Assembly: GCA_028281925.1 (NCBI GenBank)
Contig: JANQIX010000019.1
Coordinates: 62,001-126,000, forward strand
Length of the DNA stretch: 64,000 bases
Direction: 5' to 3'
Source of the DNA: Alphaproteobacteria bacterium
GTDB taxonomy: Bacteria > Pseudomonadota > Alphaproteobacteria > DSM-16000 > Inquilinaceae
The position numbers and the translations under genes were made by a program. The notes beneath the pieces were generated by a model that was not told the DNA's origin, made no database searches, and was given only the letters and a program-made list of their open reading frames with translations. Position 1 is the first letter of the stretch. The number at the start of each line of letters is the position of its first letter. Positions 1 through 64,000 of the stretch are shown here, piece by piece.

Positions 1-219
1 CAAGGATGGCGATCTCCACTTCGGCTGATTTGGCGAAGATTTGCGTCGATACTCATTAATGCCGGACCGAAATTAACCCTATTTTCAGTGCCTTGGCCCT
101 AAGACCATCGGGTACCCTGGCGGACTGGGCGCCATCGGCGGCCTGTCGCTCTTGCTGGCAGACGATCCCCTGGCCCCGTCGCCGGGTCAGTAACCACGCT
201 GGCGGCCGGGCCGAATGCG

Positions 220-2907
220 ATGTCCCGAGGTCTGAAAGACCTTCTGCAACGGGTTCTTTACGTCGAAACGGCGTCCGAGCAGGCCGGCGGCCAGGGCACG
301 ACAAGCCGGATCGGCGAGCTCGACTTCTCGTTCCTCACCTTCGACGAACTGGTCAGTCAGCGGGCCGTGGACCCCAACACCACGTTCCAGGTGCTGTCGT
401 TGCGCAGCTTCAAAGAGGCTGTGGCCGAAGAGTGGGAGAAGTACGCTCGGACTGTCGGCCTTGCGGCGGAGAACACGATCTCCCGCCGGATTCGGAAGAA
501 CGACACATGCGTCCATGAATCCGACGACACGTTCCTGTTCCTGTTCGACGTTCCGGACGATTCCGTCGCCACGGAAAAGCTGCACGACATCACCGAAGCG
601 CTGATGAAGCGCCTGATCGGCGACCGGTTCGTCGGCGTCCATGCACAGCTTACCCAGGTCGACGCCGCTGAGATCATGGATGCGGTCGGCGAGCTCGACG
701 AAGCCGCCCTGGATCGGGCGGTGGAAGCCGCCACCGTCGTCATGCTGGACACGGCAGCTGACGGAAGCGCCCATCTCGTGCCGCTGGAGCCGCCGGAGGG
801 TGGCGACAAGGCAGCGCCGAAGCTGGTGACGGACGATCCGCTGGACCGGGCAAGCACCCTGGAGCGTGATGGAGACGGCGATCCCGATGAGGCCAAGTGG
901 ACGACGCAAGGCCGCGACAAACGGGAAGGCTGGACGGAAATCGACCCGGAGCGCCGGCACAAGCTGGTGAAGCTTGGCGCCAATGATCGCCCCGAGAGCC
1001 GCCAAGAGAAGTGGGAGACGCTGAAACGCGACGACGATGCGAGCTCCTTGGCCAGGCTGACGGCAAATGGCGGATCGAGTGACGCCGAACGCCACGCCGC
1101 AAAGACGGGAAAGCAGGGCGATCCCGTGTGGGACGAGATCGAACCGCTGACCGTGCCCACAGGCGCCATCGGTGTCGATGGCGCCGAGACGGACAACCCG
1201 CAGCGCGCGCAAGCTACCGTGGGCGATTGGGAAAGCGTGCCCAGCACCGCATCGTCGGTGCCGCAATTCGACCGCGGTGACGCCGACGCCGGGGGGGACG
1301 GGCAATCGGCGACCGATGAGAGGCCCCAGGCGGAGGACGCTCAGTGGACCGATGCTGCCAACGAATCCGGCACGACCCAGCAGTGGCACACCATTGACAG
1401 TAAGACATCCGAGGCGCGACTGACCCGGGATACGAAGGTTGCGGCGGAGGCGGAGCAATCGGCCCACTCCGCCGGCAAGCGTAAACCGGATGCCGAATGG
1501 GAACAACTGGAGACTGGGCCGGCCGGTGCCGACGGCGATCCTTGGCCGGGCGGCGACGGCAGCGTTGTGGAGATGGGGACAGGCTCGCCCACCAGCAGCA
1601 GCCGGGACGACGCGGCCACCGAGTGGGAGACACCGGATGTGCCTGCAGCGGCAAAGCCCGATCCGGTATGGCCGAGCACCACAACCAAGGAAACCGATAT
1701 CTCCGCCCGCGCCAACCGGACGGAGACGCGGTCGACAGCCGCCGGGCATTGGGGAGAGACACGCGACCGGCCGATCAGTGAGGCTGAATGGTCCCGATCC
1801 TCCACCGCCAAGCCGGACGAGGGTGCACGCTGGGGTGGCACGACCGGCGAACGGGCCGCCAGCGGCCACGACGTCGCCGCGGATCCGCTGCCGTCGAAGC
1901 CGGACAACGACTGGGGCGGCCCCACCCAGACGCGCCAGGAAAAGGGTGGGCTGATCGAAAGCGATCCGATCGCGCCACGGCCTGATTTCGACTGGCCCAT
2001 GATGATCGAAGTCGGAACGGTCGTCGGGCACGACCTGACCCACGATCACTATGACCCCGGTCCGCCCAAGGCCGCACCCTGGCAGCACCTGACCTGGCCG
2101 CCGCCGGACACGGCGAAGCGGCGCCGGCCGAAGCTGCCGGACGGCGCCGTCACGGCAGCTCTGCCATCGGGGCTTGTTGCCGGCTTCTGGCCCGTCTGGA
2201 ACAGCACCACGCGGCGCGTCGACACCTACCTGGCGGCCCCGATGGCGACGGGTGAGGACGGCTCCAATCCCCGCGTCATGCATCTGGGCCGCGCGTCGCC
2301 CGCCGCCGCCAAGGTCGCCGTCGATCTGGCCATGCTCTATGCCACGCTGGATCGAATTGAACGCAACATCGATGCCCGTCAGGGATGGCTGATGGTGGTG
2401 CCACTGGGCTTCACGACGCTGATGCCGCCCCATTTCGAAACGACGAAGCTGATCCTGGAGCATTTTCCCTCAGCCGCCCGCGGCCGGTATCTGCTTCTGG
2501 AAATCGGCGGCTGGCCGAAGACACCGCCGACCGCGGCACTCGGCGCGTTACGCAACGTGCTGCCCGGGCTGTGCCGCGATGTGCTGCTGCGGATTGACGG
2601 TAACGGGCCGCCACCACAGGCCATCGCCGATCTCAGGGCGTGTGGGCTTGGTCTCGATCTCGCCGATTTCGGCCGCCGTCGCTGCCCCACGCTGCCGCGA
2701 CCGGGACGAGGATTGCGCACCTATCTCTGGGGGTTGGACGACGCGGACGGTGTGGCACAGGCCGCCGACGGACACTGGCTTGTCAGCGGTGCGGGCCTGG
2801 GGCCGCCATTGGCCGTGCCGCAGCCCTGGAGCGGCCCTGAATGGCGGCCGATGACCGATACCGGCCGTGCGGCCGGACAGCGCAGCACCGCAGGCGCGGC
2901 CCAGTAG
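220..2907 (+). CDS. Degenerate GGDEF/EAL-like protein with Trp-repeat disordered linker
   Basis: 895 aa. Residues about 45-165 look like a GGDEF fold: an RKND...ESDDTFLFLF stretch sits where the R..GGDEF loop would be, so the active site is lost. Residues about 690-860 resemble an EAL domain (RYLLLEIGG, then LGLDLADFG, the usual DDFG region) but the EAL signature is absent. Residues 200-630 between them are acidic, low-complexity and probably disordered, with Trp at 227, 238, 265, 304, 337, 376, 389, 427, 442, 469, 484, 511, 524, 538, 565, 592, 621 and 626. Spacings cluster near 13, 27 and 39, and [KR]PDxxW recurs. No membrane segment or signal peptide is visible, so a cytosolic scaffold or receptor seems likelier than an enzyme. 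The ATG at 220 leads directly into an amphipathic N-terminus. Function unknown; the domain calls come from reading motifs only. Confidence 0.7.
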   Translation: MSRGLKDLLQRVLYVETASEQAGGQGTTSRIGELDFSFLTFDELVSQRAVDPNTTFQVLSLRSFKEAVAEEWEKYARTVGLAAENTISRRIRKNDTCVHESDDTFLFLFDVPDDSVATEKLHDITEALMKRLIGDRFVGVHAQLTQVDAAEIMDAVGELDEAALDRAVEAATVVMLDTAADGSAHLVPLEPPEGGDKAAPKLVTDDPLDRASTLERDGDGDPDEAKWTTQGRDKREGWTEIDPERRHKLVKLGANDRPESRQEKWETLKRDDDASSLARLTANGGSSDAERHAAKTGKQGDPVWDEIEPLTVPTGAIGVDGAETDNPQRAQATVGDWESVPSTASSVPQFDRGDADAGGDGQSATDERPQAEDAQWTDAANESGTTQQWHTIDSKTSEARLTRDTKVAAEAEQSAHSAGKRKPDAEWEQLETGPAGADGDPWPGGDGSVVEMGTGSPTSSSRDDAATEWETPDVPAAAKPDPVWPSTTTKETDISARANRTETRSTAAGHWGETRDRPISEAEWSRSSTAKPDEGARWGGTTGERAASGHDVAADPLPSKPDNDWGGPTQTRQEKGGLIESDPIAPRPDFDWPMMIEVGTVVGHDLTHDHYDPGPPKAAPWQHLTWPPPDTAKRRRPKLPDGAVTAALPSGLVAGFWPVWNSTTRRVDTYLAAPMATGEDGSNPRVMHLGRASPAAAKVAVDLAMLYATLDRIERNIDARQGWLMVVPLGFTTLMPPHFETTKLILEHFPSAARGRYLLLEIGGWPKTPPTAALGALRNVLPGLCRDVLLRIDGNGPPPQAIADLRACGLGLDLADFGRRRCPTLPRPGRGLRTYLWGLDDADGVAQAADGHWLVSGAGLGPPLAVPQPWSGPEWRPMTDTGRAAGQRSTAGAAQ

Positions 2908-2945
2908 ACGCCGATCGTGCTGTCCGTCCGGCATGGGGCGGGAGT

Positions 2946-3353
2946 ATGGTTGCGGCCATGCGGCGCATTACACCCCCGACGATCGACGACATGGCGGGCA
3001 TGGCGGAAGAGGCCATGGCCGATCTGCCTGAGGAACTGCTGGCCCCCATCGAAGGCGTGGCCATCCGGGTGGAGGAGTTCCCCGACGACGCCACGGTGGC
3101 GGAGATGGAACTGGACGGCCCCTTCGACCTTTTGGGGCTCTATGTCGGCACACCGTTCGGCGAGAAGAGCGTCGGTGTCAGCGCCACCCATGTCGACATC
3201 ATCTTCCTCTACCGCCAACCGATCCTGGCCTATTGGTGCGAGACCGGCGAAGACCTGCACCAGGTCGTCCGCCACGTCCTGATCCACGAGATCGGCCACC
3301 ATTACGGCTTCAGCGACGAGGATATGGAGCGGCTGGAGGCGATGGCGCCTTAA
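2946..3353 (+). CDS. Zincin-like metallopeptidase family protein (PF06262 type)
   Basis: About 135 aa with the zinc-protease motif HEIGHHYGFSDED near the C-terminus (H-E-x-x-H plus a downstream acidic residue). Before it comes the family-typical run of PFDLLGLYxG, IFLYRxPIL and WCETGEDL. This small, probably cytosolic family is common in alphaproteobacteria and actinobacteria; its substrate is unknown to me. I used the ATG at 2946, but the ATG at 2958 (MRRITPPT) fits the usual family N-terminus equally well; a GGAG lies just upstream of both. An open frame upstream of 2946 runs into the previous gene and is not needed. A large inverted repeat follows the stop. Confidence 0.82.
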   Translation: MVAAMRRITPPTIDDMAGMAEEAMADLPEELLAPIEGVAIRVEEFPDDATVAEMELDGPFDLLGLYVGTPFGEKSVGVSATHVDIIFLYRQPILAYWCETGEDLHQVVRHVLIHEIGHHYGFSDEDMERLEAMAP

Positions 3354-3384
3354 GCTGCGACGGGCGTGTCGGGCTTCGCTTTCG

Positions 3385-3428
3385 CTCTACCCGACCTACG
3401 GCCAGTCGCCCATGTAGGTCGGGTAGAG
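3385..3428. repeat. Inverted repeat between convergent genes
   Basis: Two perfect 15-base arms (3385-3399 and 3414-3428) surround a 14-base loop; looser pairing of a GGCTTCG-type sequence continues outward on both sides. It lies between a plus-strand and a minus-strand gene that converge, so it could act as a bidirectional transcription terminator. The GTAGGTCGGGT-type arm resembles dispersed intergenic palindromes of proteobacteria, so it may be one copy of a repeat family. Confidence 0.75.
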
Positions 3429-3453
3429 GCGAAGCCGAAACCAGACGGCCACC

Positions 3454-4053
3454 TCAAATCAACAGCGCCGCCACCCGCGATCGCAGCTCCGGCACCAGTT
3501 CGGCTTCGAACCACGGGTTGCGCTTCAGCCAGGCGGTGTTGCGCCAGCTGGGGTGCGGCAACGGCAGGTATTGGGGCAGGTAGTCCTGCCAGGCGCGCAC
3601 GGTGTCGTTCAGGCTGCCGCGGCGGCGGTCGCCCAGATAGTGGCGTTGGGCATAGCTGCCGACCAGCAGGGTCAGGCCGATATCCGTCAGGTGGTGCAGC
3701 ATTCGCTCGTGCCAGAGCGGCGCGCATTCCCGTCTAGGCGGCTTGTCGCTGCCTTTGGCGTCGGCACCGGGATAGCAGAACCCCATGGGCACGATGGCGA
3801 TCCGGGAGGGGTCGTAGAAGCGATCGCGGTCCAGCCCCAGCCAGTCGCGCAGACGATCGCCGCTGGGGTCGTTCCAGGGGATGCCAGAGGCGTGTACGCG
3901 CGTGCCCGGCGCCTGGCCGATGATCAACAGCCGTGCCGTCGGCGAAACGCGGAATACCGGCCGCGGGCCCAGCGGCAGATGCTCCGCACAGACCGTGCAG
4001 GCCGCCGCGGCGGCTTCGACCTCGGCCAGCGTCTCCGAACCGGCGTCGCTCAC
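3454..4053 (-). CDS. Uracil-DNA glycosylase family protein
   Basis: 199 aa. Members remove uracil or damaged bases from DNA. Seen: a GQAPGTRVH motif at about residues 46-54, an SGIPWNDPSGDRLRDWLG block, and HPSWRN near the C-terminus (the leucine-loop region). An N-terminal CxxC (C19, C22) is present, but I do not see the four-cysteine cluster of family 4/5 Fe-S enzymes. The GTG at 4053 overlaps the stop of the upstream sirtuin gene as GTGA, implying translational coupling; a longer frame reaching 4260 would lie entirely inside the sirtuin gene. The family call is firm, the base specificity is not. Confidence 0.85.
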   Translation of the reverse strand: MSDAGSETLAEVEAAAAACTVCAEHLPLGPRPVFRVSPTARLLIIGQAPGTRVHASGIPWNDPSGDRLRDWLGLDRDRFYDPSRIAIVPMGFCYPGADAKGSDKPPRRECAPLWHERMLHHLTDIGLTLLVGSYAQRHYLGDRRRGSLNDTVRAWQDYLPQYLPLPHPSWRNTAWLKRNPWFEAELVPELRSRVAALLI

Positions 4054-4778
4054 GCCGCTGCGCGCGCCAGCACGCGCTCGACGAAGGCCGGCACGGCCTC
4101 CGTCGCCGGGGCGTGAATGGCCTCGTCGAACAGGCCGCGGCCAGCCGACGGTTCCATGTTCAGCTCCACCGAATAGGCGCCGTGCACAGCCGCTTCCTGG
4201 ACAAAGCCGGCGGCCGGATAGACGGTGCCCGAGGTGCCGATGGAGATGAACAGGCCGCAACTCGCCAGCGCCTGATAGATCCGCTCCATCTCCAGCGGCA
4301 TCTCGCCGAACCAGACAATATGCGGGCGCAGCCGGCCGGGCGTGCCGGTGACCGGCGACGGCGTCTCCACCGTGATGTCGTCATGCCAGGCGACCACCTC
4401 GCCCGTGTCCAGGCAGCGGGCCTTCAGGAGCTCGCCATGCATGTGGATCAGGTTGGCGGAGCCGCCGCGTTCGTGCAGGTCGTCGATATTCTGCGTGACC
4501 AGCAGCACCTCGCCGGGCCAGGCCTGTTCCAGCCGGGCGAGCGCAGCATGGGCCGCATTGGGCTGCACTGCCGGGTCCACCAACCCGCGCCGGCGGGCGT
4601 TATAGAAATCCTGCACAAGCTTGGGATTGCGGGCGAAGCCCTGAGGGGTCGCCACATCCTCCAGGTCGTATTGCGCCCAGATGCCGTCAGCATCGCGAAA
4701 CGTGTCGAGCCCGGATTCCTTGGAAATGCCCGCGCCCGTCAGGATCACGATCCGGTCCGTTGCCTTCAGCTGGTCCAC
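4050..4778 (-). CDS. cobB: NAD-dependent protein deacylase, CobB-type sirtuin
   Basis: 242 aa. Removes acyl groups from protein lysines using NAD+. Seen: GAGISKESG (15-23), TQNIDDLHERGG (95-106) and the catalytic His in HMHGE (H114). FYNAR supplies Y59 and R62, matching the Tyr/Arg pair that in E. coli CobB and SIRT5 selects succinyl- or malonyl-lysine. The zinc-binding cysteine pairs are missing: the expected CxxC region reads RCLDTGE...SPVTGTPGRL. The GTG at 4778 is preceded by AGGTGGG at good spacing; an upstream frame to 4832 is less likely. It is divergent from the phosphatase at 4863 and overlaps the glycosylase gene by four bases. Confidence 0.88.
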   Translation of the reverse strand: MDQLKATDRIVILTGAGISKESGLDTFRDADGIWAQYDLEDVATPQGFARNPKLVQDFYNARRRGLVDPAVQPNAAHAALARLEQAWPGEVLLVTQNIDDLHERGGSANLIHMHGELLKARCLDTGEVVAWHDDITVETPSPVTGTPGRLRPHIVWFGEMPLEMERIYQALASCGLFISIGTSGTVYPAAGFVQEAAVHGAYSVELNMEPSAGRGLFDEAIHAPATEAVPAFVERVLARAAA

Positions 4779-4862
4779 TGGCCCCACCTTCGCCGTCTTG
4801 CGGTCACATGATCCATGGTACACCCTGCACACCCGGCATCACCACCAGACAGCGTGCGCCTC

Positions 4863-5339
4863 ATGCCCACCCGTGTCCTGTTCGTCTGCACAGGGAATAT
4901 CTGCCGCTCGCCGTCGGCCGAAGCGGTGCTGCGCGGGCGCGCCGCCAAGGCCGGACTGGACGGCGAAGTCGTCGTCGACAGCGCTGGCACCCATGCCTAT
5001 CACGTGGGCGAGAGCCCGGATGAACGGTCGGTCGCCGTGGGCGAACTCAGAGGCTACGACTTCACTGGACAGCGTGCCCGCCGGGTCAGCCGGCGCGACT
5101 TCGACGATTTCGACCTGATCCTGGCGCTGGATCGCGGCCACAAGGCGTCGCTGGACCGGGCGGCACCGGCAGATGCCCATGCCTCGGTCCGGCTGTTGCT
5201 GGACTTCGCGCCGGATGCCGGCGCGCGCGACGTGCCCGACCCCTATTACGGCGGTCGTGCCGGGTTCGAGCACGCGCTCGACCTGATCGAAGCCGGCGTG
5301 GACGGCCTGATTGCGGCGATCCGGGACCGCTCGGTCTAG
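4863..5339 (+). CDS. Low-molecular-weight protein tyrosine phosphatase
   Basis: 158 aa, the usual length. The N-terminal phosphate loop CTGNICRS carries nucleophile C9 and R15, and DPYYGG near residue 126 supplies the general acid Asp with the two following tyrosines. Cytosolic; in bacteria these enzymes act on tyrosine kinases of polysaccharide export, on protein arginine phosphates or on other targets, and nothing here identifies the substrate. ATG 4863 starts right at MPTRVLFVCTGN; an upstream start at 4815 adds 16 residues with no family match. Divergent from the sirtuin. Confidence 0.9.
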   Translation: MPTRVLFVCTGNICRSPSAEAVLRGRAAKAGLDGEVVVDSAGTHAYHVGESPDERSVAVGELRGYDFTGQRARRVSRRDFDDFDLILALDRGHKASLDRAAPADAHASVRLLLDFAPDAGARDVPDPYYGGRAGFEHALDLIEAGVDGLIAAIRDRSV

Positions 5340-5422
5340 GGTCTGCGGACATGCATAGCCACCGCCCACTTCAAGCCCTGCCCCATCAAGGGGGAGGGAC
5401 TTCCGAATGTCGACAGACCCTA
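5337..5422. repeat. Inverted repeat spanning two convergent stop codons, with inner hairpin
   Basis: TAGGGTCTG at 5337-5345 and its reverse complement at 5414-5422 are perfect 9-base arms, and the match continues loosely through GACAT. Each arm contains the TAG stop of one convergent gene (phosphatase, DUF2333). Inside is a second hairpin, 5376-5384 paired with 5390-5398 (eight of nine bases) around ATCAA, a CCCTxCCCC...GGGGGAGGG palindrome of a type often dispersed in alphaproteobacterial genomes. It could be a bidirectional terminator or a repeat insertion. Confidence 0.7.
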
Positions 5423-6451
5423 ATTCCGCAGCACGTCGCTCGCTTCGCGCAATTGCGTGCGGGCGCGCAGCAGGTAGAAGCCGAGGCCCGAAAGATGGCT
5501 GGGCAGTGACTGGCTGTCCGGCGCGCCGCTGATGACGATCCAAGGCGACAGCGCAACCGCCTGGCGCAGGCTGGCGATCATCTGCTCCCACACCGCGGTC
5601 AGTCCGTTGGCCTCGATGACATCGGCGAAGTCGATCGCCAGCGCCTGCAGGATCATGGTGTAGCCGTAGAGCCGGCCCTTAGTGGCATAGAAGATGTCAT
5701 CGGCGGTGGTGTCGATAATCCACCCGCCCTGGGTTTCCAGATGCTCTGCAATGCCGGCGGAGGAGGAGCCGAGATCGGCGGCGATCCGATCAAGCGTGCG
5801 CAGCAGATTGTCGGCGCGGCGCTCGAACACGGCGTCGCCCGCCGCGAGGCGCTGATTGTACCGCTCCAGCGCATCCGCGGCACTGCGGTATTCCTGATCC
5901 GCACTGCGCGTCGGCACCAGATAGTTGGAGAAGTCGAAAGTCCAGCGGTCGCCCGGAATCCGCAACAGGCCGACCGCCTGCTCCAGATCTTCGTCGACCA
6001 GGGAGGAGCCGCGGGCGCGGCCCAACTGGTCGCTCATCTCGATGGCGAAGCGGCTGAGCGCGTAGATGATGCCTTGCTGATAGTTCGGCTTGTTGTCGAG
6101 AATCCAGCCCGGATAGAAGAACGGGTCGTTCGCCGTCCAGCCGTGTTCGTCGACCTCCCGCCGGATCAACGCGACGGCGGTGTCGACGGCCAGGCTGCCG
6201 CCCGCAGTGGGCTCGGTCACGGCGAAATCCGCATCGTCGTCGATGACATGCACCAGGATGGCGCCGATGACGTAATAGCCGAGGATGGCGACGAGCACGC
6301 CGATGACCACCGGCGTGATCACCCGCCGCTTGTACTCGCCCTCTTCAACTTCCTTCATGAACAGGCGGGAGAACCGGCTGCGCAGGCGCTGCCAGCGCGA
6401 CGGGCGCTCTTCGCCGATCAGCTGGTCCAACGGGTCGTGGGTCTTGGCCAT
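5420..6451 (-). CDS. DUF2333 family membrane-anchored protein
   Basis: 343 aa. A basic cytoplasmic N-terminus of about 50 residues (RxxSRWQRLRSRFSRLF) is followed by one transmembrane helix (ITPVVIGVLVAILGYYVIGAILV) and a large, probably periplasmic domain with the family's WTANDPFFYP and LDNKPNYQQG motifs. Family function is unknown. ATG 6451 has GGAGG five to six bases upstream; an earlier start at 6478 would add nine residues and lacks this site. The gene ends inside the inverted repeat shared with the phosphatase gene. Confidence 0.85.
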   Translation of the reverse strand: MAKTHDPLDQLIGEERPSRWQRLRSRFSRLFMKEVEEGEYKRRVITPVVIGVLVAILGYYVIGAILVHVIDDDADFAVTEPTAGGSLAVDTAVALIRREVDEHGWTANDPFFYPGWILDNKPNYQQGIIYALSRFAIEMSDQLGRARGSSLVDEDLEQAVGLLRIPGDRWTFDFSNYLVPTRSADQEYRSAADALERYNQRLAAGDAVFERRADNLLRTLDRIAADLGSSSAGIAEHLETQGGWIIDTTADDIFYATKGRLYGYTMILQALAIDFADVIEANGLTAVWEQMIASLRQAVALSPWIVISGAPDSQSLPSHLSGLGFYLLRARTQLREASDVLRN

Positions 6452-6598
6452 GTCGCCCTCCGCGGCGGAATCTGCCACCTCACGGCGCCGCGACCCTAAC
6501 GGCTGGAGCGGGGATCGGTCCAGAGCATTGGTAACGCCCCGCGTCAGAGAGGCTGGCGGTCGTGGGGCGGTGCGGAGGTCGTCAGGCGAAAACTGCGG

Positions 6599-6982
6599 TC
6601 AGGCGGACGTGTCGCGGCCGAAATCGCCGCGCAGCAGCCTGCCGATGATGTACAGCAACACGATGCCGGGCATGATCAGGAACGGGATGACGTTGAAGAC
6701 GCGGCAGGTCGTGACCGTCTCCCAGGCCGCTGGGATCAGGTGGTTGACCCTGGCGCAGAAATTCGTGCCGATGCGGCCGGAGTGAACCGCGGCGTCGAAG
6801 TAGCCCGGGTCCATCAGCAGCATGACCACGGCCACACCGACATGCAGGGCGACGACGATGAAGAACCCCTGCGCGGCGCGGGCCAGGGTGATCTTCTTCT
6901 TCGCCTTCTTCTCTTCGCGTCCGTGTCCGCCGCCGAAGACCGGGCGCTTGCGCTCGCCTATCAGGTCGTATCGAATGGCCAT
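6599..6982 (-). CDS. Hypothetical protein with two membrane helices
   Basis: 127 aa. A charged N-terminus (EEKKAKKK at about 23-30) precedes a first hydrophobic helix (GFFIVVALHVGVAVVMLLM) and a second near the C-terminus (IPFLIMPGIVLLYIIGRLL). The stretch between contains two cysteines (NFCARVN, TTCRVFN) that could pair if periplasmic. No family recognised. Another minus-strand frame (6582-6995) covers the same DNA, but its composition is Arg/Gly-rich shadow sequence, so I prefer this one. A cytoplasmic N-terminus is inferred from the lysines. Confidence 0.65.
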   Translation of the reverse strand: MAIRYDLIGERKRPVFGGGHGREEKKAKKKITLARAAQGFFIVVALHVGVAVVMLLMDPGYFDAAVHSGRIGTNFCARVNHLIPAAWETVTTCRVFNVIPFLIMPGIVLLYIIGRLLRGDFGRDTSA

Positions 6983-7082
6983 TCCAAACCCTCACGCCTC
7001 AAGGCATTGGGGTCAAAGACTAGCGCTTTGGTGTTAACCGACGCTTGCCGGACAACCGTGTTCCGTTTCGAAGGGGAGTCGG

Positions 7083-7649
7083 ATGATGGGGGCTGCCGCA
7101 TTGTTGCGCCTTGTGGCCGTCGGGTCGGCATGGGCTCTGTCGCTGGGCGGCCAAGCGGTGGCGCAGGACTTCAATCCGTATCAGGCCTTGCAGGCTGGCC
7201 AGACCCTGGACCAGTTGGTTCCGGTGATCGAACGGGAGATCGGCCCCATTACCGACCGAGGCTATATGGGCGAAACCTTCTTGGACCAGCCGACCAGCGG
7301 CCCGGCCCTGATGGTGATCGTGTCGGAACCGCATGCGGGCGGCCAATTCCCGGCCTACTTCTTCTTCTGCGAAGAGGTTCTGGCGGGTTTTGCAACGACG
7401 GTTTCGCAGGCCGTCGCCCTTGCCATGGCTGACGAAATTGGCCCGATCAATGGTGGCGATGGAGACGATTCGCCCCATGGCACGGCCCGGCTAGCCGAAG
7501 GCTCCCTGAGGATCGGCCTGGCCGACGGCGAAACGGCGCTGACCTATTACGACGTGGGAACCACGAACGCCGCGATCGAGGCCACGCATCCCCATGAGCT
7601 GTTCCGGACGCTCGATTTCTACGGCCACTGCGTCGGCGGGGATGATTAG
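7083..7649 (+). CDS. Secreted hypothetical protein
   Basis: 188 aa. A Sec signal peptide is clear (hydrophobic core LLRLVAVGSAWALSLGG, cleavage probably after AVA-QD). The mature protein is acidic, has few cysteines (FFFCEE, YGHC) and no repeat or catalytic motif that I recognise; probably periplasmic. GGGGAG lies just upstream of the tandem ATG at 7083/7086. It is divergent from the two-helix protein and convergent with the lipoprotein gene that ends at 7686. Confidence 0.65.
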   Translation: MMGAAALLRLVAVGSAWALSLGGQAVAQDFNPYQALQAGQTLDQLVPVIEREIGPITDRGYMGETFLDQPTSGPALMVIVSEPHAGGQFPAYFFFCEEVLAGFATTVSQAVALAMADEIGPINGGDGDDSPHGTARLAEGSLRIGLADGETALTYYDVGTTNAAIEATHPHELFRTLDFYGHCVGGDD

Positions 7650-7685
7650 CTGCCGAATGATTTTCCATCCCTTTCTGACCTGAGA

Positions 7686-9179
7686 TCACATCGGCTCGCG
7701 TCCAGGGCCGTGGATCTCAGCCGATTGGCCACTGGCCGGTGCCCTCTCGAACACCACAACGGCGGTGGCTGGCGCCAGGGTCAGCGAGTCCACTGGCCGG
7801 TAGCTGACGCCGGCGTCGGCGGTGCCGTCCGGTCGGATACGTCCGCTGCCTTCCAGCACGGCCATGTAGTGCGTGCCCCCCAGCGACACGGTGACGGCAC
7901 CGCGGGCGCCGCCGACGCTGCGCGGGTGCACATAGACCGTGGCATTGCCGAACCGGCGGACATGGACACCGTCGCCGTCGCTGTCATAGGCCGCTGCGGA
8001 AGACGCCAGCGGTTCGGCCTGCGGCGGGACCGGGATCGCATAGACCGGCGGCCACAGCGCTCCGTCGATCCCGCGCACCGACAGATAGCTCGCTGGCCCG
8101 CGGGCCAGCAGATACGACCCTGCGACGAACATCAGTGTCTCCGGATCGGCGGCCGGCGACTGCAGCACCACCGCCTGGCCCCGCGCGGTGGCGCGCAGCA
8201 CCCGATCCATCTGGAGCCGCCAGGCCGCCTCGTTCAGTGGCCGGCCGGAGCGGTCGGTGGCAAACGCGGCAACCCAGATGCCGTCGGCGCTGTCGAAGAC
8301 ATCCCTGGCCGTGGCGGGCGACGTCCAGTCCCCGACCTCTGCCACGATCGGGCCGTCACCAGTAGTGCGGTCCTGCAGATGGCCGATGAACCGGGCAATG
8401 CGGTCGTTCCAGGCCTCGGCAAAGGCCGGGTCGTCCGTCGGCAACTCAGGCTGCCAGCCCGGCTGGGCGAACAGGGCCGGCAGGTCGGCCTCACCCAGCA
8501 CCAGGCCGTCGCTGCCATTGGCGCTGCGCATGGACTGCACCCGGTCGCCGAAGAAGGTGCGCCAGCCGGGGCTGTCCAGGTCCATCAGGCTCCAATCCCC
8601 GGGCCCGTACCGGACCTGGCCGGGCACCTGCGGCAGCGCGTAGTACCAGCTGGCATCGACGAACGCCTCGCCCGGGAAATCGGCCGCGCGGGCGTCGCCC
8701 TGGATCACCTGCGTGCGCTCGCCTAAGCCAGCCATCAGGCGGTCGTCCAGCACCAGGAACTCCGCATCGATCGACCGAAGGACGGTCGACTGGCCGCCCA
8801 GGACGGCGCGGGCACCGGCGAAATGCGTCGCGGCAAAGGCCAGTTCGGTCTGGTTGAGACCGGCAAACCGATCCCCGAAGGCGGCAATGCCGTCGCGGCG
8901 CGGCCAATCGTCGATGTCTATGGGACGGGAGGATGGCTCGGAATACGATGGCCTCGGGCCAAGAGAGCCAGCGAAGCTCTGGGCACCGATGCTGAGCCCG
9001 CTGCTGCTGCCGAAGCCGATCCCGATCGTCGTCCCGCTATAGTCGATGGTGGAAAAGCCGAGGCCTACGCCCCCGCCGCCGCTTCCCACGCCGCCGCCGA
9101 CAATGCAGCCGGCCAACAGCGCAGAGGCGGCCAGAAGCGTGGCAATGCGCCGGCAGGGCGCGTGATTGAATATCGGCAT
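7686..9179 (-). CDS. Lipoprotein with possible glycoside-hydrolase-like barrel
   Basis: 497 aa. The lipobox LLAGC has its Cys at residue 25 when starting from ATG 9179. Next comes a Gly/Ser-rich segment of about 45 residues (GGGVGSGGGGVGLGF...), then a globular part with FVDASWYYALP, WSLMDLDSPGWRTFF and GSDGLVLGEADL, which resembles the strand-end acidic motifs of putative (beta/alpha)8 polysaccharide-active proteins. The C-terminal 150 residues look beta-rich. I infer an envelope-attached glycan-active or exopolysaccharide-associated protein; the hydrolase idea is weak. Alternative starts at 9194 and 9284 place the lipobox too deep. Confidence 0.6.
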   Translation of the reverse strand: MPIFNHAPCRRIATLLAASALLAGCIVGGGVGSGGGGVGLGFSTIDYSGTTIGIGFGSSSGLSIGAQSFAGSLGPRPSYSEPSSRPIDIDDWPRRDGIAAFGDRFAGLNQTELAFAATHFAGARAVLGGQSTVLRSIDAEFLVLDDRLMAGLGERTQVIQGDARAADFPGEAFVDASWYYALPQVPGQVRYGPGDWSLMDLDSPGWRTFFGDRVQSMRSANGSDGLVLGEADLPALFAQPGWQPELPTDDPAFAEAWNDRIARFIGHLQDRTTGDGPIVAEVGDWTSPATARDVFDSADGIWVAAFATDRSGRPLNEAAWRLQMDRVLRATARGQAVVLQSPAADPETLMFVAGSYLLARGPASYLSVRGIDGALWPPVYAIPVPPQAEPLASSAAAYDSDGDGVHVRRFGNATVYVHPRSVGGARGAVTVSLGGTHYMAVLEGSGRIRPDGTADAGVSYRPVDSLTLAPATAVVVFERAPASGQSAEIHGPGREPM

Positions 9180-9342
9180 CGTCCTGTACTCCATCACCGG
9201 ATGTCGCCATTCGGTCAGCACAGGCCACGCTATCGCCGCCTCGTGGCCATCTTGCGGCGGCGATCGCCGCTTGATCTGCCGCACCGGATGTGATCAGCAA
9301 GCGGCAACGGCCGCAGGTCGCCGGCCGGCAGGGGAGATGCAT

Positions 9343-11064
9343 ATGGCCCAAGTTGAGGACACCACCGGCACGGCGCCGGAGCGTCCCTGGCTATCAGGGT
9401 ATGCCGACGGCGTGGACTGGCATGCCCCGCTGTCCCCCGGGCTGCTGCACGACCATCTCGACGATGCCGTTGCCCAGTTCGCCGACCGGCCGTGTTGCGA
9501 CTTCATGGGCCGCCACTGGACCTACCGCGATATCGGCCGGATGGTCGACAAGGCGGCTGAGGGCCTGGCGAAACTGGGCGTGGTCAAGGGCACCCGCGTT
9601 GCCCTCTTGCTGCCGAACACGCCCTATTTCCTGGTCGGCTTCTTCGCGACCCTGAAGGCCGGCGGGGTGGTCGTCAGCTGCAACCCGCTCTACGCCGAAC
9701 GGGAGATCGCGCACCAGATCCGGGATGCCGAAGCGGAGATCCTGCTGACCATCGATCTTGCCGTGGTGTGCGACAAAGCGCTGAAGATGCTGGAGATGAC
9801 GGATCTTCGCCATCTGGTCGTCTGTCCGCTGGCGGAGATCCTGCCCTTCCCGAAGAACCTGCTGTTCCCCATGGTGAAGGGCAGCGAGGTGGCGCGCCTG
9901 CCGCGCGACAGCCGCATCCTTCAGTTCCGCCAGTTGATTGCGGCATCGGGCAGCATCACGGCGCCGGAGATGGCTCCGGACGACTTGGCGGTGCTGCAAT
10001 ATACCGGCGGCACGACCGGTGTGCCCAAGGCGGCGATGCTGACCCACGCCAATCTGAGCGTGAATGCGCAGCAGTCCATGCATTGGTTCGTCGGCATGAC
10101 GCCGGGCCAGGAACGGCTGTTGGCCGTGATCCCGTTCTTCCACATCTTCGCAATGACGGTGGCCATGAACCTGGGCGTGCTGGCGGGTGCGGAGATCGTA
10201 ATGCTGCCCCGGTTCGACTTGAACGAGGTGCTGGAGACGATCCAGCGCAAACGGCCGACCCTGCTGCCGGCGGTACCGACCATCTTCACCGCCATCAACC
10301 ACAGCCCCGACCGTGACAAATACGACCTGGCGTCGATCCGCCTGTGCATCTCCGGCGGCGCCCCGCTGCCGATGGAGGTGAAAGAGACGTTCGAACGGCT
10401 GACGGGCTGTGTGCTGTTCGAAGGCTACGGCCTGACCGAGGCCGCGCCGGTTGCCACATGCAACCCGGTGAAGGGGCTGAACAAGGCGGGCTCAATCGGT
10501 CAGCCGCTGCCCGGTACGGATGTGGACATCGTGTCGATGGAGGACGGCGTCACGGTGATGCCGCCCGGCGAGAGCGGCGAAGTGCGCATACGCGGCCCCC
10601 AGGTCATGCCGGGCTATTGGCAACAGCCCGAAGAGACCGACAACGTGCTGAAGCACGGCTGGCTCTATACCGGCGATGTCGGCTACCGGGATGAAGACGG
10701 CTATTTCTACATCGTCGACCGGATCAAGGACCTGATCATCTGCTCCGGCTTCAACGTCTATCCGCGCCAGGTGGAAGAGGCGATCTATCTGCATCCCGCC
10801 GTCGCCGAATGCGTGGTGGCGGGTTTGCCGGATGAATACCGGGGCCAGACCGTGAAGGCCTATGTGACGCTGCATCCTGGCCAGTCGCTGACCCTGGAAG
10901 ATCTGAAGGCCTTCCTTGAGGACAAGCTGTCGCCGATCGAGCAGCCCAAGCTGTTGGAGGTCCGCTCCACTCTGCCGCGCACGCTGGTGGGTAAGCTGTC
11001 GCGCAAGGCACTTCTGGATGAGGAGGAAGCGGCTGCTGGCGGCGAGGCGGATCAGCCCTCCTGA
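9343..11064 (+). CDS. fadD: Long-chain fatty acid--CoA ligase (AMP-forming)
   Basis: 573 aa. Activates fatty acids to acyl-CoA through an acyl-adenylate. Seen: phosphate loop YTGGTTGVPKAA (220-231), the GYGLTEAAP adenine motif, LYTGDVGYRDEDGYFYIVDRIKDLI with the ATP-binding Asp and hinge, and the C-terminal Lys in VGKLSRKAL. ATG 9343 has GGGGAG six bases upstream; a frame open back to 9166 lacks homology-like sequence. Divergent from the lipoprotein gene at 9179. It overlaps the convergent gene at its 3' end by 13 bases. Chain-length preference cannot be read here. Confidence 0.93.
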   Translation: MAQVEDTTGTAPERPWLSGYADGVDWHAPLSPGLLHDHLDDAVAQFADRPCCDFMGRHWTYRDIGRMVDKAAEGLAKLGVVKGTRVALLLPNTPYFLVGFFATLKAGGVVVSCNPLYAEREIAHQIRDAEAEILLTIDLAVVCDKALKMLEMTDLRHLVVCPLAEILPFPKNLLFPMVKGSEVARLPRDSRILQFRQLIAASGSITAPEMAPDDLAVLQYTGGTTGVPKAAMLTHANLSVNAQQSMHWFVGMTPGQERLLAVIPFFHIFAMTVAMNLGVLAGAEIVMLPRFDLNEVLETIQRKRPTLLPAVPTIFTAINHSPDRDKYDLASIRLCISGGAPLPMEVKETFERLTGCVLFEGYGLTEAAPVATCNPVKGLNKAGSIGQPLPGTDVDIVSMEDGVTVMPPGESGEVRIRGPQVMPGYWQQPEETDNVLKHGWLYTGDVGYRDEDGYFYIVDRIKDLIICSGFNVYPRQVEEAIYLHPAVAECVVAGLPDEYRGQTVKAYVTLHPGQSLTLEDLKAFLEDKLSPIEQPKLLEVRSTLPRTLVGKLSRKALLDEEEAAAGGEADQPS

Positions 11065-12695
11065 GCCGCAGGCGCGATTGCGCAGCTCTCGCTGGCCGTG
11101 TCGCCCGAGCCGGTAAAGGCTTGGCGCCCGAACCTGTAGGTCTGCGACATGTCCTGCCCGGTCACGCGAATCACGATCTCGCCGCCCGCCATGACGCTGT
11201 CTTGTGCGGCACCGGCGGCCGCAGCAGTGCCGTGGGCGACGCCATCGCTATCAAGCCGAAGAAGATGGTTCTCGTCGCCGACCATCAGCAGGGCCGCGCG
11301 GGCGCCCACCAGCGTGCCGGACGGGCGGCTGCCGTCGCCCAGGAACACCAGGCTGTCATCCGACAGGCGCAGGTTCGGGACCACGGCGTCGGCCGACTGC
11401 CCCATCCACAGGCACCCGGCTGCCGGCGCAGCGGCGGTGGTGTCGGGCATATCGCCCTCAGTTTCCGGATCGCCTTCTGAGTCCGCCTCGGTCGCCGAAG
11501 TCTCGTCAGGTTCGGCGGGTTCGGGCGTGGAAACGGCCGCTGCAGGCACTGCGACAGCGACTCTGGCGGCAGCCGGCGGCTGTTGAACGGGTTGTGGCGC
11601 CTCCGCAGCCGGAGGTGACGGCAGCTCAAGCTGCGGCGCTGTCGCCGTTGCCGGCGGCTCCGGCCGAACCGGCGATGGCTCGGCGGCGATAGGCGGCTGT
11701 TCGCCAACGGGTGCGGCCCACTCAGCCGGACCCATCGCCACCCGGCGCGCCGCGGAAACCGGGCCCGGCGGCACTGTCCGCGTCGCCGCCGCGGCTCCGG
11801 GCGGGCTGGCCGATACCGGAGGCGCGGCGATCGCCGTCTCGGCCTGAGTGTCCGCCATCGGTGCCGGATCGGCCGCTTCGGCTTCGGCGGCTGCCGGTGG
11901 AGACGCCACGGCGGCCTCTTCCGGCAGCGGCTGCTCTGCTGCGGAGCTGTCCAGCGGCGTCACCACAAGCCCTGGCGGGGCCGTGCGTTCTATCGGGCGC
12001 GGCGGCGTCTCCGCCGGCGGAGACGCGGGGGCTGCCCGAGGCGGCGGCGCATCGCCCGCCGCCTCTTCCGCAACGTCGCCGGCCGCGTCAGCCGCCTCCA
12101 CGTCGGCCTCTGCCGTTTCCGGTGCATCGTCGCCGATGCGGCGCAGCGACGCGATGAAGTTGCGGACATCGCGCACCGGATAGCGGGGCTCGGTGCCGGC
12201 CGTCTGCAGCACCATGATCGACGTCTCGCCGCCGACCACATGGTATTCGTCCCGGATGCGCGCCTCGGCAACCTCCAGCGAACCGCTCACCCGCCAGGTG
12301 GTGCCGGCCGCTGTCTCCACCGTCTCGACCACCGCGTCCGCGTATTGCGTGGCATAGCCGCGTGCCAGCACCTCCGGCGTGGTGGCGGGATTGACCCGGG
12401 GCGCACATTCGGCCCGCAGCAGATAGAGTTCGGTCTCGATGGTCCCGCGTGGATAGGACTGGCCGTCCAGCCGTTCCAGCGAATAGCGCGGGATCTCCGG
12501 AAAGCTGACATCGAATTCGCAGAAGGGCGGCGGGAAGACGTCGCCTTCGGCATTCTCAACGAACGGAGATCGCGCGCAGGCGGCGAGTGCAGCCATGACC
12601 GCCACGGCGGCGAGGCTGCGGGCGCCGCAACGTCTGGCGAGCGGTGCTTTGGATCCGTGCAAGGCTCTCCCCCGCGGTCTCATCGGGCTCTGCAT
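11052..12695 (-). CDS. Lipoprotein with long Pro/Ala/Glu-rich linker
   Basis: 547 aa from ATG 12695. A signal peptide ends in a lipobox ALAAC (Cys40, or 36 if the ATG at 12683 is used). Residues about 45-190 form a globular N-terminal domain; about 190-430 are Pro/Ala/Glu low complexity with PPxAE-type blocks; the last 115 residues form a small domain containing CLWMGQSADAVVPNL and a Cys near the C-terminus (SCAIAP). The architecture suggests an outer-membrane anchor with a periplasm-spanning linker carrying a distal domain, perhaps peptidoglycan- or envelope-associated. No family recognised. Its stop lies 13 bases inside the convergent acyl-CoA ligase gene. Confidence 0.6.
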   Translation of the reverse strand: MQSPMRPRGRALHGSKAPLARRCGARSLAAVAVMAALAACARSPFVENAEGDVFPPPFCEFDVSFPEIPRYSLERLDGQSYPRGTIETELYLLRAECAPRVNPATTPEVLARGYATQYADAVVETVETAAGTTWRVSGSLEVAEARIRDEYHVVGGETSIMVLQTAGTEPRYPVRDVRNFIASLRRIGDDAPETAEADVEAADAAGDVAEEAAGDAPPPRAAPASPPAETPPRPIERTAPPGLVVTPLDSSAAEQPLPEEAAVASPPAAAEAEAADPAPMADTQAETAIAAPPVSASPPGAAAATRTVPPGPVSAARRVAMGPAEWAAPVGEQPPIAAEPSPVRPEPPATATAPQLELPSPPAAEAPQPVQQPPAAARVAVAVPAAAVSTPEPAEPDETSATEADSEGDPETEGDMPDTTAAAPAAGCLWMGQSADAVVPNLRLSDDSLVFLGDGSRPSGTLVGARAALLMVGDENHLLRLDSDGVAHGTAAAAGAAQDSVMAGGEIVIRVTGQDMSQTYRFGRQAFTGSGDTASESCAIAPAAQEG

Positions 12696-12772
12696 CCAAT
12701 CGTGGGCAGCGCCGGTATAGAGCGGTCACGCGCCGGTACCAAGCGGAAGACGCGGATACGGACCACGGCGGA

Positions 12773-13756
12773 TCAACCCCAAAGCGCCCGCTCGGGCGGT
12801 TCAACGACGGAGCCGTTGAACACCAGGCCCGGTCGGCGGTCTTCGGCGAGCAAGAGCGGCCCGTCCAGATCGGTGAAGGCCGCCCCCTGGGCCGCGAGCA
12901 GAGCCGGGGCCATAGCCAGCGACGTGCCCACCATGCACCCGACCATGATGCCGAACCCCGCCGACTCCGCCGCAGTCTTCAGCGCCAGCGCCTCGGTCAG
13001 GCCGCCCGTCTTGTCCAGCTTGATGTTGACCGCCGCGTACTTGCCGGTGAGCCGGTCCAGGCCGGCGCGGTCATGGCAGCTCTCGTCGGCGCAGATCGGC
13101 ACCGGGCTGTCGAAACCCGTTAGCGCGTCGTCCGCACCGTCGGGCAGCGGCTGTTCGATCAGGGCGACGCCAAGGTCGGCCATGGCGGCGGCATAGTCCG
13201 CGAGATGCTCCGGCGACCACGACTCGTTGGCATCCACGATCAGCCGGCTCGCCGGAGCGGCCCGCCGGATCGCCCGCAACCGGTCCAGGTCGCCGTCGCC
13301 GGTCAGCTTCACCTTCAAGAGCGGGCGGTCCGCCGCTTCGGCCGCGGCGTGCGCCATGGCGTCCGGCGTATCGAGGCTCAGCGTATAGGCGGTTATACAT
13401 GGCTCCGGCTGGGCGAGCCCGGCCAGCTCCCACACCCTTCGGCCGGTCAGCTTCGCGTCGAGATCCCACAGCGCGCAGTCCAGCGCGTTGCGGGCGGCCC
13501 CCGGCGGCAGCCGATGCTGCAGCGCCGCCCGATCCAGTCCCTCGGCGACGGCAGGTGCCAGACCCTCCAACAGGGCGGCCGCCGTTTCGACGCTCTCGCC
13601 ATAGCGTGGGTACGGAACCGATTCTCCGCGACCTGCCGAGTCTCCCTGGGACACTTCTGCTACCAGTACGCGCGCTTCACTCTTCGCTCCGCGCGCTATG
13701 GTAAAGGGATTGCGAAGAGGCCACCGTTCTTCTCGTATCGTCAATCTACGAAGCAT
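12773..13756 (-). CDS. dgcA: N-acetyl-D-glutamate racemase or dipeptide epimerase (enolase superfamily)
   Basis: 327 aa of the mandelate racemase/muconate lactonizing family. Seen: the KxK base motif LKVKL (K148, K150), three metal acids D175 (VDANES), E201 (IEQP) and D224 (ADES), and the second base Lys in NIKLDKTGG. TDLDGP near the C-terminus matches the DxD motif that in L-Ala-D/L-Glu epimerases binds the substrate amino group. Two roles are possible: murein-peptide epimerase, or DgcA, the N-acetyl-D-glutamate racemase of D-glutamate catabolism. The nearby DgcN-like gene favours DgcA. ATG 13756 begins MLRRLTIRE; a longer frame to 14059 is spurious. Confidence 0.75.
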   Translation of the reverse strand: MLRRLTIREERWPLRNPFTIARGAKSEARVLVAEVSQGDSAGRGESVPYPRYGESVETAAALLEGLAPAVAEGLDRAALQHRLPPGAARNALDCALWDLDAKLTGRRVWELAGLAQPEPCITAYTLSLDTPDAMAHAAAEAADRPLLKVKLTGDGDLDRLRAIRRAAPASRLIVDANESWSPEHLADYAAAMADLGVALIEQPLPDGADDALTGFDSPVPICADESCHDRAGLDRLTGKYAAVNIKLDKTGGLTEALALKTAAESAGFGIMVGCMVGTSLAMAPALLAAQGAAFTDLDGPLLLAEDRRPGLVFNGSVVEPPERALWG

Positions 13757-13925
13757 GCGTTGCCTGCCTGAAAAACATCGAAAGGTCTTTACAAATGGTG
13801 CCTGCTGACCCGCAAAATGGTAAGAGGCATTTGCCTGGGCGCTCATTGTCAACCGCCCGCCAAACGACGAGCAGCGAGCACCCGAGGATCTTTCGGATTT
13901 GGCCTTTTGGCCTGTGGAGGTAGCT

Positions 13926-14351
13926 TTGGCAAAAGAACAGACGGGGAGTGGCCGGGGGCGGACCCGCGCGAAGCGGTGGATCATGCGTGAGGATGGACCG
14001 CATCCGGTGGATGTCCATGTGGGCCAGCGCCTGCGGATGCGGCGGACCCTTCTCGGCATGAGTCAGGAGATGTTGGCCGAACGGCTCGGCATCTCGTTCC
14101 AGCAGCTTCAGAAGTACGAGAAGGGCAGCAACCGCCTCAGCGCCAGCCGTCTGTTCGAGCTGTCGCGCATCCTGGAGGTGCCGGTCTCCTTCTTCTTCGA
14201 AGAGCTTCCGGCGGACGGATCCCCAGCGGAAGAGGCGGAGCCGGATCCGTTGATGAAGCGTGAGAGTCTTGAGCTCGTGCGCGCCTATTACGACATCCCG
14301 GATCCGCAGATCCGGCAGCGGCTGGTGGAACTGATCCGCCTCTTGGGTTAG
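13926..14351 (+). CDS. XRE-family transcriptional regulator
   Basis: 141 aa from a TTG start. The HTH (GQRLRMRRTLLGMSQEMLAERLGIS, with FQQLQKYEKG as recognition helix) is near the N-terminus, followed by a VPVSFFFEEL segment and a C-terminal helix YDIPDPQIRQRLVELIRLL, a layout typical of alphaproteobacterial single-HTH regulators. TTG 13926 is chosen because GGAGGT ends five bases upstream; the ATG at 13983 has no clear site. It lies between the dgcA-like gene (divergent) and the dgcN-like gene (convergent), so it may regulate them, but such proteins also occur unlinked to this pathway. Confidence 0.85.
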   Translation: MAKEQTGSGRGRTRAKRWIMREDGPHPVDVHVGQRLRMRRTLLGMSQEMLAERLGISFQQLQKYEKGSNRLSASRLFELSRILEVPVSFFFEELPADGSPAEEAEPDPLMKRESLELVRAYYDIPDPQIRQRLVELIRLLG

Positions 14352-14443
14352 CCGGCCGGACCCTTTTGCCCGTTTCCCAGAACGGGACGGCAACAGGGGG
14401 CCATCGCAGACATGTCGAGACACGGGCGTGGGGGCCGCCGGTC

Positions 14444-15442
14444 TCACATGAGCGTGTCGACAATCGGTCCGACACCGCCGCGCATGGGGTCGACGCAGGG
14501 CATTCCGTACCGCTTCGCCAACTCCGCCATCTGCCGTTCCGCCTCGGTCGCGCTCAGCGCCGAGGTGTTACAGGCGATACCGACCACCTTTGCAGCCGGA
14601 TTGGTGAGGCGGGCACAGCGTTCGTTCAGGTCGATGCACTCCTGAATGTCGGGCAGGGATTGTCCCGGCAGGCCGCGCATATGCGGCCGGCCAGGCTCGT
14701 GGCACATCACCAGCACGTCCGCCTGGGCGCCGTGCAGAAGGCCCAGCGACACGCCAGCGAACGAGGCGTGAAACAGCGACCCCTGCCCCTCGATCACGTC
14801 CCAGTGGTCGGGGTCGTTCGCCGGCGAAAGCCATTCCGTGGCACCGCTGATGAAGTCCGACACCACTGCGTCGACCGATACGCCGTCGCCGGCGATCAGG
14901 ATGCCGGTCTGGCCGGTTGCCCGGAAATCGGCGTTCAGGCCACGGGCACGCATCTCGCGCTCCAGCGCCAGCGACGCGAACATCTTGCCGACGGAACAGT
15001 CGGTGCCCACGGTCAACAGCCGCCGGCCCGGCCGCGTCTCACCCGTGCCGACGTCGAATTCGCGGCTGGGGTGGCGAACGTCGTAGAGGCCGCGGCCCTT
15101 CAGCCGCGCCACCTCGGCCACCGCGGGCACGTCGATGACCTTGTTGTGCAGGCCGCTGGCGATGTCCATGTCCAGCTCCAGCGCGCGCACCATCACCTCT
15201 TGCCAGGCCGGCGAGATCTTGCCGCCGCGGTTGGCCACACCGATGATCAGCGTGCGCGCGCCGGCCTCTGCCGCTTCCTCCAGCGTCATATCGGGCAGGC
15301 CGAGATCGGCGTTGCAGCCGTCCATCCGGTACTGGCCGATGCACCAGTCCGGGCGCCAGCGGGCGACACCGTCAGCAGTCTTGGCGGCAAGCTGGTCTGG
15401 CGCATCGCCGAGGAACATGAGGTAGGGATGGGGGATGGACAC
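14444..15442 (-). CDS. dgcN: DUF1611 protein, likely D-glutamate N-acetyltransferase DgcN
   Basis: 332 aa. Seen: YLMFLGDAPDQLAAKTADG at the N-terminus, WRPDWCIGQYR, LIIGVANRGG, a P-loop-like GTDCSVGKM in the middle, and EGQGSLFHASFAGVSLGLLHGAQ, all typical of the DUF1611/DgcN family. In the described pathway DgcN acetylates D-glutamate with acetyl-CoA and DgcA racemises the product to N-acetyl-L-glutamate. GTG 15442 keeps the conserved PHPYLMFLGD segment; the frame continues upstream to 15997 through antisense sequence of the yciB gene, so that part is not coding. The dgcA-like gene lies 690 bp downstream on the same strand, with the XRE gene in between on the other strand. Confidence 0.8.
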   Translation of the reverse strand: MSIPHPYLMFLGDAPDQLAAKTADGVARWRPDWCIGQYRMDGCNADLGLPDMTLEEAAEAGARTLIIGVANRGGKISPAWQEVMVRALELDMDIASGLHNKVIDVPAVAEVARLKGRGLYDVRHPSREFDVGTGETRPGRRLLTVGTDCSVGKMFASLALEREMRARGLNADFRATGQTGILIAGDGVSVDAVVSDFISGATEWLSPANDPDHWDVIEGQGSLFHASFAGVSLGLLHGAQADVLVMCHEPGRPHMRGLPGQSLPDIQECIDLNERCARLTNPAAKVVGIACNTSALSATEAERQMAELAKRYGMPCVDPMRGGVGPIVDTLM

Positions 15443-15607
15443 GCGCGTCGAAGTCCCGGACAAGAGGTCGAAAGCGCCTGATCTTACCGCAATGCCGCGG
15501 CTGCGAAAGGACCTTGCGAGCGTGCCGTCTCGCTGGGACGAGGTGTCGCGTGCGGCTGCCTCTGCGGTCTTGGCAAGTCGCGTCCTGAAATGGTTTAGTC
15601 CCGCCCC

Positions 15608-16270
15608 ATGACAACGCAAGATCCCGCAGTGCAGGACCCCGCCGCGGCCCGGCACGCCGTATCCCCTTTCGGCCGCCTGGCCCTGGAAGCGGGGCCTTTG
15701 TTGGTGTTCTTCATCACCAACAACCAGTTCGGCATCATGGTCGGCACAGCGGTGTTCATGGCCGCCACGCTGATTTCCGTGGTGCTGTCCTATCGGCTGG
15801 AGCGGCGGCTGCCGCTGATGCCGCTGGTCGGCTGTTTCTTCGTCATGGTGTTCGGGGGGCTGACCCTGGCGCTGGACGACGACCTGTTCATCAAGCTGAA
15901 ACCGACGGTGGTGAACTGCCTGTTCGCTGCGATCCTGTTCGTTGGCCTTGCCGTGCGCCGGCAGCTTTTGAAGCTGTTGATGGGCGGTGTACTGCATCTG
16001 CAGGACGAAGGCTGGCGCAAACTCACCTGGCGCTGGGCTTTCTTTTTCCTGTTCCTGGCCGTGTTGAACGAGATCGTGTGGCGCAACTTCTCCACCGATT
16101 TCTGGGTGAACTTCAAGGTGTTCGGCCTGTTGCCGCTGTCACTGGTGTTCGGCGCCCTGCAGGTGCCGCTGATCATGCGCTATCAGATCGAGGAGCAGGC
16201 GGCCGAGGGGACGGCTACAGCCCCATCTCGTCCCGATGCGGCTCCGGCCGAGGCTGGTCGGGAGGATTGA
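15608..16270 (+). CDS. yciB: Inner-membrane septation protein YciB (IspZ family)
   Basis: 220 aa, polytopic with about five to six helices. Family hallmarks are GPLLVFFxxN near the start, [19 protein letters not shown] in the middle, and [33 protein letters not shown], the last a very conserved stretch. YciB proteins are implicated in envelope integrity and septation. The tail ([17 protein letters not shown]) is a poorly conserved cytoplasmic extension. Its 3' end overlaps the convergent Nudix gene by 56 bases. Confidence 0.9.
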
Positions 16271-16796
16271 CGGCGGGCGCGCCGAGCGGTTGACCGGCGG
16301 TCTCGCGATAGCGGTGCAGCGACCAGTGAACGGACGGGAAGGCGAGGTCGTCCCAGGGGACCTCCTCCCAAGCGAACAGCCGTACATCGGTCATTTCCTC
16401 ACCCGCAGCAACGTCGGGCGACACCAGCCGGGCCCGGTAGATCAGCTGGACCTGGCTGATGCGCGGGATGTTATAGACGGCCAGCAGGCCGTCGATCGCC
16501 AGGCGGGCGCGCGCTTCCTCCCAGGCTTCGCGGCAGGCCCCCTCTTCGGTCGTCTCGTTCAGCTCCATGAACCCGGCCGGCAGGGTCCAGAAGCCCTTGC
16601 GCGGCTCGATCGCGCGCCGGCACAGAAGGATGCGGTCCTCCCACAGGCAGACGGCGCCGACGACGATCTTGGGGTTCTCGTAATAGATGAAGTCGCAGTC
16701 CGGGCAGACCAGCCGGGGCCGGTCGTCGCCTTCGGGGATCCGACGGATGGTCGGCCCCGCCGGCTTCGCTTCTCTTTTATCACCCGGTACGGTCAT
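16215..16796 (-). CDS. Nudix hydrolase with N-terminal zinc-ribbon remnant
   Basis: 193 aa. The Nudix box [23 protein letters not shown] (G-x5-E-x7-REUxEE) binds the metal for pyrophosphate hydrolysis of a nucleoside-diphosphate-linked substrate. An N-terminal [17 protein letters not shown] resembles the half-ribbon of NADH-pyrophosphatase-like members. Start uncertain: I use ATG 16796, but the frame is open to a GTG at 16844 that overlaps the typA stop as GTGA, and translation might be coupled there. The C-terminal tail overlaps the convergent yciB end. Substrate not assignable. Confidence 0.82.
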
Positions 16797-16840
16797 CACC
16801 CTGACGATGTGCGCGCTTGCCGCGCCGTTGGCAAGCCCGC

Positions 16841-18673
16841 TCACCCGGCGGCGGCAGCCGCCTTCTTGCTTTCGCGCTTGCGGTCGTTGGGGTCGAGCGC
16901 GCGCTTGCGCAGGCGGATCGACTGCGGTGTGACCTCCACCAGCTCGTCGTCATCGATATAGGCCAGTGCCTTTTCCAAGGTCATCCGGATCGGCGGGGTC
17001 AGCAGCACCGCGTCATCCTTGCCGGCGGCGCGGATGTTGGTCAGCTTCTTGCCCTTCAGCACATTGACTTCCAGGTCGTGGCCGCGGCTGTTCTCGCCGA
17101 TGATCATGCCCTGGTAGACGCGCGTGCCGGGCTCGATCATCAGCGCGCCGCGCTCTTCCAGGTTCCAGAGCGCATAGGCCACGGCTTCGCCGGCACCGTT
17201 GGCGATCAGCATGCCGTTGCGCCGTCCGGGGATCGTGCCCTTGAACGGGGCATAGCCGTGGAACACCCGGTTCAGCACACCGGTGCCGCGGGTGTCGGTC
17301 ATGAATTCACCGTGATAGCCGATCAGCCCGCGGGTCGGCACCTGCAGCACCAGGCGCTGCTTGCCGCCGCCGCTCGGCCGCATCTCGAACAGCTCGCCCT
17401 TGCGCTCGGTCAGCTTCTGGACGACGACGCCGGAATAGTCTTCGTCCACATCGACGATGACTTCCTCCAACGGCTCCTGCCGTTCGCCCGTCTCCGGGTC
17501 AATCTGCATCACGACCCGGGGGCGGCTGATCGCAAGCTCGAAGCCTTCGCGGCGCATCTGCTCGATCAGGATGGCGAGCTGAAGCTCGCCGCGACCGGCC
17601 ACCTCGAAGCTGTCCTTGGCCTCGGTCTCGCTGACGCGCAGCGCGACATTGCCTTCCGTCTCGCGCATCAGGCGCGCCCGGATCACCCGGCTGGTCACCT
17701 TGTCGCCCTCGGTGCCGGCCAGCGGGCTGTCGTTCACGGAGAACGTCATCGCCAGGGTCGGCGGGTCGATGGGCTGGGCCGGCAGAGCGCCTTCGACCGA
17801 CGGGTCGCACACGGTGTCCGCCACGTTGGCCTTGCTCAAGCCCGCAATGGCGACGATGTCGCCGGCTTCGGCCGAGTCGATGGGCTGGCGCTTCAGCCCG
17901 CGGAAGGCCAGCAGCTTGCTGACCCGGCCCTGTTCGATCATGGACCCGTCGCGGGCCAGCGCCTTGACCGTCATGTTGGTCTTCAAGAGGCCGCTCTCGA
18001 CACGCCCGGTCAGCACGCGGCCGAGATAGGGGTCGGCCTCCAGCGTCGTGGCCAAGAGCGAAAACGGCGCGTCCGGCCGCACGCCATGGGGCGGCGGCAC
18101 GTGGCGGATGATCAGCTCGAACAGCGGCGCCATGTCGCCGTCGCGCGACTCCGGATCGTCGCTGGCCCAGCCCTGCTTGGCGGAGGAAAAGAGCGTCGGG
18201 AAGTCGAGCTGGGCCTCGTCCGCGTCCAGTGCGGCGAACAGGTCGAACACCTCGTCATGCACCGCATGGGCCCGCTGGTCGGGCTTGTCGACCTTGTTGA
18301 CCAGCACGATCGGCCGCAGTCCCAGCTTCAGCGCCTTGCCGACCACGAACTTGGTCTGCGGCATCGGCCCTTCGGCGGCATCGACCAGCACGACGACGCC
18401 GTCGACCATGCCGAGGATACGCTCCACCTCGCCGCCGAAATCGGCGTGGCCCGGGGTGTCGACGATGTTCAGACGGTGGCCGCCCCATTCCAGCGACGTG
18501 CATTTGGCCAGGATGGTGATGCCGCGCTCGCGCTCCAGCTCGTTGCTGTCGAGCGCGCGTTCAATCACCTGCTGGTTGTCGCGAAAGGCACCGCTTTGCC
18601 GCAGCAGGGCGTCGATCAGGGTCGTCTTGCCGTGATCGACATGGGCGATGATCGCGAGGTTGCGCAGCTCCAT
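16841..18673 (-). CDS. typA: Ribosome-associated GTPase TypA/BipA
   Basis: 610 aa. A translational GTPase of the EF-G-like group, active in ribosome assembly and stress adaptation. Seen: G1 HVDHGKTTL at the N-terminus, G2/switch I with RERGITI, G3 [15 protein letters not shown]4 NKVDKP; then domain II, an EF-G C-terminal-like region and the BipA-specific C-terminal domain with [14 protein letters not shown] and an [18 protein letters not shown] end. Full length. A long opposing frame on the plus strand is its antisense shadow. Confidence 0.96.
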
Positions 18674-19327
18674 CGGGCGTTTCCCGGCGCGTTAGAGGGC
18701 ATGGTTTTGGGGTTGGGGTGCTGGCCGGGACTATAGGGGCGGGCCGCCACAAGACAAGGGCCATGTCGCCCGCCATGCCGCCGGTGGTGCCTGATAATGC
18801 ACAGCGCGGTTCGTTTCGGAAGGGTACTGCGCAGCGTTAGGCAATTTCCGGATTATGGACAGAAAGAAAATGCCCGACATTCGCCACAAATTCGCAGTAT
18901 CATAAAAAGTTCATATTCCAGTGAGGCGCGGGGTGGGTGATGAGCTGCCAAAGACATATCATCGCAGCGAGGGCAATCCTCACCGAACCGGGGTCCTCTG
19001 CCCCGTTCGAAAAGCCGCGCCTGCACGTCAAGGCGCGCAAACATAAGGTCGACAAGCGTAGGCGGTCGCTGGTGCGGACGTCGATGCTGGCCGTTGCCGC
19101 ATTGTTCACCGGCAAGTCGATGGATGAGCTGCGATCGCGCAAAGGTTGAGCGATTTGTCCATATCCACCATGGTTTAATTAATTCCCTGTGCGAGAGATC
19201 GGTTCAAGGTCTCTGTTTTTGAATAAAAACTCTCCCATCGGCGCGACTTTCGCATCAGGATCGCGTACGGTCGGCGGAACCGAGTCGCTGCCGATGGAGC
19301 AGGTCCCATGGGTTACGTGCCGACCGC
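18674..19327. other. Long intergenic region upstream of tamA
   Basis: 654 bases between divergent typA and tamA. Composition is AT-richer than its neighbours in two patches (about 18840-18920 and 19160-19245, including TTTAATTAATT), suitable for promoters of either gene. A small open frame (18940-19149) is listed separately. I see no tRNA, no convincing terminator and no repeat. Confidence 0.6.
18940..19149 (+). CDS. Possible small basic protein
   Basis: 69 codons from ATG 18940. GGGGTGGG lies immediately upstream, giving a plausible ribosome site. The product is rich in Arg and Lys (KARKHKVDKRRRSLVR in the middle) and ends in MLAVAALFTGKSMDELRSRKG. It matches nothing I know and codon bias is not decisive, so it may be chance. 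Listed because it would otherwise be missed in a 654-base gap. Confidence 0.25.
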   Translation: MSCQRHIIAARAILTEPGSSAPFEKPRLHVKARKHKVDKRRRSLVRTSMLAVAALFTGKSMDELRSRKG

Positions 19328-21181
19328 ATGTCCAGCGTCCGGCAACTAGCGTGCATCGCCGCGATGGTGGCGTCGGCCTGCGGGCTGTTGGCGGGGCAGG
19401 CGTCGGCGCAGCCGGTGGCCTACCGCACCGAATTGCCGGAGGTGGAGGACGCGCAGCTGCAGGCGGCGCTGGAAGCGAGTTCCAATCTGCTTTCGCTTGA
19501 AGAGGCGGAGGAGCCGCCGGGTGCCGCCGGCCTTGTGCGTCGGGCCGAAGAGGATCGCGAGCGCATGCTGGCGGCGCTCAGGTCCTTCGGCTATTACGCT
19601 GGCGAGGTCGATGTCACTTTGGCCGGCCTGGCTCTGGGCACAGAGGACCTGATCGAACGGGTCGAGGCGATGGCTGGCGAGGAGCCGTTGCCGGTCGCCG
19701 TCACCGCGACCCTGGGGCCGCTCTACACCATTGGCCGGTTCGACGTTCTGGATGCAGCCACCGGACAGCCGGAGCTGCAGGTTCCCATCGATCGCGCAGC
19801 ATTGGGCATTGCCGAGGGTGATCCCGCGCGGGCCTCGGCTGTCCTCGGGGCCCAGACCCAGGTGGTCAACCAGATGCGCCAGGCGGGCTATCCATTTGCC
19901 ACGGTTCCCGACCGGCGGGTGATCGTCGACCACGCCGCGCAGCAGATGGAAGTGACGCTGACGACCGAACCGGGGCCTTATGCCGTGTTCGGCGAAATCG
20001 AGGTCGAGGGGCTGGAGGAGGTCGACGAGGATTTCGTGCGCGACCGCTTCGATATCGCGCCCGGCGATCCCTATTCGCCGGCCGCCGTCAGCAGTCTGCG
20101 GGACAATCTGGCGGGTCTTGAGGTGTTTGCCGGTGTGCGGGTCGACACCGCCGATGCGCTGGATGCCGATGGCCGGCTGCCGGTCACCGTGCAGGTGACG
20201 GAACGGGCGCGGCGCGTCATCGGCCTCGGCGCGGATTTCGCCACATCCGAAGGCTTCGGCGCCCGCGTCTATTGGGGGCACCGCAACCTGTTCGGCCAGG
20301 CGGAGAGTCTGCGCATCCAGGCCGAGGCCGGGCGGATCGCCGAGAACGATCTGGCTGACATCGATTTCGGGCTCAGTGTCCGCTATCGGGTCCCCGACTT
20401 CCTGACGCGCGGCCAAACCTTTCGCGCTGAGATCGTGGCCCAGCGCGAGAACCCCGACGCCTTCCGCCGCGAGGCGATCGAGGCGACCGTCGCTGTCGAC
20501 CGCCAGATCACGGACACGCTGCAGCTTTCCGCCGGCCTGAAGGCGGAATACAGCGAGGTGGAAGACGGCGACACCGAGGCCGAACGGCTGGTGCTCCTCA
20601 GCCTGCCGCTGGCGCTCCGCCTCGACACCACGGACGATCTGCTGGACCCAACCGGCGGCTATCGTGTCTCTCTGGCGACCGAACCCTTCTCCGTCGACCG
20701 GACGTTTCTTCGCACCGAGCTTGCGGCCTCGACGTATTACGATGTCTTCGGCGGCGGCGATCTGGTGCTGGCGGCGCGCACGCGCCTCGGCAGCGTTGTC
20801 GGTGAGGAGTTGCTGGATGTCCCGAACGACAAGCGATTCTACTCTGGCGGCGGCGGCTCCGTGCGGGGCTTCTCCTTCCAGGGTATCGGTCCGCGCGCGG
20901 GCGACGGCGATCCTCTCGGCGGGCGCAGCCTGTTTGAGGTCGGCGTGGAGGCGAGAGTCCGGATCACCGACGAAATCGGTCTGGTGCCGTTCATCGAAGG
21001 CGGGCAGGTGTTTGAAGACGCGTTCCCGACCTTTGATGAAGAACTGCGGTTCGGCGCCGGCCTGGGCCTGCGGTACTACACCGATTTCGGCCCGTTGCGC
21101 CTCGACTTTGCCATCCCCATCGACAAGCGCGAGGAAGACGACGATTTCCAGTTCTATGTCAGCATCGGCCAAGCGTTCTGA
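19328..21181 (+). CDS. tamA: Outer-membrane translocation protein TamA (Omp85 family)
   Basis: 617 aa. A signal peptide (cleavage near ASA-QPVAY) is followed by three POTRA-like modules (about 30-260), then a 16-strand beta-barrel ending in VSIGQAF with the C-terminal Phe expected of barrel proteins. Barrel-typical VRGFSFQGIGPR is the Omp85 RGF lock motif. With TamB it forms the translocation and assembly module linking inner and outer membranes. tamB starts 14 bases after the stop, so the two are an operon. ATG 19328 has a weak ribosome site. Confidence 0.92.
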   Translation: MSSVRQLACIAAMVASACGLLAGQASAQPVAYRTELPEVEDAQLQAALEASSNLLSLEEAEEPPGAAGLVRRAEEDRERMLAALRSFGYYAGEVDVTLAGLALGTEDLIERVEAMAGEEPLPVAVTATLGPLYTIGRFDVLDAATGQPELQVPIDRAALGIAEGDPARASAVLGAQTQVVNQMRQAGYPFATVPDRRVIVDHAAQQMEVTLTTEPGPYAVFGEIEVEGLEEVDEDFVRDRFDIAPGDPYSPAAVSSLRDNLAGLEVFAGVRVDTADALDADGRLPVTVQVTERARRVIGLGADFATSEGFGARVYWGHRNLFGQAESLRIQAEAGRIAENDLADIDFGLSVRYRVPDFLTRGQTFRAEIVAQRENPDAFRREAIEATVAVDRQITDTLQLSAGLKAEYSEVEDGDTEAERLVLLSLPLALRLDTTDDLLDPTGGYRVSLATEPFSVDRTFLRTELAASTYYDVFGGGDLVLAARTRLGSVVGEELLDVPNDKRFYSGGGGSVRGFSFQGIGPRAGDGDPLGGRSLFEVGVEARVRITDEIGLVPFIEGGQVFEDAFPTFDEELRFGAGLGLRYYTDFGPLRLDFAIPIDKREEDDDFQFYVSIGQAF

Positions 21182-21195
21182 AGACGGGGCCTGAG

Positions 21196-24100
21196 GTGCG
21201 CCGTCTCTTCCGTATCGCCCGGATGGCCTTATGGACAGTCCGCATCGGGCTGTTGGCGCTGGTGGCCGGCTTTGCCGCCGGTGTTGTCTGGCTGCAGACG
21301 GGCAGCGGCAAGGATTGGCTGGCCGCTCAGATCGAAGCGGCCGTCAGTGCGCCGGGCAGCGAACTGGCGATCGGAACGTTGAGCGGCGCCATCCCCTTCT
21401 CTCCCACCGTGAGCGACGTCACCATGGCTGACGATGACGGCGTCTGGCTGACGGTGGACCGCGCGACCGTGCGGCTGGCGCCGATGGCGCTGTTCAGCGG
21501 GATTGCGCGGATCGAGGTGATCGAGGCTGGCCGCGTGGCGCTGCTGCGCGAACCGCTGCCCGGCCCTCAAGCCCCGGAGCAGCCGGCCGAACCGTTCGCA
21601 TGGCCCGAGCTGCCGGTTGACCTTGAGCTTGACCGACTGAGCGTGGCCGAAGTGGCGCTTGGGGCACCCATCCTGGGAGAATCCGCCAGCCTCAGCATCG
21701 AGGGCTCGGCCCTGCTGGGCGATGTCGCCAACGGTCTGGCGCTCGACCTCGCAGTGGAACGAACCGACGACACGCCGGGCGGGCTGACGGTGCAGATGCG
21801 GTTCGTGCCGGAGACCGGGCGGCTGACGACGGAGCTGCAGCTCGACGAACCCGAGGGCGGAATGCTGGCACGGCTCGGAGACCTTCCGATACGACAGCCG
21901 CTGACGGTGGATCTGTCCGGCGATGGTTCGCTGGACGACTGGAGGGCGGAGCTGGCGGTCGACGGGGGCGACGACCTGCGGCTTGCGGGCGCGGCCGAGA
22001 TCGCGGTCGAAGGTTCGGGGCGCCGCGTCACGGTGGACCTTGCCGGCCGACTCGCGGCATTTGCGGACGCAACCTTGCTGCCGCTCTTGGACGACGAGAT
22101 CACGCTGGAGTCCTCCGTGCTGATCGGCGCGGAGGGGGCGTTCGGCATCGACCAGCTGGACCTTGCCGGCGGCTTCGGAGAGGTGTCGCTGAGTGGGCAG
22201 GTGGATCTCGGCCAAGAGACGGCGGATATAGCACTGAGCCTGGTGCCGGCGGCTTCGGACCGGTTCACGGACCTGACCGGCGGCGCATCGTGGGGATCGC
22301 TGCGTCTGGCCACGACACTGCAAGGGCCGTTCCCGGAGCCCACAGTCGCACTGACGTTGGAGGGCGAGGATCTCGCCTATGGCGGCGTTGCTCTGGGGGC
22401 ATTGGACGCGACCATTGCCGCCGCGGCCGCCGATCCCCTGACCGATGCCGATCCGCGCCTGGATATCGATGCCGAGATCGCGATCGAGGGCCTGGATCTC
22501 GGGGACGACACGACGCGCGACCTGGTCGGGGCGCCGATGGAGATCGCCGTCGCCGGCACGGTCACGCCGTCGGGCGGCATGGTGATCGAGAGCCTGAGCG
22601 TCGACTCGCCGCTGGCGCAGTTGGCGGTCGAGGGCGAGGCGGAGGGCTGGGGTGCTGCAGCGGCCAGGGCGATGGGCGACCTTGCCGTACCGGACCTGTC
22701 GCAGTTCACCGCGCTGACGGGCCAGGCGCTGGCCGGATCGGCCGAACTGGCGCTGGAGGCGCAGTGGGACGGTGCGGCCGCTGCGCTGGCGGTCGACGCC
22801 GGGCTGGACGGCCTGTCGACCGGGATCGCCCAGGCGGACGCGATGCTGGGCCCGGCACCCAGGCTGAACGTCGAGGCCTCATTGGCCGCCGATGGTTCGA
22901 TCGAAGTCGAGACTCTGGAACTTGCAGCCCCCGGCGCGAGCCTGTCGGCGGACGGTGCGCTTGGCCACGACGCGCTGGGGATCGACTGGCAGGTCTCGCT
23001 GGCCGATCTGGCGGCCATCGAACCCTCCATCAGCGGCGCCCTTGCCGCGGAAGGGCGGGTGACCGGCGCGCCGAATGACCCCGCGGTGACAGCCCAGGTG
23101 ACGCTGACGGACGCCGTTCTGGCCGGCTATGCCGTGCCGGACGCCGAACTGGACGCCGACCTCGCGACCCTGGCCTCGGGGCCGACCGGCGAACTTGCGC
23201 TCGCCGCCACGGTCAACGGCTTGCCGACCGAGGTGGCCGCCGATTTGCAGGTCGAAAACGATGGGACCGTTCTGGTCGATGCGCTGTCTCTGCAAGTCGC
23301 AAGCCTGTCTGCGCAGGGCGCGGTCACGGTACTGCCTGCTGGTACGGTCAGCGGTGAGGTTGATTTACGCGTCGGCACGCTGGCGGATCTGGCGCCGTTC
23401 ATCGGGCAGGCCCTTTCGGGGATGGTTGAAGCGTCCGTTTCGTTGGCGGACGTTGACGGCCAGCAGAAGGTCGACGCCAACGTGTCGGCGTCCGGGGCCG
23501 GCCTGCCCGGCGAGGCCACGGTCGCCCGCACACAGCTTGCCCTGCAGGTGGGCGATGCACTGGGTGCGCCCGTCATCAACAGCCGCGTGCAGGCTAACGG
23601 TATCCTGGCGGGCGGGCTCGCGCTGGACCGTGTCGTGGTTACGGCAGAGGGCGGCCTCGACAGACTGGACCTCGGCATCGATCTTGCCGATGAAAGGCTG
23701 GCGTTGGTCACGCGGGCGACGGTGGCGCTTGCAGACACGGGCACGCAGGTGGACGTTGCTGCCCTTACGGCCCGTTATGACGACGTCGAGGCGGCGTTGG
23801 CCGGCCCGGCGCGGGTCACCGTGGCGCCCGACGGCGTAACGGTCGACGGTCTCGTGCTGCAGGCCGAAGGGGGCCGCATCGCAGCCGACGGTCGGTACGG
23901 CGACGTTTCCGACCTTGGCATCACGCTGTCGGAACTGCCGCTCGATCTCGCCCGTCTCGCCGCACCGGATCTGGGGCTTTCCGGACAGTTGGACGGGACG
24001 ATCAGCCTTGCCGGAACACGTGCCGCGCCCCAGGCCTCCGTCGATCTCACGGCGACCGCGGTCACGCTGGCGGCGATCCGTGAAGCGGGGCTGTCCGGCT

Positions 24101-25566
24101 TCGATGCTACCGCGGCACTGGATTGGCGAGGTGGGGAGCTGAGCCTGGACACCACCGTGACCGGCGATCTTGACGGCACCGTGTCGGCGTCGCTTGTCCT
24201 GGCCGCACCGGCCGATCCCGGCAGCGGCCTGCCGCGGATCGACGATAGCACCGGCCTGACAGGACAGGTGACGGGCAGTGCTAACCTTCGGGCATTGAAC
24301 GATTTGCTGGCCGGCAGTGGCGATCGCGTAGGCGGGGCCATGGCCATCGACCTGGATCTGGCGGGCACGGTCGGGGATCCACGCGTCACCGGTATGCTGG
24401 ACTTGACCGAGGGCAGCTATGCCAATGTGCTGTCGGGGGTCGCGCTGGACGACATCGTGGTGCGGCTGGCCGGCGATGGGGAGCGGCTGACGATCGCCGA
24501 GTTCTCAGCCCGCACGCCCAACGGGGGCGCCCTTGGCGCCAATGGTGCCATCGGGATCGATCCTGACGACGGGTTCCCTGCCGACCTGACCATCGGTTTC
24601 GATGACGCCCTGGTGATCCACAGCGACATCGTCAGCGCCGAGCTGGCGGGCGAGGTGGCGATCGCCGGGCAGCTTACGCAATCGCTGTCCGTCGACGGCC
24701 GGCTGCAGGTGGTGGAAGCGGAAATCCGGCTGCCCGAACAGCTGCCTCCGTCGGTGCCCACGCTGGATGTCGAGGAAATCAACATACCTCCGGAGATGGC
24801 GGCGCGAAGGCCGCCACCGCCGCCCCCGGCCGGAGACGGTGCGCAACCGCTTCAGGTCGCCCTGGACCTGACGGTGGACGCGCCGGAGAGAATTTTTGTG
24901 CGCGGCCGCGGGCTGGACGCAGAGGTGGGCGGTTCGGTTACCGTCGGCGGGGATGCCGCCGCCCCCGATATCGGCGGCGCCTTCGCGCTCCGCCGCGGCT
25001 TTCTCGATGCCCTGGGGCGCCGGTTCACATTCGAAGAGGGCTCGGTGACCTTGCCGGAAGACGGCAGCGTCGATCCGGAAATCCGCTTCGTCGCCCGCAC
25101 GGACCTGGAAGATGCCGTGGCCGAGGTCACGATCAGCGGGCGGGCGTCGGCGCCGCAGATCGCGTTCAGCTCCGTGCCCGAACTGCCGCAGGACGAGGTT
25201 CTGGCCCGCATCCTGTTCGAGAAGCCCACCAGCTCGCTGACGGCGTTCGAGGCGATCCAGCTTGCGCGCTCCGCGGCGGAGCTGGCGGGCGTGGCGCCCG
25301 GCGGAGACGTGCTGGGCGATGTCCGCGACGCTCTGGGCGTCGACGTGATCGATGTGGAGCAGCAGGACGAATCCGTCGAAAGCTCCACCTTGAGCGTCGG
25401 CAGCTATGTCGCCGACGGGGTGTTCCTGGGCGTCGAACAGGGGCTGCAGGCCGGGTCCAGCCGCGTGACCGTCGAGATTGAGCTGACGCCTAACATCTCG
25501 GTGGAGACCGATGTGGGGGCCGACAGCACCGGACGGCTGGGCATCAAGATGGAATGGGACTACTGA
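21196..25566 (+). CDS. tamB: Translocation and assembly module protein TamB (AsmA-like)
   Basis: 1456 aa from a GTG start. An N-terminal signal anchor (WTVRIGLLALVAGFAAGVVWLQ) puts the rest in the periplasm. The body is a very long repeated beta structure of the bridge-like lipid-transfer type, rich in DLxLAGxLxD-like turns. The C-terminal part carries the DUF490/TamB domain: PPPPPPAGDGAQ linker, then RGFLDALGRRFTFEEGSVTLP, ISGRASAPQIAFSSVPELPQDEVLARILFEK and the closing GIKMEWDY. Forms an operon with tamA; likely handles phospholipid transport and outer-membrane protein assembly. Confidence 0.93.
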   Translation: MRRLFRIARMALWTVRIGLLALVAGFAAGVVWLQTGSGKDWLAAQIEAAVSAPGSELAIGTLSGAIPFSPTVSDVTMADDDGVWLTVDRATVRLAPMALFSGIARIEVIEAGRVALLREPLPGPQAPEQPAEPFAWPELPVDLELDRLSVAEVALGAPILGESASLSIEGSALLGDVANGLALDLAVERTDDTPGGLTVQMRFVPETGRLTTELQLDEPEGGMLARLGDLPIRQPLTVDLSGDGSLDDWRAELAVDGGDDLRLAGAAEIAVEGSGRRVTVDLAGRLAAFADATLLPLLDDEITLESSVLIGAEGAFGIDQLDLAGGFGEVSLSGQVDLGQETADIALSLVPAASDRFTDLTGGASWGSLRLATTLQGPFPEPTVALTLEGEDLAYGGVALGALDATIAAAAADPLTDADPRLDIDAEIAIEGLDLGDDTTRDLVGAPMEIAVAGTVTPSGGMVIESLSVDSPLAQLAVEGEAEGWGAAAARAMGDLAVPDLSQFTALTGQALAGSAELALEAQWDGAAAALAVDAGLDGLSTGIAQADAMLGPAPRLNVEASLAADGSIEVETLELAAPGASLSADGALGHDALGIDWQVSLADLAAIEPSISGALAAEGRVTGAPNDPAVTAQVTLTDAVLAGYAVPDAELDADLATLASGPTGELALAATVNGLPTEVAADLQVENDGTVLVDALSLQVASLSAQGAVTVLPAGTVSGEVDLRVGTLADLAPFIGQALSGMVEASVSLADVDGQQKVDANVSASGAGLPGEATVARTQLALQVGDALGAPVINSRVQANGILAGGLALDRVVVTAEGGLDRLDLGIDLADERLALVTRATVALADTGTQVDVAALTARYDDVEAALAGPARVTVAPDGVTVDGLVLQAEGGRIAADGRYGDVSDLGITLSELPLDLARLAAPDLGLSGQLDGTISLAGTRAAPQASVDLTATAVTLAAIREAGLSGFDATAALDWRGGELSLDTTVTGDLDGTVSASLVLAAPADPGSGLPRIDDSTGLTGQVTGSANLRALNDLLAGSGDRVGGAMAIDLDLAGTVGDPRVTGMLDLTEGSYANVLSGVALDDIVVRLAGDGERLTIAEFSARTPNGGALGANGAIGIDPDDGFPADLTIGFDDALVIHSDIVSAELAGEVAIAGQLTQSLSVDGRLQVVEAEIRLPEQLPPSVPTLDVEEINIPPEMAARRPPPPPPAGDGAQPLQVALDLTVDAPERIFVRGRGLDAEVGGSVTVGGDAAAPDIGGAFALRRGFLDALGRRFTFEEGSVTLPEDGSVDPEIRFVARTDLEDAVAEVTISGRASAPQIAFSSVPELPQDEVLARILFEKPTSSLTAFEAIQLARSAAELAGVAPGGDVLGDVRDALGVDVIDVEQQDESVESSTLSVGSYVADGVFLGVEQGLQAGSSRVTVEIELTPNISVETDVGADSTGRLGIKMEWDY

Positions 25567-25582
25567 GCCCGGCTTCGTCTCC

Positions 25583-26278
25583 ATGGATATGCTGAACACG
25601 ATCGACTACGCCGCGCTCGCCTGCTTCTTCGCCGGATGGTTCGGCTACACCTGGTACGCCGACCACAGCCGCTGGTCGGGCCGCAGCATCACCGTGGTCA
25701 TGAACCAGTATCGCATGGCCTGGGCGCGGGAGATGTTGCGGCGCGAGGTGCGGGTGGTCGACACCACCATGGTCGGCAACATCCTGACCGGCATCGCCTT
25801 CTTCGCCTCCACCACGATCCTGATCGTCGGCGGGTTGGTTGCCCTAGTGGGGGCGCGGGACGAGGCAATTGCCGCCCTTGCCGTCATCCCGTTTGCCGAG
25901 CCGGCCACGCCGGCGCTGTGGGAGCTGAAGGTGCTCCTGCTCTTGACCATCTTCGTCTATGCGTTCTTCAAGTTCGCCTGGGCGTTCCGCCTTGCCAATT
26001 ACTGCTCGATCCTGATCGGCTCCGGCCCCAGGGAGGGCGACCAGCTCGATCCCGCCGGGGAAGCCCATGCGCGCCGTTCCGCCAATATGCTGGCGCTGGT
26101 GGCGCGCCACGTGAACCGGGGCCTGCGCGCCTACTTCTTCGCGCTGGCTGCGCTCGGCTGGTTCGTGCACGCGGCCTTCCTGGCCGGGGCGACGTTGCTT
26201 GTCGTTCTCGTCATGTACCGGCGGGAGTTCCGGTCGCGCGCCTACAAGGTGATGACGGAAGAGGCGCGGGAGCCCTGA
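25583..26278 (+). CDS. DUF599 family membrane protein
   Basis: 231 aa. Helices are visible at about 7-22, 68-90 (NILTGIAFFASTTILIVGGLVALVGA), 110-135 (LLLLTIFVYAFFKFAWAF) and 185-212. The MNQYRMAWAREMLRREVRVVDTTMVGN block and RLANYCSILIG are family features. Function unknown. Starts 16 bases after the tamB stop and is probably transcribed with tamAB, so an envelope role is possible. An in-frame start at 25511 would overlap tamB and is not used. Confidence 0.85.
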   Translation: MDMLNTIDYAALACFFAGWFGYTWYADHSRWSGRSITVVMNQYRMAWAREMLRREVRVVDTTMVGNILTGIAFFASTTILIVGGLVALVGARDEAIAALAVIPFAEPATPALWELKVLLLLTIFVYAFFKFAWAFRLANYCSILIGSGPREGDQLDPAGEAHARRSANMLALVARHVNRGLRAYFFALAALGWFVHAAFLAGATLLVVLVMYRREFRSRAYKVMTEEAREP

Positions 26279-26283
26279 CGGCG

Positions 26284-28080
26284 TTACGGCGCCTGCCAGA
26301 GCGACTCCACGACCAAGCCATAGAGCGGATCGGCATCCTCCACCCAGCGCAAATCGCCCCAGAAGGCGATCCGGTCGGTCGTGTTGTGATAGAGCGGCAC
26401 GACGTAATGGCCCCAGAGCAGCACGCGGTCCAGCGCACGGGCCGCAGCCACCAGGGCGTCGCGGTCGCGGGCATCTTCCAGGTCGCCGATCAGCGCATCG
26501 ACCACCGGGTCTTCGACGCCGGCATAGTTGCGCGTGCCCTCAATCACAGCGCTAGAGCTGCCCCAATAGAGGTTCTGCTCCGCCCCCGGCGACAGGGTTA
26601 CGCGCCAGTGATGCACGATCATGTCAAAGTCGTACGTGTCCGTCCGGGCGCCGTACTGGGCGATATCGACCGTACGTACGGTCGCCTGGATACCAAGGCG
26701 GCGCAGATTGTCGGCAAAGGCCAGGGCGATCCGCTCATCCGCCGCGTCGCGCAACAGGATCTCAAACGAGAAGGCGAGGCCCGTCGCTTCCTCGGTCAGC
26801 ACGCCGTCTTGGACAGACCATCCCGCCTCTTGCAGCATGTCCCGCGCGATCCGCAGATTGGTGCGGGCATTGCCGCTGCCGTCCGTGGTCGGAAGCGTAT
26901 AGGGCTCGGTGAACAAGGCCTCTGGCACCTGGCCGCGGAACGGCTCCAGCAGCGCCAGTTCATCCCCCTCAGGCAGCCCGTGTGCCGCCAGTTCGGAATT
27001 CACGAACAGGCTGTCGGTCCGCTGGTACTGGTCGTAGAGGAAGCTGCGGTTGATCCACTCAAAGTCGAAGGCGTACGCCAGGGCCCGGCGTACGCGCGGG
27101 TCGGCGAACTGCGGCCGGCGGGTGTTGAAGACGAAGGCGCGCATGCCGTCCGGTCGGTGGTGCGGCATCTCCAACAGCGTCACCTCGCCTGACGCCGCTG
27201 CCGGAAAGTCATAGGCCGACGCCCAGCGCTCGGCGTTGTCTTCGCGCCGGAAGTTGTATTCGCCGCTCTTGAACGCCTCCAGCGAGATCGACGCGTCGCG
27301 GTAATAGTCGAACCGCAGCGTGTCGAAGTTGTAGAGGCCGCGGAACATCGGCAGGTCTTCGGCCCACCAGTCTTCCACCCGCGCGTAGGTGATGCTGCGT
27401 CCCGGATCCACGGTGGTGATGCGGTAGGGCCCGGCCCCCAGCGGGATCTCCAGTGTCGTCTGGTCGACCGGGTGCCCGCTGTAATAGGCCCGGCTCAAGA
27501 TCGGCATCAGGGCGATGATCAACGGCGTCTCGCGATCGGCCTCATCGTTGAAGCGGAAGCGCACGCCGTCCTCGCCGATCCGCTCCACCGACGCGATGCG
27601 GGCATAGTTGCGGCGGAAGCCGGGAATGCCGTGCTCGCGCAAGGCCTCCATGCTGAAGATCACATCATCGACGGTGATCGGCGTGCCGTCGTGGAAGCGG
27701 GCGTCCGGATTCAGCCGGAAGGCGACCCAGCTTCTGTCCGCCGGCGTCTCGATCGATTGCGCGACATAGCCGTAGAGGCTGAACGGCTCGTCCCAAGACC
27801 GCGCCATCAGGCTGGCGAAGTGATAGCCGCGCACGCCGGCAGCCGTGCGGCCCAGCACGATGAACGGGTTCAGGCTGTCGAAGGTGCCGACGGCCGCCTG
27901 CACCAGCATGCCGCCCCTCGGCGCATCGGGATTGGCATAGTCCAGATGCATGAAATCTGCCGCGTAGCGAGGCTGCCCGTGCATGGCGATGCCATGGGCG
28001 ATCACGCCGTCCTGGGCCGGGGCGGCACAGGGGAACGTGGCGGCAAGCAGGACCATCAGGCCGGCAACGCGGTGCTTCAT
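26284..28080 (-). CDS. ABC transporter substrate-binding protein, family 5 (YejA-like)
   Basis: 598 aa. Signal peptide MKHRVAGLMVLLAATFPCAAPA cleaved near AQDG. Mature sequence opens GIAMHGQPRYAADFMHLDYANPDAPRGG, the start typical of YejA/microcin-C and oligopeptide binders; RFHDGTPITVDDVIFS and VRRALAYAFDFEWINR are family 5 signatures. It captures peptides or similar solutes in the periplasm for an inner-membrane permease. No permease or ATPase genes adjoin it; a DppB/DppC pair lies about 17 kb away at 45200. ATG 28080 is chosen because it begins the signal peptide. Confidence 0.9.
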   Translation of the reverse strand: MKHRVAGLMVLLAATFPCAAPAQDGVIAHGIAMHGQPRYAADFMHLDYANPDAPRGGMLVQAAVGTFDSLNPFIVLGRTAAGVRGYHFASLMARSWDEPFSLYGYVAQSIETPADRSWVAFRLNPDARFHDGTPITVDDVIFSMEALREHGIPGFRRNYARIASVERIGEDGVRFRFNDEADRETPLIIALMPILSRAYYSGHPVDQTTLEIPLGAGPYRITTVDPGRSITYARVEDWWAEDLPMFRGLYNFDTLRFDYYRDASISLEAFKSGEYNFRREDNAERWASAYDFPAAASGEVTLLEMPHHRPDGMRAFVFNTRRPQFADPRVRRALAYAFDFEWINRSFLYDQYQRTDSLFVNSELAAHGLPEGDELALLEPFRGQVPEALFTEPYTLPTTDGSGNARTNLRIARDMLQEAGWSVQDGVLTEEATGLAFSFEILLRDAADERIALAFADNLRRLGIQATVRTVDIAQYGARTDTYDFDMIVHHWRVTLSPGAEQNLYWGSSSAVIEGTRNYAGVEDPVVDALIGDLEDARDRDALVAAARALDRVLLWGHYVVPLYHNTTDRIAFWGDLRWVEDADPLYGLVVESLWQAP

Positions 28081-28286
28081 TGTCGTCCGCTCAGTGTCTC
28101 GGGAAGCCGGCTCAGTGTCGGCAAGCAGCCAAGCCGGCGCAAGCCTTGGGCCCGTGTGCTCCGCCTTTGCGGCAATCCGGTGTCCATCCCTAGATGAGAG
28201 GAGCGGGGCATTGCAGCATAGGCGCCAACTTAAGACGGCGTGGTGCCAGTAAGGGCTTGGACAAGGACGGTTCGACAAGGCAGAAG

Positions 28287-28373
28287 ATGCCCGCCTTCGC
28301 GGGCATGACGGGTTTCAACTTCATGATTGGGGCTATCTATCAGTCAAGGCGTCGTCCTCGCGAAGGCGCGGAC
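28287..28373. repeat. Pair of REP-like palindromes in inverted orientation
   Basis: First palindrome 28287-28306: ATGCCCGC and its complement around CTTC, perfect 8-base stem. Second 28354-28373: GTCCTCGC/GCGCGGAC around GAAG, one mismatch. Both contain the core CGCGAAGGCG, read on opposite strands, so the pair forms a BIME-like unit about 87 bases long. It sits in the 388-base gap between the solute-binding protein gene and the divergent phzF-like gene. I see no other feature in that gap beyond likely promoters. Confidence 0.7.
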
Positions 28374-28468
28374 CTCTCTGACACAGAGAACCGGATGTTC
28401 AGTTGGCGCTTTTGCGGCATGTCGCGTGTTGCCGATGCCGGTCCGAGTCAAACCAGGGAAGATGGATC

Positions 28469-29380
28469 ATGCGTGTCCGATTCGTAACGGCGGATGTCTT
28501 CACCGACCGGATCTTCGGCGGCAATCAGCTTGCGGTGCTGCCGGACGCCCGCGATGTGCTGCCGGAACAGATGCCGGCGATCGCCAGAGAGTTCAACTAT
28601 TCCGAGACGGTCTTCGTCCTGCCGCCGGAGGACCCGAACCACACGCGCCGGCTCAGGATCTTCACGCCGGGCTCGGAGCTGCCATTCGCCGGCCATCCGA
28701 CCATCGGCACGGCGCATGTGCTGGCGGCAATCGGTGAGATCTCGCTGACCGGTGACGAAACCTGCATCGTGTTCGAGGAAGGCGTCGGCCCCGTGCCGGT
28801 CACCATCCGGGCGGCTGGCGGCAAGCCGGATTTCTGCCAGCTTTCCACAGCCGTGCTTCCCGAATTCGGCCCCGAAGCGCCACCGCTCGACGCCGTGGCC
28901 GAGATGCTGTCGCTGGAGGTGGCCGACCTGTCGCTGCAGCCGCCGCCGGCGCCCGTCTCCTGCGGCGTGCCGTTCCTGTTCGTCACGCTGAAGGACCGCG
29001 GGGCGGTCGGCCGAGCCCGCCTGCGGCTTGACGTGTGGGAGAAGGTGCTGCGCGGCGGATGGGCAGAGGCCGTGTATGTCTTCGCCTTCGATGCGGAAGG
29101 CCCGGACGCTCAGATTCGTGCCCGAATGTTCGCCCCAGCCATGGGCATCGAGGAAGATCCCGCCACGGGCGGTGCCGTCGCAGCGCTGGCCGGCCATCTC
29201 GCCGCCCATGACGGCCGGCCGGCCGGCACGCTGCGCCGGGTGATCGAACAGGGCATCGAAATGGGCCGCCCCAGCCTGCTGCAAGCCGAAGCCGACAGGG
29301 CCGCCGGCGCCACCGTCGCCATCCGCGTCGGGGGCCGGAGCGTGCTGGTGTGCGAAGGGACGATGGAGGTTCCGGACTGA
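28469..29380 (+). CDS. PhzF family isomerase/epimerase
   Basis: 303 aa. Diaminopimelate-epimerase-like fold acting on unknown small substrates. Seen: VFTDRIFGGNQLAVLPDA at the start, catalytic Glu E46 in NYSETVFV, PFAGHPTIGTAH and DPATGGAVAALAGHL, which complete the active site. Full length. ATG 28469 follows GGGAAGA at good spacing. No phenazine genes are nearby, so the phenazine name is only a family label. A weak stem-loop follows the stop. Confidence 0.9.
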   Translation: MRVRFVTADVFTDRIFGGNQLAVLPDARDVLPEQMPAIAREFNYSETVFVLPPEDPNHTRRLRIFTPGSELPFAGHPTIGTAHVLAAIGEISLTGDETCIVFEEGVGPVPVTIRAAGGKPDFCQLSTAVLPEFGPEAPPLDAVAEMLSLEVADLSLQPPPAPVSCGVPFLFVTLKDRGAVGRARLRLDVWEKVLRGGWAEAVYVFAFDAEGPDAQIRARMFAPAMGIEEDPATGGAVAALAGHLAAHDGRPAGTLRRVIEQGIEMGRPSLLQAEADRAAGATVAIRVGGRSVLVCEGTMEVPD

Positions 29381-29423
29381 GCAGATTCGTCACTCTCTAT
29401 AATCGGCAGTATTGAGAATCTGC
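29381..29423 (+). terminator. Possible stem-loop after phzF-like gene
   Basis: GCAGATTC directly after the stop pairs perfectly with GAATCTGC at 29416-29423, around a 27-base loop, followed by an A/T-rich stretch (GATTTATTAATT). The loop is long for an intrinsic terminator, so confidence is low. The sequence beyond it (29424-29535) is AT-rich and marks the edge of the low-GC island. Confidence 0.35.
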
Positions 29424-29535
29424 GATTTATTAATTGCCATAGGCTGGGCGGAAGTATTTCAGCGCCTGCATGAGGATAGACGCCAAATGGTATACTTCCT
29501 AGAAAATCGTCGGCTGGCCATGTGGGTCGCTGTGA

Positions 29536-30753
29536 TTATCGAAGTTGCGCCGCGCATACTTCAAGCGCATCAAACAGGGCGCGATCAATAGCCTCACTGC
29601 CAAAACAAGCGGCAGCCGTGTCGGCCAATGTCTGCGAAACTGGCAAACTGGTGGTCCGCTCTATTGCGCGCGCAAGACATGCTGGCTCTGCGGAGCAGAT
29701 TGCACCGCTCACTCCATCCGTAACGACCCAATCGGTTATGCCCGGATTCGCCACAGCAGCAACCGGCACGCCACAGCACAGCGCTTCCAACATCACGTTG
29801 CCGAGACCGTCGCCTACCGATGCAAAGGCAAGCACGTCGAGTCCGGCGTATATTGCTTCTGGTCGGGCGACGTAACGATCAATCACCGCTACACGACCGG
29901 ACCGATGCGGCTCTCGTACCGCCGCCATGAGCCCCCGGTAGTAGGCGTCGTCTGCAGAGTAGGGTGGTCCGACAATCACACCGCGGAACCGCGCCGGCAA
30001 GTAGTCGAACGCATTGATCAGAAGTTGCTGGCCCTTTAGCGGCCGTAACCTTCCTATCATGCCAACCAGCACTGCGTCGGCCGGCAAGTCACCCTGGAAA
30101 TAGCTGGCCAGGCTTGCTCGAGCCGCCGCGCGCTCAGTTATCCCCGGAAAGCAGAACCGGCTAACATCAACCGGGTTCGGCCGCACCAGAATGCGCTCGG
30201 GATCCAGGCCACAAGCTGCAACCGCTCGATCCTTCAACGGCGGAGAGATTGCTACGAACCGGTCGGCGGCACGGTTCGTTCGACGGATGAAGTACCCGCC
30301 GACTCGGCTTGCCGACCCAGTATCACCTTGTGAAGTGAACTCGCGCAGCACAGGTATGGACGCACGTCGTGCTGCGCGTGCCAATGCTAAGCTGAACCAA
30401 GACCAACCGGCCAAGTGGACCACATCGACGTTGTTTAACAGCCCGTCTGCGATCTCCCGCGCCACCCATCGCATTTCGGGAATTGCTGAGGCCAGCGTCG
30501 ACATTCGCGAGAGGTTTCGCACGGTTGGCGCGTAGCGGATGCGTTCCGGACCTTTGGGGGCATCTCCCGCCTCGCCGATTTCGCGCTTGGTCATCACTGA
30601 CCAGCGAAGGGCGGCGGGACTCAGGAGATTCTGTAGACGGCAGTATTGCGCGTGCAATCGCGTTCCCGCCCCGGAGAAACCAGGCGGATAACCGGTGACC
30701 GCCAGCAGAACTGATAAACCTGACTGTCTGCCTAACCCCTGCGACCGTATCAC
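29536..30753 (-). CDS. Glycosyltransferase family 4
   Basis: 405 aa with a GT-B fold. Donor-site motif FASVGDGLGNVMLEALCCGVPVAAV is in the C-terminal half, preceded by GMIGRLRPLKGQQLLINAF; the N-terminal acceptor domain opens LLAVTGYPPGFSGAGTRLHAQYC. It transfers a sugar from a nucleotide donor to a glycan or lipid at the cytoplasmic face. GTG 30753 overlaps the sulfotransferase stop as GTGA, implying coupling. Codon use and GC are lower than in purH or sdh. Sugar specificity cannot be assigned. Confidence 0.88.
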   Translation of the reverse strand: MIRSQGLGRQSGLSVLLAVTGYPPGFSGAGTRLHAQYCRLQNLLSPAALRWSVMTKREIGEAGDAPKGPERIRYAPTVRNLSRMSTLASAIPEMRWVAREIADGLLNNVDVVHLAGWSWFSLALARAARRASIPVLREFTSQGDTGSASRVGGYFIRRTNRAADRFVAISPPLKDRAVAACGLDPERILVRPNPVDVSRFCFPGITERAAARASLASYFQGDLPADAVLVGMIGRLRPLKGQQLLINAFDYLPARFRGVIVGPPYSADDAYYRGLMAAVREPHRSGRVAVIDRYVARPEAIYAGLDVLAFASVGDGLGNVMLEALCCGVPVAAVANPGITDWVVTDGVSGAICSAEPACLARAIERTTSLPVSQTLADTAAACFGSEAIDRALFDALEVCAAQLR

Positions 30754-31631
30754 GTCACCACCCCATAACGTGCAAGGGCGGCAATTCCCGGCGCCGCATT
30801 TGCCGGTAGCCGGGCGATCAACGCAGCCGCTTCCGCCCGCTCCCCTGCGCCGATCAGTGTGGCAGTGCCGTGCTGATCCTGATTTCGGTTGGTAGCCTGC
30901 ATTCGCAGGATCGGTCTATGGTCCACTCCCAGGAAGGCGAATACCTTGGCAAGTTGTTCCGGCTCACCCAATTCACTTGTCTCGATCATTAGAGTGTTTT
31001 CGGCTGGCACCCTTTCCCGAAGCCGCTCGAACCGCACCTCAGCTTCCACCCAACGATGGAGGTAAAGCTGGAAGGGCGTCAGGTCGCGCCAGTTGTCGAG
31101 CCGGACGGCATGCTGGCGTGCATCGGGGCGCGGGAAGCTCTGGAAGGGATCTTTTTGGCGATTGGCATAGCTGCGCGCCATCTCCAACGGCGCGCGCGTC
31201 AGCTTGATGACGCGCAGATCGGACAAACGATCCACCATCGGTGACCAATAGGTAGTCAGAAAAAACTGCGAGCTTTCCAAATAGGCTGCAAGGCCACGCC
31301 GCCGGAACCGGTCAATTCGTGCCAATCGCCAGTCGACAATCTTGGAGAGATAGTCGTTGTGTCCCTCCTCAAGCCATTGGAAGCATCGGCCGCGACCCAA
31401 GCGTTCTTCTGACGCAAATGTTCTGCGCTGCAAGCGTCGACCCAGATTGACCAGGCGACTGTTTTGGCTAAACAGACCATGTCGTCGGCAAAATGGATGG
31501 TCGCCGAGCCGGCGGAGGAGCAGGTTTGGAGGTTCGTGCTCCGCCCGGACGCGAATTCCCAGCGTGTTAACGGCATACGCCAGAAAATCGCTGCCACTGC
31601 GTCCTGTAGTAGCGGTGAATACGACTCGCAT
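30750..31631 (-). CDS. Sulfotransferase family protein
   Basis: 293 aa. The N-terminal FTATTGRSGSDFLAYA matches the PAPS 5'-phosphosulfate loop (residues 5-20), and VIKLTRAPLEMARSYANR about residue 145 fits the 3'-phosphate-binding region (R...S). Such enzymes sulfate sugars, lipids or proteins; with a glycosyltransferase coupled downstream, sulfation of a surface glycan or glycolipid is the best guess. No PAPS synthesis genes are in the window. Low-GC island member; the 105-base gap to the next island gene upstream (31632-31736) holds nothing I recognise. Confidence 0.75.
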   Translation of the reverse strand: MRVVFTATTGRSGSDFLAYAVNTLGIRVRAEHEPPNLLLRRLGDHPFCRRHGLFSQNSRLVNLGRRLQRRTFASEERLGRGRCFQWLEEGHNDYLSKIVDWRLARIDRFRRRGLAAYLESSQFFLTTYWSPMVDRLSDLRVIKLTRAPLEMARSYANRQKDPFQSFPRPDARQHAVRLDNWRDLTPFQLYLHRWVEAEVRFERLRERVPAENTLMIETSELGEPEQLAKVFAFLGVDHRPILRMQATNRNQDQHGTATLIGAGERAEAAALIARLPANAAPGIAALARYGVVT

Positions 31632-31736
31632 CAGTGACTCTTCGAATTCCGGACCCGCCTTGCTGACTCACGAAAGAGCCTGGTCCTAACCTCGAATTCG
31701 CTGTGTCGGTTGTGCAATTCTGTCGTTTGGGCCGCG

Positions 31737-33431
31737 TTACTTCGCCTGACGCTTACCACTAGGTTGACCATCCCAATCGAGTCTGTGCCGCGTTAGATAT
31801 GCAGCGGTGTGCCACGACACGAAGTGCCGGGCACCGCGACGATCACCTGCAACCCGAGCATATGGTTCAATGCCCTGCCAGCCCAAAAGGTCCATCCAAT
31901 AGCTGAGAAAGCGTCGTTCCACCCGGTGCCAGCCCCTCCGACCCGCGGCCACACACATGGCTTTGGCCAGAGGTCGCACACCCCACCGCATCCACGTTGG
32001 GCTGACATAACGAGGAAATGACCATTCCTGCCCCTGCCACACGCCTCCCCAGTTAGCGATCGTCAGCGCCTTCCGGTAGAGCGTTTGATGACTTTTGAAT
32101 AATTTCGGAACAGGCTGCCAAAAATTCAAGTAGTCAGGGCTCCAAAGCGGCAGACGCCAGTCCAAATCATTGAACTCATAAACTCTTTGCCTGCTAATCA
32201 CAAATTTCGACTGTCTGTTCTGAAGTTCCAAGTATTCGTAGAGTCCATGAATAGTTTCGGCACTAAACGGCCGTCCCGCCGATGGCACTTCCCGCTTCAG
32301 TGCAGCGGCTAGAGTTGTGTCGTTGACTGGCGTCGCCAATGCGTTCCATAAGCGAAAGTGTTTCGCGACCATGGCATGGACGGCACTGTTGATGAGCACA
32401 TCCTCAGATGCGTCCTTTGGGACAGAGAGTAGATCAGGATGGATGTGTAGGCCGGAAATATAGTCACCGGAGTTTCCGTTAATAATGATATCCCCCGCCG
32501 CCAAAGTGCCATCCGCTAGCAGACGTTCCACTACTGGCAAGTCATGTACTACCGGCGTGTTACATAGGTGATCAGCGAACTTCAAATAAGCGCGGCAATG
32601 CTCGGTATGCCAGAAACGTCCCTGTTCGCGCGGACTAAGCGGTACGAAGTGCCACGGATAGCCCAGCGCCCTGCTGATCCGTTTTGCCGCTGCGGCTTCA
32701 TGGTTTCCGGGGAGGCCATATGAAAAGCAAACGACATCTCGGAACCCGAGATGCCGTAGAGCCGAGACTATCAGACGGGAATCGAGCCCGGCACTGAGTG
32801 GCACGGCGATTCGCCGGCCCCTCGTACCGGCTACGAGCTTCTCGAACAGACCAAGCGTCATATCTTGAAAGCCACGGACTAGTTGGGACTCATCCGCGGC
32901 CACATCGACGTCCCAGGCGGCGTAGCGATCGTAGCGCAGTCGCTCGATCCGTCCGCCATCGCCCCAAACCCAGGCCTCACCGGGATCCAGTTGCTCGACC
33001 TCCCGATAGAGCGTAGTGGGGCCGATCGTATAGCCGGCCATCGCAAGCTGACGAGCGGCATCCGGATCGGCGTCTTCGCTTCCGCATTCCAGGGTCAGGG
33101 CAGAACCGCGTGCGGCGATAGTTTCGCCACGGCGGAACAACGGAATTGAGCGCACGCGATCTACCGCTGCGAGCCCACCCGTCGGGCTCGCGACGGCCAG
33201 CGCAAAATGCCCATCTATACTGCGCAACACTTGGGCAAGTTGCGCCGAATTCCCTAACGCATCGCGCAACCGCTTTAGCGTATCTGTCCAATTGCCGCTG
33301 TAAAGGTGGCCGGCCCACGCTACGATGCAGCCGTCGCCCAAAGAAATGATCGTAAATCGTGATTGGTGCAATGCGAGATGGGTGAGGTCTATCGTATTTA
33401 CTTTTGTTCGAGATTTCAATTCTGGCGACAT
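31737..33431 (-). CDS. Asparagine synthase-like protein lacking glutaminase Cys
   Basis: 564 aa. The C-terminal two thirds carry the ATP-pyrophosphatase loop VPLSAGLDSRLIVSAL (SGGxDS variant) and FSYGLPGNHEAAAAKRISRALG, as in AsnB-type amide or amidino ligases. The N-terminal 150 residues resemble the second half of a class II glutaminase domain (IDGHFALAVAS...AAVDRVRSIPLFRR), but there is no N-terminal Cys2 nucleophile, so glutamine cannot be used the normal way. In polysaccharide loci these proteins amidate uronic acids or otherwise modify glycans. ATG 33431. GC is strikingly low (37% in 32161-32220). Confidence 0.8.
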   Translation of the reverse strand: MSPELKSRTKVNTIDLTHLALHQSRFTIISLGDGCIVAWAGHLYSGNWTDTLKRLRDALGNSAQLAQVLRSIDGHFALAVASPTGGLAAVDRVRSIPLFRRGETIAARGSALTLECGSEDADPDAARQLAMAGYTIGPTTLYREVEQLDPGEAWVWGDGGRIERLRYDRYAAWDVDVAADESQLVRGFQDMTLGLFEKLVAGTRGRRIAVPLSAGLDSRLIVSALRHLGFRDVVCFSYGLPGNHEAAAAKRISRALGYPWHFVPLSPREQGRFWHTEHCRAYLKFADHLCNTPVVHDLPVVERLLADGTLAAGDIIINGNSGDYISGLHIHPDLLSVPKDASEDVLINSAVHAMVAKHFRLWNALATPVNDTTLAAALKREVPSAGRPFSAETIHGLYEYLELQNRQSKFVISRQRVYEFNDLDWRLPLWSPDYLNFWQPVPKLFKSHQTLYRKALTIANWGGVWQGQEWSFPRYVSPTWMRWGVRPLAKAMCVAAGRRGWHRVERRFLSYWMDLLGWQGIEPYARVAGDRRGARHFVSWHTAAYLTRHRLDWDGQPSGKRQAK

Positions 33432-33515
33432 AAATCTGGATGACTCCGGTCAACCTGAAAGGTATTTTCTATGTTATTGGTGGCGATATGGCTTTATGTT
33501 TTTTCTTATGGCGAG

Positions 33516-33803
33516 TTATCCGGTATTCCTTGGCTCAAAGGTGATCTTGAGCTTGGTTCCCGTCGCTTCGGTGAACCGGCGCAGCGTCGCGACCGAAGGA
33601 TTGACCTTGACCCCCTCCATCTTGGCTACAGAAGCCTGTGTCGTCTCCATGCGGCCGGCCACCTGCTCTTGCGTCAGGTGGGCCTGAGTGCGGGCGTCGA
33701 TCAGCGCTGCCGCCAGGGCGAACTCCTCGTCCAGCGCATCGTACTCCGCCCGGAAATCCGGGTCGTTCATCCACCGCTTGCGTAACCCTTTCAGTGTGGT
33801 CAT
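33516..33803 (-). CDS. HigA-like XRE antitoxin/regulator, no partner toxin
   Basis: 95 aa. [27 protein letters not shown] followed by [22 protein letters not shown] is the typical layout of HigA-type antitoxins whose RelE/HigB toxin gene normally lies just upstream. Here only 28 bases separate it from the purH stop, and downstream is an 84-base gap to the AsnB-like gene, so no toxin gene is present. It may be an antitoxin remnant, a solo antitoxin or a plain regulator of the island. ATG 33803 chosen over GTG 33812 on ribosome-site spacing. Confidence 0.8.
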
Positions 33804-33831
33804 GTCGCTCACTCTTACCCGATGCAGACCC

Positions 33832-35424
33832 TCAATGCCGGAAGTGCCGCATGCCGGTGAACACCATGGACACGCCGGCGCGGTTGGCGGCGGCGATTAC
33901 CTCGTCGTCGCGGACCGAGCCGCCGGGCTGGATCACGGCGGTAGCGCCCGCGGCGATGGCGGCTTCCAGACCGTCGGCGAAGGGGAAGAAGGCGTCCGAT
34001 GCGACGACGGAGCCCTGCGTGCGGCTGCCCGCGGGCTCGCCCTCGCGGTCGCCCATCTCGTCAGCCTTGGCCGCCGCGATGCGGGCGCTGTCCACCCGGC
34101 TCATCTGGCCGGCGCCCACCCCGACGATCGCCCGGTTCTTGGCATAGACGATGGCATTGGACTTCACATGCTTGGCCACGCGCCAGGCGAAGTCGAGATC
34201 GGCCATCTCAGCGTCGGTTGGCGCGCGCTCGGTGACGACCTTGAAGTCCTGCGGCGTGGCGCGGCCATGGTCGCGGTCCTGCACCAGGAAGCCGCCGGAA
34301 AGCGCCCGCACCGTGTGGCCCGTGGCTGCCGGGTCAGGCAGCGAGCCGGCCTCCAGCACGCGCAAGTTCTTCTTCGCCGCCAGGATCTCCGCCGCCTCGT
34401 CGCTCACCTGCGGCGCGATCACCACCTCGCAGAACAGTTCGGCGATGGCCTTGGCCGTGGCCGCGTCCAGCGGGCGGTTGAGCGCGATGATGCCGCCGAA
34501 GGCGCTGACCGGATCGGCCGCCAGCGCCTTGAAATAGGATTCGACCAACGTCGCCCCCTGCGCAGCACCGCAGGGGTTGGCGTGCTTGACGATCACCGTG
34601 GCCGGCTGGGCAGCGTCGAACTCCGCCACCAGCTCGTAGGCCGCATCGGTGTCGTTCAGATTGTTGTAGCTGAGCTCTTTGCCCTGAATCTGCCGCGCCG
34701 TCGCTGCTCCCGGCTTGGGGGGGGCGGTGACGTAGAGGGCCGCACTCTGGTGCGGGTTCTCGCCGTATCGCAGGGTCTGCGTTTGGCGGCCCGCCATGGC
34801 GTAGTGCCGCGGGAAGGGATCGCCCAGATGGCCGGAGAACCACTGCGCGATCGCGGCATCATAGGCCGCCGTGCGGCCGAAGGCAGCGGCCGCCAGGCGC
34901 GCGCGCAGGCCCGGCGTGGTGCAGCCGTTGTATTCCGTCAGTTCGGCAATCAGACAGCCATAGTCACTTGGGTCGGTGACGACGGTGACGAATTCGTGGT
35001 TCTTGGCCGCAGCCCGGATCATCGCCACGCCGCCGATATCGATGTTCTCGATGGCCGCCGCGGCATCGGCGCTGCGGCGCACGGTCTCTTCAAACGGATA
35101 GAGGTTGGAGATCAACAGGTCGATCGGCGCGATGCCGTAGTCCGTCAGCGCGTCCAGGTGGTCGTCGCTGTCCCGCCGCGCTAGAAGGCCGCCATGGATC
35201 TTCGGGTGCAGAGTCTTCACCCGGCCGTCCATGATCTCCGGAAAGCCGGTGTGGCGGGATACCTCTCGCACCGGAATGTCCGCCGCTTCCAGCGCGGCGG
35301 CCGTGCCGCCGGTCGACAGGATCTCCACGCCCCGTTTGGCCAGCGTGTCGGCAAGGTCGACGACGCCGCTCTTGTCGGACACGGACACGAGCGCACGGCG
35401 AATGGCAATCAGGCTGTCTGACAT
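33832..35424 (-). CDS. purH: Bifunctional AICAR formyltransferase/IMP cyclohydrolase
   Basis: 530 aa, full length. Catalyses the last two steps of de novo IMP synthesis. The N-terminal MGS-like cyclohydrolase domain ([15 protein letters not shown]...STGGTAAAL...[21 protein letters not shown]) is followed by the formyltransferase domain with the Lys-His pair in KHANPCGAA and an [10 protein letters not shown] end motif. Its 3' neighbour on the same strand is the low-GC island, so the island sits right after an otherwise conserved gene. A G8 run on the plus strand near 34715 lies inside the gene and the frame is intact. Confidence 0.97.
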
Positions 35425-35441
35425 GACGGCTCCCCGGCCGG

Positions 35442-36902
35442 TTATCCGCGTGCGGGACGGCGCAGCGGTTCGACCCTGTCGGTCGACGGATTCTGGGTAT
35501 CTGCGGCCGGAAGGCCCCAGATGGCAATGGACCGCGTGCGGCCCTTCAAGCTTTGCTCGCCCAAAGGCTCCAGGCCGTCCAGCACGTCGGTCGCATGCTC
35601 GCCCAGCTCATCACGGACACGCGCGACCAGGGCTTCGCTGGCGATCAGCGGCCGGCCGAGATCGCGCGCCAAGCCCTGCAGGCGGCTGGTGGTGTTCACG
35701 GTGTCGCCGATCACGGCATAGGACATGCTGCGGGCCGTACCGATATCCCCCTGGACGGCCGGTCCGTAGTTCAGGCCGATGCCCAGCGCCAGCGGCACCT
35801 CGCCGGCCGCCCTGCGCTCGGCATTCCAGGCGGCGATGGCCTGCAGCATCGCCCGGCTGCACGCCATCGCCCGCGCTGCATCATTGGGACCTTCCGATGG
35901 CACGCCGAAGCTCGCCAGCATCGCATCGCCAATATACTTCTCCAGCGTGCCGCCGTGGTCGAAGACCTGCGCTTCCATGACGGAGTGGAACCGGCGCAAC
36001 AGATGCATCACCTGTTCCGGCGGCATGGCCTCGGCCATGGCCGTGAAATCGCGGATGTCGGCGAACAGCACGGCGACATTCTGGCGGCGCATCTGCCCGA
36101 AATCGCGGTCGCGGTATTCCAGCAGGTCGACCATGCTGGGCGGGAAATAGCGCGCCAGATTGGCGCGCGCACGTTCCATCGTCGCACGCGCCATGGCCAC
36201 CTGCCGAGCGCGCCGGACCAAGAGCGCGAGCCCGCCCGTCACCAGCACCGTGACGATCATCTGGAACAGCCATTCGCTGAACAGCACGAAATAGGGATCG
36301 TGATAGGCGCGCACCACGTTCTGGACGGTCAGCTCCGTATTCACCTCGGAATACACGCCCGGAAGCTGCAGTACATAAAGCAGAACCACGGTCCAGGTGG
36401 TGACGATGCAGGCCCCGCACCACAACACCAGCCGCGTCCGGTAGGTAAAGGTCGACTGCATCAGGAACAGGAAGAAGACGGCGAAATTGCCGCTGTTGAC
36501 CACGCCCTGGACATGCACCTCGGCATCGATGAACGGGTTCGGGGTGACCAGCACGAAGCCTACGAACGCGCAGTCGAACGCAATGAATAGGTGGTTCAGC
36601 CAGTCCGGGGACCGCCGCATCCAAACGAACAAGAGCTGCGCCAGACCGACGAGCAGCAGCGTCAGGATCAGGCCCAGAATATAGACCTGCGCCCAGCCCT
36701 CGACCGTGGCCCAGAACAGCTGCCAGATGAAGATGACCGACAGCGCCGCTGTGCGCACCTTGGCGGACAGCAACAGGCCGGCGCGCTCCTCCTCCACGAA
36801 GGCGGCGCGCAGGCGGTCTTCCATGCGCCCGCGCAACGCCGTGGCATCGCCGATGCGCCCCTCTTGCGGGGTCAGACCCGTCTTTCCCTGGTCAGTGCCC
36901 AT
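35442..36902 (-). CDS. Class III adenylate cyclase with N-terminal membrane domain
   Basis: 486 aa. Five to six helices (about residues 50-230) precede a coiled linker ([18 protein letters not shown]) and a cyclase catalytic domain: metal Asp D282 and D326, Lys K322 (EKYIGD) and D400 with N403/R407 ([10 protein letters not shown]), the Lys/Asp pair indicating ATP rather than GTP. Makes cAMP in the cytoplasm, perhaps responding to a membrane signal. ATG 36902 overlaps the end of the heparinase-like gene by 31 bases; ATG 36824 would avoid the overlap. It lies in an alphaproteobacterial purH-rsmB block, with 17 bases between its stop and purH. Confidence 0.88.
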
Positions 36903-38545
36903 TTGATGACATCGCCGGGCCGCAGACCCGAGCCGGTGATGACCAGTTGCTGGCCGCGTCGATGCTCTTCTTCGGTGGCGGCATAGAGGCTTTCTTCCAG
37001 GGCAAGACTGCCGTTCTGACAGCGGAACCGCCACCCGGCCCCGGTCGGCGGGCGCAGCAGCGCGGCGCTTCCCGCCTGGATGATCGCCGCCTTCACGCTG
37101 GGATGCAGGTGAAATCGTATCGCGAACGGCGGCGGAGTGCCCAGCCCCATGACCAGATCTTCGCCGCGAACGTCGTCGCCACCCGCGTTGATGTAAAGCT
37201 GACGCCGATGCACCAGCCCGAGACGCGGCCGATAGCCGTCGTGGCTGGCGTCGATCAGCACCGCGCCGTCTTCTTCGAACCGGCTGGCCGTGACGGTGAC
37301 ACCGTCCACAGCAACGCCCGCGCCGGGCGTGAGCGGTATCGCGTTGGTCTCGCCGAGCGAGAGCGTCGAATGCGCGGCCGTGCCGCGCAGCGCCTCGGCA
37401 AGCGGGCTGCCGCTCCCAGCCGGCGCGGTACCGCCGCAATTGACGATCAGGCGCTGGCGGCCGGCGGAAAGCTCGAACGCCAGCGGGCCGGCATGGGCGC
37501 CGACATCGTCGCCGGCCGGCGGCGGTGCGCCGACATCCATCAAGACTAGGGTCCGCCCGGCGACCACGCGCTCAAAGCCCCAATAGCGCGCGCTCTTCAG
37601 CGGCCGTCCGGTCGCCCCTGCCTGCGACAGAACGGCATTGATCTCCGCCGGATCGCCTTCGCCGCTGCCATTGAACAGCGCAAGGCCGCCGTCGCCGTGC
37701 CGTAACAGCCTGAGTGCCGCCGCCATGCGGTCGATCGCCTGCAACAGGGATTGCGGCGGCTCCGGCTGGCTGCCGTCTGCGGCATGGGCCGCGCGCATGG
37801 CGTTGCGAATATCGACGAACTGGCGCAGCACCTCGACATGGACCGCCGGATTGCGCTGGACATGCCCGCCATCGGCCAGCACCTGCTGGGCCAGGATCTG
37901 TTCAAGCTGCCTGAGCGCCGCCGGCATCCGCGCCGCGCCTTCCGGCAGGGCGAGGCAGCCGATGACCAGGCCCTTGATGGCGAAGATCAGCTCCAGCCCG
38001 CGGCAATCGCCGGGCAGCGCCCGGGCCAGATGGCGGACTTGCGCGCTTAAGCTGGCGAACAGCCGGGCACGGAAGGCATCGTCGGCACTAGCGATGAAGA
38101 AGTCATAGGCCGCCAGCCAGTTCGCGATGCGGCAGCCGAGGATATCCGGCCGCCAGGTCACCGGATGCCAGCGCCCGAACCGCTCGATCCAGGCGCCGAT
38201 CATGACGCGGGCCTGACGCCGTGCGGCATCGCCGCCCAGGGCGCGCAGATGCTTCAGCCAACAGCAGCCGTGCAGGGCGAACAGCGTCGGCTCCGGCAGG
38301 CTTTCGTCTTTCCAGATATCGGCGCCGCCGACGAACTCATGGCCCGCCAAGCGGAAGCTGCCGAAGACCATGCGGGCCCCCAGCTCGGGATCTCCGGGCC
38401 AGCCATCGGTGAAGGCCAGGCGAAGGTCGCTCGGCGGCCGCCCGCGAAGGGTCAGCGGATAGAGTGGCGATCCGTAGAGCAGGCGGCTCAGGCCGCGGCC
38501 GACGCGTGGCATCAGTGTCGGGCGGCTCCCCTCCAGCACCGTCAT
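36872..38545 (-). CDS. Heparinase II/III-like protein
   Basis: 557 aa. The N-terminal half is an alpha-helical toroid-like domain ([44 protein letters not shown]), the C-terminal half a beta-sandwich with [16 protein letters not shown] and [19 protein letters not shown], the heparinase II/III pattern. No signal peptide is visible, which is odd for a lyase of extracellular polymers. Its start overlaps the rpe stop as ATGA. It recurs next to rsmB/rpe/purH in alphaproteobacteria, suggesting a housekeeping envelope role; the true substrate is unknown. Confidence 0.87.
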
Positions 38546-39222
38546 TTGGCCGCCACGCTGGCCTGCGGGCGCAGCTTCAGCATGTTCCCGGCGTAGTGGT
38601 CCGGGCCGCCGACAAAGGTCGCCGTGCCGGCCACCAGCACGTCGGCACCCGCCGCAACGGCCTCTGCGGCCGTGTCGGCATTGATGCCGCCATCGACCTG
38701 GAGGTCCACATGATTTGGCAAGCCGTCCAGAAGGGTGCGCAGGCGCGCGATCTTGCGCAACTGAGAGGCGATGAATTTCTGGCCGCCGAAGCCGGGATTG
38801 ACCGTCATCACCAACACCAGATCGATATCGCCCAGCAACTCTTCCACCGCCGAAATCGGCGTTCCCGGGTTCAGCGCCAAGCCGGCCTTGGCCCCGAGCG
38901 ACCGGATCAGTTGGACCGTGCGATGGGGATGCGGCCCGGCCTCGGGGTGGAAGGTCACGATATCCGCCCCGGCCTCGACGAAGGCGGGCACCAGCGGGTC
39001 GACCGGTGCGACCATCAGATGTACGTCGAACGGCAGCCTGCTGGCCGGCCGCAGGGCGCGCGCGACGGCCGGGCCGATCGTCAGGTTCGGCACGAAATGG
39101 CCGTCCATGACATCGATATGGATCCAGTCGGCGCCGGCCTCGGTCACGGCTGCGACCTCTTCGCCCAGGCGGGCGAAATCGGCGGACAAGATCGACGGGG
39201 CAATGCGAACGGCTTGTTGCAT
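38542..39222 (-). CDS. rpe: Ribulose-phosphate 3-epimerase
   Basis: 226 aa TIM barrel interconverting ribulose-5-phosphate and xylulose-5-phosphate. Seen: [17 protein letters not shown], the metal and catalytic residues in [36 protein letters not shown] and [10 protein letters not shown] 39222 begins [10 protein letters not shown]; the frame open to 39378 lies inside rsmB antisense space. Downstream heparinase-like gene overlaps by ATGA, and rsmB ends 25 bases upstream. Confidence 0.96.
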
Positions 39223-39247
39223 AAGGCGAATCCCTTGCCTGGAGACC

Positions 39248-40564
39248 TTACCCGATTCGGCGGAGTCGGGCGATATGAAAGCCGTCCATGCCTCCGAATG
39301 CGGCACCATGGCAGGGCAAACTGCGCACGTCACCGACATCCGACAGGATCTCGGCCAGGCCGCCCACCTCCTCCGCACCGATCGGCTCGCGGCGGACCGG
39401 AGCGCCCGCAGCCAGCAGCCGGTCGATCTGCCGCTCGCCTTCCTCCGGTTCCAACGAACAGGTGCTCCATACCAAGAGGCCGCCGGGTCTCACAACGGCT
39501 ACGGCCGCGTCCAGCAGACGCCGCTGTGCCTCCGCCAGTTTCGTCACGTCTTCCGGCCGCTTCAGCCGGGCGATGTCCGGATGACGGCGGATCGTTCCAG
39601 TGGCGGTGCAGGGAGCATCCAGCAGCACGGCGTCGACCTCTCGGTCGGGCCGCCACGTCGCGGCGTCGGCCTGCACCGTTCGGGCGGAAAGATGCAGCCG
39701 GCTCAGGTTTTCGCGGAGACGTTCCAACCGCGGCGCCGAGCGGTCGACGGCGATCACATCGGCGCCGGCCGCCGCGAGCTGTGCGGTCTTGCCACCTGGT
39801 GCGGCGCACAGGTCGGCGATGGTCATTCCGGCGCAGGCGCCCGTCAGGCGGGCGGGCAGGGTCGCCCCCGCATCCTGCACCCACCACACGCCCTCCGCGA
39901 AGCCTGGGAGCTCGGTCACGGGCCCGTCGGTCCGGCGCCGCAGCGTGCCTGTGGGGACGATCTCCGCGCCAAGCCGGGCCGCCCAGGCTTCGGCATCTCC
40001 CTTGACCGTGAGGTCGAGCGGCGGCTCCTGCAGGTGGGCGGCGCCGATCGCCCGCGCAGCCTCTGCGCCATACGCATCCGACCAGCGTTGCCAAAGCCAG
40101 TCCGGCGTGTTCAGGCGGGCTTCATCCTGCCGCTTCGTCAGCCCGTCCTTGTCCCGAGCGGCCCCGCGAAGGACGGCATTGACCAGCCCCTTGTACCGGA
40201 CGGCCCCCTCGCTCTCTGCCAGGTTGACGCTGGTGGACACGGCCGCATGCGGCGGCGTGTCCAGGAACAGCAGCTGTGCCAGTCCCAGCCGGAGGATGGC
40301 CTGAATGGACGGTGCCCCTTTCGGCAGACCCTTTTTCAGCGCATCGGCGATGACGGCGTCGATCTGGCCCAGCCGCCGCAGCACCGTGGCGGCCAGGTGC
40401 CGTGCGAAGGCCCTGTCGCGCGGGCTGAGCCGCGGATCGAGTGCCTCCAGCGCCTCGTCCAAGGGACGGCGGCGGGCCAGCACGGCGTCGATCAGGCCCA
40501 GCGCCGCCCGTCGGGCAGGCAGGCCGCTCGCGGCCTGCGATCCGTTCCCGGCTGGTCCGCTCAC
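39248..40564 (-). CDS. rsmB: RsmB/NOP family rRNA (cytosine-C5) methyltransferase
   Basis: 438 aa. An N-terminal NusB-like RNA-binding domain ([19 protein letters not shown]...[21 protein letters not shown]) precedes a Rossmann methyltransferase domain: SAM loop [14 protein letters not shown], catalytic motif [17 protein letters not shown] and second Cys in [12 protein letters not shown]. Methylates C967 of 16S rRNA in E. coli. The GTG start at 40564 is preceded by GAGGG. First gene of the rsmB-rpe-heparinase-cyclase-purH run. Confidence 0.94.
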
Positions 40565-40713
40565 GCGCCCTCACGCATGCGGCGGTCCAGGGTCACAATG
40601 AATCGATTCGATGTGGGCTGCGGTAAACTGTTACTTTGTAAACGCACGATATGATCCTTGGCGTCGCCGCTTCGGGCCGGCGCGGTTGATCCGACAAGAC
40701 GAGGGCAGGGGCT

Positions 40714-41265
40714 TTGGCATTTCCGCGGGTGGGACGGCGGTCGCTTCTGGCCGGTGCGGGGGCAGCGCTGATCGCGCGCCCAGCGCTGCCGTCGGTTGGT
40801 GAGCCGCGTGAGCTGCGCCTTTACAACGTGCATACGGGCGAGAGCTTCCGCGACGTCTACCACAATGGGGAAGGCTATTTCGCTGCCGCCTTGCCCCGGC
40901 TGAACTGGTTTCTGCGCGATCACCGCGAATCCGCGGCCAGTGAGATGGATCCCCGGCTGTTCGACATTCTGTGGACCGTGCAGCGCAACTATCTCAGAAC
41001 CCATGGGGCGCGTGTCACCCTGAACGTCCATTCCGCCTACCGCACCGAGCGGACCAATGCATTGCTGAGGTCCGAAGGGGCAGCCCAGAACAGCTATCAC
41101 AAATTCGGCCGCGCCATTGACATCTCCGCGCAGGGCTACGGCATCTTCTTCCTATACGACATGGTACAGAGCTCAGGCGCCGGCGGGGTCGGCGTCTATA
41201 TGCGCAGCCAGTTCGCCCATCTCGACACCGGCCCGCGGCGGCACTGGATCCAGCCGCTCTGGTAG
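40714..41265 (+). CDS. DUF882/YcbK-type murein endopeptidase, Tat-exported
   Basis: 183 aa. The N-terminus has twin arginines (GRRSLLAGAGAALIARPALPS), pointing to Tat export. The M15-like domain follows: LNVHSAYRTERTN, SYHKFGRAIDIS (zinc His and Asp) and FAHLDTGPRRHW (third ligand). In E. coli the relative MepK cleaves meso-DAP crosslinks in peptidoglycan. TTG 40714 has GGCAGGGG just before it. The family name describes the fold, so the precise bond cleaved here is inferred. Confidence 0.87.
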   Translation: MAFPRVGRRSLLAGAGAALIARPALPSVGEPRELRLYNVHTGESFRDVYHNGEGYFAAALPRLNWFLRDHRESAASEMDPRLFDILWTVQRNYLRTHGARVTLNVHSAYRTERTNALLRSEGAAQNSYHKFGRAIDISAQGYGIFFLYDMVQSSGAGGVGVYMRSQFAHLDTGPRRHWIQPLW

Positions 41266-41293
41266 GGCGCCCAACCCCCGCGGACCTTTCGGA

Positions 41294-42148
41294 TCAGCCC
41301 CAGGGGCCGGCCACCCCGGCCATCTGACGCAGGCGGGAAACGCGGTTGCTGGTGTTCGGGTGGGTGGAAAACAGCCCGTCCACGGCCTGGGCGTGCAGCG
41401 GGTTGATGATGAACATGTGGGCCGTCGCCGGGTTGCGCTCCGCCTGGTGATTGACGATCCCCTTGGCGAACCGATCGATCTTCTCCAGCGCCCGGGCGAG
41501 CCACATCGGCCGGCCGCAGATTTCTGCGCCGATGCGATCGGCCTCATATTCGCGCGAGCGGCTGATGGCCATCTGCACCAGGGCAGCGGCCAGCGGTGCC
41601 AGAACCATCATCAGGATGACGCCGACGATGCCCAGCGGGCTGTTGCGGTTGCCGCCGAAGAACAGCGCGAAATTGGCCAGCATCGAGAGCGCGCCGGCCA
41701 GCGTGGCCGTGACCGTCATGATCAGTGTGTCCCGGTTGCGCACATGGGCCAGCTCATGCGCCATGACGCCCGCCAGCTCCTCAGTGTCGAGCTGGCGCAT
41801 TAGCCCGGTCGTGGCAGCGACGGCCGCATTGGCCGGGTTGCGGCCGGTCGCAAACGCGTTGGGCTGGTCGTTCTCGATGATGTAGACGCGCGGCATGGGC
41901 AGGTTCGCCCGTTCCGCCAGCTGTGCCACAAGCGCGTAGAACTGGGGGGCGGAGCGCGCATCCACCTCCCGCGCGCCGTGCATGCGCAGCACCATCTTGT
42001 CCGCGTTCCAATAGGCGAACGCGTTCATGCCAACGGCGATCATCAGCGCGATGATGATCCCGCCCTCTCCGGCCAAGAGGAAACCCGCGCCCAGGAACAG
42101 CGCGGTCATCGCGGCCATCAGCATGGCCGTCCGCATCATGCCGTTCAT
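41294..42148 (-). CDS. htpX: Membrane zinc protease HtpX
   Basis: 284 aa M48 family protease for quality control of inner-membrane proteins. Two N-terminal helices (1-50), zinc motif [10 protein letters not shown] in the middle, two further helices ([42 protein letters not shown]) and [15 protein letters not shown] with the third ligand Glu. C-terminal [17 protein letters not shown] is typical. ATG 42148 has AGAGAGTGG upstream. Convergent with the DUF882 gene. Confidence 0.94.
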
Positions 42149-42297
42149 CCGCCACTCTCTTCTCGCCCGCGTTGGGGCGGTAGCAGTTATCCGGCCCTGG
42201 AGATATGTGACGGGGTATATAGTTCAAGCGATGGACACTGGACCTGCACGCACCGATGCGGCCTGGGGCCGGATCAGCAAGGGGAAGGACGCGACCG

Positions 42298-42495
42298 ATG
42301 ACCGACGGGGAAGACCGGAAGCTCGAAGATGCTGATGGCACCGTATCCGCCGCCGATGAGGCGACGGACAGTGACGACGCAAAGACGCGGCGGAAGGTCC
42401 CACAGCAGATGCCGGGCGAGATCGGCGGGCCTGAGGGCCTGGAGCCGACCCGCTACGGCGACTGGGAGGTGAATGGCCGCTGTACCGACTTCTGA
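42298..42495 (+). CDS. DUF1674 protein, SDH assembly factor 4-like
   Basis: 65 aa. The C-terminus GEIGGPEGLEPTRYGDWEVNGRCTDF is the hallmark of the DUF1674/SDHAF4 family; eukaryotic SDHAF4 binds flavinated SdhA before complex II assembly. The N-terminal 35 residues are acidic and disordered. ATG 42298 has GGGGAAGGA eight to nine bases upstream; the extended frame from 42256 is not needed. It lies 17 kb from sdhCDAB in this window. Confidence 0.9.
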   Translation: MTDGEDRKLEDADGTVSAADEATDSDDAKTRRKVPQQMPGEIGGPEGLEPTRYGDWEVNGRCTDF

Positions 42496-42589
42496 GATTG
42501 CCGTTTGGAAGAGAATATAATCCTACTTGGTTTGTAATGTTCCTATCTTCGTGCTATTGTTGCGAGACCTGACAATTGCTGGTCCCAAC

Positions 42590-43027
42590 ATGTCATCTTG
42601 GATTCGCTCTCTGTTGTTGCTTCTGCTGCTGGTGCCCGCGATGCGTGGTGTGGGGCAGGACGTGCTGTCCGGCCCCGTGGCTGCTGATGTGGTCGACGTG
42701 GTGGATGGTGACACGTTGACGGTCCGGGCGCAGATCTGGCTTGGGCAACAGCTGGAAATACGGGTGCGGCTGGCCGGCGTGGACACGCCGGAACTGCGGG
42801 CCCGCTGCGCGCAGGAACTGGCGCTGGCCGGGCAGGCGTCGGACGCAGTGGCGGCGATGGTCGCCGGCCGTCGGGTTCTGCTGCGCAACGTGCATTATGG
42901 CACCTACGCCGGCCGGGTCGTGGCCCAGGTTGAGGTCGATGGGCGGGACCTCGCGACCGTGCTGATCGAGTCGGGGCTCGGGGCTGCGTATGATGGCAGG
43001 GGTGACCGGCCCGACTGGTGCCTTTGA
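42590..43027 (+). CDS. Secreted staphylococcal-nuclease-like protein
   Basis: 145 aa. Signal peptide MSSWIRSLLLLLLLVPAMRGVGQ. The SNase OB-fold shows VVDVVDGDTLTVR, RVRLAGVDTPELRARC (calcium Asp and catalytic Arg/Glu) and YGTYAGRVVAQVEVDGRDLATVLI. An extracellular or periplasmic nuclease is likely. ATG 42590 begins the signal peptide; upstream in-frame sequence to 42527 is AT-rich promoter-like DNA. It sits at the left edge of a variable zone. Confidence 0.85.
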   Translation: MSSWIRSLLLLLLLVPAMRGVGQDVLSGPVAADVVDVVDGDTLTVRAQIWLGQQLEIRVRLAGVDTPELRARCAQELALAGQASDAVAAMVAGRRVLLRNVHYGTYAGRVVAQVEVDGRDLATVLIESGLGAAYDGRGDRPDWCL

Positions 43028-43189
43028 GCGGCACGACTTGAGGGGCATCCTGCTGGCAGCCGCATGGCTGGTTCGGTAACCAATGTGAAAAATACATGGC
43101 AGTGATGCGTCGGGTATGGTACAGTTTTTTTGCAACAAAGCTCCAGACGTGAGCCAGTAACGACCAAAGAGATGCCGTCGCTTCTCAGA

Positions 43190-43207
43190 ATCGTTCCAAG
43201 GAACGAT
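43190..43207. promoter_or_regulatory. Perfect 8+2+8 palindrome, possible operator
   Basis: ATCGTTCC and its exact complement GGAACGAT are separated by AA. This size and symmetry suit a dimeric regulator's operator. No adjacent start codon shows what it would control; the AraC regulator nearby normally binds direct-repeat-like half sites. It could also be a fortuitous palindrome. Confidence 0.35.
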
Positions 43208-43303
43208 CCAAAGCAGGCATGGGAGTCGTCATAAGGTCGCCAGGCAGTTCGCTGGGGGTTATTGCAAAAGGTCGATGCTGCAGCAGATTTGACTGCAGGA
43301 CCG

Positions 43304-43324
43304 AAAAACGCCCCCGCGCGGGGG
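43304..43324 (-). terminator. Intrinsic terminator candidate
   Basis: On the minus strand a perfectly palindromic CCCCCGCGCGGGGG (43311-43324) is followed by CGTTTTTC (43303-43310). A stem of up to 7 GC pairs plus a T-tract fits factor-independent termination. It would end transcripts from the AraC-type gene, 257 bases beyond that gene's stop. Confidence 0.55.
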
Positions 43325-43580
43325 TAAGGGGCACGACGGTAAGGTCGTGGACGCCCGAATGCGCCGGCAGAGGCAACAGCCCTGCCGGCGGCGTCGTTTC
43401 AGGGCCTGCGGTTTGCGCATAGCGAACCGGTTCGGCGCCGGACCGGCGAACGGGTCAAATTCGCCAAGAGCATGAATTACCGCGGGGTGCAGCCATCGGA
43501 GTTTGGATGGGTGCTGCGAAACGTGATGGCAGGGGCCGGCCGTCACGCCTGATGCCGGTCTTCGCATCGCACCGACGGCC

Positions 43581-44435
43581 TTACCGGCCAATTGGAACCC
43601 AGACCTCGCCGTCCAATCGATGTGCCGGATCCAAGGTCCAGGCGGGATGCGGCTTGTACGATTGCATGTGGCTCCCATCCAAGGGCTGCACGCCCGAAGA
43701 TGGAAACCAGTCTGCATAGATTGCAAAGACGAAGGCCTCCAGTCGGCCGATCTCCAGCGAGAACGGAAACGCCAGATACTGATCCCAAGTGATGTCCAAA
43801 CGCTGCAGCCCGCCCTGCAGACCGTTACTTGCGCTGACTGTGACGCCCGCAAAGAAGTCATAAGCCAGTCCGTTCTCCTCCGAGACGTCGCAGACATAGT
43901 GGCAGTATCCCGGATCGATCTTGTGCGGGATGGCCGGGATCATCGGGTGGAACCGGGTCATCACCTGCATGGCTTCGGTGGCGGCGCCACTCTCTTCGCC
44001 GACATGCCGGCTGAGGCCGACAAGTGTCAGGGAAAGGTTCGCCTCCGTCCGAGGCTGGGGCACGGATATGGTCATCGATGGGCTCCAGAAGATCGGATTG
44101 ACGAGGGGCAGCTGTTCAAGGCTGCCGTGGCGGCGCAGTTCACTGGGGCTGACCCCAAACTCGGCGTTGAACGCCCGTGTGAAGACGGCATGGGACTCGT
44201 AACCGACCGTCAGCGCGATGGTTAGAACGGTGTCGTCACTGCGGATGAGCAGTTTCGCGGCCTCGGTCAGGCGGCGCAGTCTTAGATAGCGTGCCAGCGG
44301 AAACCCGGTCGTGTGGGCGAACACGCGGGACAGGTGGTGACGGCTGATGGCACTCGCCCGCGCGATAGCCTCGACGCCTATTTCCTCGCCAAGGTGATCC
44401 TCGACATACGCCAAGGCGCGGTTGATCGAGTGCAC
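43581..44435 (-). CDS. AraC-family regulator with GyrI-like effector domain
   Basis: 284 aa. Double HTH at the N-terminus: GVEAIARASAISRHHLSRVFAHTTGFPLARYLRLRRLTEAAKLL, then IALTVGYESHAVFTRAFNAEFGVSPSELRR. The C-terminal half is a GyrI-like ligand-binding domain (AYDFFAGVTV...FVFAIYADWFPSSG), as in SoxS/Rob-like efflux or drug-response regulators. GTG 44435 has AAAGGACG at ideal spacing, so the 39 extra residues of a frame open to 44552 are not included. Its target is unknown; the divergent low-GC membrane gene at 44635 is one candidate. Confidence 0.88.
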   Translation of the reverse strand: MHSINRALAYVEDHLGEEIGVEAIARASAISRHHLSRVFAHTTGFPLARYLRLRRLTEAAKLLIRSDDTVLTIALTVGYESHAVFTRAFNAEFGVSPSELRRHGSLEQLPLVNPIFWSPSMTISVPQPRTEANLSLTLVGLSRHVGEESGAATEAMQVMTRFHPMIPAIPHKIDPGYCHYVCDVSEENGLAYDFFAGVTVSASNGLQGGLQRLDITWDQYLAFPFSLEIGRLEAFVFAIYADWFPSSGVQPLDGSHMQSYKPHPAWTLDPAHRLDGEVWVPIGR

Positions 44436-44634
44436 CGTTCGTCCTTTCGGTTCGTTCGGCGGCACTCTGGCATTGGTGCGAAGGCCGTGCTTTGCAGTTT
44501 GTGCGGAAATTGGCGGCTTTGGGCGGATGGGAGCAGCGATGTAGGGCGCCATCCGCTGCCAATGCTTTAACGCATGTCAGTCGACGGGTATTATCTTATA
44601 ATAAGAAAAATCCTGATAAGGGGAGATTATAATC

Positions 44635-45042
44635 ATGAAAGCTCAGTCAATTCACGGTTCCATGACCGACTTTGCAAAGAGTCTCTGGGATATGGCCAAT
44701 GGTATTGTTGCATTCTCGGTTGTTCAGGCAATCGCTTTTCTTTACAAATTGGATGATGATTCTTTTGTTCAAGAAGTGAGTGACTCCAAGGCTCAATGTA
44801 TTGTCATTATCATGATTGTTCTGATGATGTTTCTCTCCATTCTGGCGATATATTGCGTGCATCGGCTTGCCACCCGTCAGAACCCGGAAGCGGAGGCGCG
44901 AAGAATCTGGAGGGACGTCAGCCGAGGTCGCGCGACCGCAGTGACTATCTTTAATTTACTTTGCTTGGGCTCGTACTGTTTTGCAATTTCGCACTATGAT
45001 GCGTCGAGCCGATTTAGTTATTTTCCATTCATTTGTGTTTGA
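44635..45042 (+). CDS. Low-GC small membrane protein
   Basis: 135 aa with about three helices: GIVAFSVVQAIAFLYKL (23-39), AQCIVIIMIVLMMFLSILAIYCV (53-75) and TAVTIFNLLCLGSYCFAI (102-119). The segment NPEAEARRIWRDVSRGR between helices is charged. Strong GGGGAG sits about nine bases upstream of the ATG. GC falls to 38% in 44701-44760, unlike flanking genes, suggesting acquisition by transfer. No family recognised. It is divergent from the AraC regulator. Confidence 0.7.
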   Translation: MKAQSIHGSMTDFAKSLWDMANGIVAFSVVQAIAFLYKLDDDSFVQEVSDSKAQCIVIIMIVLMMFLSILAIYCVHRLATRQNPEAEARRIWRDVSRGRATAVTIFNLLCLGSYCFAISHYDASSRFSYFPFICV

Positions 45043-45199
45043 TGGATTTCTGCGAAGGATAGGCTTCTTGAAGCCGCAGGATCATCTGCATTGATCCGGC
45101 GGGACGTTCAACCATGCCGCCGTCGCCGTCAGACCGCGCAGCCGCCGCGTGCCTGCGCTATCATCCCCGTCGCCTGATCCCGCCGCCTGGGCAACCCGC

Positions 45200-46153
45200 A
45201 TGGCCGCATATCTGGTTCGACGCCTTGCCTCGGTCGGCGTCACGCTGATCGCCGCGTCGCTGGTGGTGTTCATCGTGCTGGAGGTTCTGCCCGGCGACCC
45301 GGCGCTGGTGATGCTGGGCACTGAAGCGACGGACGAGACGCTGCAGGCGCTGCGCCAGGAGCTTGGGCTCGACCGGCCGGCGGCGGTCCGATACCTGCAT
45401 TGGGTCGGGGGCCTAGTCACCGGCGATCTGGGGGTCAGCCACACCTATGACGTGCCGGTCGTCGGCCTGATTGCGGACCGCATCGTGGTCACGGTGCCGC
45501 TGGCAGCGCTGGCCATGCTGCTGGCCGTGGCGCTGGCCCTGCCGCTCGGGGTGCTGGCCGCAGCGCGACGTGGCCGGCCATCGGACTATTCCGTTATGGC
45601 CTTCAGCCAGATGGGCATTGCGGTGCCGGGGTTCTGGTTGGGCATCCTGTTGATCCTGGTTTTTTCCGTCGGTCTCGGCTGGTTCCGCGCCGGCGGGTTC
45701 CCCGGCTGGGAGGCCGGGATGTGGCCCGCGCTGGGCGCTTTGGTGCTCCCGGCGGTGGCGCTGGCGTTGCCGGAAGCCGCGATCCTCGCCCGGGTCACGC
45801 GGTCTGCCGTGCTGGAGACCCTGGGCGAAGACTATGTGCGCACGGCCAGAGCCAAGGGCTTGGGCCGACGCACGGTGCTGTTCCGCCATGTCTTGCGCAA
45901 CGCGCTGATCCCGATCGTCACGATCATGGGGCTGCAATTCGCCCTTCTGCTGGCGGGCGCCATCGTGGTGGAGAGCGTTTTCACGCTGCCCGGGCTGGGG
46001 CGGCTGGTGTTCCAGGCCATCGGCCAGCGCGATCTGATCGTGGTGAAGGATGTGGTGGTGCTGCTGGCCGGCCTGGTGGTCTTCATCAACTTCCTGGTCG
46101 ACGCGCTCTATCACCTGATCGATCCGCGTCTGCGCCGTGAGGCCGGGCCATGA
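45200..46153 (+). CDS. ABC transporter permease, DppB type
   Basis: 317 aa. The N-terminal MAAYLVRRLASVGVTLIAASLVVFIVLEVLPGDPA is the family signature, followed by helices and the cytoplasmic EAA loop ETLGEDYVRTARAKGLGRRTVLFRHVLRNALIP that docks the ATPase. Moves peptides or related solutes with the DppC-like partner, whose ATG overlaps this stop as ATGA. No ATPase or binding protein gene follows. ATG 45200 chosen; 17 upstream residues of the frame lack homology. Confidence 0.92.
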   Translation: MAAYLVRRLASVGVTLIAASLVVFIVLEVLPGDPALVMLGTEATDETLQALRQELGLDRPAAVRYLHWVGGLVTGDLGVSHTYDVPVVGLIADRIVVTVPLAALAMLLAVALALPLGVLAAARRGRPSDYSVMAFSQMGIAVPGFWLGILLILVFSVGLGWFRAGGFPGWEAGMWPALGALVLPAVALALPEAAILARVTRSAVLETLGEDYVRTARAKGLGRRTVLFRHVLRNALIPIVTIMGLQFALLLAGAIVVESVFTLPGLGRLVFQAIGQRDLIVVKDVVVLLAGLVVFINFLVDALYHLIDPRLRREAGP

Positions 46154-47019
46154 AGGCACGCGCGCGCGCCGAGGTTGGCGGCCGCCATCGGCATCGCCTG
46201 GCGCATCGCAGCTTTCTTGCCGGTGCGGCGTTGTCGGGCCTGGTGGTCGCCATGGCGATCGTCAGCCTGGTCTGGACGCCCTACGACCATGCGGCCCAGG
46301 CGATCGTGGACCGGTTGCAGGGGCCGGGGGCCCGCCATTGGCTTGGCACCGATCACTATGGCCGCGATGTGCTGTCCATGATCATGGTCGGTGCCCGCAA
46401 CACCTTGGCCGTCGGTGCGGCGGCGGTCGGCATTGGGGCCGGGATCGGCATCCCGCTGGGCCTTCTGGCCGCGGCGCGGGCGGAAAGCTGGATCGATCAC
46501 GCGGTCGGCCGCGTCGTCGATCTCACCTTCGCGTTCCCGGCGATCCTTTCGGCCATCCTGGTCACGGCCCTGATGGGGCCCGGCGCGGTGACCGCGATCC
46601 TGGCAATCGGCATCTTCAACATCGCCGTCTTCGCCCGCGTGGCGCGCGGTGCGGCCCTTGCCGTCTATGGGCGGGAATTCGTGCGGGCGGCACTGGCGCT
46701 CGGACGATCGCGGGCCGACGTGGCGCTGCGCCATGTGCTGCCGAATGCCTCAAGCGCTCTGATCGTACAGGCGACCATCCAGTTCGCCGTAGCCATCCTG
46801 GCGGAAGCGGCGCTCAGCTACCTCGGTCTCGGCGTACAGCCGCCGCAGCCCAGTTGGGGCAAGATGCTCTACGACGCCCAGACATTGATGTTCATGGCAC
46901 CGCTGCAGGCGGTGTTTCCGGGCCTGGCCATCGCGCTGGCCGTGCTGGGGCTCAACCTGCTTGGCGACGGCCTGCGCGACGTGCTTGATCCGCGCTTGGC
47001 ACAGGGGAGAGCGGCGTGA
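46150..47019 (+). CDS. ABC transporter permease, DppC type
   Basis: 289 aa. Six helices; HWLGTDHYGRDVLSMIMVGARNTL is the DppC-type N-terminal periplasmic motif, and VYGREFVRAALALGRSRADVALRHVLPNASS the EAA loop. LGVQPPQPSWGKMLYDAQ near the end is diagnostic. Second half of a heterodimeric peptide-type permease. The usual downstream ATPases DppD/DppF are absent; the ptsN gene on the opposite strand ends 10 bases after this stop. Confidence 0.92.
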   Translation: MKARARAEVGGRHRHRLAHRSFLAGAALSGLVVAMAIVSLVWTPYDHAAQAIVDRLQGPGARHWLGTDHYGRDVLSMIMVGARNTLAVGAAAVGIGAGIGIPLGLLAAARAESWIDHAVGRVVDLTFAFPAILSAILVTALMGPGAVTAILAIGIFNIAVFARVARGAALAVYGREFVRAALALGRSRADVALRHVLPNASSALIVQATIQFAVAILAEAALSYLGLGVQPPQPSWGKMLYDAQTLMFMAPLQAVFPGLAIALAVLGLNLLGDGLRDVLDPRLAQGRAA

Positions 47020-47028
47020 TCCGCGCCT

Positions 47029-47487
47029 CTAAGCCGCATCCGGTGCGGCGGTCGATGCGAGGACGGCGCAAATGGCATCCGCCGAATCGCAGCCCCGCAG
47101 CTTGTCGCACAAGCCTTCGTCGCGCAGCGCGCGTGAGACCTTGGCCAGCGCCTTCAAGTGATCCGCCCCCGATCCCTCCGGCGCCAGCAGGAGATAGATC
47201 AGGTCCACTGGCCGCTCGTCGACGGAATCGAAGTCGATCGGCCGTTCCAGGCGGGCAAACAGACCGTAGACCTGGCTGAGCGACGGCAGCTTGCCGTGCG
47301 GAATCGCCACGCCGCGGCCGACACCGGTGGTGCCCAGCCTCTCGCGCTCCAACAGCACGTCGAAGATCCGGCGCTCGCTCTGGCCGGTGACCGATGCCGC
47401 CCGCTTCGCCAGTTCAAGAAGCGCCTGCTTCTTGCTGTTGACCTTGAGTTTCGGGACGACTCGATCGTTGTTCAGAATGCTTGCCAT
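47029..47487 (-). CDS. ptsN: Nitrogen PTS enzyme IIA (PtsN)
   Basis: 152 aa. Active-site His H64 lies in VAIPHGKL, with the IIA-Ntr pattern GVGRGVAIPHGK and RPVDLIYLLLAPEG. It receives phosphate from NPr and modulates nitrogen, potassium and stress regulation rather than sugar import. Third gene after rpoN and hpf on the same strand, the usual arrangement. ATG 47487. Faces the DppC-like permease tail to tail. Confidence 0.94.
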   Translation of the reverse strand: MASILNNDRVVPKLKVNSKKQALLELAKRAASVTGQSERRIFDVLLERERLGTTGVGRGVAIPHGKLPSLSQVYGLFARLERPIDFDSVDERPVDLIYLLLAPEGSGADHLKALAKVSRALRDEGLCDKLRGCDSADAICAVLASTAAPDAA

Positions 47488-47554
47488 AGCCTGCGCAGAT
47501 CCCGCTGAAGATGGCTCGCCGCCGAAAAAAGAGGGTGTTGCCGACGCTGCGGCC

Positions 47555-48145
47555 TCAGGCGCTCTTCGCCCGGGAGCCGCGCGGATCGACCCAGCCGATA
47601 TTCCCGTCGTTGCGGCGGTAGACCATGTTCAGCCCGCCATGCGCCGGGTTCCGGAACATCAGCGCCGGACGGTCTTCCAGGTCCAGGCGCATGACCGCCT
47701 GGCTCACCGTCATGCTGTCCACCGTCGTCATCATCTCTGCCACCACCACCGGCTGCTCCGGTGCTTCGGCCTCGATGTCGTCATCCTCGGGGCCGGCGTC
47801 AATAACTTGATAGGTCGCCTCAATGGCCGGCACTTCGGCCGCAGCGCCGCGGGCGTGGTCGCGCAGGCGCCGCTTGTACCGCCTGAGCCGCTTGGCCAGC
47901 TTGTCGGCGGCCTGATCGAACGCCAGATAGGCGTCGCCCGCCTGGCCGGTGCTCTGCAGGGTCACGTTCTTGCCGGCGTGCAGCGTGGCATCGGCGCGGA
48001 ACATGTGGGCTTCGCGGGAGAAGACCACATTCGCCTCGATGGCGCGGTCGAAGTACTTGTGCACGATGGACTGGAGGCTTTCGTCGACATGGACACGCAA
48101 CGCGTCTCCGACGTCGATCTGCTTGCCGTTCACGGTGAGGTGCAT
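47555..48145 (-). CDS. hpf: Long-form ribosome hibernation promoting factor
   Basis: 196 aa. The N-terminal S30AE domain (MHLTVNGKQIDVGDALRVHVDESL...HKYFDRAIEANVVFSR) binds 30S; the C-terminal domain (SQAVMRLDLEDRPALMFRNPAHGGLNMVYRRNDGNIGWVDP) mediates 100S dimer formation in long HPFs. A charged linker lies between. ATG 48145 is at the family start; an upstream frame to 48238 is not needed. Between rpoN (178 bases upstream) and ptsN, the standard neighbourhood. Confidence 0.95.
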   Translation of the reverse strand: MHLTVNGKQIDVGDALRVHVDESLQSIVHKYFDRAIEANVVFSREAHMFRADATLHAGKNVTLQSTGQAGDAYLAFDQAADKLAKRLRRYKRRLRDHARGAAAEVPAIEATYQVIDAGPEDDDIEAEAPEQPVVVAEMMTTVDSMTVSQAVMRLDLEDRPALMFRNPAHGGLNMVYRRNDGNIGWVDPRGSRAKSA

Positions 48146-48323
48146 GGTTTGGCCGTTACGAGTGAAACTGGTCCCGTGCCCCTTGCGCAGGTTTTTGCGC
48201 CGACCGGCAGTGCGGGCCATCCAAAGGGGGCGGACCATAGGCAGCCAGTCGAACCGGTGTCAAGGAACGCCTTTCGGCCGCCAGAGGCCGGCCCGGTGTC
48301 ACCGCGATGGGCGGCGCAGTGCG

Positions 48324-49841
48324 TCATGACCACATCGCCTTGTCCCGGCGGCGCTGAACCGAGGACGGGATACGCATGGTCTCACGATACTTGGCTACCG
48401 TTCGCCTGGCAATGTCGATCCCCTCGCCGCGCAGGATCTCCACGATCCGGTCGTCCGACAGGATGGCAGCCGGCGGCTCGGCGTCGATCAGGGACTTGAT
48501 GCGGAACCGCACGGCCTCGGCGGAGTGGGCCTCCGCCCCATCGGTTCCGCCGATCGCAGCTGTGAAGAAGTATTTCAGCTCATAGATGCCGCGTGGCGTG
48601 GCCATGTATTTGTTGCTGGTCACCCGGCTCACGGTGCTCTCATGCATGCCGATGGCTTCGGCGATGTCGCGCAGCACCAGGGGCCTCAGATGCTGGACGC
48701 CCTGGCCGAAGAACAGCGTCTGCTGCTGGACGATCTCGGTGGCCACCTTCAGGATTGTCGTCGCCCGCTGATGCAGCGCCTTGGCGAGCCAGTTGGCGGA
48801 AGCCAGGCAGTCCGACAGATAGTCGCGGTCGGTCTTGGTGCGCGTGCCGGAGCTGACGGTCGCGTAATAGCGCCGATTGACCAGCACGCGCGGCAAGGTG
48901 TCGCTGTTCAGCTCCACGATCCAGCCGCCGGCCGGGTTTGGGCGCATCAGGATGTCGGGCGTCACCGGCTGCGCCACGTCGTCGGCGAAGGCCAGGGCCG
49001 GCTTCGGTGACAGGGCGCGGATCTCCGTGATCATGTCATGCAGGTCTTCGTCGTCGACACCGCAGCGCGCGCGCAGCTGGGCATGGTCGCGCCGTGCCAG
49101 TAGATCCAGGTTGTCCAGCAGGCACGCCATGGCGGGGTCGAGCCGGTTCAGCTCGCGGAGCTGGATGGCAAGGCATTCCTTCAGGCTGCGGGCAAAGATG
49201 CCCGGCGGGTCGAACCGCTGCATTCGCGCCAGAACGGCTTCCAGCCGGCCTTCCGTGCAGCCCAGCGTTTCCGCGATCGCGTCGGTCTCGCCGGCCAGAT
49301 AGCCGCACTCGTCGATCTGGTCGACCAGGTGGGCACCGATGACTCTGTCTACCGGGTCGGCAAACTCTTCATTGACCTGCGAAAGCAGGAAATCGCGCAG
49401 GCTGGCGCCGCTGCTGAGCGTCCGTTCCCATAGGGCTTCGCCATCGTCGGAGCCCGCGGCCGTACGCCCCGTGCCCCAGTCGGCATGCTGCGGCGGTGCG
49501 GCGCCCGCCATGTCCGCCTCCGACCAGACATTGTCGAAATCGGCGTCCAAGGGCGGATCGCTGTCAGACCAGGTGTCCGATGCCGTCAGCCGATCGGTGC
49601 CGGTGGTATCCGATGGCGCGGGCGGCGGTGTGCCGTCAGCCGGCTCGGCGCCATCGCCGGTGGTGCCGGACTGTTGGGGCGCGTCGTCGCGTTCGAGCAG
49701 CGGATTGCGTTCGATCTCCGCGTCGACATAGGTCGCCAGGTCCAGATTCGACAGCTGCAGCAGCTTGATCGCCTGCTGCAGCTGCGGCGTCATGATGAGC
49801 GTCTGGCTCTGGCGCAGATCCAGCCGTTGGGCGATCGCCAT
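48324..49841 (-). CDS. rpoN: RNA polymerase sigma-54 factor
   Basis: 505 aa. The N-terminal QSQTLIMTPQLQQAIKLLQLSNLDL is region I (activator response), then an acidic region II, the core-binding region and the RpoN box ARRTVAKYRE near the C-terminus, which contacts the -24 element. Directs transcription at -24/-12 promoters with enhancer-binding proteins. Located between lptB upstream and hpf downstream, as in many proteobacteria. Confidence 0.97.
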   Translation of the reverse strand: MAIAQRLDLRQSQTLIMTPQLQQAIKLLQLSNLDLATYVDAEIERNPLLERDDAPQQSGTTGDGAEPADGTPPPAPSDTTGTDRLTASDTWSDSDPPLDADFDNVWSEADMAGAAPPQHADWGTGRTAAGSDDGEALWERTLSSGASLRDFLLSQVNEEFADPVDRVIGAHLVDQIDECGYLAGETDAIAETLGCTEGRLEAVLARMQRFDPPGIFARSLKECLAIQLRELNRLDPAMACLLDNLDLLARRDHAQLRARCGVDDEDLHDMITEIRALSPKPALAFADDVAQPVTPDILMRPNPAGGWIVELNSDTLPRVLVNRRYYATVSSGTRTKTDRDYLSDCLASANWLAKALHQRATTILKVATEIVQQQTLFFGQGVQHLRPLVLRDIAEAIGMHESTVSRVTSNKYMATPRGIYELKYFFTAAIGGTDGAEAHSAEAVRFRIKSLIDAEPPAAILSDDRIVEILRGEGIDIARRTVAKYRETMRIPSSVQRRRDKAMWS

Positions 49842-49853
49842 GGCTAAAGTCTA

Positions 49854-50663
49854 CTAAATGCGAAATGTTTCCCCGAGGTAAACACGTCGCACGTCCTGAT
49901 GTGCGACGATTTCGGCCGGTTCGCCTTCCATCAGCACGCGGCCTTCATGCAAGATATAGGCCCTGTCAACAATCTCCAGGGTTTCTCTCACATTGTGATC
50001 GGTGATCAGCACGCCGATGCCACGGTCCCTGAGATGCGAGACTAAATCGCGGATGTCATTGACCGCGATCGGGTCGATGCCGGCAAGGGGTTCGTCCAGC
50101 AACATGAAATGCGGGTGCGACGCCAGGGCCCGCGCGATTTCGACCCGGCGCCGCTCACCGCCGGACAGGGCCAGGGCCGAGGCCCGGCGCAGATGCGTCA
50201 GTGAGAACTCCGCCAGCAGATCCTCCAGGATCGACTCGCGTGCATCCCGGTCGCGCTCGGTCACTTCCAGGACGGCGCGGATGTTCTGCTCCACCGTCAT
50301 GCCGCGGAAGATCGACGCCTCCTGCGGCAGATAGCCGATGCCCAGGCGCGCCCGCCGATACATGGGCAGATCCGTCAGATCCTGCCCGTCCAGCATGATC
50401 GTGCCGAAATCCGGAGAGATCAGGCCGATGATCATGTAGAAGCAGGTCGTCTTGCCGGCACCGTTGGGGCCGAGCAGTCCAACCGCCTCCCCGCGCTGCA
50501 CCTTGACGGAGACGTCCCGCACGACGGGACGCTTGCGATACTGCTTGCCCAGCCCATGTGCCGTCAGGCCGTCGTTGCTGGCGACCAGGTGAGGCCCCAG
50601 CGCCGACGCGTCGGTGGCGGTCTCCTCCCCGGAGGTCAGCGGAACAGTGCGCCCATCGGCCAT
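49854..50663 (-). CDS. lptB: LPS export ABC ATPase LptB
   Basis: 269 aa. Walker [10 protein letters not shown], LptB-type [18 protein letters not shown], signature [15 protein letters not shown] and Walker [14 protein letters not shown] are all present. Powers LPS extraction from the inner membrane with LptF/LptG (not in the window). A roughly 30-residue N-terminal extension precedes [15 protein letters not shown] 50663 sits 13 bases after the lptA stop; the stop is 12 bases before the rpoN ATG. Confidence 0.96.
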
Positions 50664-50676
50664 TTTCGCGGATGCC

Positions 50677-51495
50677 CTACTCTGCTGGAACCAGAAGCGC
50701 GCGGACGCGCCCTTCGGCGTCTGGCAAGGCGACAAGCCGGCTGATCCCCGTCGCCAAGTCAACCTCGGCATAGTCGCCGTTCAGCTGGCTGTCTTGGCTT
50801 GTCAGGCGGACTGCGCCCGACAGGGTGGCAAGCTCGTCGACGACATTGTAGACGGCTTCGTCACCGCTGGCGACGTCCGTCTCGGTGGTGATCAGGACGT
50901 TGCCGATCGCGTTGACGATGGACAGCTGCGTCGCGCCGTCCAGTCCTTCCGCGAATTCGGCCACCAGGACATCGGCCTCGATCTGGTCGGTGTCGCGCAC
51001 CACCTTGGCTTCGCCGCGGGCCACTGCGATCTCGTCCGTTTCGTAGTATTCCAGGCTGTCGCGCGCGGTCACGATCTCGGTCTCGGTGACCAGCGCAAGG
51101 TCCGATCCGGTGATCACGAAGATGCCGCCGTCCACGTCATACTCCGCACGGTCGCCAGAGACGAACTGCTGCGGCCCCTCGATCTCCACATTGCCCTCGG
51201 CGATCAGCCGATAGATCTCGGTGGCGCCGTCTTCAAGCTCCCGGTAGTGGGCGGTCAGCAGTGCTGCGCGCACCTCGGTATCGCCCTGGCGCATGACGGC
51301 ATTGCCGCGGGCCACATAGATCTTCAGCTCACTGTGCCATTCCAGGCTGTCGACCGCCTCAACCTCGATCGGCTCGCCGCCCTCGCCGCCGGCCGCAAAC
51401 GGCAGACCCTGCGCCGCGGCCGATGCCATCCACGCCAGCATCCAAGCCCCGATCAGGATTGCCAGTTCCGCCAGACTGGCCGGCCCCGTCCTCAT
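50677..51495 (-). CDS. lptA: LPS transport periplasmic protein LptA
   Basis: 272 aa. Signal peptide ([17 protein letters not shown]), then repeated beta-strand units of the OstA/LptA beta-jellyroll: [48 protein letters not shown], and [20 protein letters not shown]. It bridges the periplasm between LptC and LptD. About 90 residues longer than E. coli LptA, with extra repeats. ATG overlaps the lptC stop as ATGA. Confidence 0.92.
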
Positions 51496-52244
51496 CCGCC
51501 GTCACCCCCGTCGCGCGGCAGGATCAGCCGCGACTGTCCGGTGAAGACCACCGTGGCGCCTTCATCGAAGACACGGAAGCCTTCGGCCACCACATCGCCG
51601 AACGGGCCTTCGCCGTCGATCGCCTCATCGCCCCAGGCCAGACCCTCTTCGATGTCGACATTGGCCGCATCGGTGACGAACACGGTCCCATCTTCGTGGC
51701 GCAGTACGACATTGCCGTCCAGCCGGATCAATTCGTCCGTCTGGTCGTAGGTTCCGGCCTCCGCATCCAGCCAGATCTTCTCGCCGCCGGCCATTTCCAT
51801 CTCGGCCTGGGGATCGTCCAGATCGATCACTTCGGTGTCGCTGGCCATCTGATCGGCCTCGTCAGCCACGATGCTGTAGGGGCGGTCATCGGCGTTCACG
51901 CTGTAGAAGCGCGGGTTCAGCACCTCGCCGACCGTGGTTTCCTCCTCCATCGCCGCTTGTGGGGCGTCGTTGCCGGGAAGCTGCTGCTGCAGTTCGGGCC
52001 AGAGCGCGACCACCCCCAGGATGCCCACGGCCACCACCGGCAGCACGAATTTCGCCACCCAGACGAACCGGCTGTAGCCCGCGCCCACCTTCTGCGAGCG
52101 TGGCCGTGGCTGAAACCGGCTGAGGCGCCGTTCACGCTCCGCATCCATCGGCCGAATGCGGGATTCGGCGCGCAGGCCCGACCGGGGGGGCGCGTCATAG
52201 GGCGCGTCGTGGGGGGAGGTGCCGTCGGTGTCGTCCGTCGTCAT
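51492..52244 (-). CDS. lptC: LPS export protein LptC
   Basis: 250 aa. An unusually long basic cytoplasmic N-terminus (PRSGLRAESRIRPMDAERERRLSRFQPRPRSQ) precedes one membrane helix (FVWVAKFVLPVVAVGILGVVALW), then an LptC-like periplasmic beta domain (NPRFYSVNADDRPYSIVADEADQM; IRLDGNVVLRHEDGTVFVTDAA). It hands LPS to LptA. ATG 52244 is four bases downstream of the kdsD stop; lptA overlaps at its end. Start by context. Confidence 0.9.
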   Translation of the reverse strand: MTTDDTDGTSPHDAPYDAPPRSGLRAESRIRPMDAERERRLSRFQPRPRSQKVGAGYSRFVWVAKFVLPVVAVGILGVVALWPELQQQLPGNDAPQAAMEEETTVGEVLNPRFYSVNADDRPYSIVADEADQMASDTEVIDLDDPQAEMEMAGGEKIWLDAEAGTYDQTDELIRLDGNVVLRHEDGTVFVTDAANVDIEEGLAWGDEAIDGEGPFGDVVAEGFRVFDEGATVVFTGQSRLILPRDGGDGG

Positions 52245-52248
52245 GGCA

Positions 52249-53271
52249 TCACGCCACTCCCGCCCGCAAGCAGTCGTGAATATGCAGAATGCCGGCGGGT
52301 TGGCCCCGGTCATCGACGACGAACAGCGCAGTGATCCTGTTGTCGTTCATCACCCCGAGGGCCTCCAGCGCCAGCGCATCACGGCGGATGGTGCGCGGAT
52401 CCTGTGTCATGATCTGGGCAGCGGTGCGATGCAACAAATCGTCATACATATGACGCCGCAGATCCCCGTCGGTGATGATGCCCGCCAGCCGGCCGGAGCC
52501 GTCGTCCGCCACGATGCCGACGCAGCCGAAGCTCTTCGCCGTCATGGTCAGGATCACTTCCGCCATGGGGGCATCGCCGCGGGCAAGCGGCAGGCCGTCG
52601 CCGCCATGCATCAGGTCCGCCACCTTCTTCAGGCGCTTGCCCAAAGCGCCGCCCGGATGCAGCACCTTATAGTCGTCGCGCGTGAAGCCGCGGCGGCGCA
52701 GCAGCGCGATCGCCAGCGCATCGCCCAGGCCCAGCATCATCGTGGTCGAGGTGGTCGGCGCCAGGCCGTGCGGGCAGGCTTCCGGCTCCGCCGGCAGCAG
52801 CAGAACGACGTCGGACTGCTCCGCCAGCGGCGAAGCTGCCCCACCGGTGATGCCGATCAGCGGGATGGAGAATCGCCGGGCATAGGCCACGATATCCGCC
52901 AGTTCGGTGGTGCCGCCGGAATTGGACAGCGCCACGACCACATCGCCCTCGGCAATCATCCCCAGATCGCCGTGGCTGGCCTCGCTGGGATGCACATAGA
53001 AGGACGGCGTGCCGGTGGACGCGAAGGTGGCTGCCATCTTGCGCGCGATATGGCCGCTCTTGCCGATGCCCGTGACGACGACCCGGCCGGTGCAGCCCAT
53101 AAGGATGTCCAACGCGTGATCGAAGGTGGCGTCCAGATCTTCCGCCAGCCGGTCCAGCGCCCGCGCTTCCGTGTGCAGCACCTGCACGGCCGCCGCATGA
53201 CCCACATCCGTCTCCGGCGCGCAGGGCGCTGCGAATCGGTCGGTCGTGAGATCCTGGGGCCCTGCTGACAT
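52249..53271 (-). CDS. kdsD: Arabinose-5-phosphate isomerase KdsD (SIS + CBS)
   Basis: 340 aa. SIS domain (VVVTGIGKSGHIARKMAATFASTGTPSFYVHPSEASHGDLGMI; ALSNSGGTTELADIV) followed by two CBS modules (LMHGGDGLPLARGDAPMAEVI; IITDGDLRRHMYDDL). Makes D-arabinose-5-phosphate, the first step to Kdo for LPS. ATG 53271 has CGGGA at good spacing; ATG 53280 is the alternative. Heads the kdsD-lptC-lptA-lptB-rpoN-hpf-ptsN run. Confidence 0.95.
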   Translation of the reverse strand: MSAGPQDLTTDRFAAPCAPETDVGHAAAVQVLHTEARALDRLAEDLDATFDHALDILMGCTGRVVVTGIGKSGHIARKMAATFASTGTPSFYVHPSEASHGDLGMIAEGDVVVALSNSGGTTELADIVAYARRFSIPLIGITGGAASPLAEQSDVVLLLPAEPEACPHGLAPTTSTTMMLGLGDALAIALLRRRGFTRDDYKVLHPGGALGKRLKKVADLMHGGDGLPLARGDAPMAEVILTMTAKSFGCVGIVADDGSGRLAGIITDGDLRRHMYDDLLHRTAAQIMTQDPRTIRRDALALEALGVMNDNRITALFVVDDRGQPAGILHIHDCLRAGVA

Positions 53272-53416
53272 TCCTTGCATTCCCGAACGGGGTGCCTTGG
53301 CCGGCCATCCGGCTTGATCGCCCGAATAGTATGGCAGATTTGACGATAATATGTCGGGCCGACCGGGCCCGGTCAATTTGTTGCGCTGCAGCGACCGCAA
53401 TGGGGGCTCGCCGCCC

Positions 53417-54037
53417 TCAATGGGCGAAGATGTCCTCTTCTGCCCAGCCGGCCAGGTCGAGCTCGGCGCGCGTCGGCAGGAATCCGAAGCAGGCCTCTGC
53501 GACCGCCGTGCGCTGTTCGCGCGCCAGCACCATATCGAAATGCGCTTTCAGCTGATGCAGGTGCAGCACATCCGTGGCCGCATAGTGCAGCTGCTGCTGG
53601 CTCAGCGTTTCCGCCCCCCAGTCGGAGCTCTGTTGCGTCTTGGACACCTCGATGCCCAGCACCTCCCGGCACAGATCCTTCAGCCCATGCTTGTCGGTAT
53701 AGGTGCGCGTGAGCTTCGAGGCGATCTTGGTGCAATAGACCGGCCGGCACACGACCTGCAGATAGGCGGCCATAACCGCGATGTCGAACCGTCCGAAATG
53801 GAAGATCTTCAACACAGAGTCGTCGGCCAGCAGTGCCTTCAGATTGGGCGCGTTATAGGTGCCGCGCGCGAACTGCACCAGATGGACCGTGCCGTCCCCG
53901 GCACTGAGCTGCACCAGGCACAACCGGTCGCGCGCCGGGTTCAGCCCCATCGTCTCGGTATCGATCGCGACGCTGCCGCCAAAGCTGAGGCCGTCGGGCA
54001 GGTCGCCTTGATGCAGATGAATGGTCGGGCCCGTCAT
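53417..54037 (-). CDS. rnd: RNase D-like 3'-5' exonuclease
   Basis: 206 aa. DEDDy motifs: VAIDTETMGL (Exo I), HFGRFDIAVM (Exo II) and YAATDVLHL (Exo III, Tyr and Asp). It has only the exonuclease domain and no C-terminal HRDC domain, a common alphaproteobacterial form. Trims stable RNA 3' ends. ATG 54037. It lies just downstream of tRNA-Leu on the same strand, which might be a substrate. Confidence 0.9.
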   Translation of the reverse strand: MTGPTIHLHQGDLPDGLSFGGSVAIDTETMGLNPARDRLCLVQLSAGDGTVHLVQFARGTYNAPNLKALLADDSVLKIFHFGRFDIAVMAAYLQVVCRPVYCTKIASKLTRTYTDKHGLKDLCREVLGIEVSKTQQSSDWGAETLSQQQLHYAATDVLHLHQLKAHFDMVLAREQRTAVAEACFGFLPTRAELDLAGWAEEDIFAH

Positions 54038-54090
54038 ACGTGTCGTTCGTCCGGGGTCCGGCACCGGCCGGCGCGGGGCGTGCCGCACCT

Positions 54091-54177
54091 TGGTGCCCAG
54101 GAGAAGACTCGAACTTCCACGGCCTTGCGGCCACAGGTACCTGAAACCTGCGCGTCTACCAATTCCGCCACCTGGGC
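54091..54177 (-). tRNA. tRNA-Leu, anticodon CAG
   Basis: 87 bases including an encoded CCA end (54091-54093). Acceptor arms GCCCAGG and CCTGGGC pair; the D-arm has AATTGGTAGACGC, the anticodon stem CAGGT/ACCTG encloses TTCAGGT with anticodon CAG, a long type II variable arm follows (GTGGCCGCAAGGCCGT), and the T-arm contains GTTCGAGTC. Transcribed minus strand, upstream of the RNase D gene. Confidence 0.95.
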
Positions 54178-54219
54178 AATCGGGCAGACGCGCCTTCTAT
54201 GCCGCGTGCCCCCGACCTG

Positions 54220-54639
54220 TCAACCGGAATGCCCGCTTGTCGCTGCAGTGGATTGACGGCGCTCGATTTCCACGCCGACGGCGGCGGCATCAGCATAGAC
54301 ATCCAGCTTCTCCACCCGCACACGCACCCTTTCAACGGCGCCGAGCGCGAGACAGCCGCCGGCCAGGTTCTCCGCCAGGGTTTCCACCAACGGCCAGTGC
54401 CGCTCTGCCACCAGGCGTCGGGCCAGAGTCACAAGCGGTTCGTACGAGACGACGTGGTCGATATCCTCCGGCGCGACACCGCTCCAGTCGGGCACGGCAA
54501 GGTCCAGATTGATGCGGATCCGCTGGCGACGTTCATGCTCGTGAGCATGGATGCCGATGGACGCCTCAAGCACAAGATCGCGCACCAGAAGATGCGCAAT
54601 TCCGTTATGGGCGTCAGCGAAGCTGTGCGGCGACGACAT
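54220..54639 (-). CDS. folB: Dihydroneopterin aldolase FolB
   Basis: 139 aa. VRDLVLEASIGIHAHEHERRQRIRINLDLAV is the FolB core with the Glu/His active region, and RHWPLVETLAENLAG carries the catalytic Lys-equivalent area typical of the family; VRVRVEKLDVYADAAAVGVEI closes it. Cleaves dihydroneopterin to 6-hydroxymethyl-dihydropterin in folate synthesis. ATG 54639, followed on the same strand by tRNA-Leu. Other folate genes are not in the window. Confidence 0.9.
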   Translation of the reverse strand: MSSPHSFADAHNGIAHLLVRDLVLEASIGIHAHEHERRQRIRINLDLAVPDWSGVAPEDIDHVVSYEPLVTLARRLVAERHWPLVETLAENLAGGCLALGAVERVRVRVEKLDVYADAAAVGVEIERRQSTAATSGHSG

Positions 54640-54728
54640 GGGACGCCCGGTAGCACGCCCGTCGAAACATCGGCAAGGGGGAGTTGCAGTAGGCGGTTCT
54701 GGTCACCGCGGTTGTGCGTGCCGCTCCG

Positions 54729-55103
54729 TCACTCCCGGCTCAGGCCGCGGGCGGCCAGCGCGTTGAGATAGGCCTGCTCGAGGCTCTCTTTGTTCTCGCC
54801 CATCTCGTAGAGATAGCGCCAGGAATAGATGCCCGTCGCGTGGCCGTCGTCGAAGCGGATGCGGATCGCGTAGTGGCCGACAGGCTCCACCTCCACGATG
54901 CCGACGCGGGCCTTACCCGCGACAACCGTCTTCTGGCTGGGGCTGTGGCCCTGAACCTCGGCCGATGGGCTCTCGACGCGCAGCAGCTCCGCCGGATAGG
55001 TAAAGGTCACGCCGTTGTCGAAATCAATCTCGACCTCTTTCTCGGCGCGCTTGACCCGCACTTCCGTCGGCCAGTGCGCGGTTCCCCAATTGTCGTTATC
55101 CAT
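54729..55103 (-). CDS. DUF971 protein
   Basis: 124 aa. Contains WPTEVRVKRAEKEVEIDFDNGVTFTYPAELLRVESPSAEVQGH and YAIRIRFDDGHATGIYSWRYLYEMG, the DUF971 pattern also seen in the N-terminal domain of gamma-butyrobetaine hydroxylases. In proteobacteria it is often a stand-alone gene; an Fe-S/ApbC-related role has been proposed for some but is not evident here. GGGGAACGG upstream. Lies between Trm112-like and folB genes. Confidence 0.87.
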   Translation of the reverse strand: MDNDNWGTAHWPTEVRVKRAEKEVEIDFDNGVTFTYPAELLRVESPSAEVQGHSPSQKTVVAGKARVGIVEVEPVGHYAIRIRFDDGHATGIYSWRYLYEMGENKESLEQAYLNALAARGLSRE

Positions 55104-55153
55104 CGCCGTTCCCCGGTTGCGATGCCCGCCTGGGCGGGTATTCGGCGGACCTA

Positions 55154-55333
55154 CTAGTCGTCCAGCGACCGTGCCTCGTCGACCAGCATGATGGGAATGC
55201 CGTCGCGGATGGGATAGGCGAGGCGCGCCTGGTCGCTGATCAGCTCTTGCGCTTCGGCGTCATAGCGCAACGGCGCCTTTGTCAGCGGGCAGACCAGCAA
55301 TTCCAGAAGCTTGGGGTCGACCTTCGTGGTCAT
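55154..55333 (-). CDS. Trm112-family small protein
   Basis: 59 aa, short enough to be missed by length-filtered prediction. Sequence opens [16 protein letters not shown] and ends in [20 protein letters not shown], the Trm112/UPF0434 (YcaR) fold. The conserved CPxxK region has Cys15 with LTKAPL following, so one typical zinc Cys is present and its partners are reduced. Family members activate methyltransferases in eukaryotes and archaea; bacterial role is unclear. ATG 55333, stop at 55154, same strand as the DUF971 gene. Confidence 0.9.
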
Positions 55334-55373
55334 CTCAGCATCCCTTTTCGGGCGTCCCTTTGCCCGGCAGGGC

Positions 55374-56039
55374 TCAGTGACGGGGCGTGTCCGACCCTTG
55401 ATTATCGATCGCCGCCATCTCGATCAAGGACAGCAATAGGGCCGCGCGCTCCTGCGGTGTGGGTGCTTCCAACAGCGCCTGTTTCTCGCAGGCCGCGAAG
55501 GGGCAGATCATGGCCAAAGACGTGACCAGCCGGTCGTCCGGCGTACCTTCGATCGCATCCCAGTTGGCCGAGATGCCCTGGCGGTTGAAATAGACCGACA
55601 GGGCCTGGCGCAGTCTGTCGCGATCCACCTGCAGGCAGTCTTCCGCCGGCGCCATGTCGTCCCGAAAGGGCGACCAGTCGGTCTTGACGCGGCGATAGCC
55701 GCGGGTTGTCGACACTTCCTCTTCCAGGTTGAAGCGGCACAGACCGGTCAGCGTGATCAGGTACCGGCCGTCGTCGGTTTCGTCAAAAGTGGTGATCCGC
55801 CCGGCGCAGCCGGTGGAGTAGACCTCCGGCGCCGCACCGTTCGCCGTGGCGTCGACCGGCTGGATCATCCCGATCAGCCGGTCGGACGACAGCGCGTCGT
55901 CGATCATCGCGATATAACGGGGCTCGAAAATATTCAGCGGCAACTGGCCGCGCGGCAGCAGCAACACGCCGGTCAAAGGGAAGATCGGCAGGGTCTGGCT
56001 CAAGTCGTTGAAGCTCGGGAAGAAGGGCGGCCAGGTCAT
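55374..56039 (-). CDS. LON N-terminal substrate-binding-domain protein
   Basis: 221 aa. [34 protein letters not shown] and IGMIQP are the start of the Lon substrate-binding (PUA-like) domain; [27 protein letters not shown] follows. No AAA+ or protease domain is attached, so this is the stand-alone family common in alphaproteobacteria, presumably a substrate-recognition or adaptor protein. ATG 56039 overlaps the thioredoxin stop as ATGA. Confidence 0.9.
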
Positions 56040-56944
56040 GAAAACAGTATCGATGAGAGTCGTCGGCGGGTTGACACGGTCAACGGATCCTTCGGTCCAA
56101 GGGCTTCGAAGAACTTCAGCAGCTGCTTGCGCGCGGCCTGGTCGTTCCACTCCCGGTCGCGGCGGATGGCTTCGATCAGCTCGTCGATGGCGCCCTGCCG
56201 GTTGCCCCCGGCGAACAGGGCCATGGCGAGATCGATGCGCGCTTCATGGTCATCGGCGTCCTTGGCCAACCGCTCGCGGAGTGCGCGGGTGTCGGTCGTG
56301 CCATCGCCGGCCTCGGCCATCAGTTCCAGTTCGCGGATGACGGACACTACCTCTGGCGCCTGGGCGGCTTCCGGCGGGGCGGAGTTCAGCACCTCCTCCG
56401 CCTCCGACCGCCGGCCGACGCCAAGAAGCGTGCGGGCCAGCCCGGCAATGGCTGAGGGGTTCCCAGGTTCGACCTGGAGGATCTGACCGTAAAGGCTGCC
56501 GGCGGTGTTGAAGTCGCCCGCGGTCAGCGCCTGCTGCGCCTGCTCCAGCGCCTCGTCCAACGCGTCGTCGCCCTGGCCCGACTGCTTGGCGAGCCGTTCC
56601 ACGAAGGTCTTGACCTGGCTTTCGGGCAGCGCGCCAGCGAAAGCGTCCACCGGCCGTCCCTGGAAGAAGGCCCAGACCGCTGGGATTGACTGGATCCGCA
56701 TCTGCGCGGCGAGCGCCTGGTTCTCGTCGACATTCACCTTGACGAGCTTGACCTTGCCGCGGGCGGCCTGCACCGCGCGCTCAAGTGCCGGCGTCAGCTG
56801 CTTGCAGGGGCCGCACCACGGTGCCCAGAAGTCCACGATCACCGGTGTCTGCATCGAGGCATCGATGACGTCGGCGCGGAACCCGGCCGTGTTCGTGTCC
56901 TTGATGACGTCGGTGGCGGCGGCACCGCCGATGATGGTCTCCAT
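56036..56944 (-). CDS. Thioredoxin-TPR protein (CnoX/YbbN-like)
   Basis: 302 aa. Thioredoxin domain with intact WAPWCGPCK (about residues 40-48), then TPR-type helices (ALTAGDFNTAGSLYGQILQVEPGNPSAIAGLARTLLGVGR) and a C-terminal helical domain (HEARIDLAMALFAGGNRQGAIDELIEAI). E. coli CnoX is a chaperedoxin that protects GroEL substrates; its active-site Cys pair is not intact, while here both are. ATG 56944. Couples to the LON-domain gene by ATGA. Confidence 0.92.
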   Translation of the reverse strand: METIIGGAAATDVIKDTNTAGFRADVIDASMQTPVIVDFWAPWCGPCKQLTPALERAVQAARGKVKLVKVNVDENQALAAQMRIQSIPAVWAFFQGRPVDAFAGALPESQVKTFVERLAKQSGQGDDALDEALEQAQQALTAGDFNTAGSLYGQILQVEPGNPSAIAGLARTLLGVGRRSEAEEVLNSAPPEAAQAPEVVSVIRELELMAEAGDGTTDTRALRERLAKDADDHEARIDLAMALFAGGNRQGAIDELIEAIRRDREWNDQAARKQLLKFFEALGPKDPLTVSTRRRLSSILFS

Positions 56945-57009
56945 GTCGTGAGATCCCCTACGAAGTGCGAAGGAACATGGGCCGGCGGGCCCGCGCGGCA
57001 AGGCGGGGG

Positions 57010-57528
57010 TCAGCCGCCCAGGTCGATTATGTGCGGCGCGTGACCGCAGGCCTCAACAAATTTGACCAGATCGTCGCGCGCGATCGCGGTGGTCATGGTG
57101 TTGACCAGCGGGTGATAGTTGAGCGGCGTCGCGGCCATCATCGTCTGGTCCAGGACGACGGTGACGACATGCTCGCGATCGTTAATGAGTGCGAAGGGCG
57201 TGACCGAGCCCGGGATCACGCCCAAGACCGACATCAGCCGGTCGGCCGATGCAAAGGACAGCCGGCCGGAGCCCAACAGGTCGCCCAAGGCGCGCAGGTC
57301 GACCGGCGTGCTTTCCTCGCACACGACAAGCCAGTAGCGGCCTTTCTTGTTGCGCAGGAACAGGCTCTTGCAATGGGCGCCCGGAAGTTGACCACGCAGC
57401 GCCTTGGCCTCATCGACCGTAAAGACCGGCTCGTGGCTGTGGGTCGTCACCTCGATACCGAGCTTGTCGAGGAAGGCGAACAGCTGCTCGGGCGAGGTCG
57501 GCTGGGCAGGGGCGGGCGCATCGTTCAT
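57010..57528 (-). CDS. Prolyl-tRNA editing protein (YbaK/ProX family)
   Basis: 172 aa. Matches trans-editing domains that hydrolyse mischarged Ala- or Cys-tRNA-Pro: HEPVFTVDEAKALRGQLPGAHCKSLFLRNKKGRYWLVV and SVTPFALINDREHVVTVVLDQTMM. The catalytic-site Lys is in the CKSLFL block. ATG 57528 lies just before QPTSPEQLFAFLDKLGIE; an open frame to 57642 is not used. Same strand as the thioredoxin and LON-domain genes, 65 bases upstream of the former. Confidence 0.9.
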   Translation of the reverse strand: MNDAPAPAQPTSPEQLFAFLDKLGIEVTTHSHEPVFTVDEAKALRGQLPGAHCKSLFLRNKKGRYWLVVCEESTPVDLRALGDLLGSGRLSFASADRLMSVLGVIPGSVTPFALINDREHVVTVVLDQTMMAATPLNYHPLVNTMTTAIARDDLVKFVEACGHAPHIIDLGG

Positions 57529-57693
57529 GCGCGCCTGTATAGCAGGTCGCCTTGCCGATGCCAGCGGTGCGGCACGGGTGTACAGCGCCGGTGGTGCGGA
57601 ATCGTTGTTCGGGTCCGCATCAGATCCTTGCATTGCCGTCACGCATGGCTATGATCCCGCGCCTGCCGTCTGATACCAAGGCGGCGTTGGTGC

Positions 57694-57768
57694 GCGGGCG
57701 TAGCTCAGGGGTAGAGCGCAACCTTGCCAAGGTTGAAGTCGAGGGTTCGAATCCCTTCGCCCGCTCCA
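57694..57768 (+). tRNA. tRNA-Gly, anticodon GCC
   Basis: 75 bases with encoded CCA (57766-57768). Acceptor GCGGGCG/CGCCCGC, D-arm GCTCAGGGGTAGAGC, anticodon stem CAACC/GGTTG with loop TTGCCAA (anticodon GCC), and T-arm GAGGGTTCGAATCCCTT are all well formed. It lies 25 bases past the last codons of an unrelated frame and 165 bases downstream of the divergent ProX-like start. Confidence 0.95.
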
Positions 57769-58027
57769 ATTTCCGAAGATTTCCAAATAGTTAGTGTATC
57801 TTGGGAATGGCCCTGCCGGCGATGGGGCGCGTCGCCGCCGGTCAGCGCCCGTTCGGCGATGCGGGATACGGCTTGAAGTTCCCGCATCTGGACTGTTCAC
57901 GCCGGAGCATCGGCGACGTTTCGAGGGAATACCGTCGATCGCGCGATGATAAGGTGGCATGCCCCGCTTGCGCGCGGCAGCGGGTTCGCCTCGACCCTCT
58001 GACATTTCGTGGAAGGAACAAGCGATC

Positions 58028-58594
58028 GTGAAGCGCCCCCTGTCCGCTCTTGCACTCGCCTTGATTGCGCCAGCTTCCGCCGCAGCACAGCAGCCCGACT
58101 ACGCCGATCTGGTCGAGATCTATCTGAGCGGCCTGTCGCCCAGCGAGGGGCAAGAGCTCCGTGATCTCCGGCACCTTTGGGCCACCGGGGCTCAGTGGAT
58201 CCTTGAGGAGACGCCGTGTTCGGGCGAGGTTTCCGGGGGCATTCTGCCTCAATTGACCTCTTTGTCGGGCCTGGAGCACATCTTCGGCTTCACCTGTACC
58301 GGCGCCGATCATGTAGAGCGGCGTATCTTCGCCGACTGGTCCGTCATTATGGATGTGCCGCCGACACCAGAACGCGTGCTTGAAGCTTGCCGTGCGGAGT
58401 TCCTCTTGCTGAGTGAGGGCCATCTCGACCCTTCCACACCGGAAGCCCAGTACGCTGTCGGCGAATTGGATGATGCTTTTCAGGTCGAGGTCGTCTGGAG
58501 ACTACCGTCCATCGCCGATCCACTGACGGTCATTGGTGACTGTCGTCTGGATGACAGCTATCGCGTCCGCCGGGTGTCGATTTATCCGCGCTAG
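58028..58594 (+). CDS. Secreted hypothetical protein
   Basis: 188 aa from GTG 58028. Signal peptide MKRPLSALALALIAPASAAA, cleavage before QQPDYAD. The mature part is acidic with Cys in EETPCSGE, GFTCTGAD and GDCRLDD, allowing disulfides, and no motif I recognise. GGAAGGAAC precedes the start at about 8 bases. Between tRNA-Gly and mmcB, transcribed opposite to the latter. A frame starting further upstream at 57959 lacks a signal-like start. Confidence 0.6.
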   Translation: MKRPLSALALALIAPASAAAQQPDYADLVEIYLSGLSPSEGQELRDLRHLWATGAQWILEETPCSGEVSGGILPQLTSLSGLEHIFGFTCTGADHVERRIFADWSVIMDVPPTPERVLEACRAEFLLLSEGHLDPSTPEAQYAVGELDDAFQVEVVWRLPSIADPLTVIGDCRLDDSYRVRRVSIYPR

Positions 58595-58675
58595 CGTTGA
58601 TGTGCCGGCGAGGTTCGCGCCAGCGGATGCTTCGAGCCGCCATGAGCGCTCCTCTCTGGAGGCCGTGCCCGCGGC

Positions 58676-59140
58676 CTATGCCTGAGGATCCTCCAGTCGG
58701 TGCAGCCGGCCGGCGGCGGTGAGGCCGAAGCGCAGCAGCATGGCTTTGCGGCGCGCAGCGGTCAGTGTGTGGGTCGGGGCCTCGCGCAAGATCGTGCCCT
58801 CATAGGCATCGGCGACGATCAGGCCCGGATCGGTTGGCACCAACTCATTCGGGAATTCCGGCGGAACCGCGAAGAAGAAGCGGTCGCAGAAGGGCTCATA
58901 GTCTGGCCATTTGCGGTCGCCGCGCAGGTCGGCGACGGACACCTTGACCTCGACGATCACCACCTCGCCTGCGGGACCGACGGCCAGCACGTCGGCGCGG
59001 CGGCCGTTGGCCAGCGTGGCTTCGGCGATTGAGGCATAGCCGAGCCCGGCCAGCAGGCGCCGTACGCCGCGGGTGACCGCCAATGTCTGCTCAACCGCCG
59101 AAGGTGGACCACAGTCGGCAGCAGTGCCTTCGGCGCTCAT
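58676..59140 (-). CDS. mmcB: MmcB family DNA repair protein
   Basis: 154 aa. ANGRRADVLAVGPAGEVVIVEVKVSVADLRGDRKWPDYEPFCDRFFFAVP is the core of MmcB, with the D...ExK arrangement of the PD-(D/E)xK nuclease fold. In Caulobacter MmcB is SOS-induced and needed for mutagenic repair. ATG 59140 preceded by CGGGA; GTG 59164 is an alternative. A GTTC repeat with 8-base spacing overlaps the start but is one base off the alphaproteobacterial LexA box. Confidence 0.88.
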   Translation of the reverse strand: MSAEGTAADCGPPSAVEQTLAVTRGVRRLLAGLGYASIAEATLANGRRADVLAVGPAGEVVIVEVKVSVADLRGDRKWPDYEPFCDRFFFAVPPEFPNELVPTDPGLIVADAYEGTILREAPTHTLTAARRKAMLLRFGLTAAGRLHRLEDPQA

Positions 59141-59372
59141 TCCCGTGTTCTCATGCCGGTTCACGGTGCGGCGCCTTGTCGGCTTCAGGAATCGATGGAC
59201 ACTTCGCTATCATGTCTATCCTTTCGCCGCGCGGGCAAGCGGCATTTTCGTCTATGTCGGCGCTTGGCGCGGCCTTGCGTTGACTTCGATTGTGCAGGTG
59301 CGTAATACTCAGTCAAACTTGAGAATAGCGTGCATCGGGCTGGTGCGACCGCGCACCGGGGGAGCGTTCATC

Positions 59373-59765
59373 ATGGCTGTACGCGAGCGGCCGCTGTCGC
59401 CGCATCTGCAGATTTACCGGCCTCAGATCACAAGCGTTCTGTCCATTCTCCACAGATTGACCGGTGTCGCGCTGGGCGTCGGCACGATCGTGCTGGTGTG
59501 GTGGCTGGTCGCGGCCGCCGTCGGCCCCGACGCATTCGAGGGGGCGCAGGGCTTCCTTGGATCGGTCTTCGGCTATCTGATCCTGTTCGGGTGGAGCTGG
59601 GCGCTCTTCTACCACCTGTGCAACGGCATCCGGCACTTGGTCTGGGATGCCGGCTGGGGGTTCGATCTGGACGTCCTCGCCAAGACCGGCTGGCTGACTG
59701 TGGGTGCGTCCGTGGCGCTGACGGTTCTGGCCTGGATCATCGGCCTGGCGAGCATGGGGGGCTGA
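59373..59765 (+). CDS. sdhC: Succinate dehydrogenase cytochrome b556 subunit
   Basis: 130 aa. RPLSPHLQIYRPQITSVLSILHRLTGVAL is the conserved N-terminal and first-helix motif with quinone-site Ser/Arg; three helices follow, and SWALFYHLCNGIRHLVWD contains the heme-ligand His. Anchors complex II in the inner membrane. ATG 59373 has GGGGGAG upstream. First gene of sdhCDAB; sdhD begins 1 base after its stop. Confidence 0.95.
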   Translation: MAVRERPLSPHLQIYRPQITSVLSILHRLTGVALGVGTIVLVWWLVAAAVGPDAFEGAQGFLGSVFGYLILFGWSWALFYHLCNGIRHLVWDAGWGFDLDVLAKTGWLTVGASVALTVLAWIIGLASMGG

Positions 59766-59766
59766 G

Positions 59767-60147
59767 ATGACGTTGCGCACACCTGTCGCCCGTGCCCGCG
59801 GGCTCGGATCTGCCAAGGAAGGCGTCCACCACTGGTGGATGCAGCGGGTCACCGCGGTCGCTCTGGTGCCGCTTACCCTCTGGTTCGTGGCCTCATTGGT
59901 GGGCATGGCCGGGGCTGAGTATGCGGAGATGCGGGACTGGGTCTCCCACCCCGTCACAGCGACGCTGCTGATCTCGCTGATCGTTGCGACCTTCTATCAC
60001 GCCGCCCTGGGTATGCAGGTCGTCTACGAGGACTATGTCCAACCCCATGGCCTCAAGATTGTCGTCGACATCGCTACGAAGCTGATCTTCTTCGCTTTTG
60101 CGGTGGCGTCGATCTTCTCAGTGCTCAAGCTCGCCTTCGCCGGCTAG
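59767..60147 (+). CDS. sdhD: Succinate dehydrogenase membrane anchor subunit
   Basis: 126 aa. [29 protein letters not shown] at the start, then [21 protein letters not shown], the SdhD signature with heme and quinone contacts. Three helices. Pairs with SdhC. Directly follows sdhC and precedes sdhA by 13 bases. Confidence 0.95.
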
Positions 60148-60160
60148 GACCCTATTCGTC

Positions 60161-61948
60161 ATGACCAAAGCCTACGAAATCATCGACCATACCTATGATG
60201 TTGTGGTGGTCGGCGCTGGCGGCGCCGGCCTGCGCGCAACCTTCGGCATGGCGGAAAAGGGGCTGAAGACCGCGTGCATCACCAAGGTGTTTCCCACGCG
60301 CAGCCATACCGTGGCGGCGCAGGGCGGCGTGTCGGCGGCGCTCGGCAATATGGGCGAGGATGACTGGCGCTGGCACATGTACGACACCGTGAAGGGGTCG
60401 GACTGGCTGGGCGATCAGGACGCCATCGAATACATGTGCCGCGAGGCGGTGCCTGCAATCATCGAGCTTGAGCATTACGGCCTGCCCTTCTCGCGCACGC
60501 CGGAAGGCAAGATCTACCAGCGCGCCTTCGGGGGCATGACCACGAAGTTCGGCCAGGGCACCGCTTACCGTACGTGTGCCGCCGCCGACCGTACCGGCCA
60601 TGCGATGCTCCATACGCTCTATCAGCAGTCGCTGAAGCATGAGGCGGAATTCTTCATCGAATACTTCGCGCTCGACCTGATGATGGAAGACGGCGCCTGC
60701 CGCGGCGTCGTCGCCTGGAACCTGGACGACGGCACCATGCACCGGTTCCGGGCGCATGAGACGGTGCTGGCGACCGGCGGGTACGGGCGCGCGTACTTCT
60801 CGTGTACGTCTGCGCATACATGCACCGGTGACGGGGCCGCCATGGTCGCGCGAGCCGGCCTGCCGCTGCAGGATATGGAATTCGTGCAGTTCCACCCCAC
60901 CGGCATCTACGGCGCGGGCTGCCTGATCACCGAAGGCGTGCGGGGCGAAGGCGGGTACCTCACCAATTCCGAGGGCGAGCGCTTCATGGAGCGCTATGCC
61001 CCCTCGGCGAAGGACCTGGCGTCGCGCGATGTCGTCAGCCGGTCGATGACCATTGAGATCCGCGAGGGCCGCGGCGTCGGGCAGGGTCAGGACCACATCC
61101 ATCTGCATCTTGAGCATCTGGATGCCGACGTCATCCACTCGCGCCTGCCTGGCATTGCGGAATCGGCGCGCATCTTCGCCGATGTCGACGTCACCCGACA
61201 GCCGATCCCCGTGCTGCCCACCGTGCACTACAACATGGGCGGCGTGCCCACCAACCGGATGACCGAGGTGGTGGCGCCCACGGATGCCGATCCGAACCGG
61301 GTGGTGCCCGGCCTGATGGCCATCGGTGAGGCGGCCTGCGTTTCGGTCCACGGCGCGAACCGTCTCGGCTCCAACTCGCTGCTCGACCTCGTGGTGTTCG
61401 GCCGGGCGGCGGCGATCCGCGCGGCGGAGGTGATCACGCCGGGCAGCAGCCACAAGCCGCTGCCGGAGGACGCTGGTCAGGCGGCCATCGACCGGTTGGA
61501 TCGCGTGCGCCACAACAAGCAGGAGATCCGGACGGCCGATCTCAGGTCTGAAATGCAGCGGACCATGCAGAACGACTGCGCCGTGTTCCGCACCGGCGAG
61601 ACGCTGCAGCACGGCAAGGACGCGATGGCGGGAACCTGGGGCAAGATGGGCGGCCTGGGCGTCGCCGACAAATCGCTGATCTGGAACAGCGATCTGGTCG
61701 AGACGCTGGAGCTGGACAACCTGATGATCCAGGCCGTGGCCACCCTGCATGGCGCGCTGAACCGGCAGGAAAGCCGCGGCGCGCATGCGCGCGAGGACTT
61801 CTCCGAGCGCGATGACGACAACTGGATGAAGCACACGCTCTGCTGGGTCGACGGCAAGGGCGAGACACGGCTGGCCTACCGCCCGGTCAATCTCCAGCCG
61901 ATGACCAACGACGTGCAGGCGTTCCCGCCCAAGGCGCGGGTCTACTGA
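60161..61948 (+). CDS. sdhA: Succinate dehydrogenase flavoprotein subunit
   Basis: 595 aa. FAD-binding [20 protein letters not shown] and the covalent-flavin His in [18 protein letters not shown]; active-site [21 protein letters not shown] and [12 protein letters not shown]-terminal R-rich [19 protein letters not shown]. Oxidises succinate to fumarate. ATG 60161 selected; a start at 60098 would be inside sdhD. The 847-residue opposing frame is antisense. Confidence 0.97.
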
Positions 61949-62008
61949 CCTTAGCGAAAGAGGCCGAAGACCACCGGCCGTCCGGTGGGGACGAGATAGA
62001 GGACGACC

Positions 62009-62788
62009 ATGGCCGAGTTCACGCTTCCCCGAAACTCCAAGGTTCGCAGGGGCAAGACCCATCCGGCACCCAAAGGCGCCAAACGGTCGAAGGAATTCGC
62101 CGTCTATCGCTGGAGCCCGGACACCGACGAGAATCCGCGCCTGGACGAATACACCATCGATCTCGACCAGTGCGGGCCGATGGTTCTGGACGCGCTGATC
62201 CATATTAAGGACGACGTCGACAGCACGCTGACCTTCCGCCGATCGTGCCGTGAAGGCATCTGCGGGTCGTGCGCCATGAACATCGACGGCACCAACACGC
62301 TCGCCTGCCTGAAGCCGATCGATGAGGTGAAGGGCACGGTGAAGGTCTATCCGCTGCCGCATATGCCGGTGGTGAAGGACCTCGTGCCGGACCTCACGCA
62401 TATCTACGCGCAGTACACGTCGATCCAGCCCTGGCTGCAGTCGCAGACCGGCGCGCCGCCGGACCGCGAGCGGCTGCAGGCGCCGGACGAGCGCAAGAAG
62501 CTGGATGGCCTCTATGAGTGCATCCTCTGCTTCTGCTGCTCCACCTCCTGCCCCAGCTATTGGTGGAGCGGCGACCGCTATCTGGGCCCGGCGATCCTCT
62601 TGCAAGCCTATCGCTGGCTGGTGGACAGCCGCGACGAGATGACGGGCGAGCGTCTCGATGCGCTGGAGGATCCGTTCCGGCTCTACCGCTGCCATACAAT
62701 CATGAACTGCGCGAAGACTTGCCCGAAGGGACTGAACCCCGGCAAGGCGATCGCCGAGATCAAGAAGATGATGGTGGCGCGCGTCTGA
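62009..62788 (+). CDS. sdhB: Succinate dehydrogenase iron-sulfur subunit
   Basis: 259 aa. [2Fe-2S] cluster [21 protein letters not shown], then [4Fe-4S] and [3Fe-4S] ligands in [16 protein letters not shown] and [17 protein letters not shown]. Passes electrons from SdhA to quinone. Lies 60 bases after sdhA. The DUF1674 assembly factor for SdhA is elsewhere in the window. Confidence 0.97.
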
Positions 62789-62912
62789 CGCGCATCGGTG
62801 GTACCCAGGATTTGCGTCAGCGGCCCAGGCGCGGTATTAGGCGCGCGCCCGGACTCGTTTTTCGTCTTTCGGCCGGGTCCTTCATCCATGGGCTGAGACG
62901 CGACGGCCGAGA

Positions 62913-64000
62913 ATGATTGACACGCTGGCCGAACGGTACGGCGATGCCCTGGCAGCCTGGGTAAACCTCATCCGCCGGCATGCGCGACTGGCCATTGCCC
63001 TCTGTCTGGCGTTGACAGCGGCCGCGGCGGCCTATGCGGCGACAAGCCTGCGCATCAACACTTCCAGCGCCGGTTTGATTTCCGATGACGTGCACTATCG
63101 TCAGGTGGAAATCGCGTTCGATGCCGCGTTCCCGCAGCTCGACGGCCCGCTCTTGGTGGTAATCGATGGGCCGACGGCCGAGGCGTCGGGTGCAGCGGCG
63201 CGGACCCTGGCCGAGGCTATGCAGGGCCGTGACGACCTGTTCTGGTATGTCTACGAGCCCGGTAGCGACCCGTTCTTCCGTAACAACGGACTGCTCTTCC
63301 TCGATATCGAGGCGCTGGACGACCTCGCCAGCCGCATTGCCGACGCGCAATCCATGCTGGCCGCACTTGCCGAAGATCCGTCGCTGCGCGGCCTGTTCGG
63401 CATGCTCACCCGCGCGCTGGAGGCACGGGCCGACGGCGAAGATCTGCCGGGCGATCTCGCTGGCGTGTTCGACGCCATCGCCGCCACGGTGGAGGACCAG
63501 CTCGCCGACCGGCCCGGCGTCATGTCGTGGCAATCGCTGGTCGATGTTGATACGGGGCGGGATCAGACCCGCCGTTTCATCCTGGCCCAGGGCGTGGATG
63601 CGGTCGGCAAGGGTGCCATCATCGACTTTGTCCGGGAAACGGCGGTGGGCCTGGACCCGTTGATCGGCGATGTGACGGTGCGGTTGACCGGCCCGCCGGC
63701 GCTGGAGCGGGAAGAACTGCAGACCGTGTCGCAAGGCACTGAGATCGCCGGGGCGCTGTCGTTCGCGCTGGTGACACTGTTGCTGGTCTGGGGGCTGCGC
63801 TCGTGGCGGCTGATCGTGGCGGTGCTGGTGCCGCTGATCGTTGGCTTGGTGTGGACGTTTGCGTTCGCCGCGCTCAGCATCGGCCAGCTCAATCTGATCT
63901 CCGTTGCCTTCGCCGTGCTGTTCATCGGCTTGGCGGTCGATTTCGGCATCCACTTCACCCTGCGATTCCGCGAGGCGGTGTCCGATGGGCGAGACAACGG
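62913..64000 (+). CDS. hpnN: Hopanoid transporter HpnN, N-terminal part (truncated by window)
   Basis: At least 362 residues; the frame runs off the window end. RND/MMPL superfamily: helix 1 (LAIALCLALTAAAAAYAA), a periplasmic domain (FDAAFPQLDGPLLVVIDGPTAEAS, YEPGSDPFFRNNGLLFLD), then helices (LSFALVTLLLVWGLRSWRLIVAVLVPLIVGLVWTFAFAAL, ISVAFAVLFIGLAVDFGIHFTLRFRE). The LxRD-like GIHFTLRFRE block and layout fit HpnN, which moves hopanoids to the outer membrane. ATG 62913 chosen by frame; it follows sdhB after 124 bases. Confidence 0.8.
   Translation, partial: MIDTLAERYGDALAAWVNLIRRHARLAIALCLALTAAAAAYAATSLRINTSSAGLISDDVHYRQVEIAFDAAFPQLDGPLLVVIDGPTAEASGAAARTLAEAMQGRDDLFWYVYEPGSDPFFRNNGLLFLDIEALDDLASRIADAQSMLAALAEDPSLRGLFGMLTRALEARADGEDLPGDLAGVFDAIAATVEDQLADRPGVMSWQSLVDVDTGRDQTRRFILAQGVDAVGKGAIIDFVRETAVGLDPLIGDVTVRLTGPPALEREELQTVSQGTEIAGALSFALVTLLLVWGLRSWRLIVAVLVPLIVGLVWTFAFAALSIGQLNLISVAFAVLFIGLAVDFGIHFTLRFREAVSDGRDN

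Follow-up and report, generated by a model that had tools for sequence, protein, structure and literature searches.

The 895-residue protein encoded near the start of the window, the whole stretch of 64,000 nucleotides that was analysed (C13:62001-126000 in a 6.33 Mb draft genome), is best read as a FimX-like, non-enzymatic GGDEF-EAL adaptor. The linker between its two degenerate domains appears to be a multivalent array of a tryptophan motif, which would have arisen by copy-number expansion and is predicted to serve as a docking or clustering scaffold. We give this reading a probability of about 0.5. The features concerned are the following, numbered by window position.

220-2907 (+): whole gene, 895 amino acids (P0001; G000), with a degenerate GGDEF-like domain, a predicted disordered Trp-motif linker and a degenerate EAL-like domain
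340-789 (+): degenerate GGDEF-like domain, residues 41-190 (hhalign, AF2, Foldseek)
493-504 (+): R92-K-N-D95, at the place of the I-site RxxD in canonical GGDEF domains (alignment columns)
520-534 (+): S-D-D-T-F at the position of the GGDEF signature, which is lost (alignment columns)
790-2073 (+): acidic, predicted disordered linker, residues 191-618, net charge -38, 16 Trp (AF2 pLDDT, composition)
898-1995 (+): Trp motif array, W227 to W592, with the consensus K/R(-5) D(-3) D(-1) W Q/E(+1) [ILVM](+3) (positions, pooled enrichment)
1399-1464 (+): weakly predicted helix in mid-linker, residues 394-415 (AF2 DSSP, pLDDT 47-65)
2074-2106 (+): boundary motif A-P-W621-Q-H-L624-T-W626-P-P-P (alignment)
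2170-2850 (+): degenerate EAL-like domain, residues 651-877 (hhalign, AF2, Foldseek)
2851-2904 (+): C-terminal tail, residues 878-895 (low AF2 confidence)

The gene and its end domains

The open reading frame is a real gene, coding and under selection, as is clear from its comparison with the orthologue in the sister MAG G001. The two proteins align at 87% identity along their length with zero indels inside the linker, and dN/dS values (Nei-Gojobori) are 0.03 for the N domain, 0.27 for the linker and 0.06 for the C domain. Upstream of the long gene, thrC, an M16 peptidase and a GNAT acetyltransferase (names by reading the sequences) are found in G000, the genome studied here, as well as in G001 and G004 (L029 3726-7026), whereas the neighbours retrieved around the long gene of G007 differ from this set. 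The open reading frame that comes next (window 2841-3353, +) codes for a zincin-like metallopeptidase (PF06262, E 6e-34); if it begins at its first start codon, it overlaps the last part of the present gene. A search for a plasmid match returned none, and 16S rRNA likewise gave no match in the assembly. We note that G001 (L038 / L030) is publicly titled Anaerolineae, yet it groups with alphaproteobacterial-type relatives, and the title is probably a naming error.

The protein itself has no match in Pfam, even at E 10, and likewise none in NCBIfam. Within the family alignment, PF00990 (GGDEF) matches 4 of the 32 members and PF00563 (EAL) matches 8 of 32. When the family was compared by hhalign with canonical GGDEF and EAL domains from its own genome, the probabilities were 94.7% (E 6e-8) and 96.9% (E 1e-10), respectively. 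AF2 models both domains with a pLDDT of ~90. In Foldseek searches the N domain retrieved Cya2, SadC and DosC at the top (best E 1.3e-3, probability 1.00), all GGDEF/class III cyclase folds. This match (E ~1e-3) is weaker than that of the EAL-like domain, for which the full model found the FimX EAL structure 7lkq as its best hit (E 2e-9), together with YkuI and TBD1265. These results support the initial annotation, which had placed GGDEF and EAL domains at the two ends of the protein.

That annotation had also described both domains as having lost their catalytic signatures, and the alignments bear this out. When the N domain was checked for the features of an active diguanylate cyclase, neither the GG[DE]EF signature nor the metal-binding Asp was found: SDDTF occupies the signature position and, upstream of it, the DxD metal motif position reads S-L-R. 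The C domain was checked in the same way for the residues that mark an EAL phosphodiesterase as active (EAL Glu, Asn, DD, Lys, AEGVE Glu, QG). Only E761, the first Glu of E[ILV]TE, and a single Asp of DDFG survive, and the residues that contact c-di-GMP in EAL domains are mostly lost as well. Taken together, homology, predicted fold and residue loss show both end domains to be catalytically dead domains that are predicted to fold. Since most of the EAL contacts are gone and the GGDEF-like domain keeps only an RxxD remnant, binding of c-di-GMP by this protein seems doubtful. The remnant (R92-D95) is kept in 4 of 4 long-linker orthologues and is absent from their short cousins; a c-di-GMP site and mere ancestry are both possible explanations.

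The tryptophan motif and the origin of the array

The segment between the domains fits its earlier description as acidic, disordered and Trp-rich. In addition to its strong negative charge, it holds 16 Trp among 428 residues versus 3 Phe and Tyr combined, and AF2 pLDDT is ~30-35 across most of residues 209-616, low pLDDT being our proxy for disorder. AF2 predicts no folded domain within the linker, one of the outcomes that would have spoken against the initial annotation. A recount of the translated reading frame returned the 18 Trps from W227 to W626 exactly as first listed, with gaps of 11, 27, 39, 33, 39, 13, 38, 15, 27, 15, 27, 13, 14, 27, 27, 29 and 5 residues.

All of the reported [KR]PDxxW copies (W427, W484, W565 and W592) are likewise present, along with KPDEGARW at W538. 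As a motif, however, [KR]PDxxW gives only a partial view, being the N-terminal half of a longer K/R-x-D-x-D-W-Q/E-x-[ILVM]. This consensus emerged from the positions around Trp pooled over G000, G004 and G007, where [ILVM] at +3 was observed 23 times versus 6.3 expected (z 7.2) and Q at +1 10 times versus 1.6 (z 6.8), followed by D at -1 (z 4.0), K/R at -5 (z 3.4) and D at -3 (z 2.9); these z-scores are upper bounds, since the calculation counts each copy as independent, the positions and residue groups were picked by scanning, and G000 is related by descent to G004. Counting against our reading, 9 of the 16 copies in G000, more than half, are without the hydrophobic residue at +3.

Between G000 and G001 all 16 linker Trps are preserved, with the rest of the linker 75% identical (by chance 0.76^16, ~0.01), while the residues flanking them are conserved no better than the remainder (46/64 vs 263/348). 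On this timescale, then, the sequences indicate that the Trp itself is clearly constrained.

The linker ends at the boundary motif, a single copy of WxxLxWPP just before the EAL-like domain, in which W, L, W, P and P are invariant in 9 of 9 aligned members of the order, short and long forms alike. Comparison of the two sequences shows that the linker Trp motif resembles this single boundary motif. Multiple copies were also seen elsewhere. G569, which belongs to another family, has four, with WNAF, WQPM and WQPL in the linker and WTPL at the boundary in a second reading frame; the gene (L136 578-2379) is split across two overlapping frames, by a frameshift or an assembly error. G121 has two (KDWKTI and KEWQEV, 27 residues apart). 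Across the class, the lone linker Trps of other relatives, counted by eye, displayed no obvious general enrichment of WxxΦ.

The short cousins from the same order are 492-515 residues long and have linkers of ~33-36 residues with no Trp array. Among 77 proteins of the class that have both domains, linkers mostly span 10-130 residues with 0-3 Trps, and more than five linker Trps occur only in the long orthologues of this order. There are four such orthologues (G000, G001, G004 and G007), representing only three independent lineages. In the tree they form one clade (support 1.0) nested within the short forms, and because of this nesting the single-copy short form looks ancestral and the array derived. 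Furthermore, two degenerate GGDEF-like genes stand side by side in G225 (L042 466-3726; convergent) and in G023 (L017), pairs which suggest that the family has been duplicated repeatedly.

From the likeness of the motifs, the topology of the family tree and the retention of the Trps, we propose that an existing docking motif was multiplied, which would have produced a lineage-specific disordered linker of ~430 residues with ~16 copies of D-W-Q/E-x-[ILVM]; the Trps would then have been held by selection as the spacers drifted. Each Trp motif would dock weakly into pockets of a single kind, which would lie either on an EAL- or GGDEF-like domain of another molecule of the same protein or on a partner. 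The former may hold because the single copy always adjoins the EAL-like domain. Many copies together would make a multivalent scaffold, able to cluster itself or its clients and perhaps regulated by c-di-GMP via the domains. A bolder form of this proposal has the ~16-fold motif build a multivalent condensate or polymer scaffold, the single copy of the short forms bind the adjacent EAL-like domain, and the dead domain act as receptor for its own linker motif; we consider it possible, with the odds against it.

Spacing of the tryptophans and alternative readings

The initial annotation had noted that the gaps between Trps lie near multiples of ~13 residues. The spacing itself is confirmed: the best period in G000 is 13.6 residues (P 0.0007-0.002 against random placement, periods 4-45 scanned), and a gap-based test covering periods 9-22 yields P = 0.00025, although all of these P values are optimistic since the protein was selected because of the pattern. 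The gaps of G001 are identical, but that protein is too similar to G000 to be an independent case. After a period search the lattice is not significant in G004 (P 0.66) or G007 (P 0.11); at a preset period of 13.5 residues it gives P 0.10 and P 0.017, respectively. More generally, the Trps are spread more evenly than random in the three lineages (P 0.0004, 0.0001 and 0.035), but the evenness weakens under minimum-gap nulls, to P 0.004-0.05 for G000 and G004, while in G007 it is no longer significant. We treat the ~13.5-residue lattice, as read from these sequences, as a feature of this genus.

Might the linker be an eroded tandem array, with a unit of ~13 (or 27) residues and a spacing that is itself functional? 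Apart from the period in G000 and G001, this idea gains from the recurrence of gaps of 27, 13-14 and 39-40 residues in G004 and G007, and from seven gaps of G000 and G004 that, counted from the boundary pair at the C-terminal end, match each other more closely than shuffled ones do (permutation P 0.004, with the anchoring selected after inspection of the data). Trp-masked alignment of the same two proteins matches only three Trp columns (P 0.02); unmasked column matching was left out as circular. Against it stand the lattice results in G004 and G007 and the searches for a repeat as such, and the gap lists, compared without an anchor, show no significant agreement. With Trps masked, autocorrelation in G000 finds no clear repeat (best lag 27, z 1.9), and the weak lags of the others, 38-40 in G004 (z 3.0) and 13 in G007 (z 2.5), are mutually discordant; no relevant tandem or dispersed repeat was found at the DNA level. 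A repeat unit extending beyond one residue was thus rejected on the Trp-masked autocorrelation in this protein and the DNA searches. The 'eroded ~13-residue repeat' of the initial annotation is therefore an observation about spacing rather than evidence of a repeat unit, G004 and G007 having kept Trps and WxxΦ but not a significant lattice, and a functional tandem array is improbable.

The remaining alternatives concern what the Trps do. They could be nonspecific aromatic stickers on a sticker-and-spacer chain that condenses by homotypic clustering without a defined pocket. A chain with repeated stickers and predicted disorder is indeed what we find: the linker is acidic, rich in Trp and poor in Phe and Tyr, its Trps are dispersed in all three lineages, and, by analogy, it is Trp stickers that bring about both homotypic and client phase separation in the disordered protein PYCO1 (PMC10288592). 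The specific flanking consensus, with Q/E at +1 and [ILVM] at +3, and the invariant single copy in the short cousins, however, favour a docking motif of defined sequence over aromatic residues as such. We regard generic stickers as possible, on the unfavourable side. Alternatively, the linker could act passively as a flexible tether, its Trps being chance leftovers of expansion and drift. Its fast divergence (76% identity between G000 and G001 versus 96-98% in the domains), together with its dN/dS relative to theirs, is what such a tether would display, but the preservation of 16/16 Trps and the enrichment of one motif in three lineages with linkers that can hardly be aligned make this unlikely. 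We also considered host-directed mimicry of the eukaryotic Atg8/LC3-interacting motif, which we take the D/E-W-x-x-[ILV] shape of the linker motifs to resemble. Beyond this shape, the sample name of the sister MAG G001, IP29b, matches a coral-skeleton metagenome study (PMC9868349). The motif nevertheless adjoins a c-di-GMP-type signalling domain in all members of the order, short forms included, and mimicry appears very improbable indeed.

Comparison with known systems

FimX of Xanthomonas and Pseudomonas is a REC-PAS-GGDEF-EAL protein that acts as a c-di-GMP receptor of the type IV pilus. Among solved structures, it provides the best sequence match of the family profile (E 5e-11, spanning both domains), and its EAL fold is nearest to that of the EAL-like domain; the domains are catalytically dead in both proteins. 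The present protein differs in that REC and PAS are absent and it opens directly with the GGDEF-like domain, in its long Trp-motif linker between the domains, and in the loss of most EAL contacts to c-di-GMP. LapD, a membrane receptor with HAMP and periplasmic domains, is another degenerate GGDEF-EAL tandem that serves as a c-di-GMP receptor; its profile and fold matches are weaker than those of FimX, and neither HAMP nor a periplasmic domain was seen in our protein.

FimX is found at cell poles as a degenerate GGDEF-EAL c-di-GMP receptor (PMC8389850). Since it is the closest solved relative, the earlier guess of a scaffold that senses c-di-GMP or organises a pole is plausible by analogy. A link to the pole is no more than a possibility: PopZ (DUF2497) is present in the same genome, and among 14 control genomes its model matched only Caulobacter, which, together with the relatives, makes the genome probably alphaproteobacterial. 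PilB (TIGR02538) gave no match above the cut-off in the genome, so a FimX-type tie to type IV pili gains no support, although this is a weak test as the model passed in 0 of the 14 controls.

With respect to the linker, the nearest likeness is to PYCO1 and EPYC1, algal linker proteins that condense Rubisco, the former with repeated short Trp-containing stickers and the latter with stickers that are evenly spaced (PMC10288592). The likeness would be one of mechanism only, with no homology, a different motif and no Rubisco link. Within the order, the short GGDEF-EAL-like cousins have the same two domains and the WxxLxWPP boundary motif and differ in having no Trp array and no RxxD. Degenerate GGDEF-EAL proteins are c-di-GMP effectors in which the connection between the domains is usually short. 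The present protein is a variant of that known kind, set apart by the multiplication of the motif: within one clade, it goes from a single copy beside a domain to ~16 in the linker, and these genomes still carry short relatives as well. Should the motif prove to be a docking site, the clade would offer a natural series in which to follow how a bacterial binding motif, as its copies increase, becomes a multivalent scaffold.
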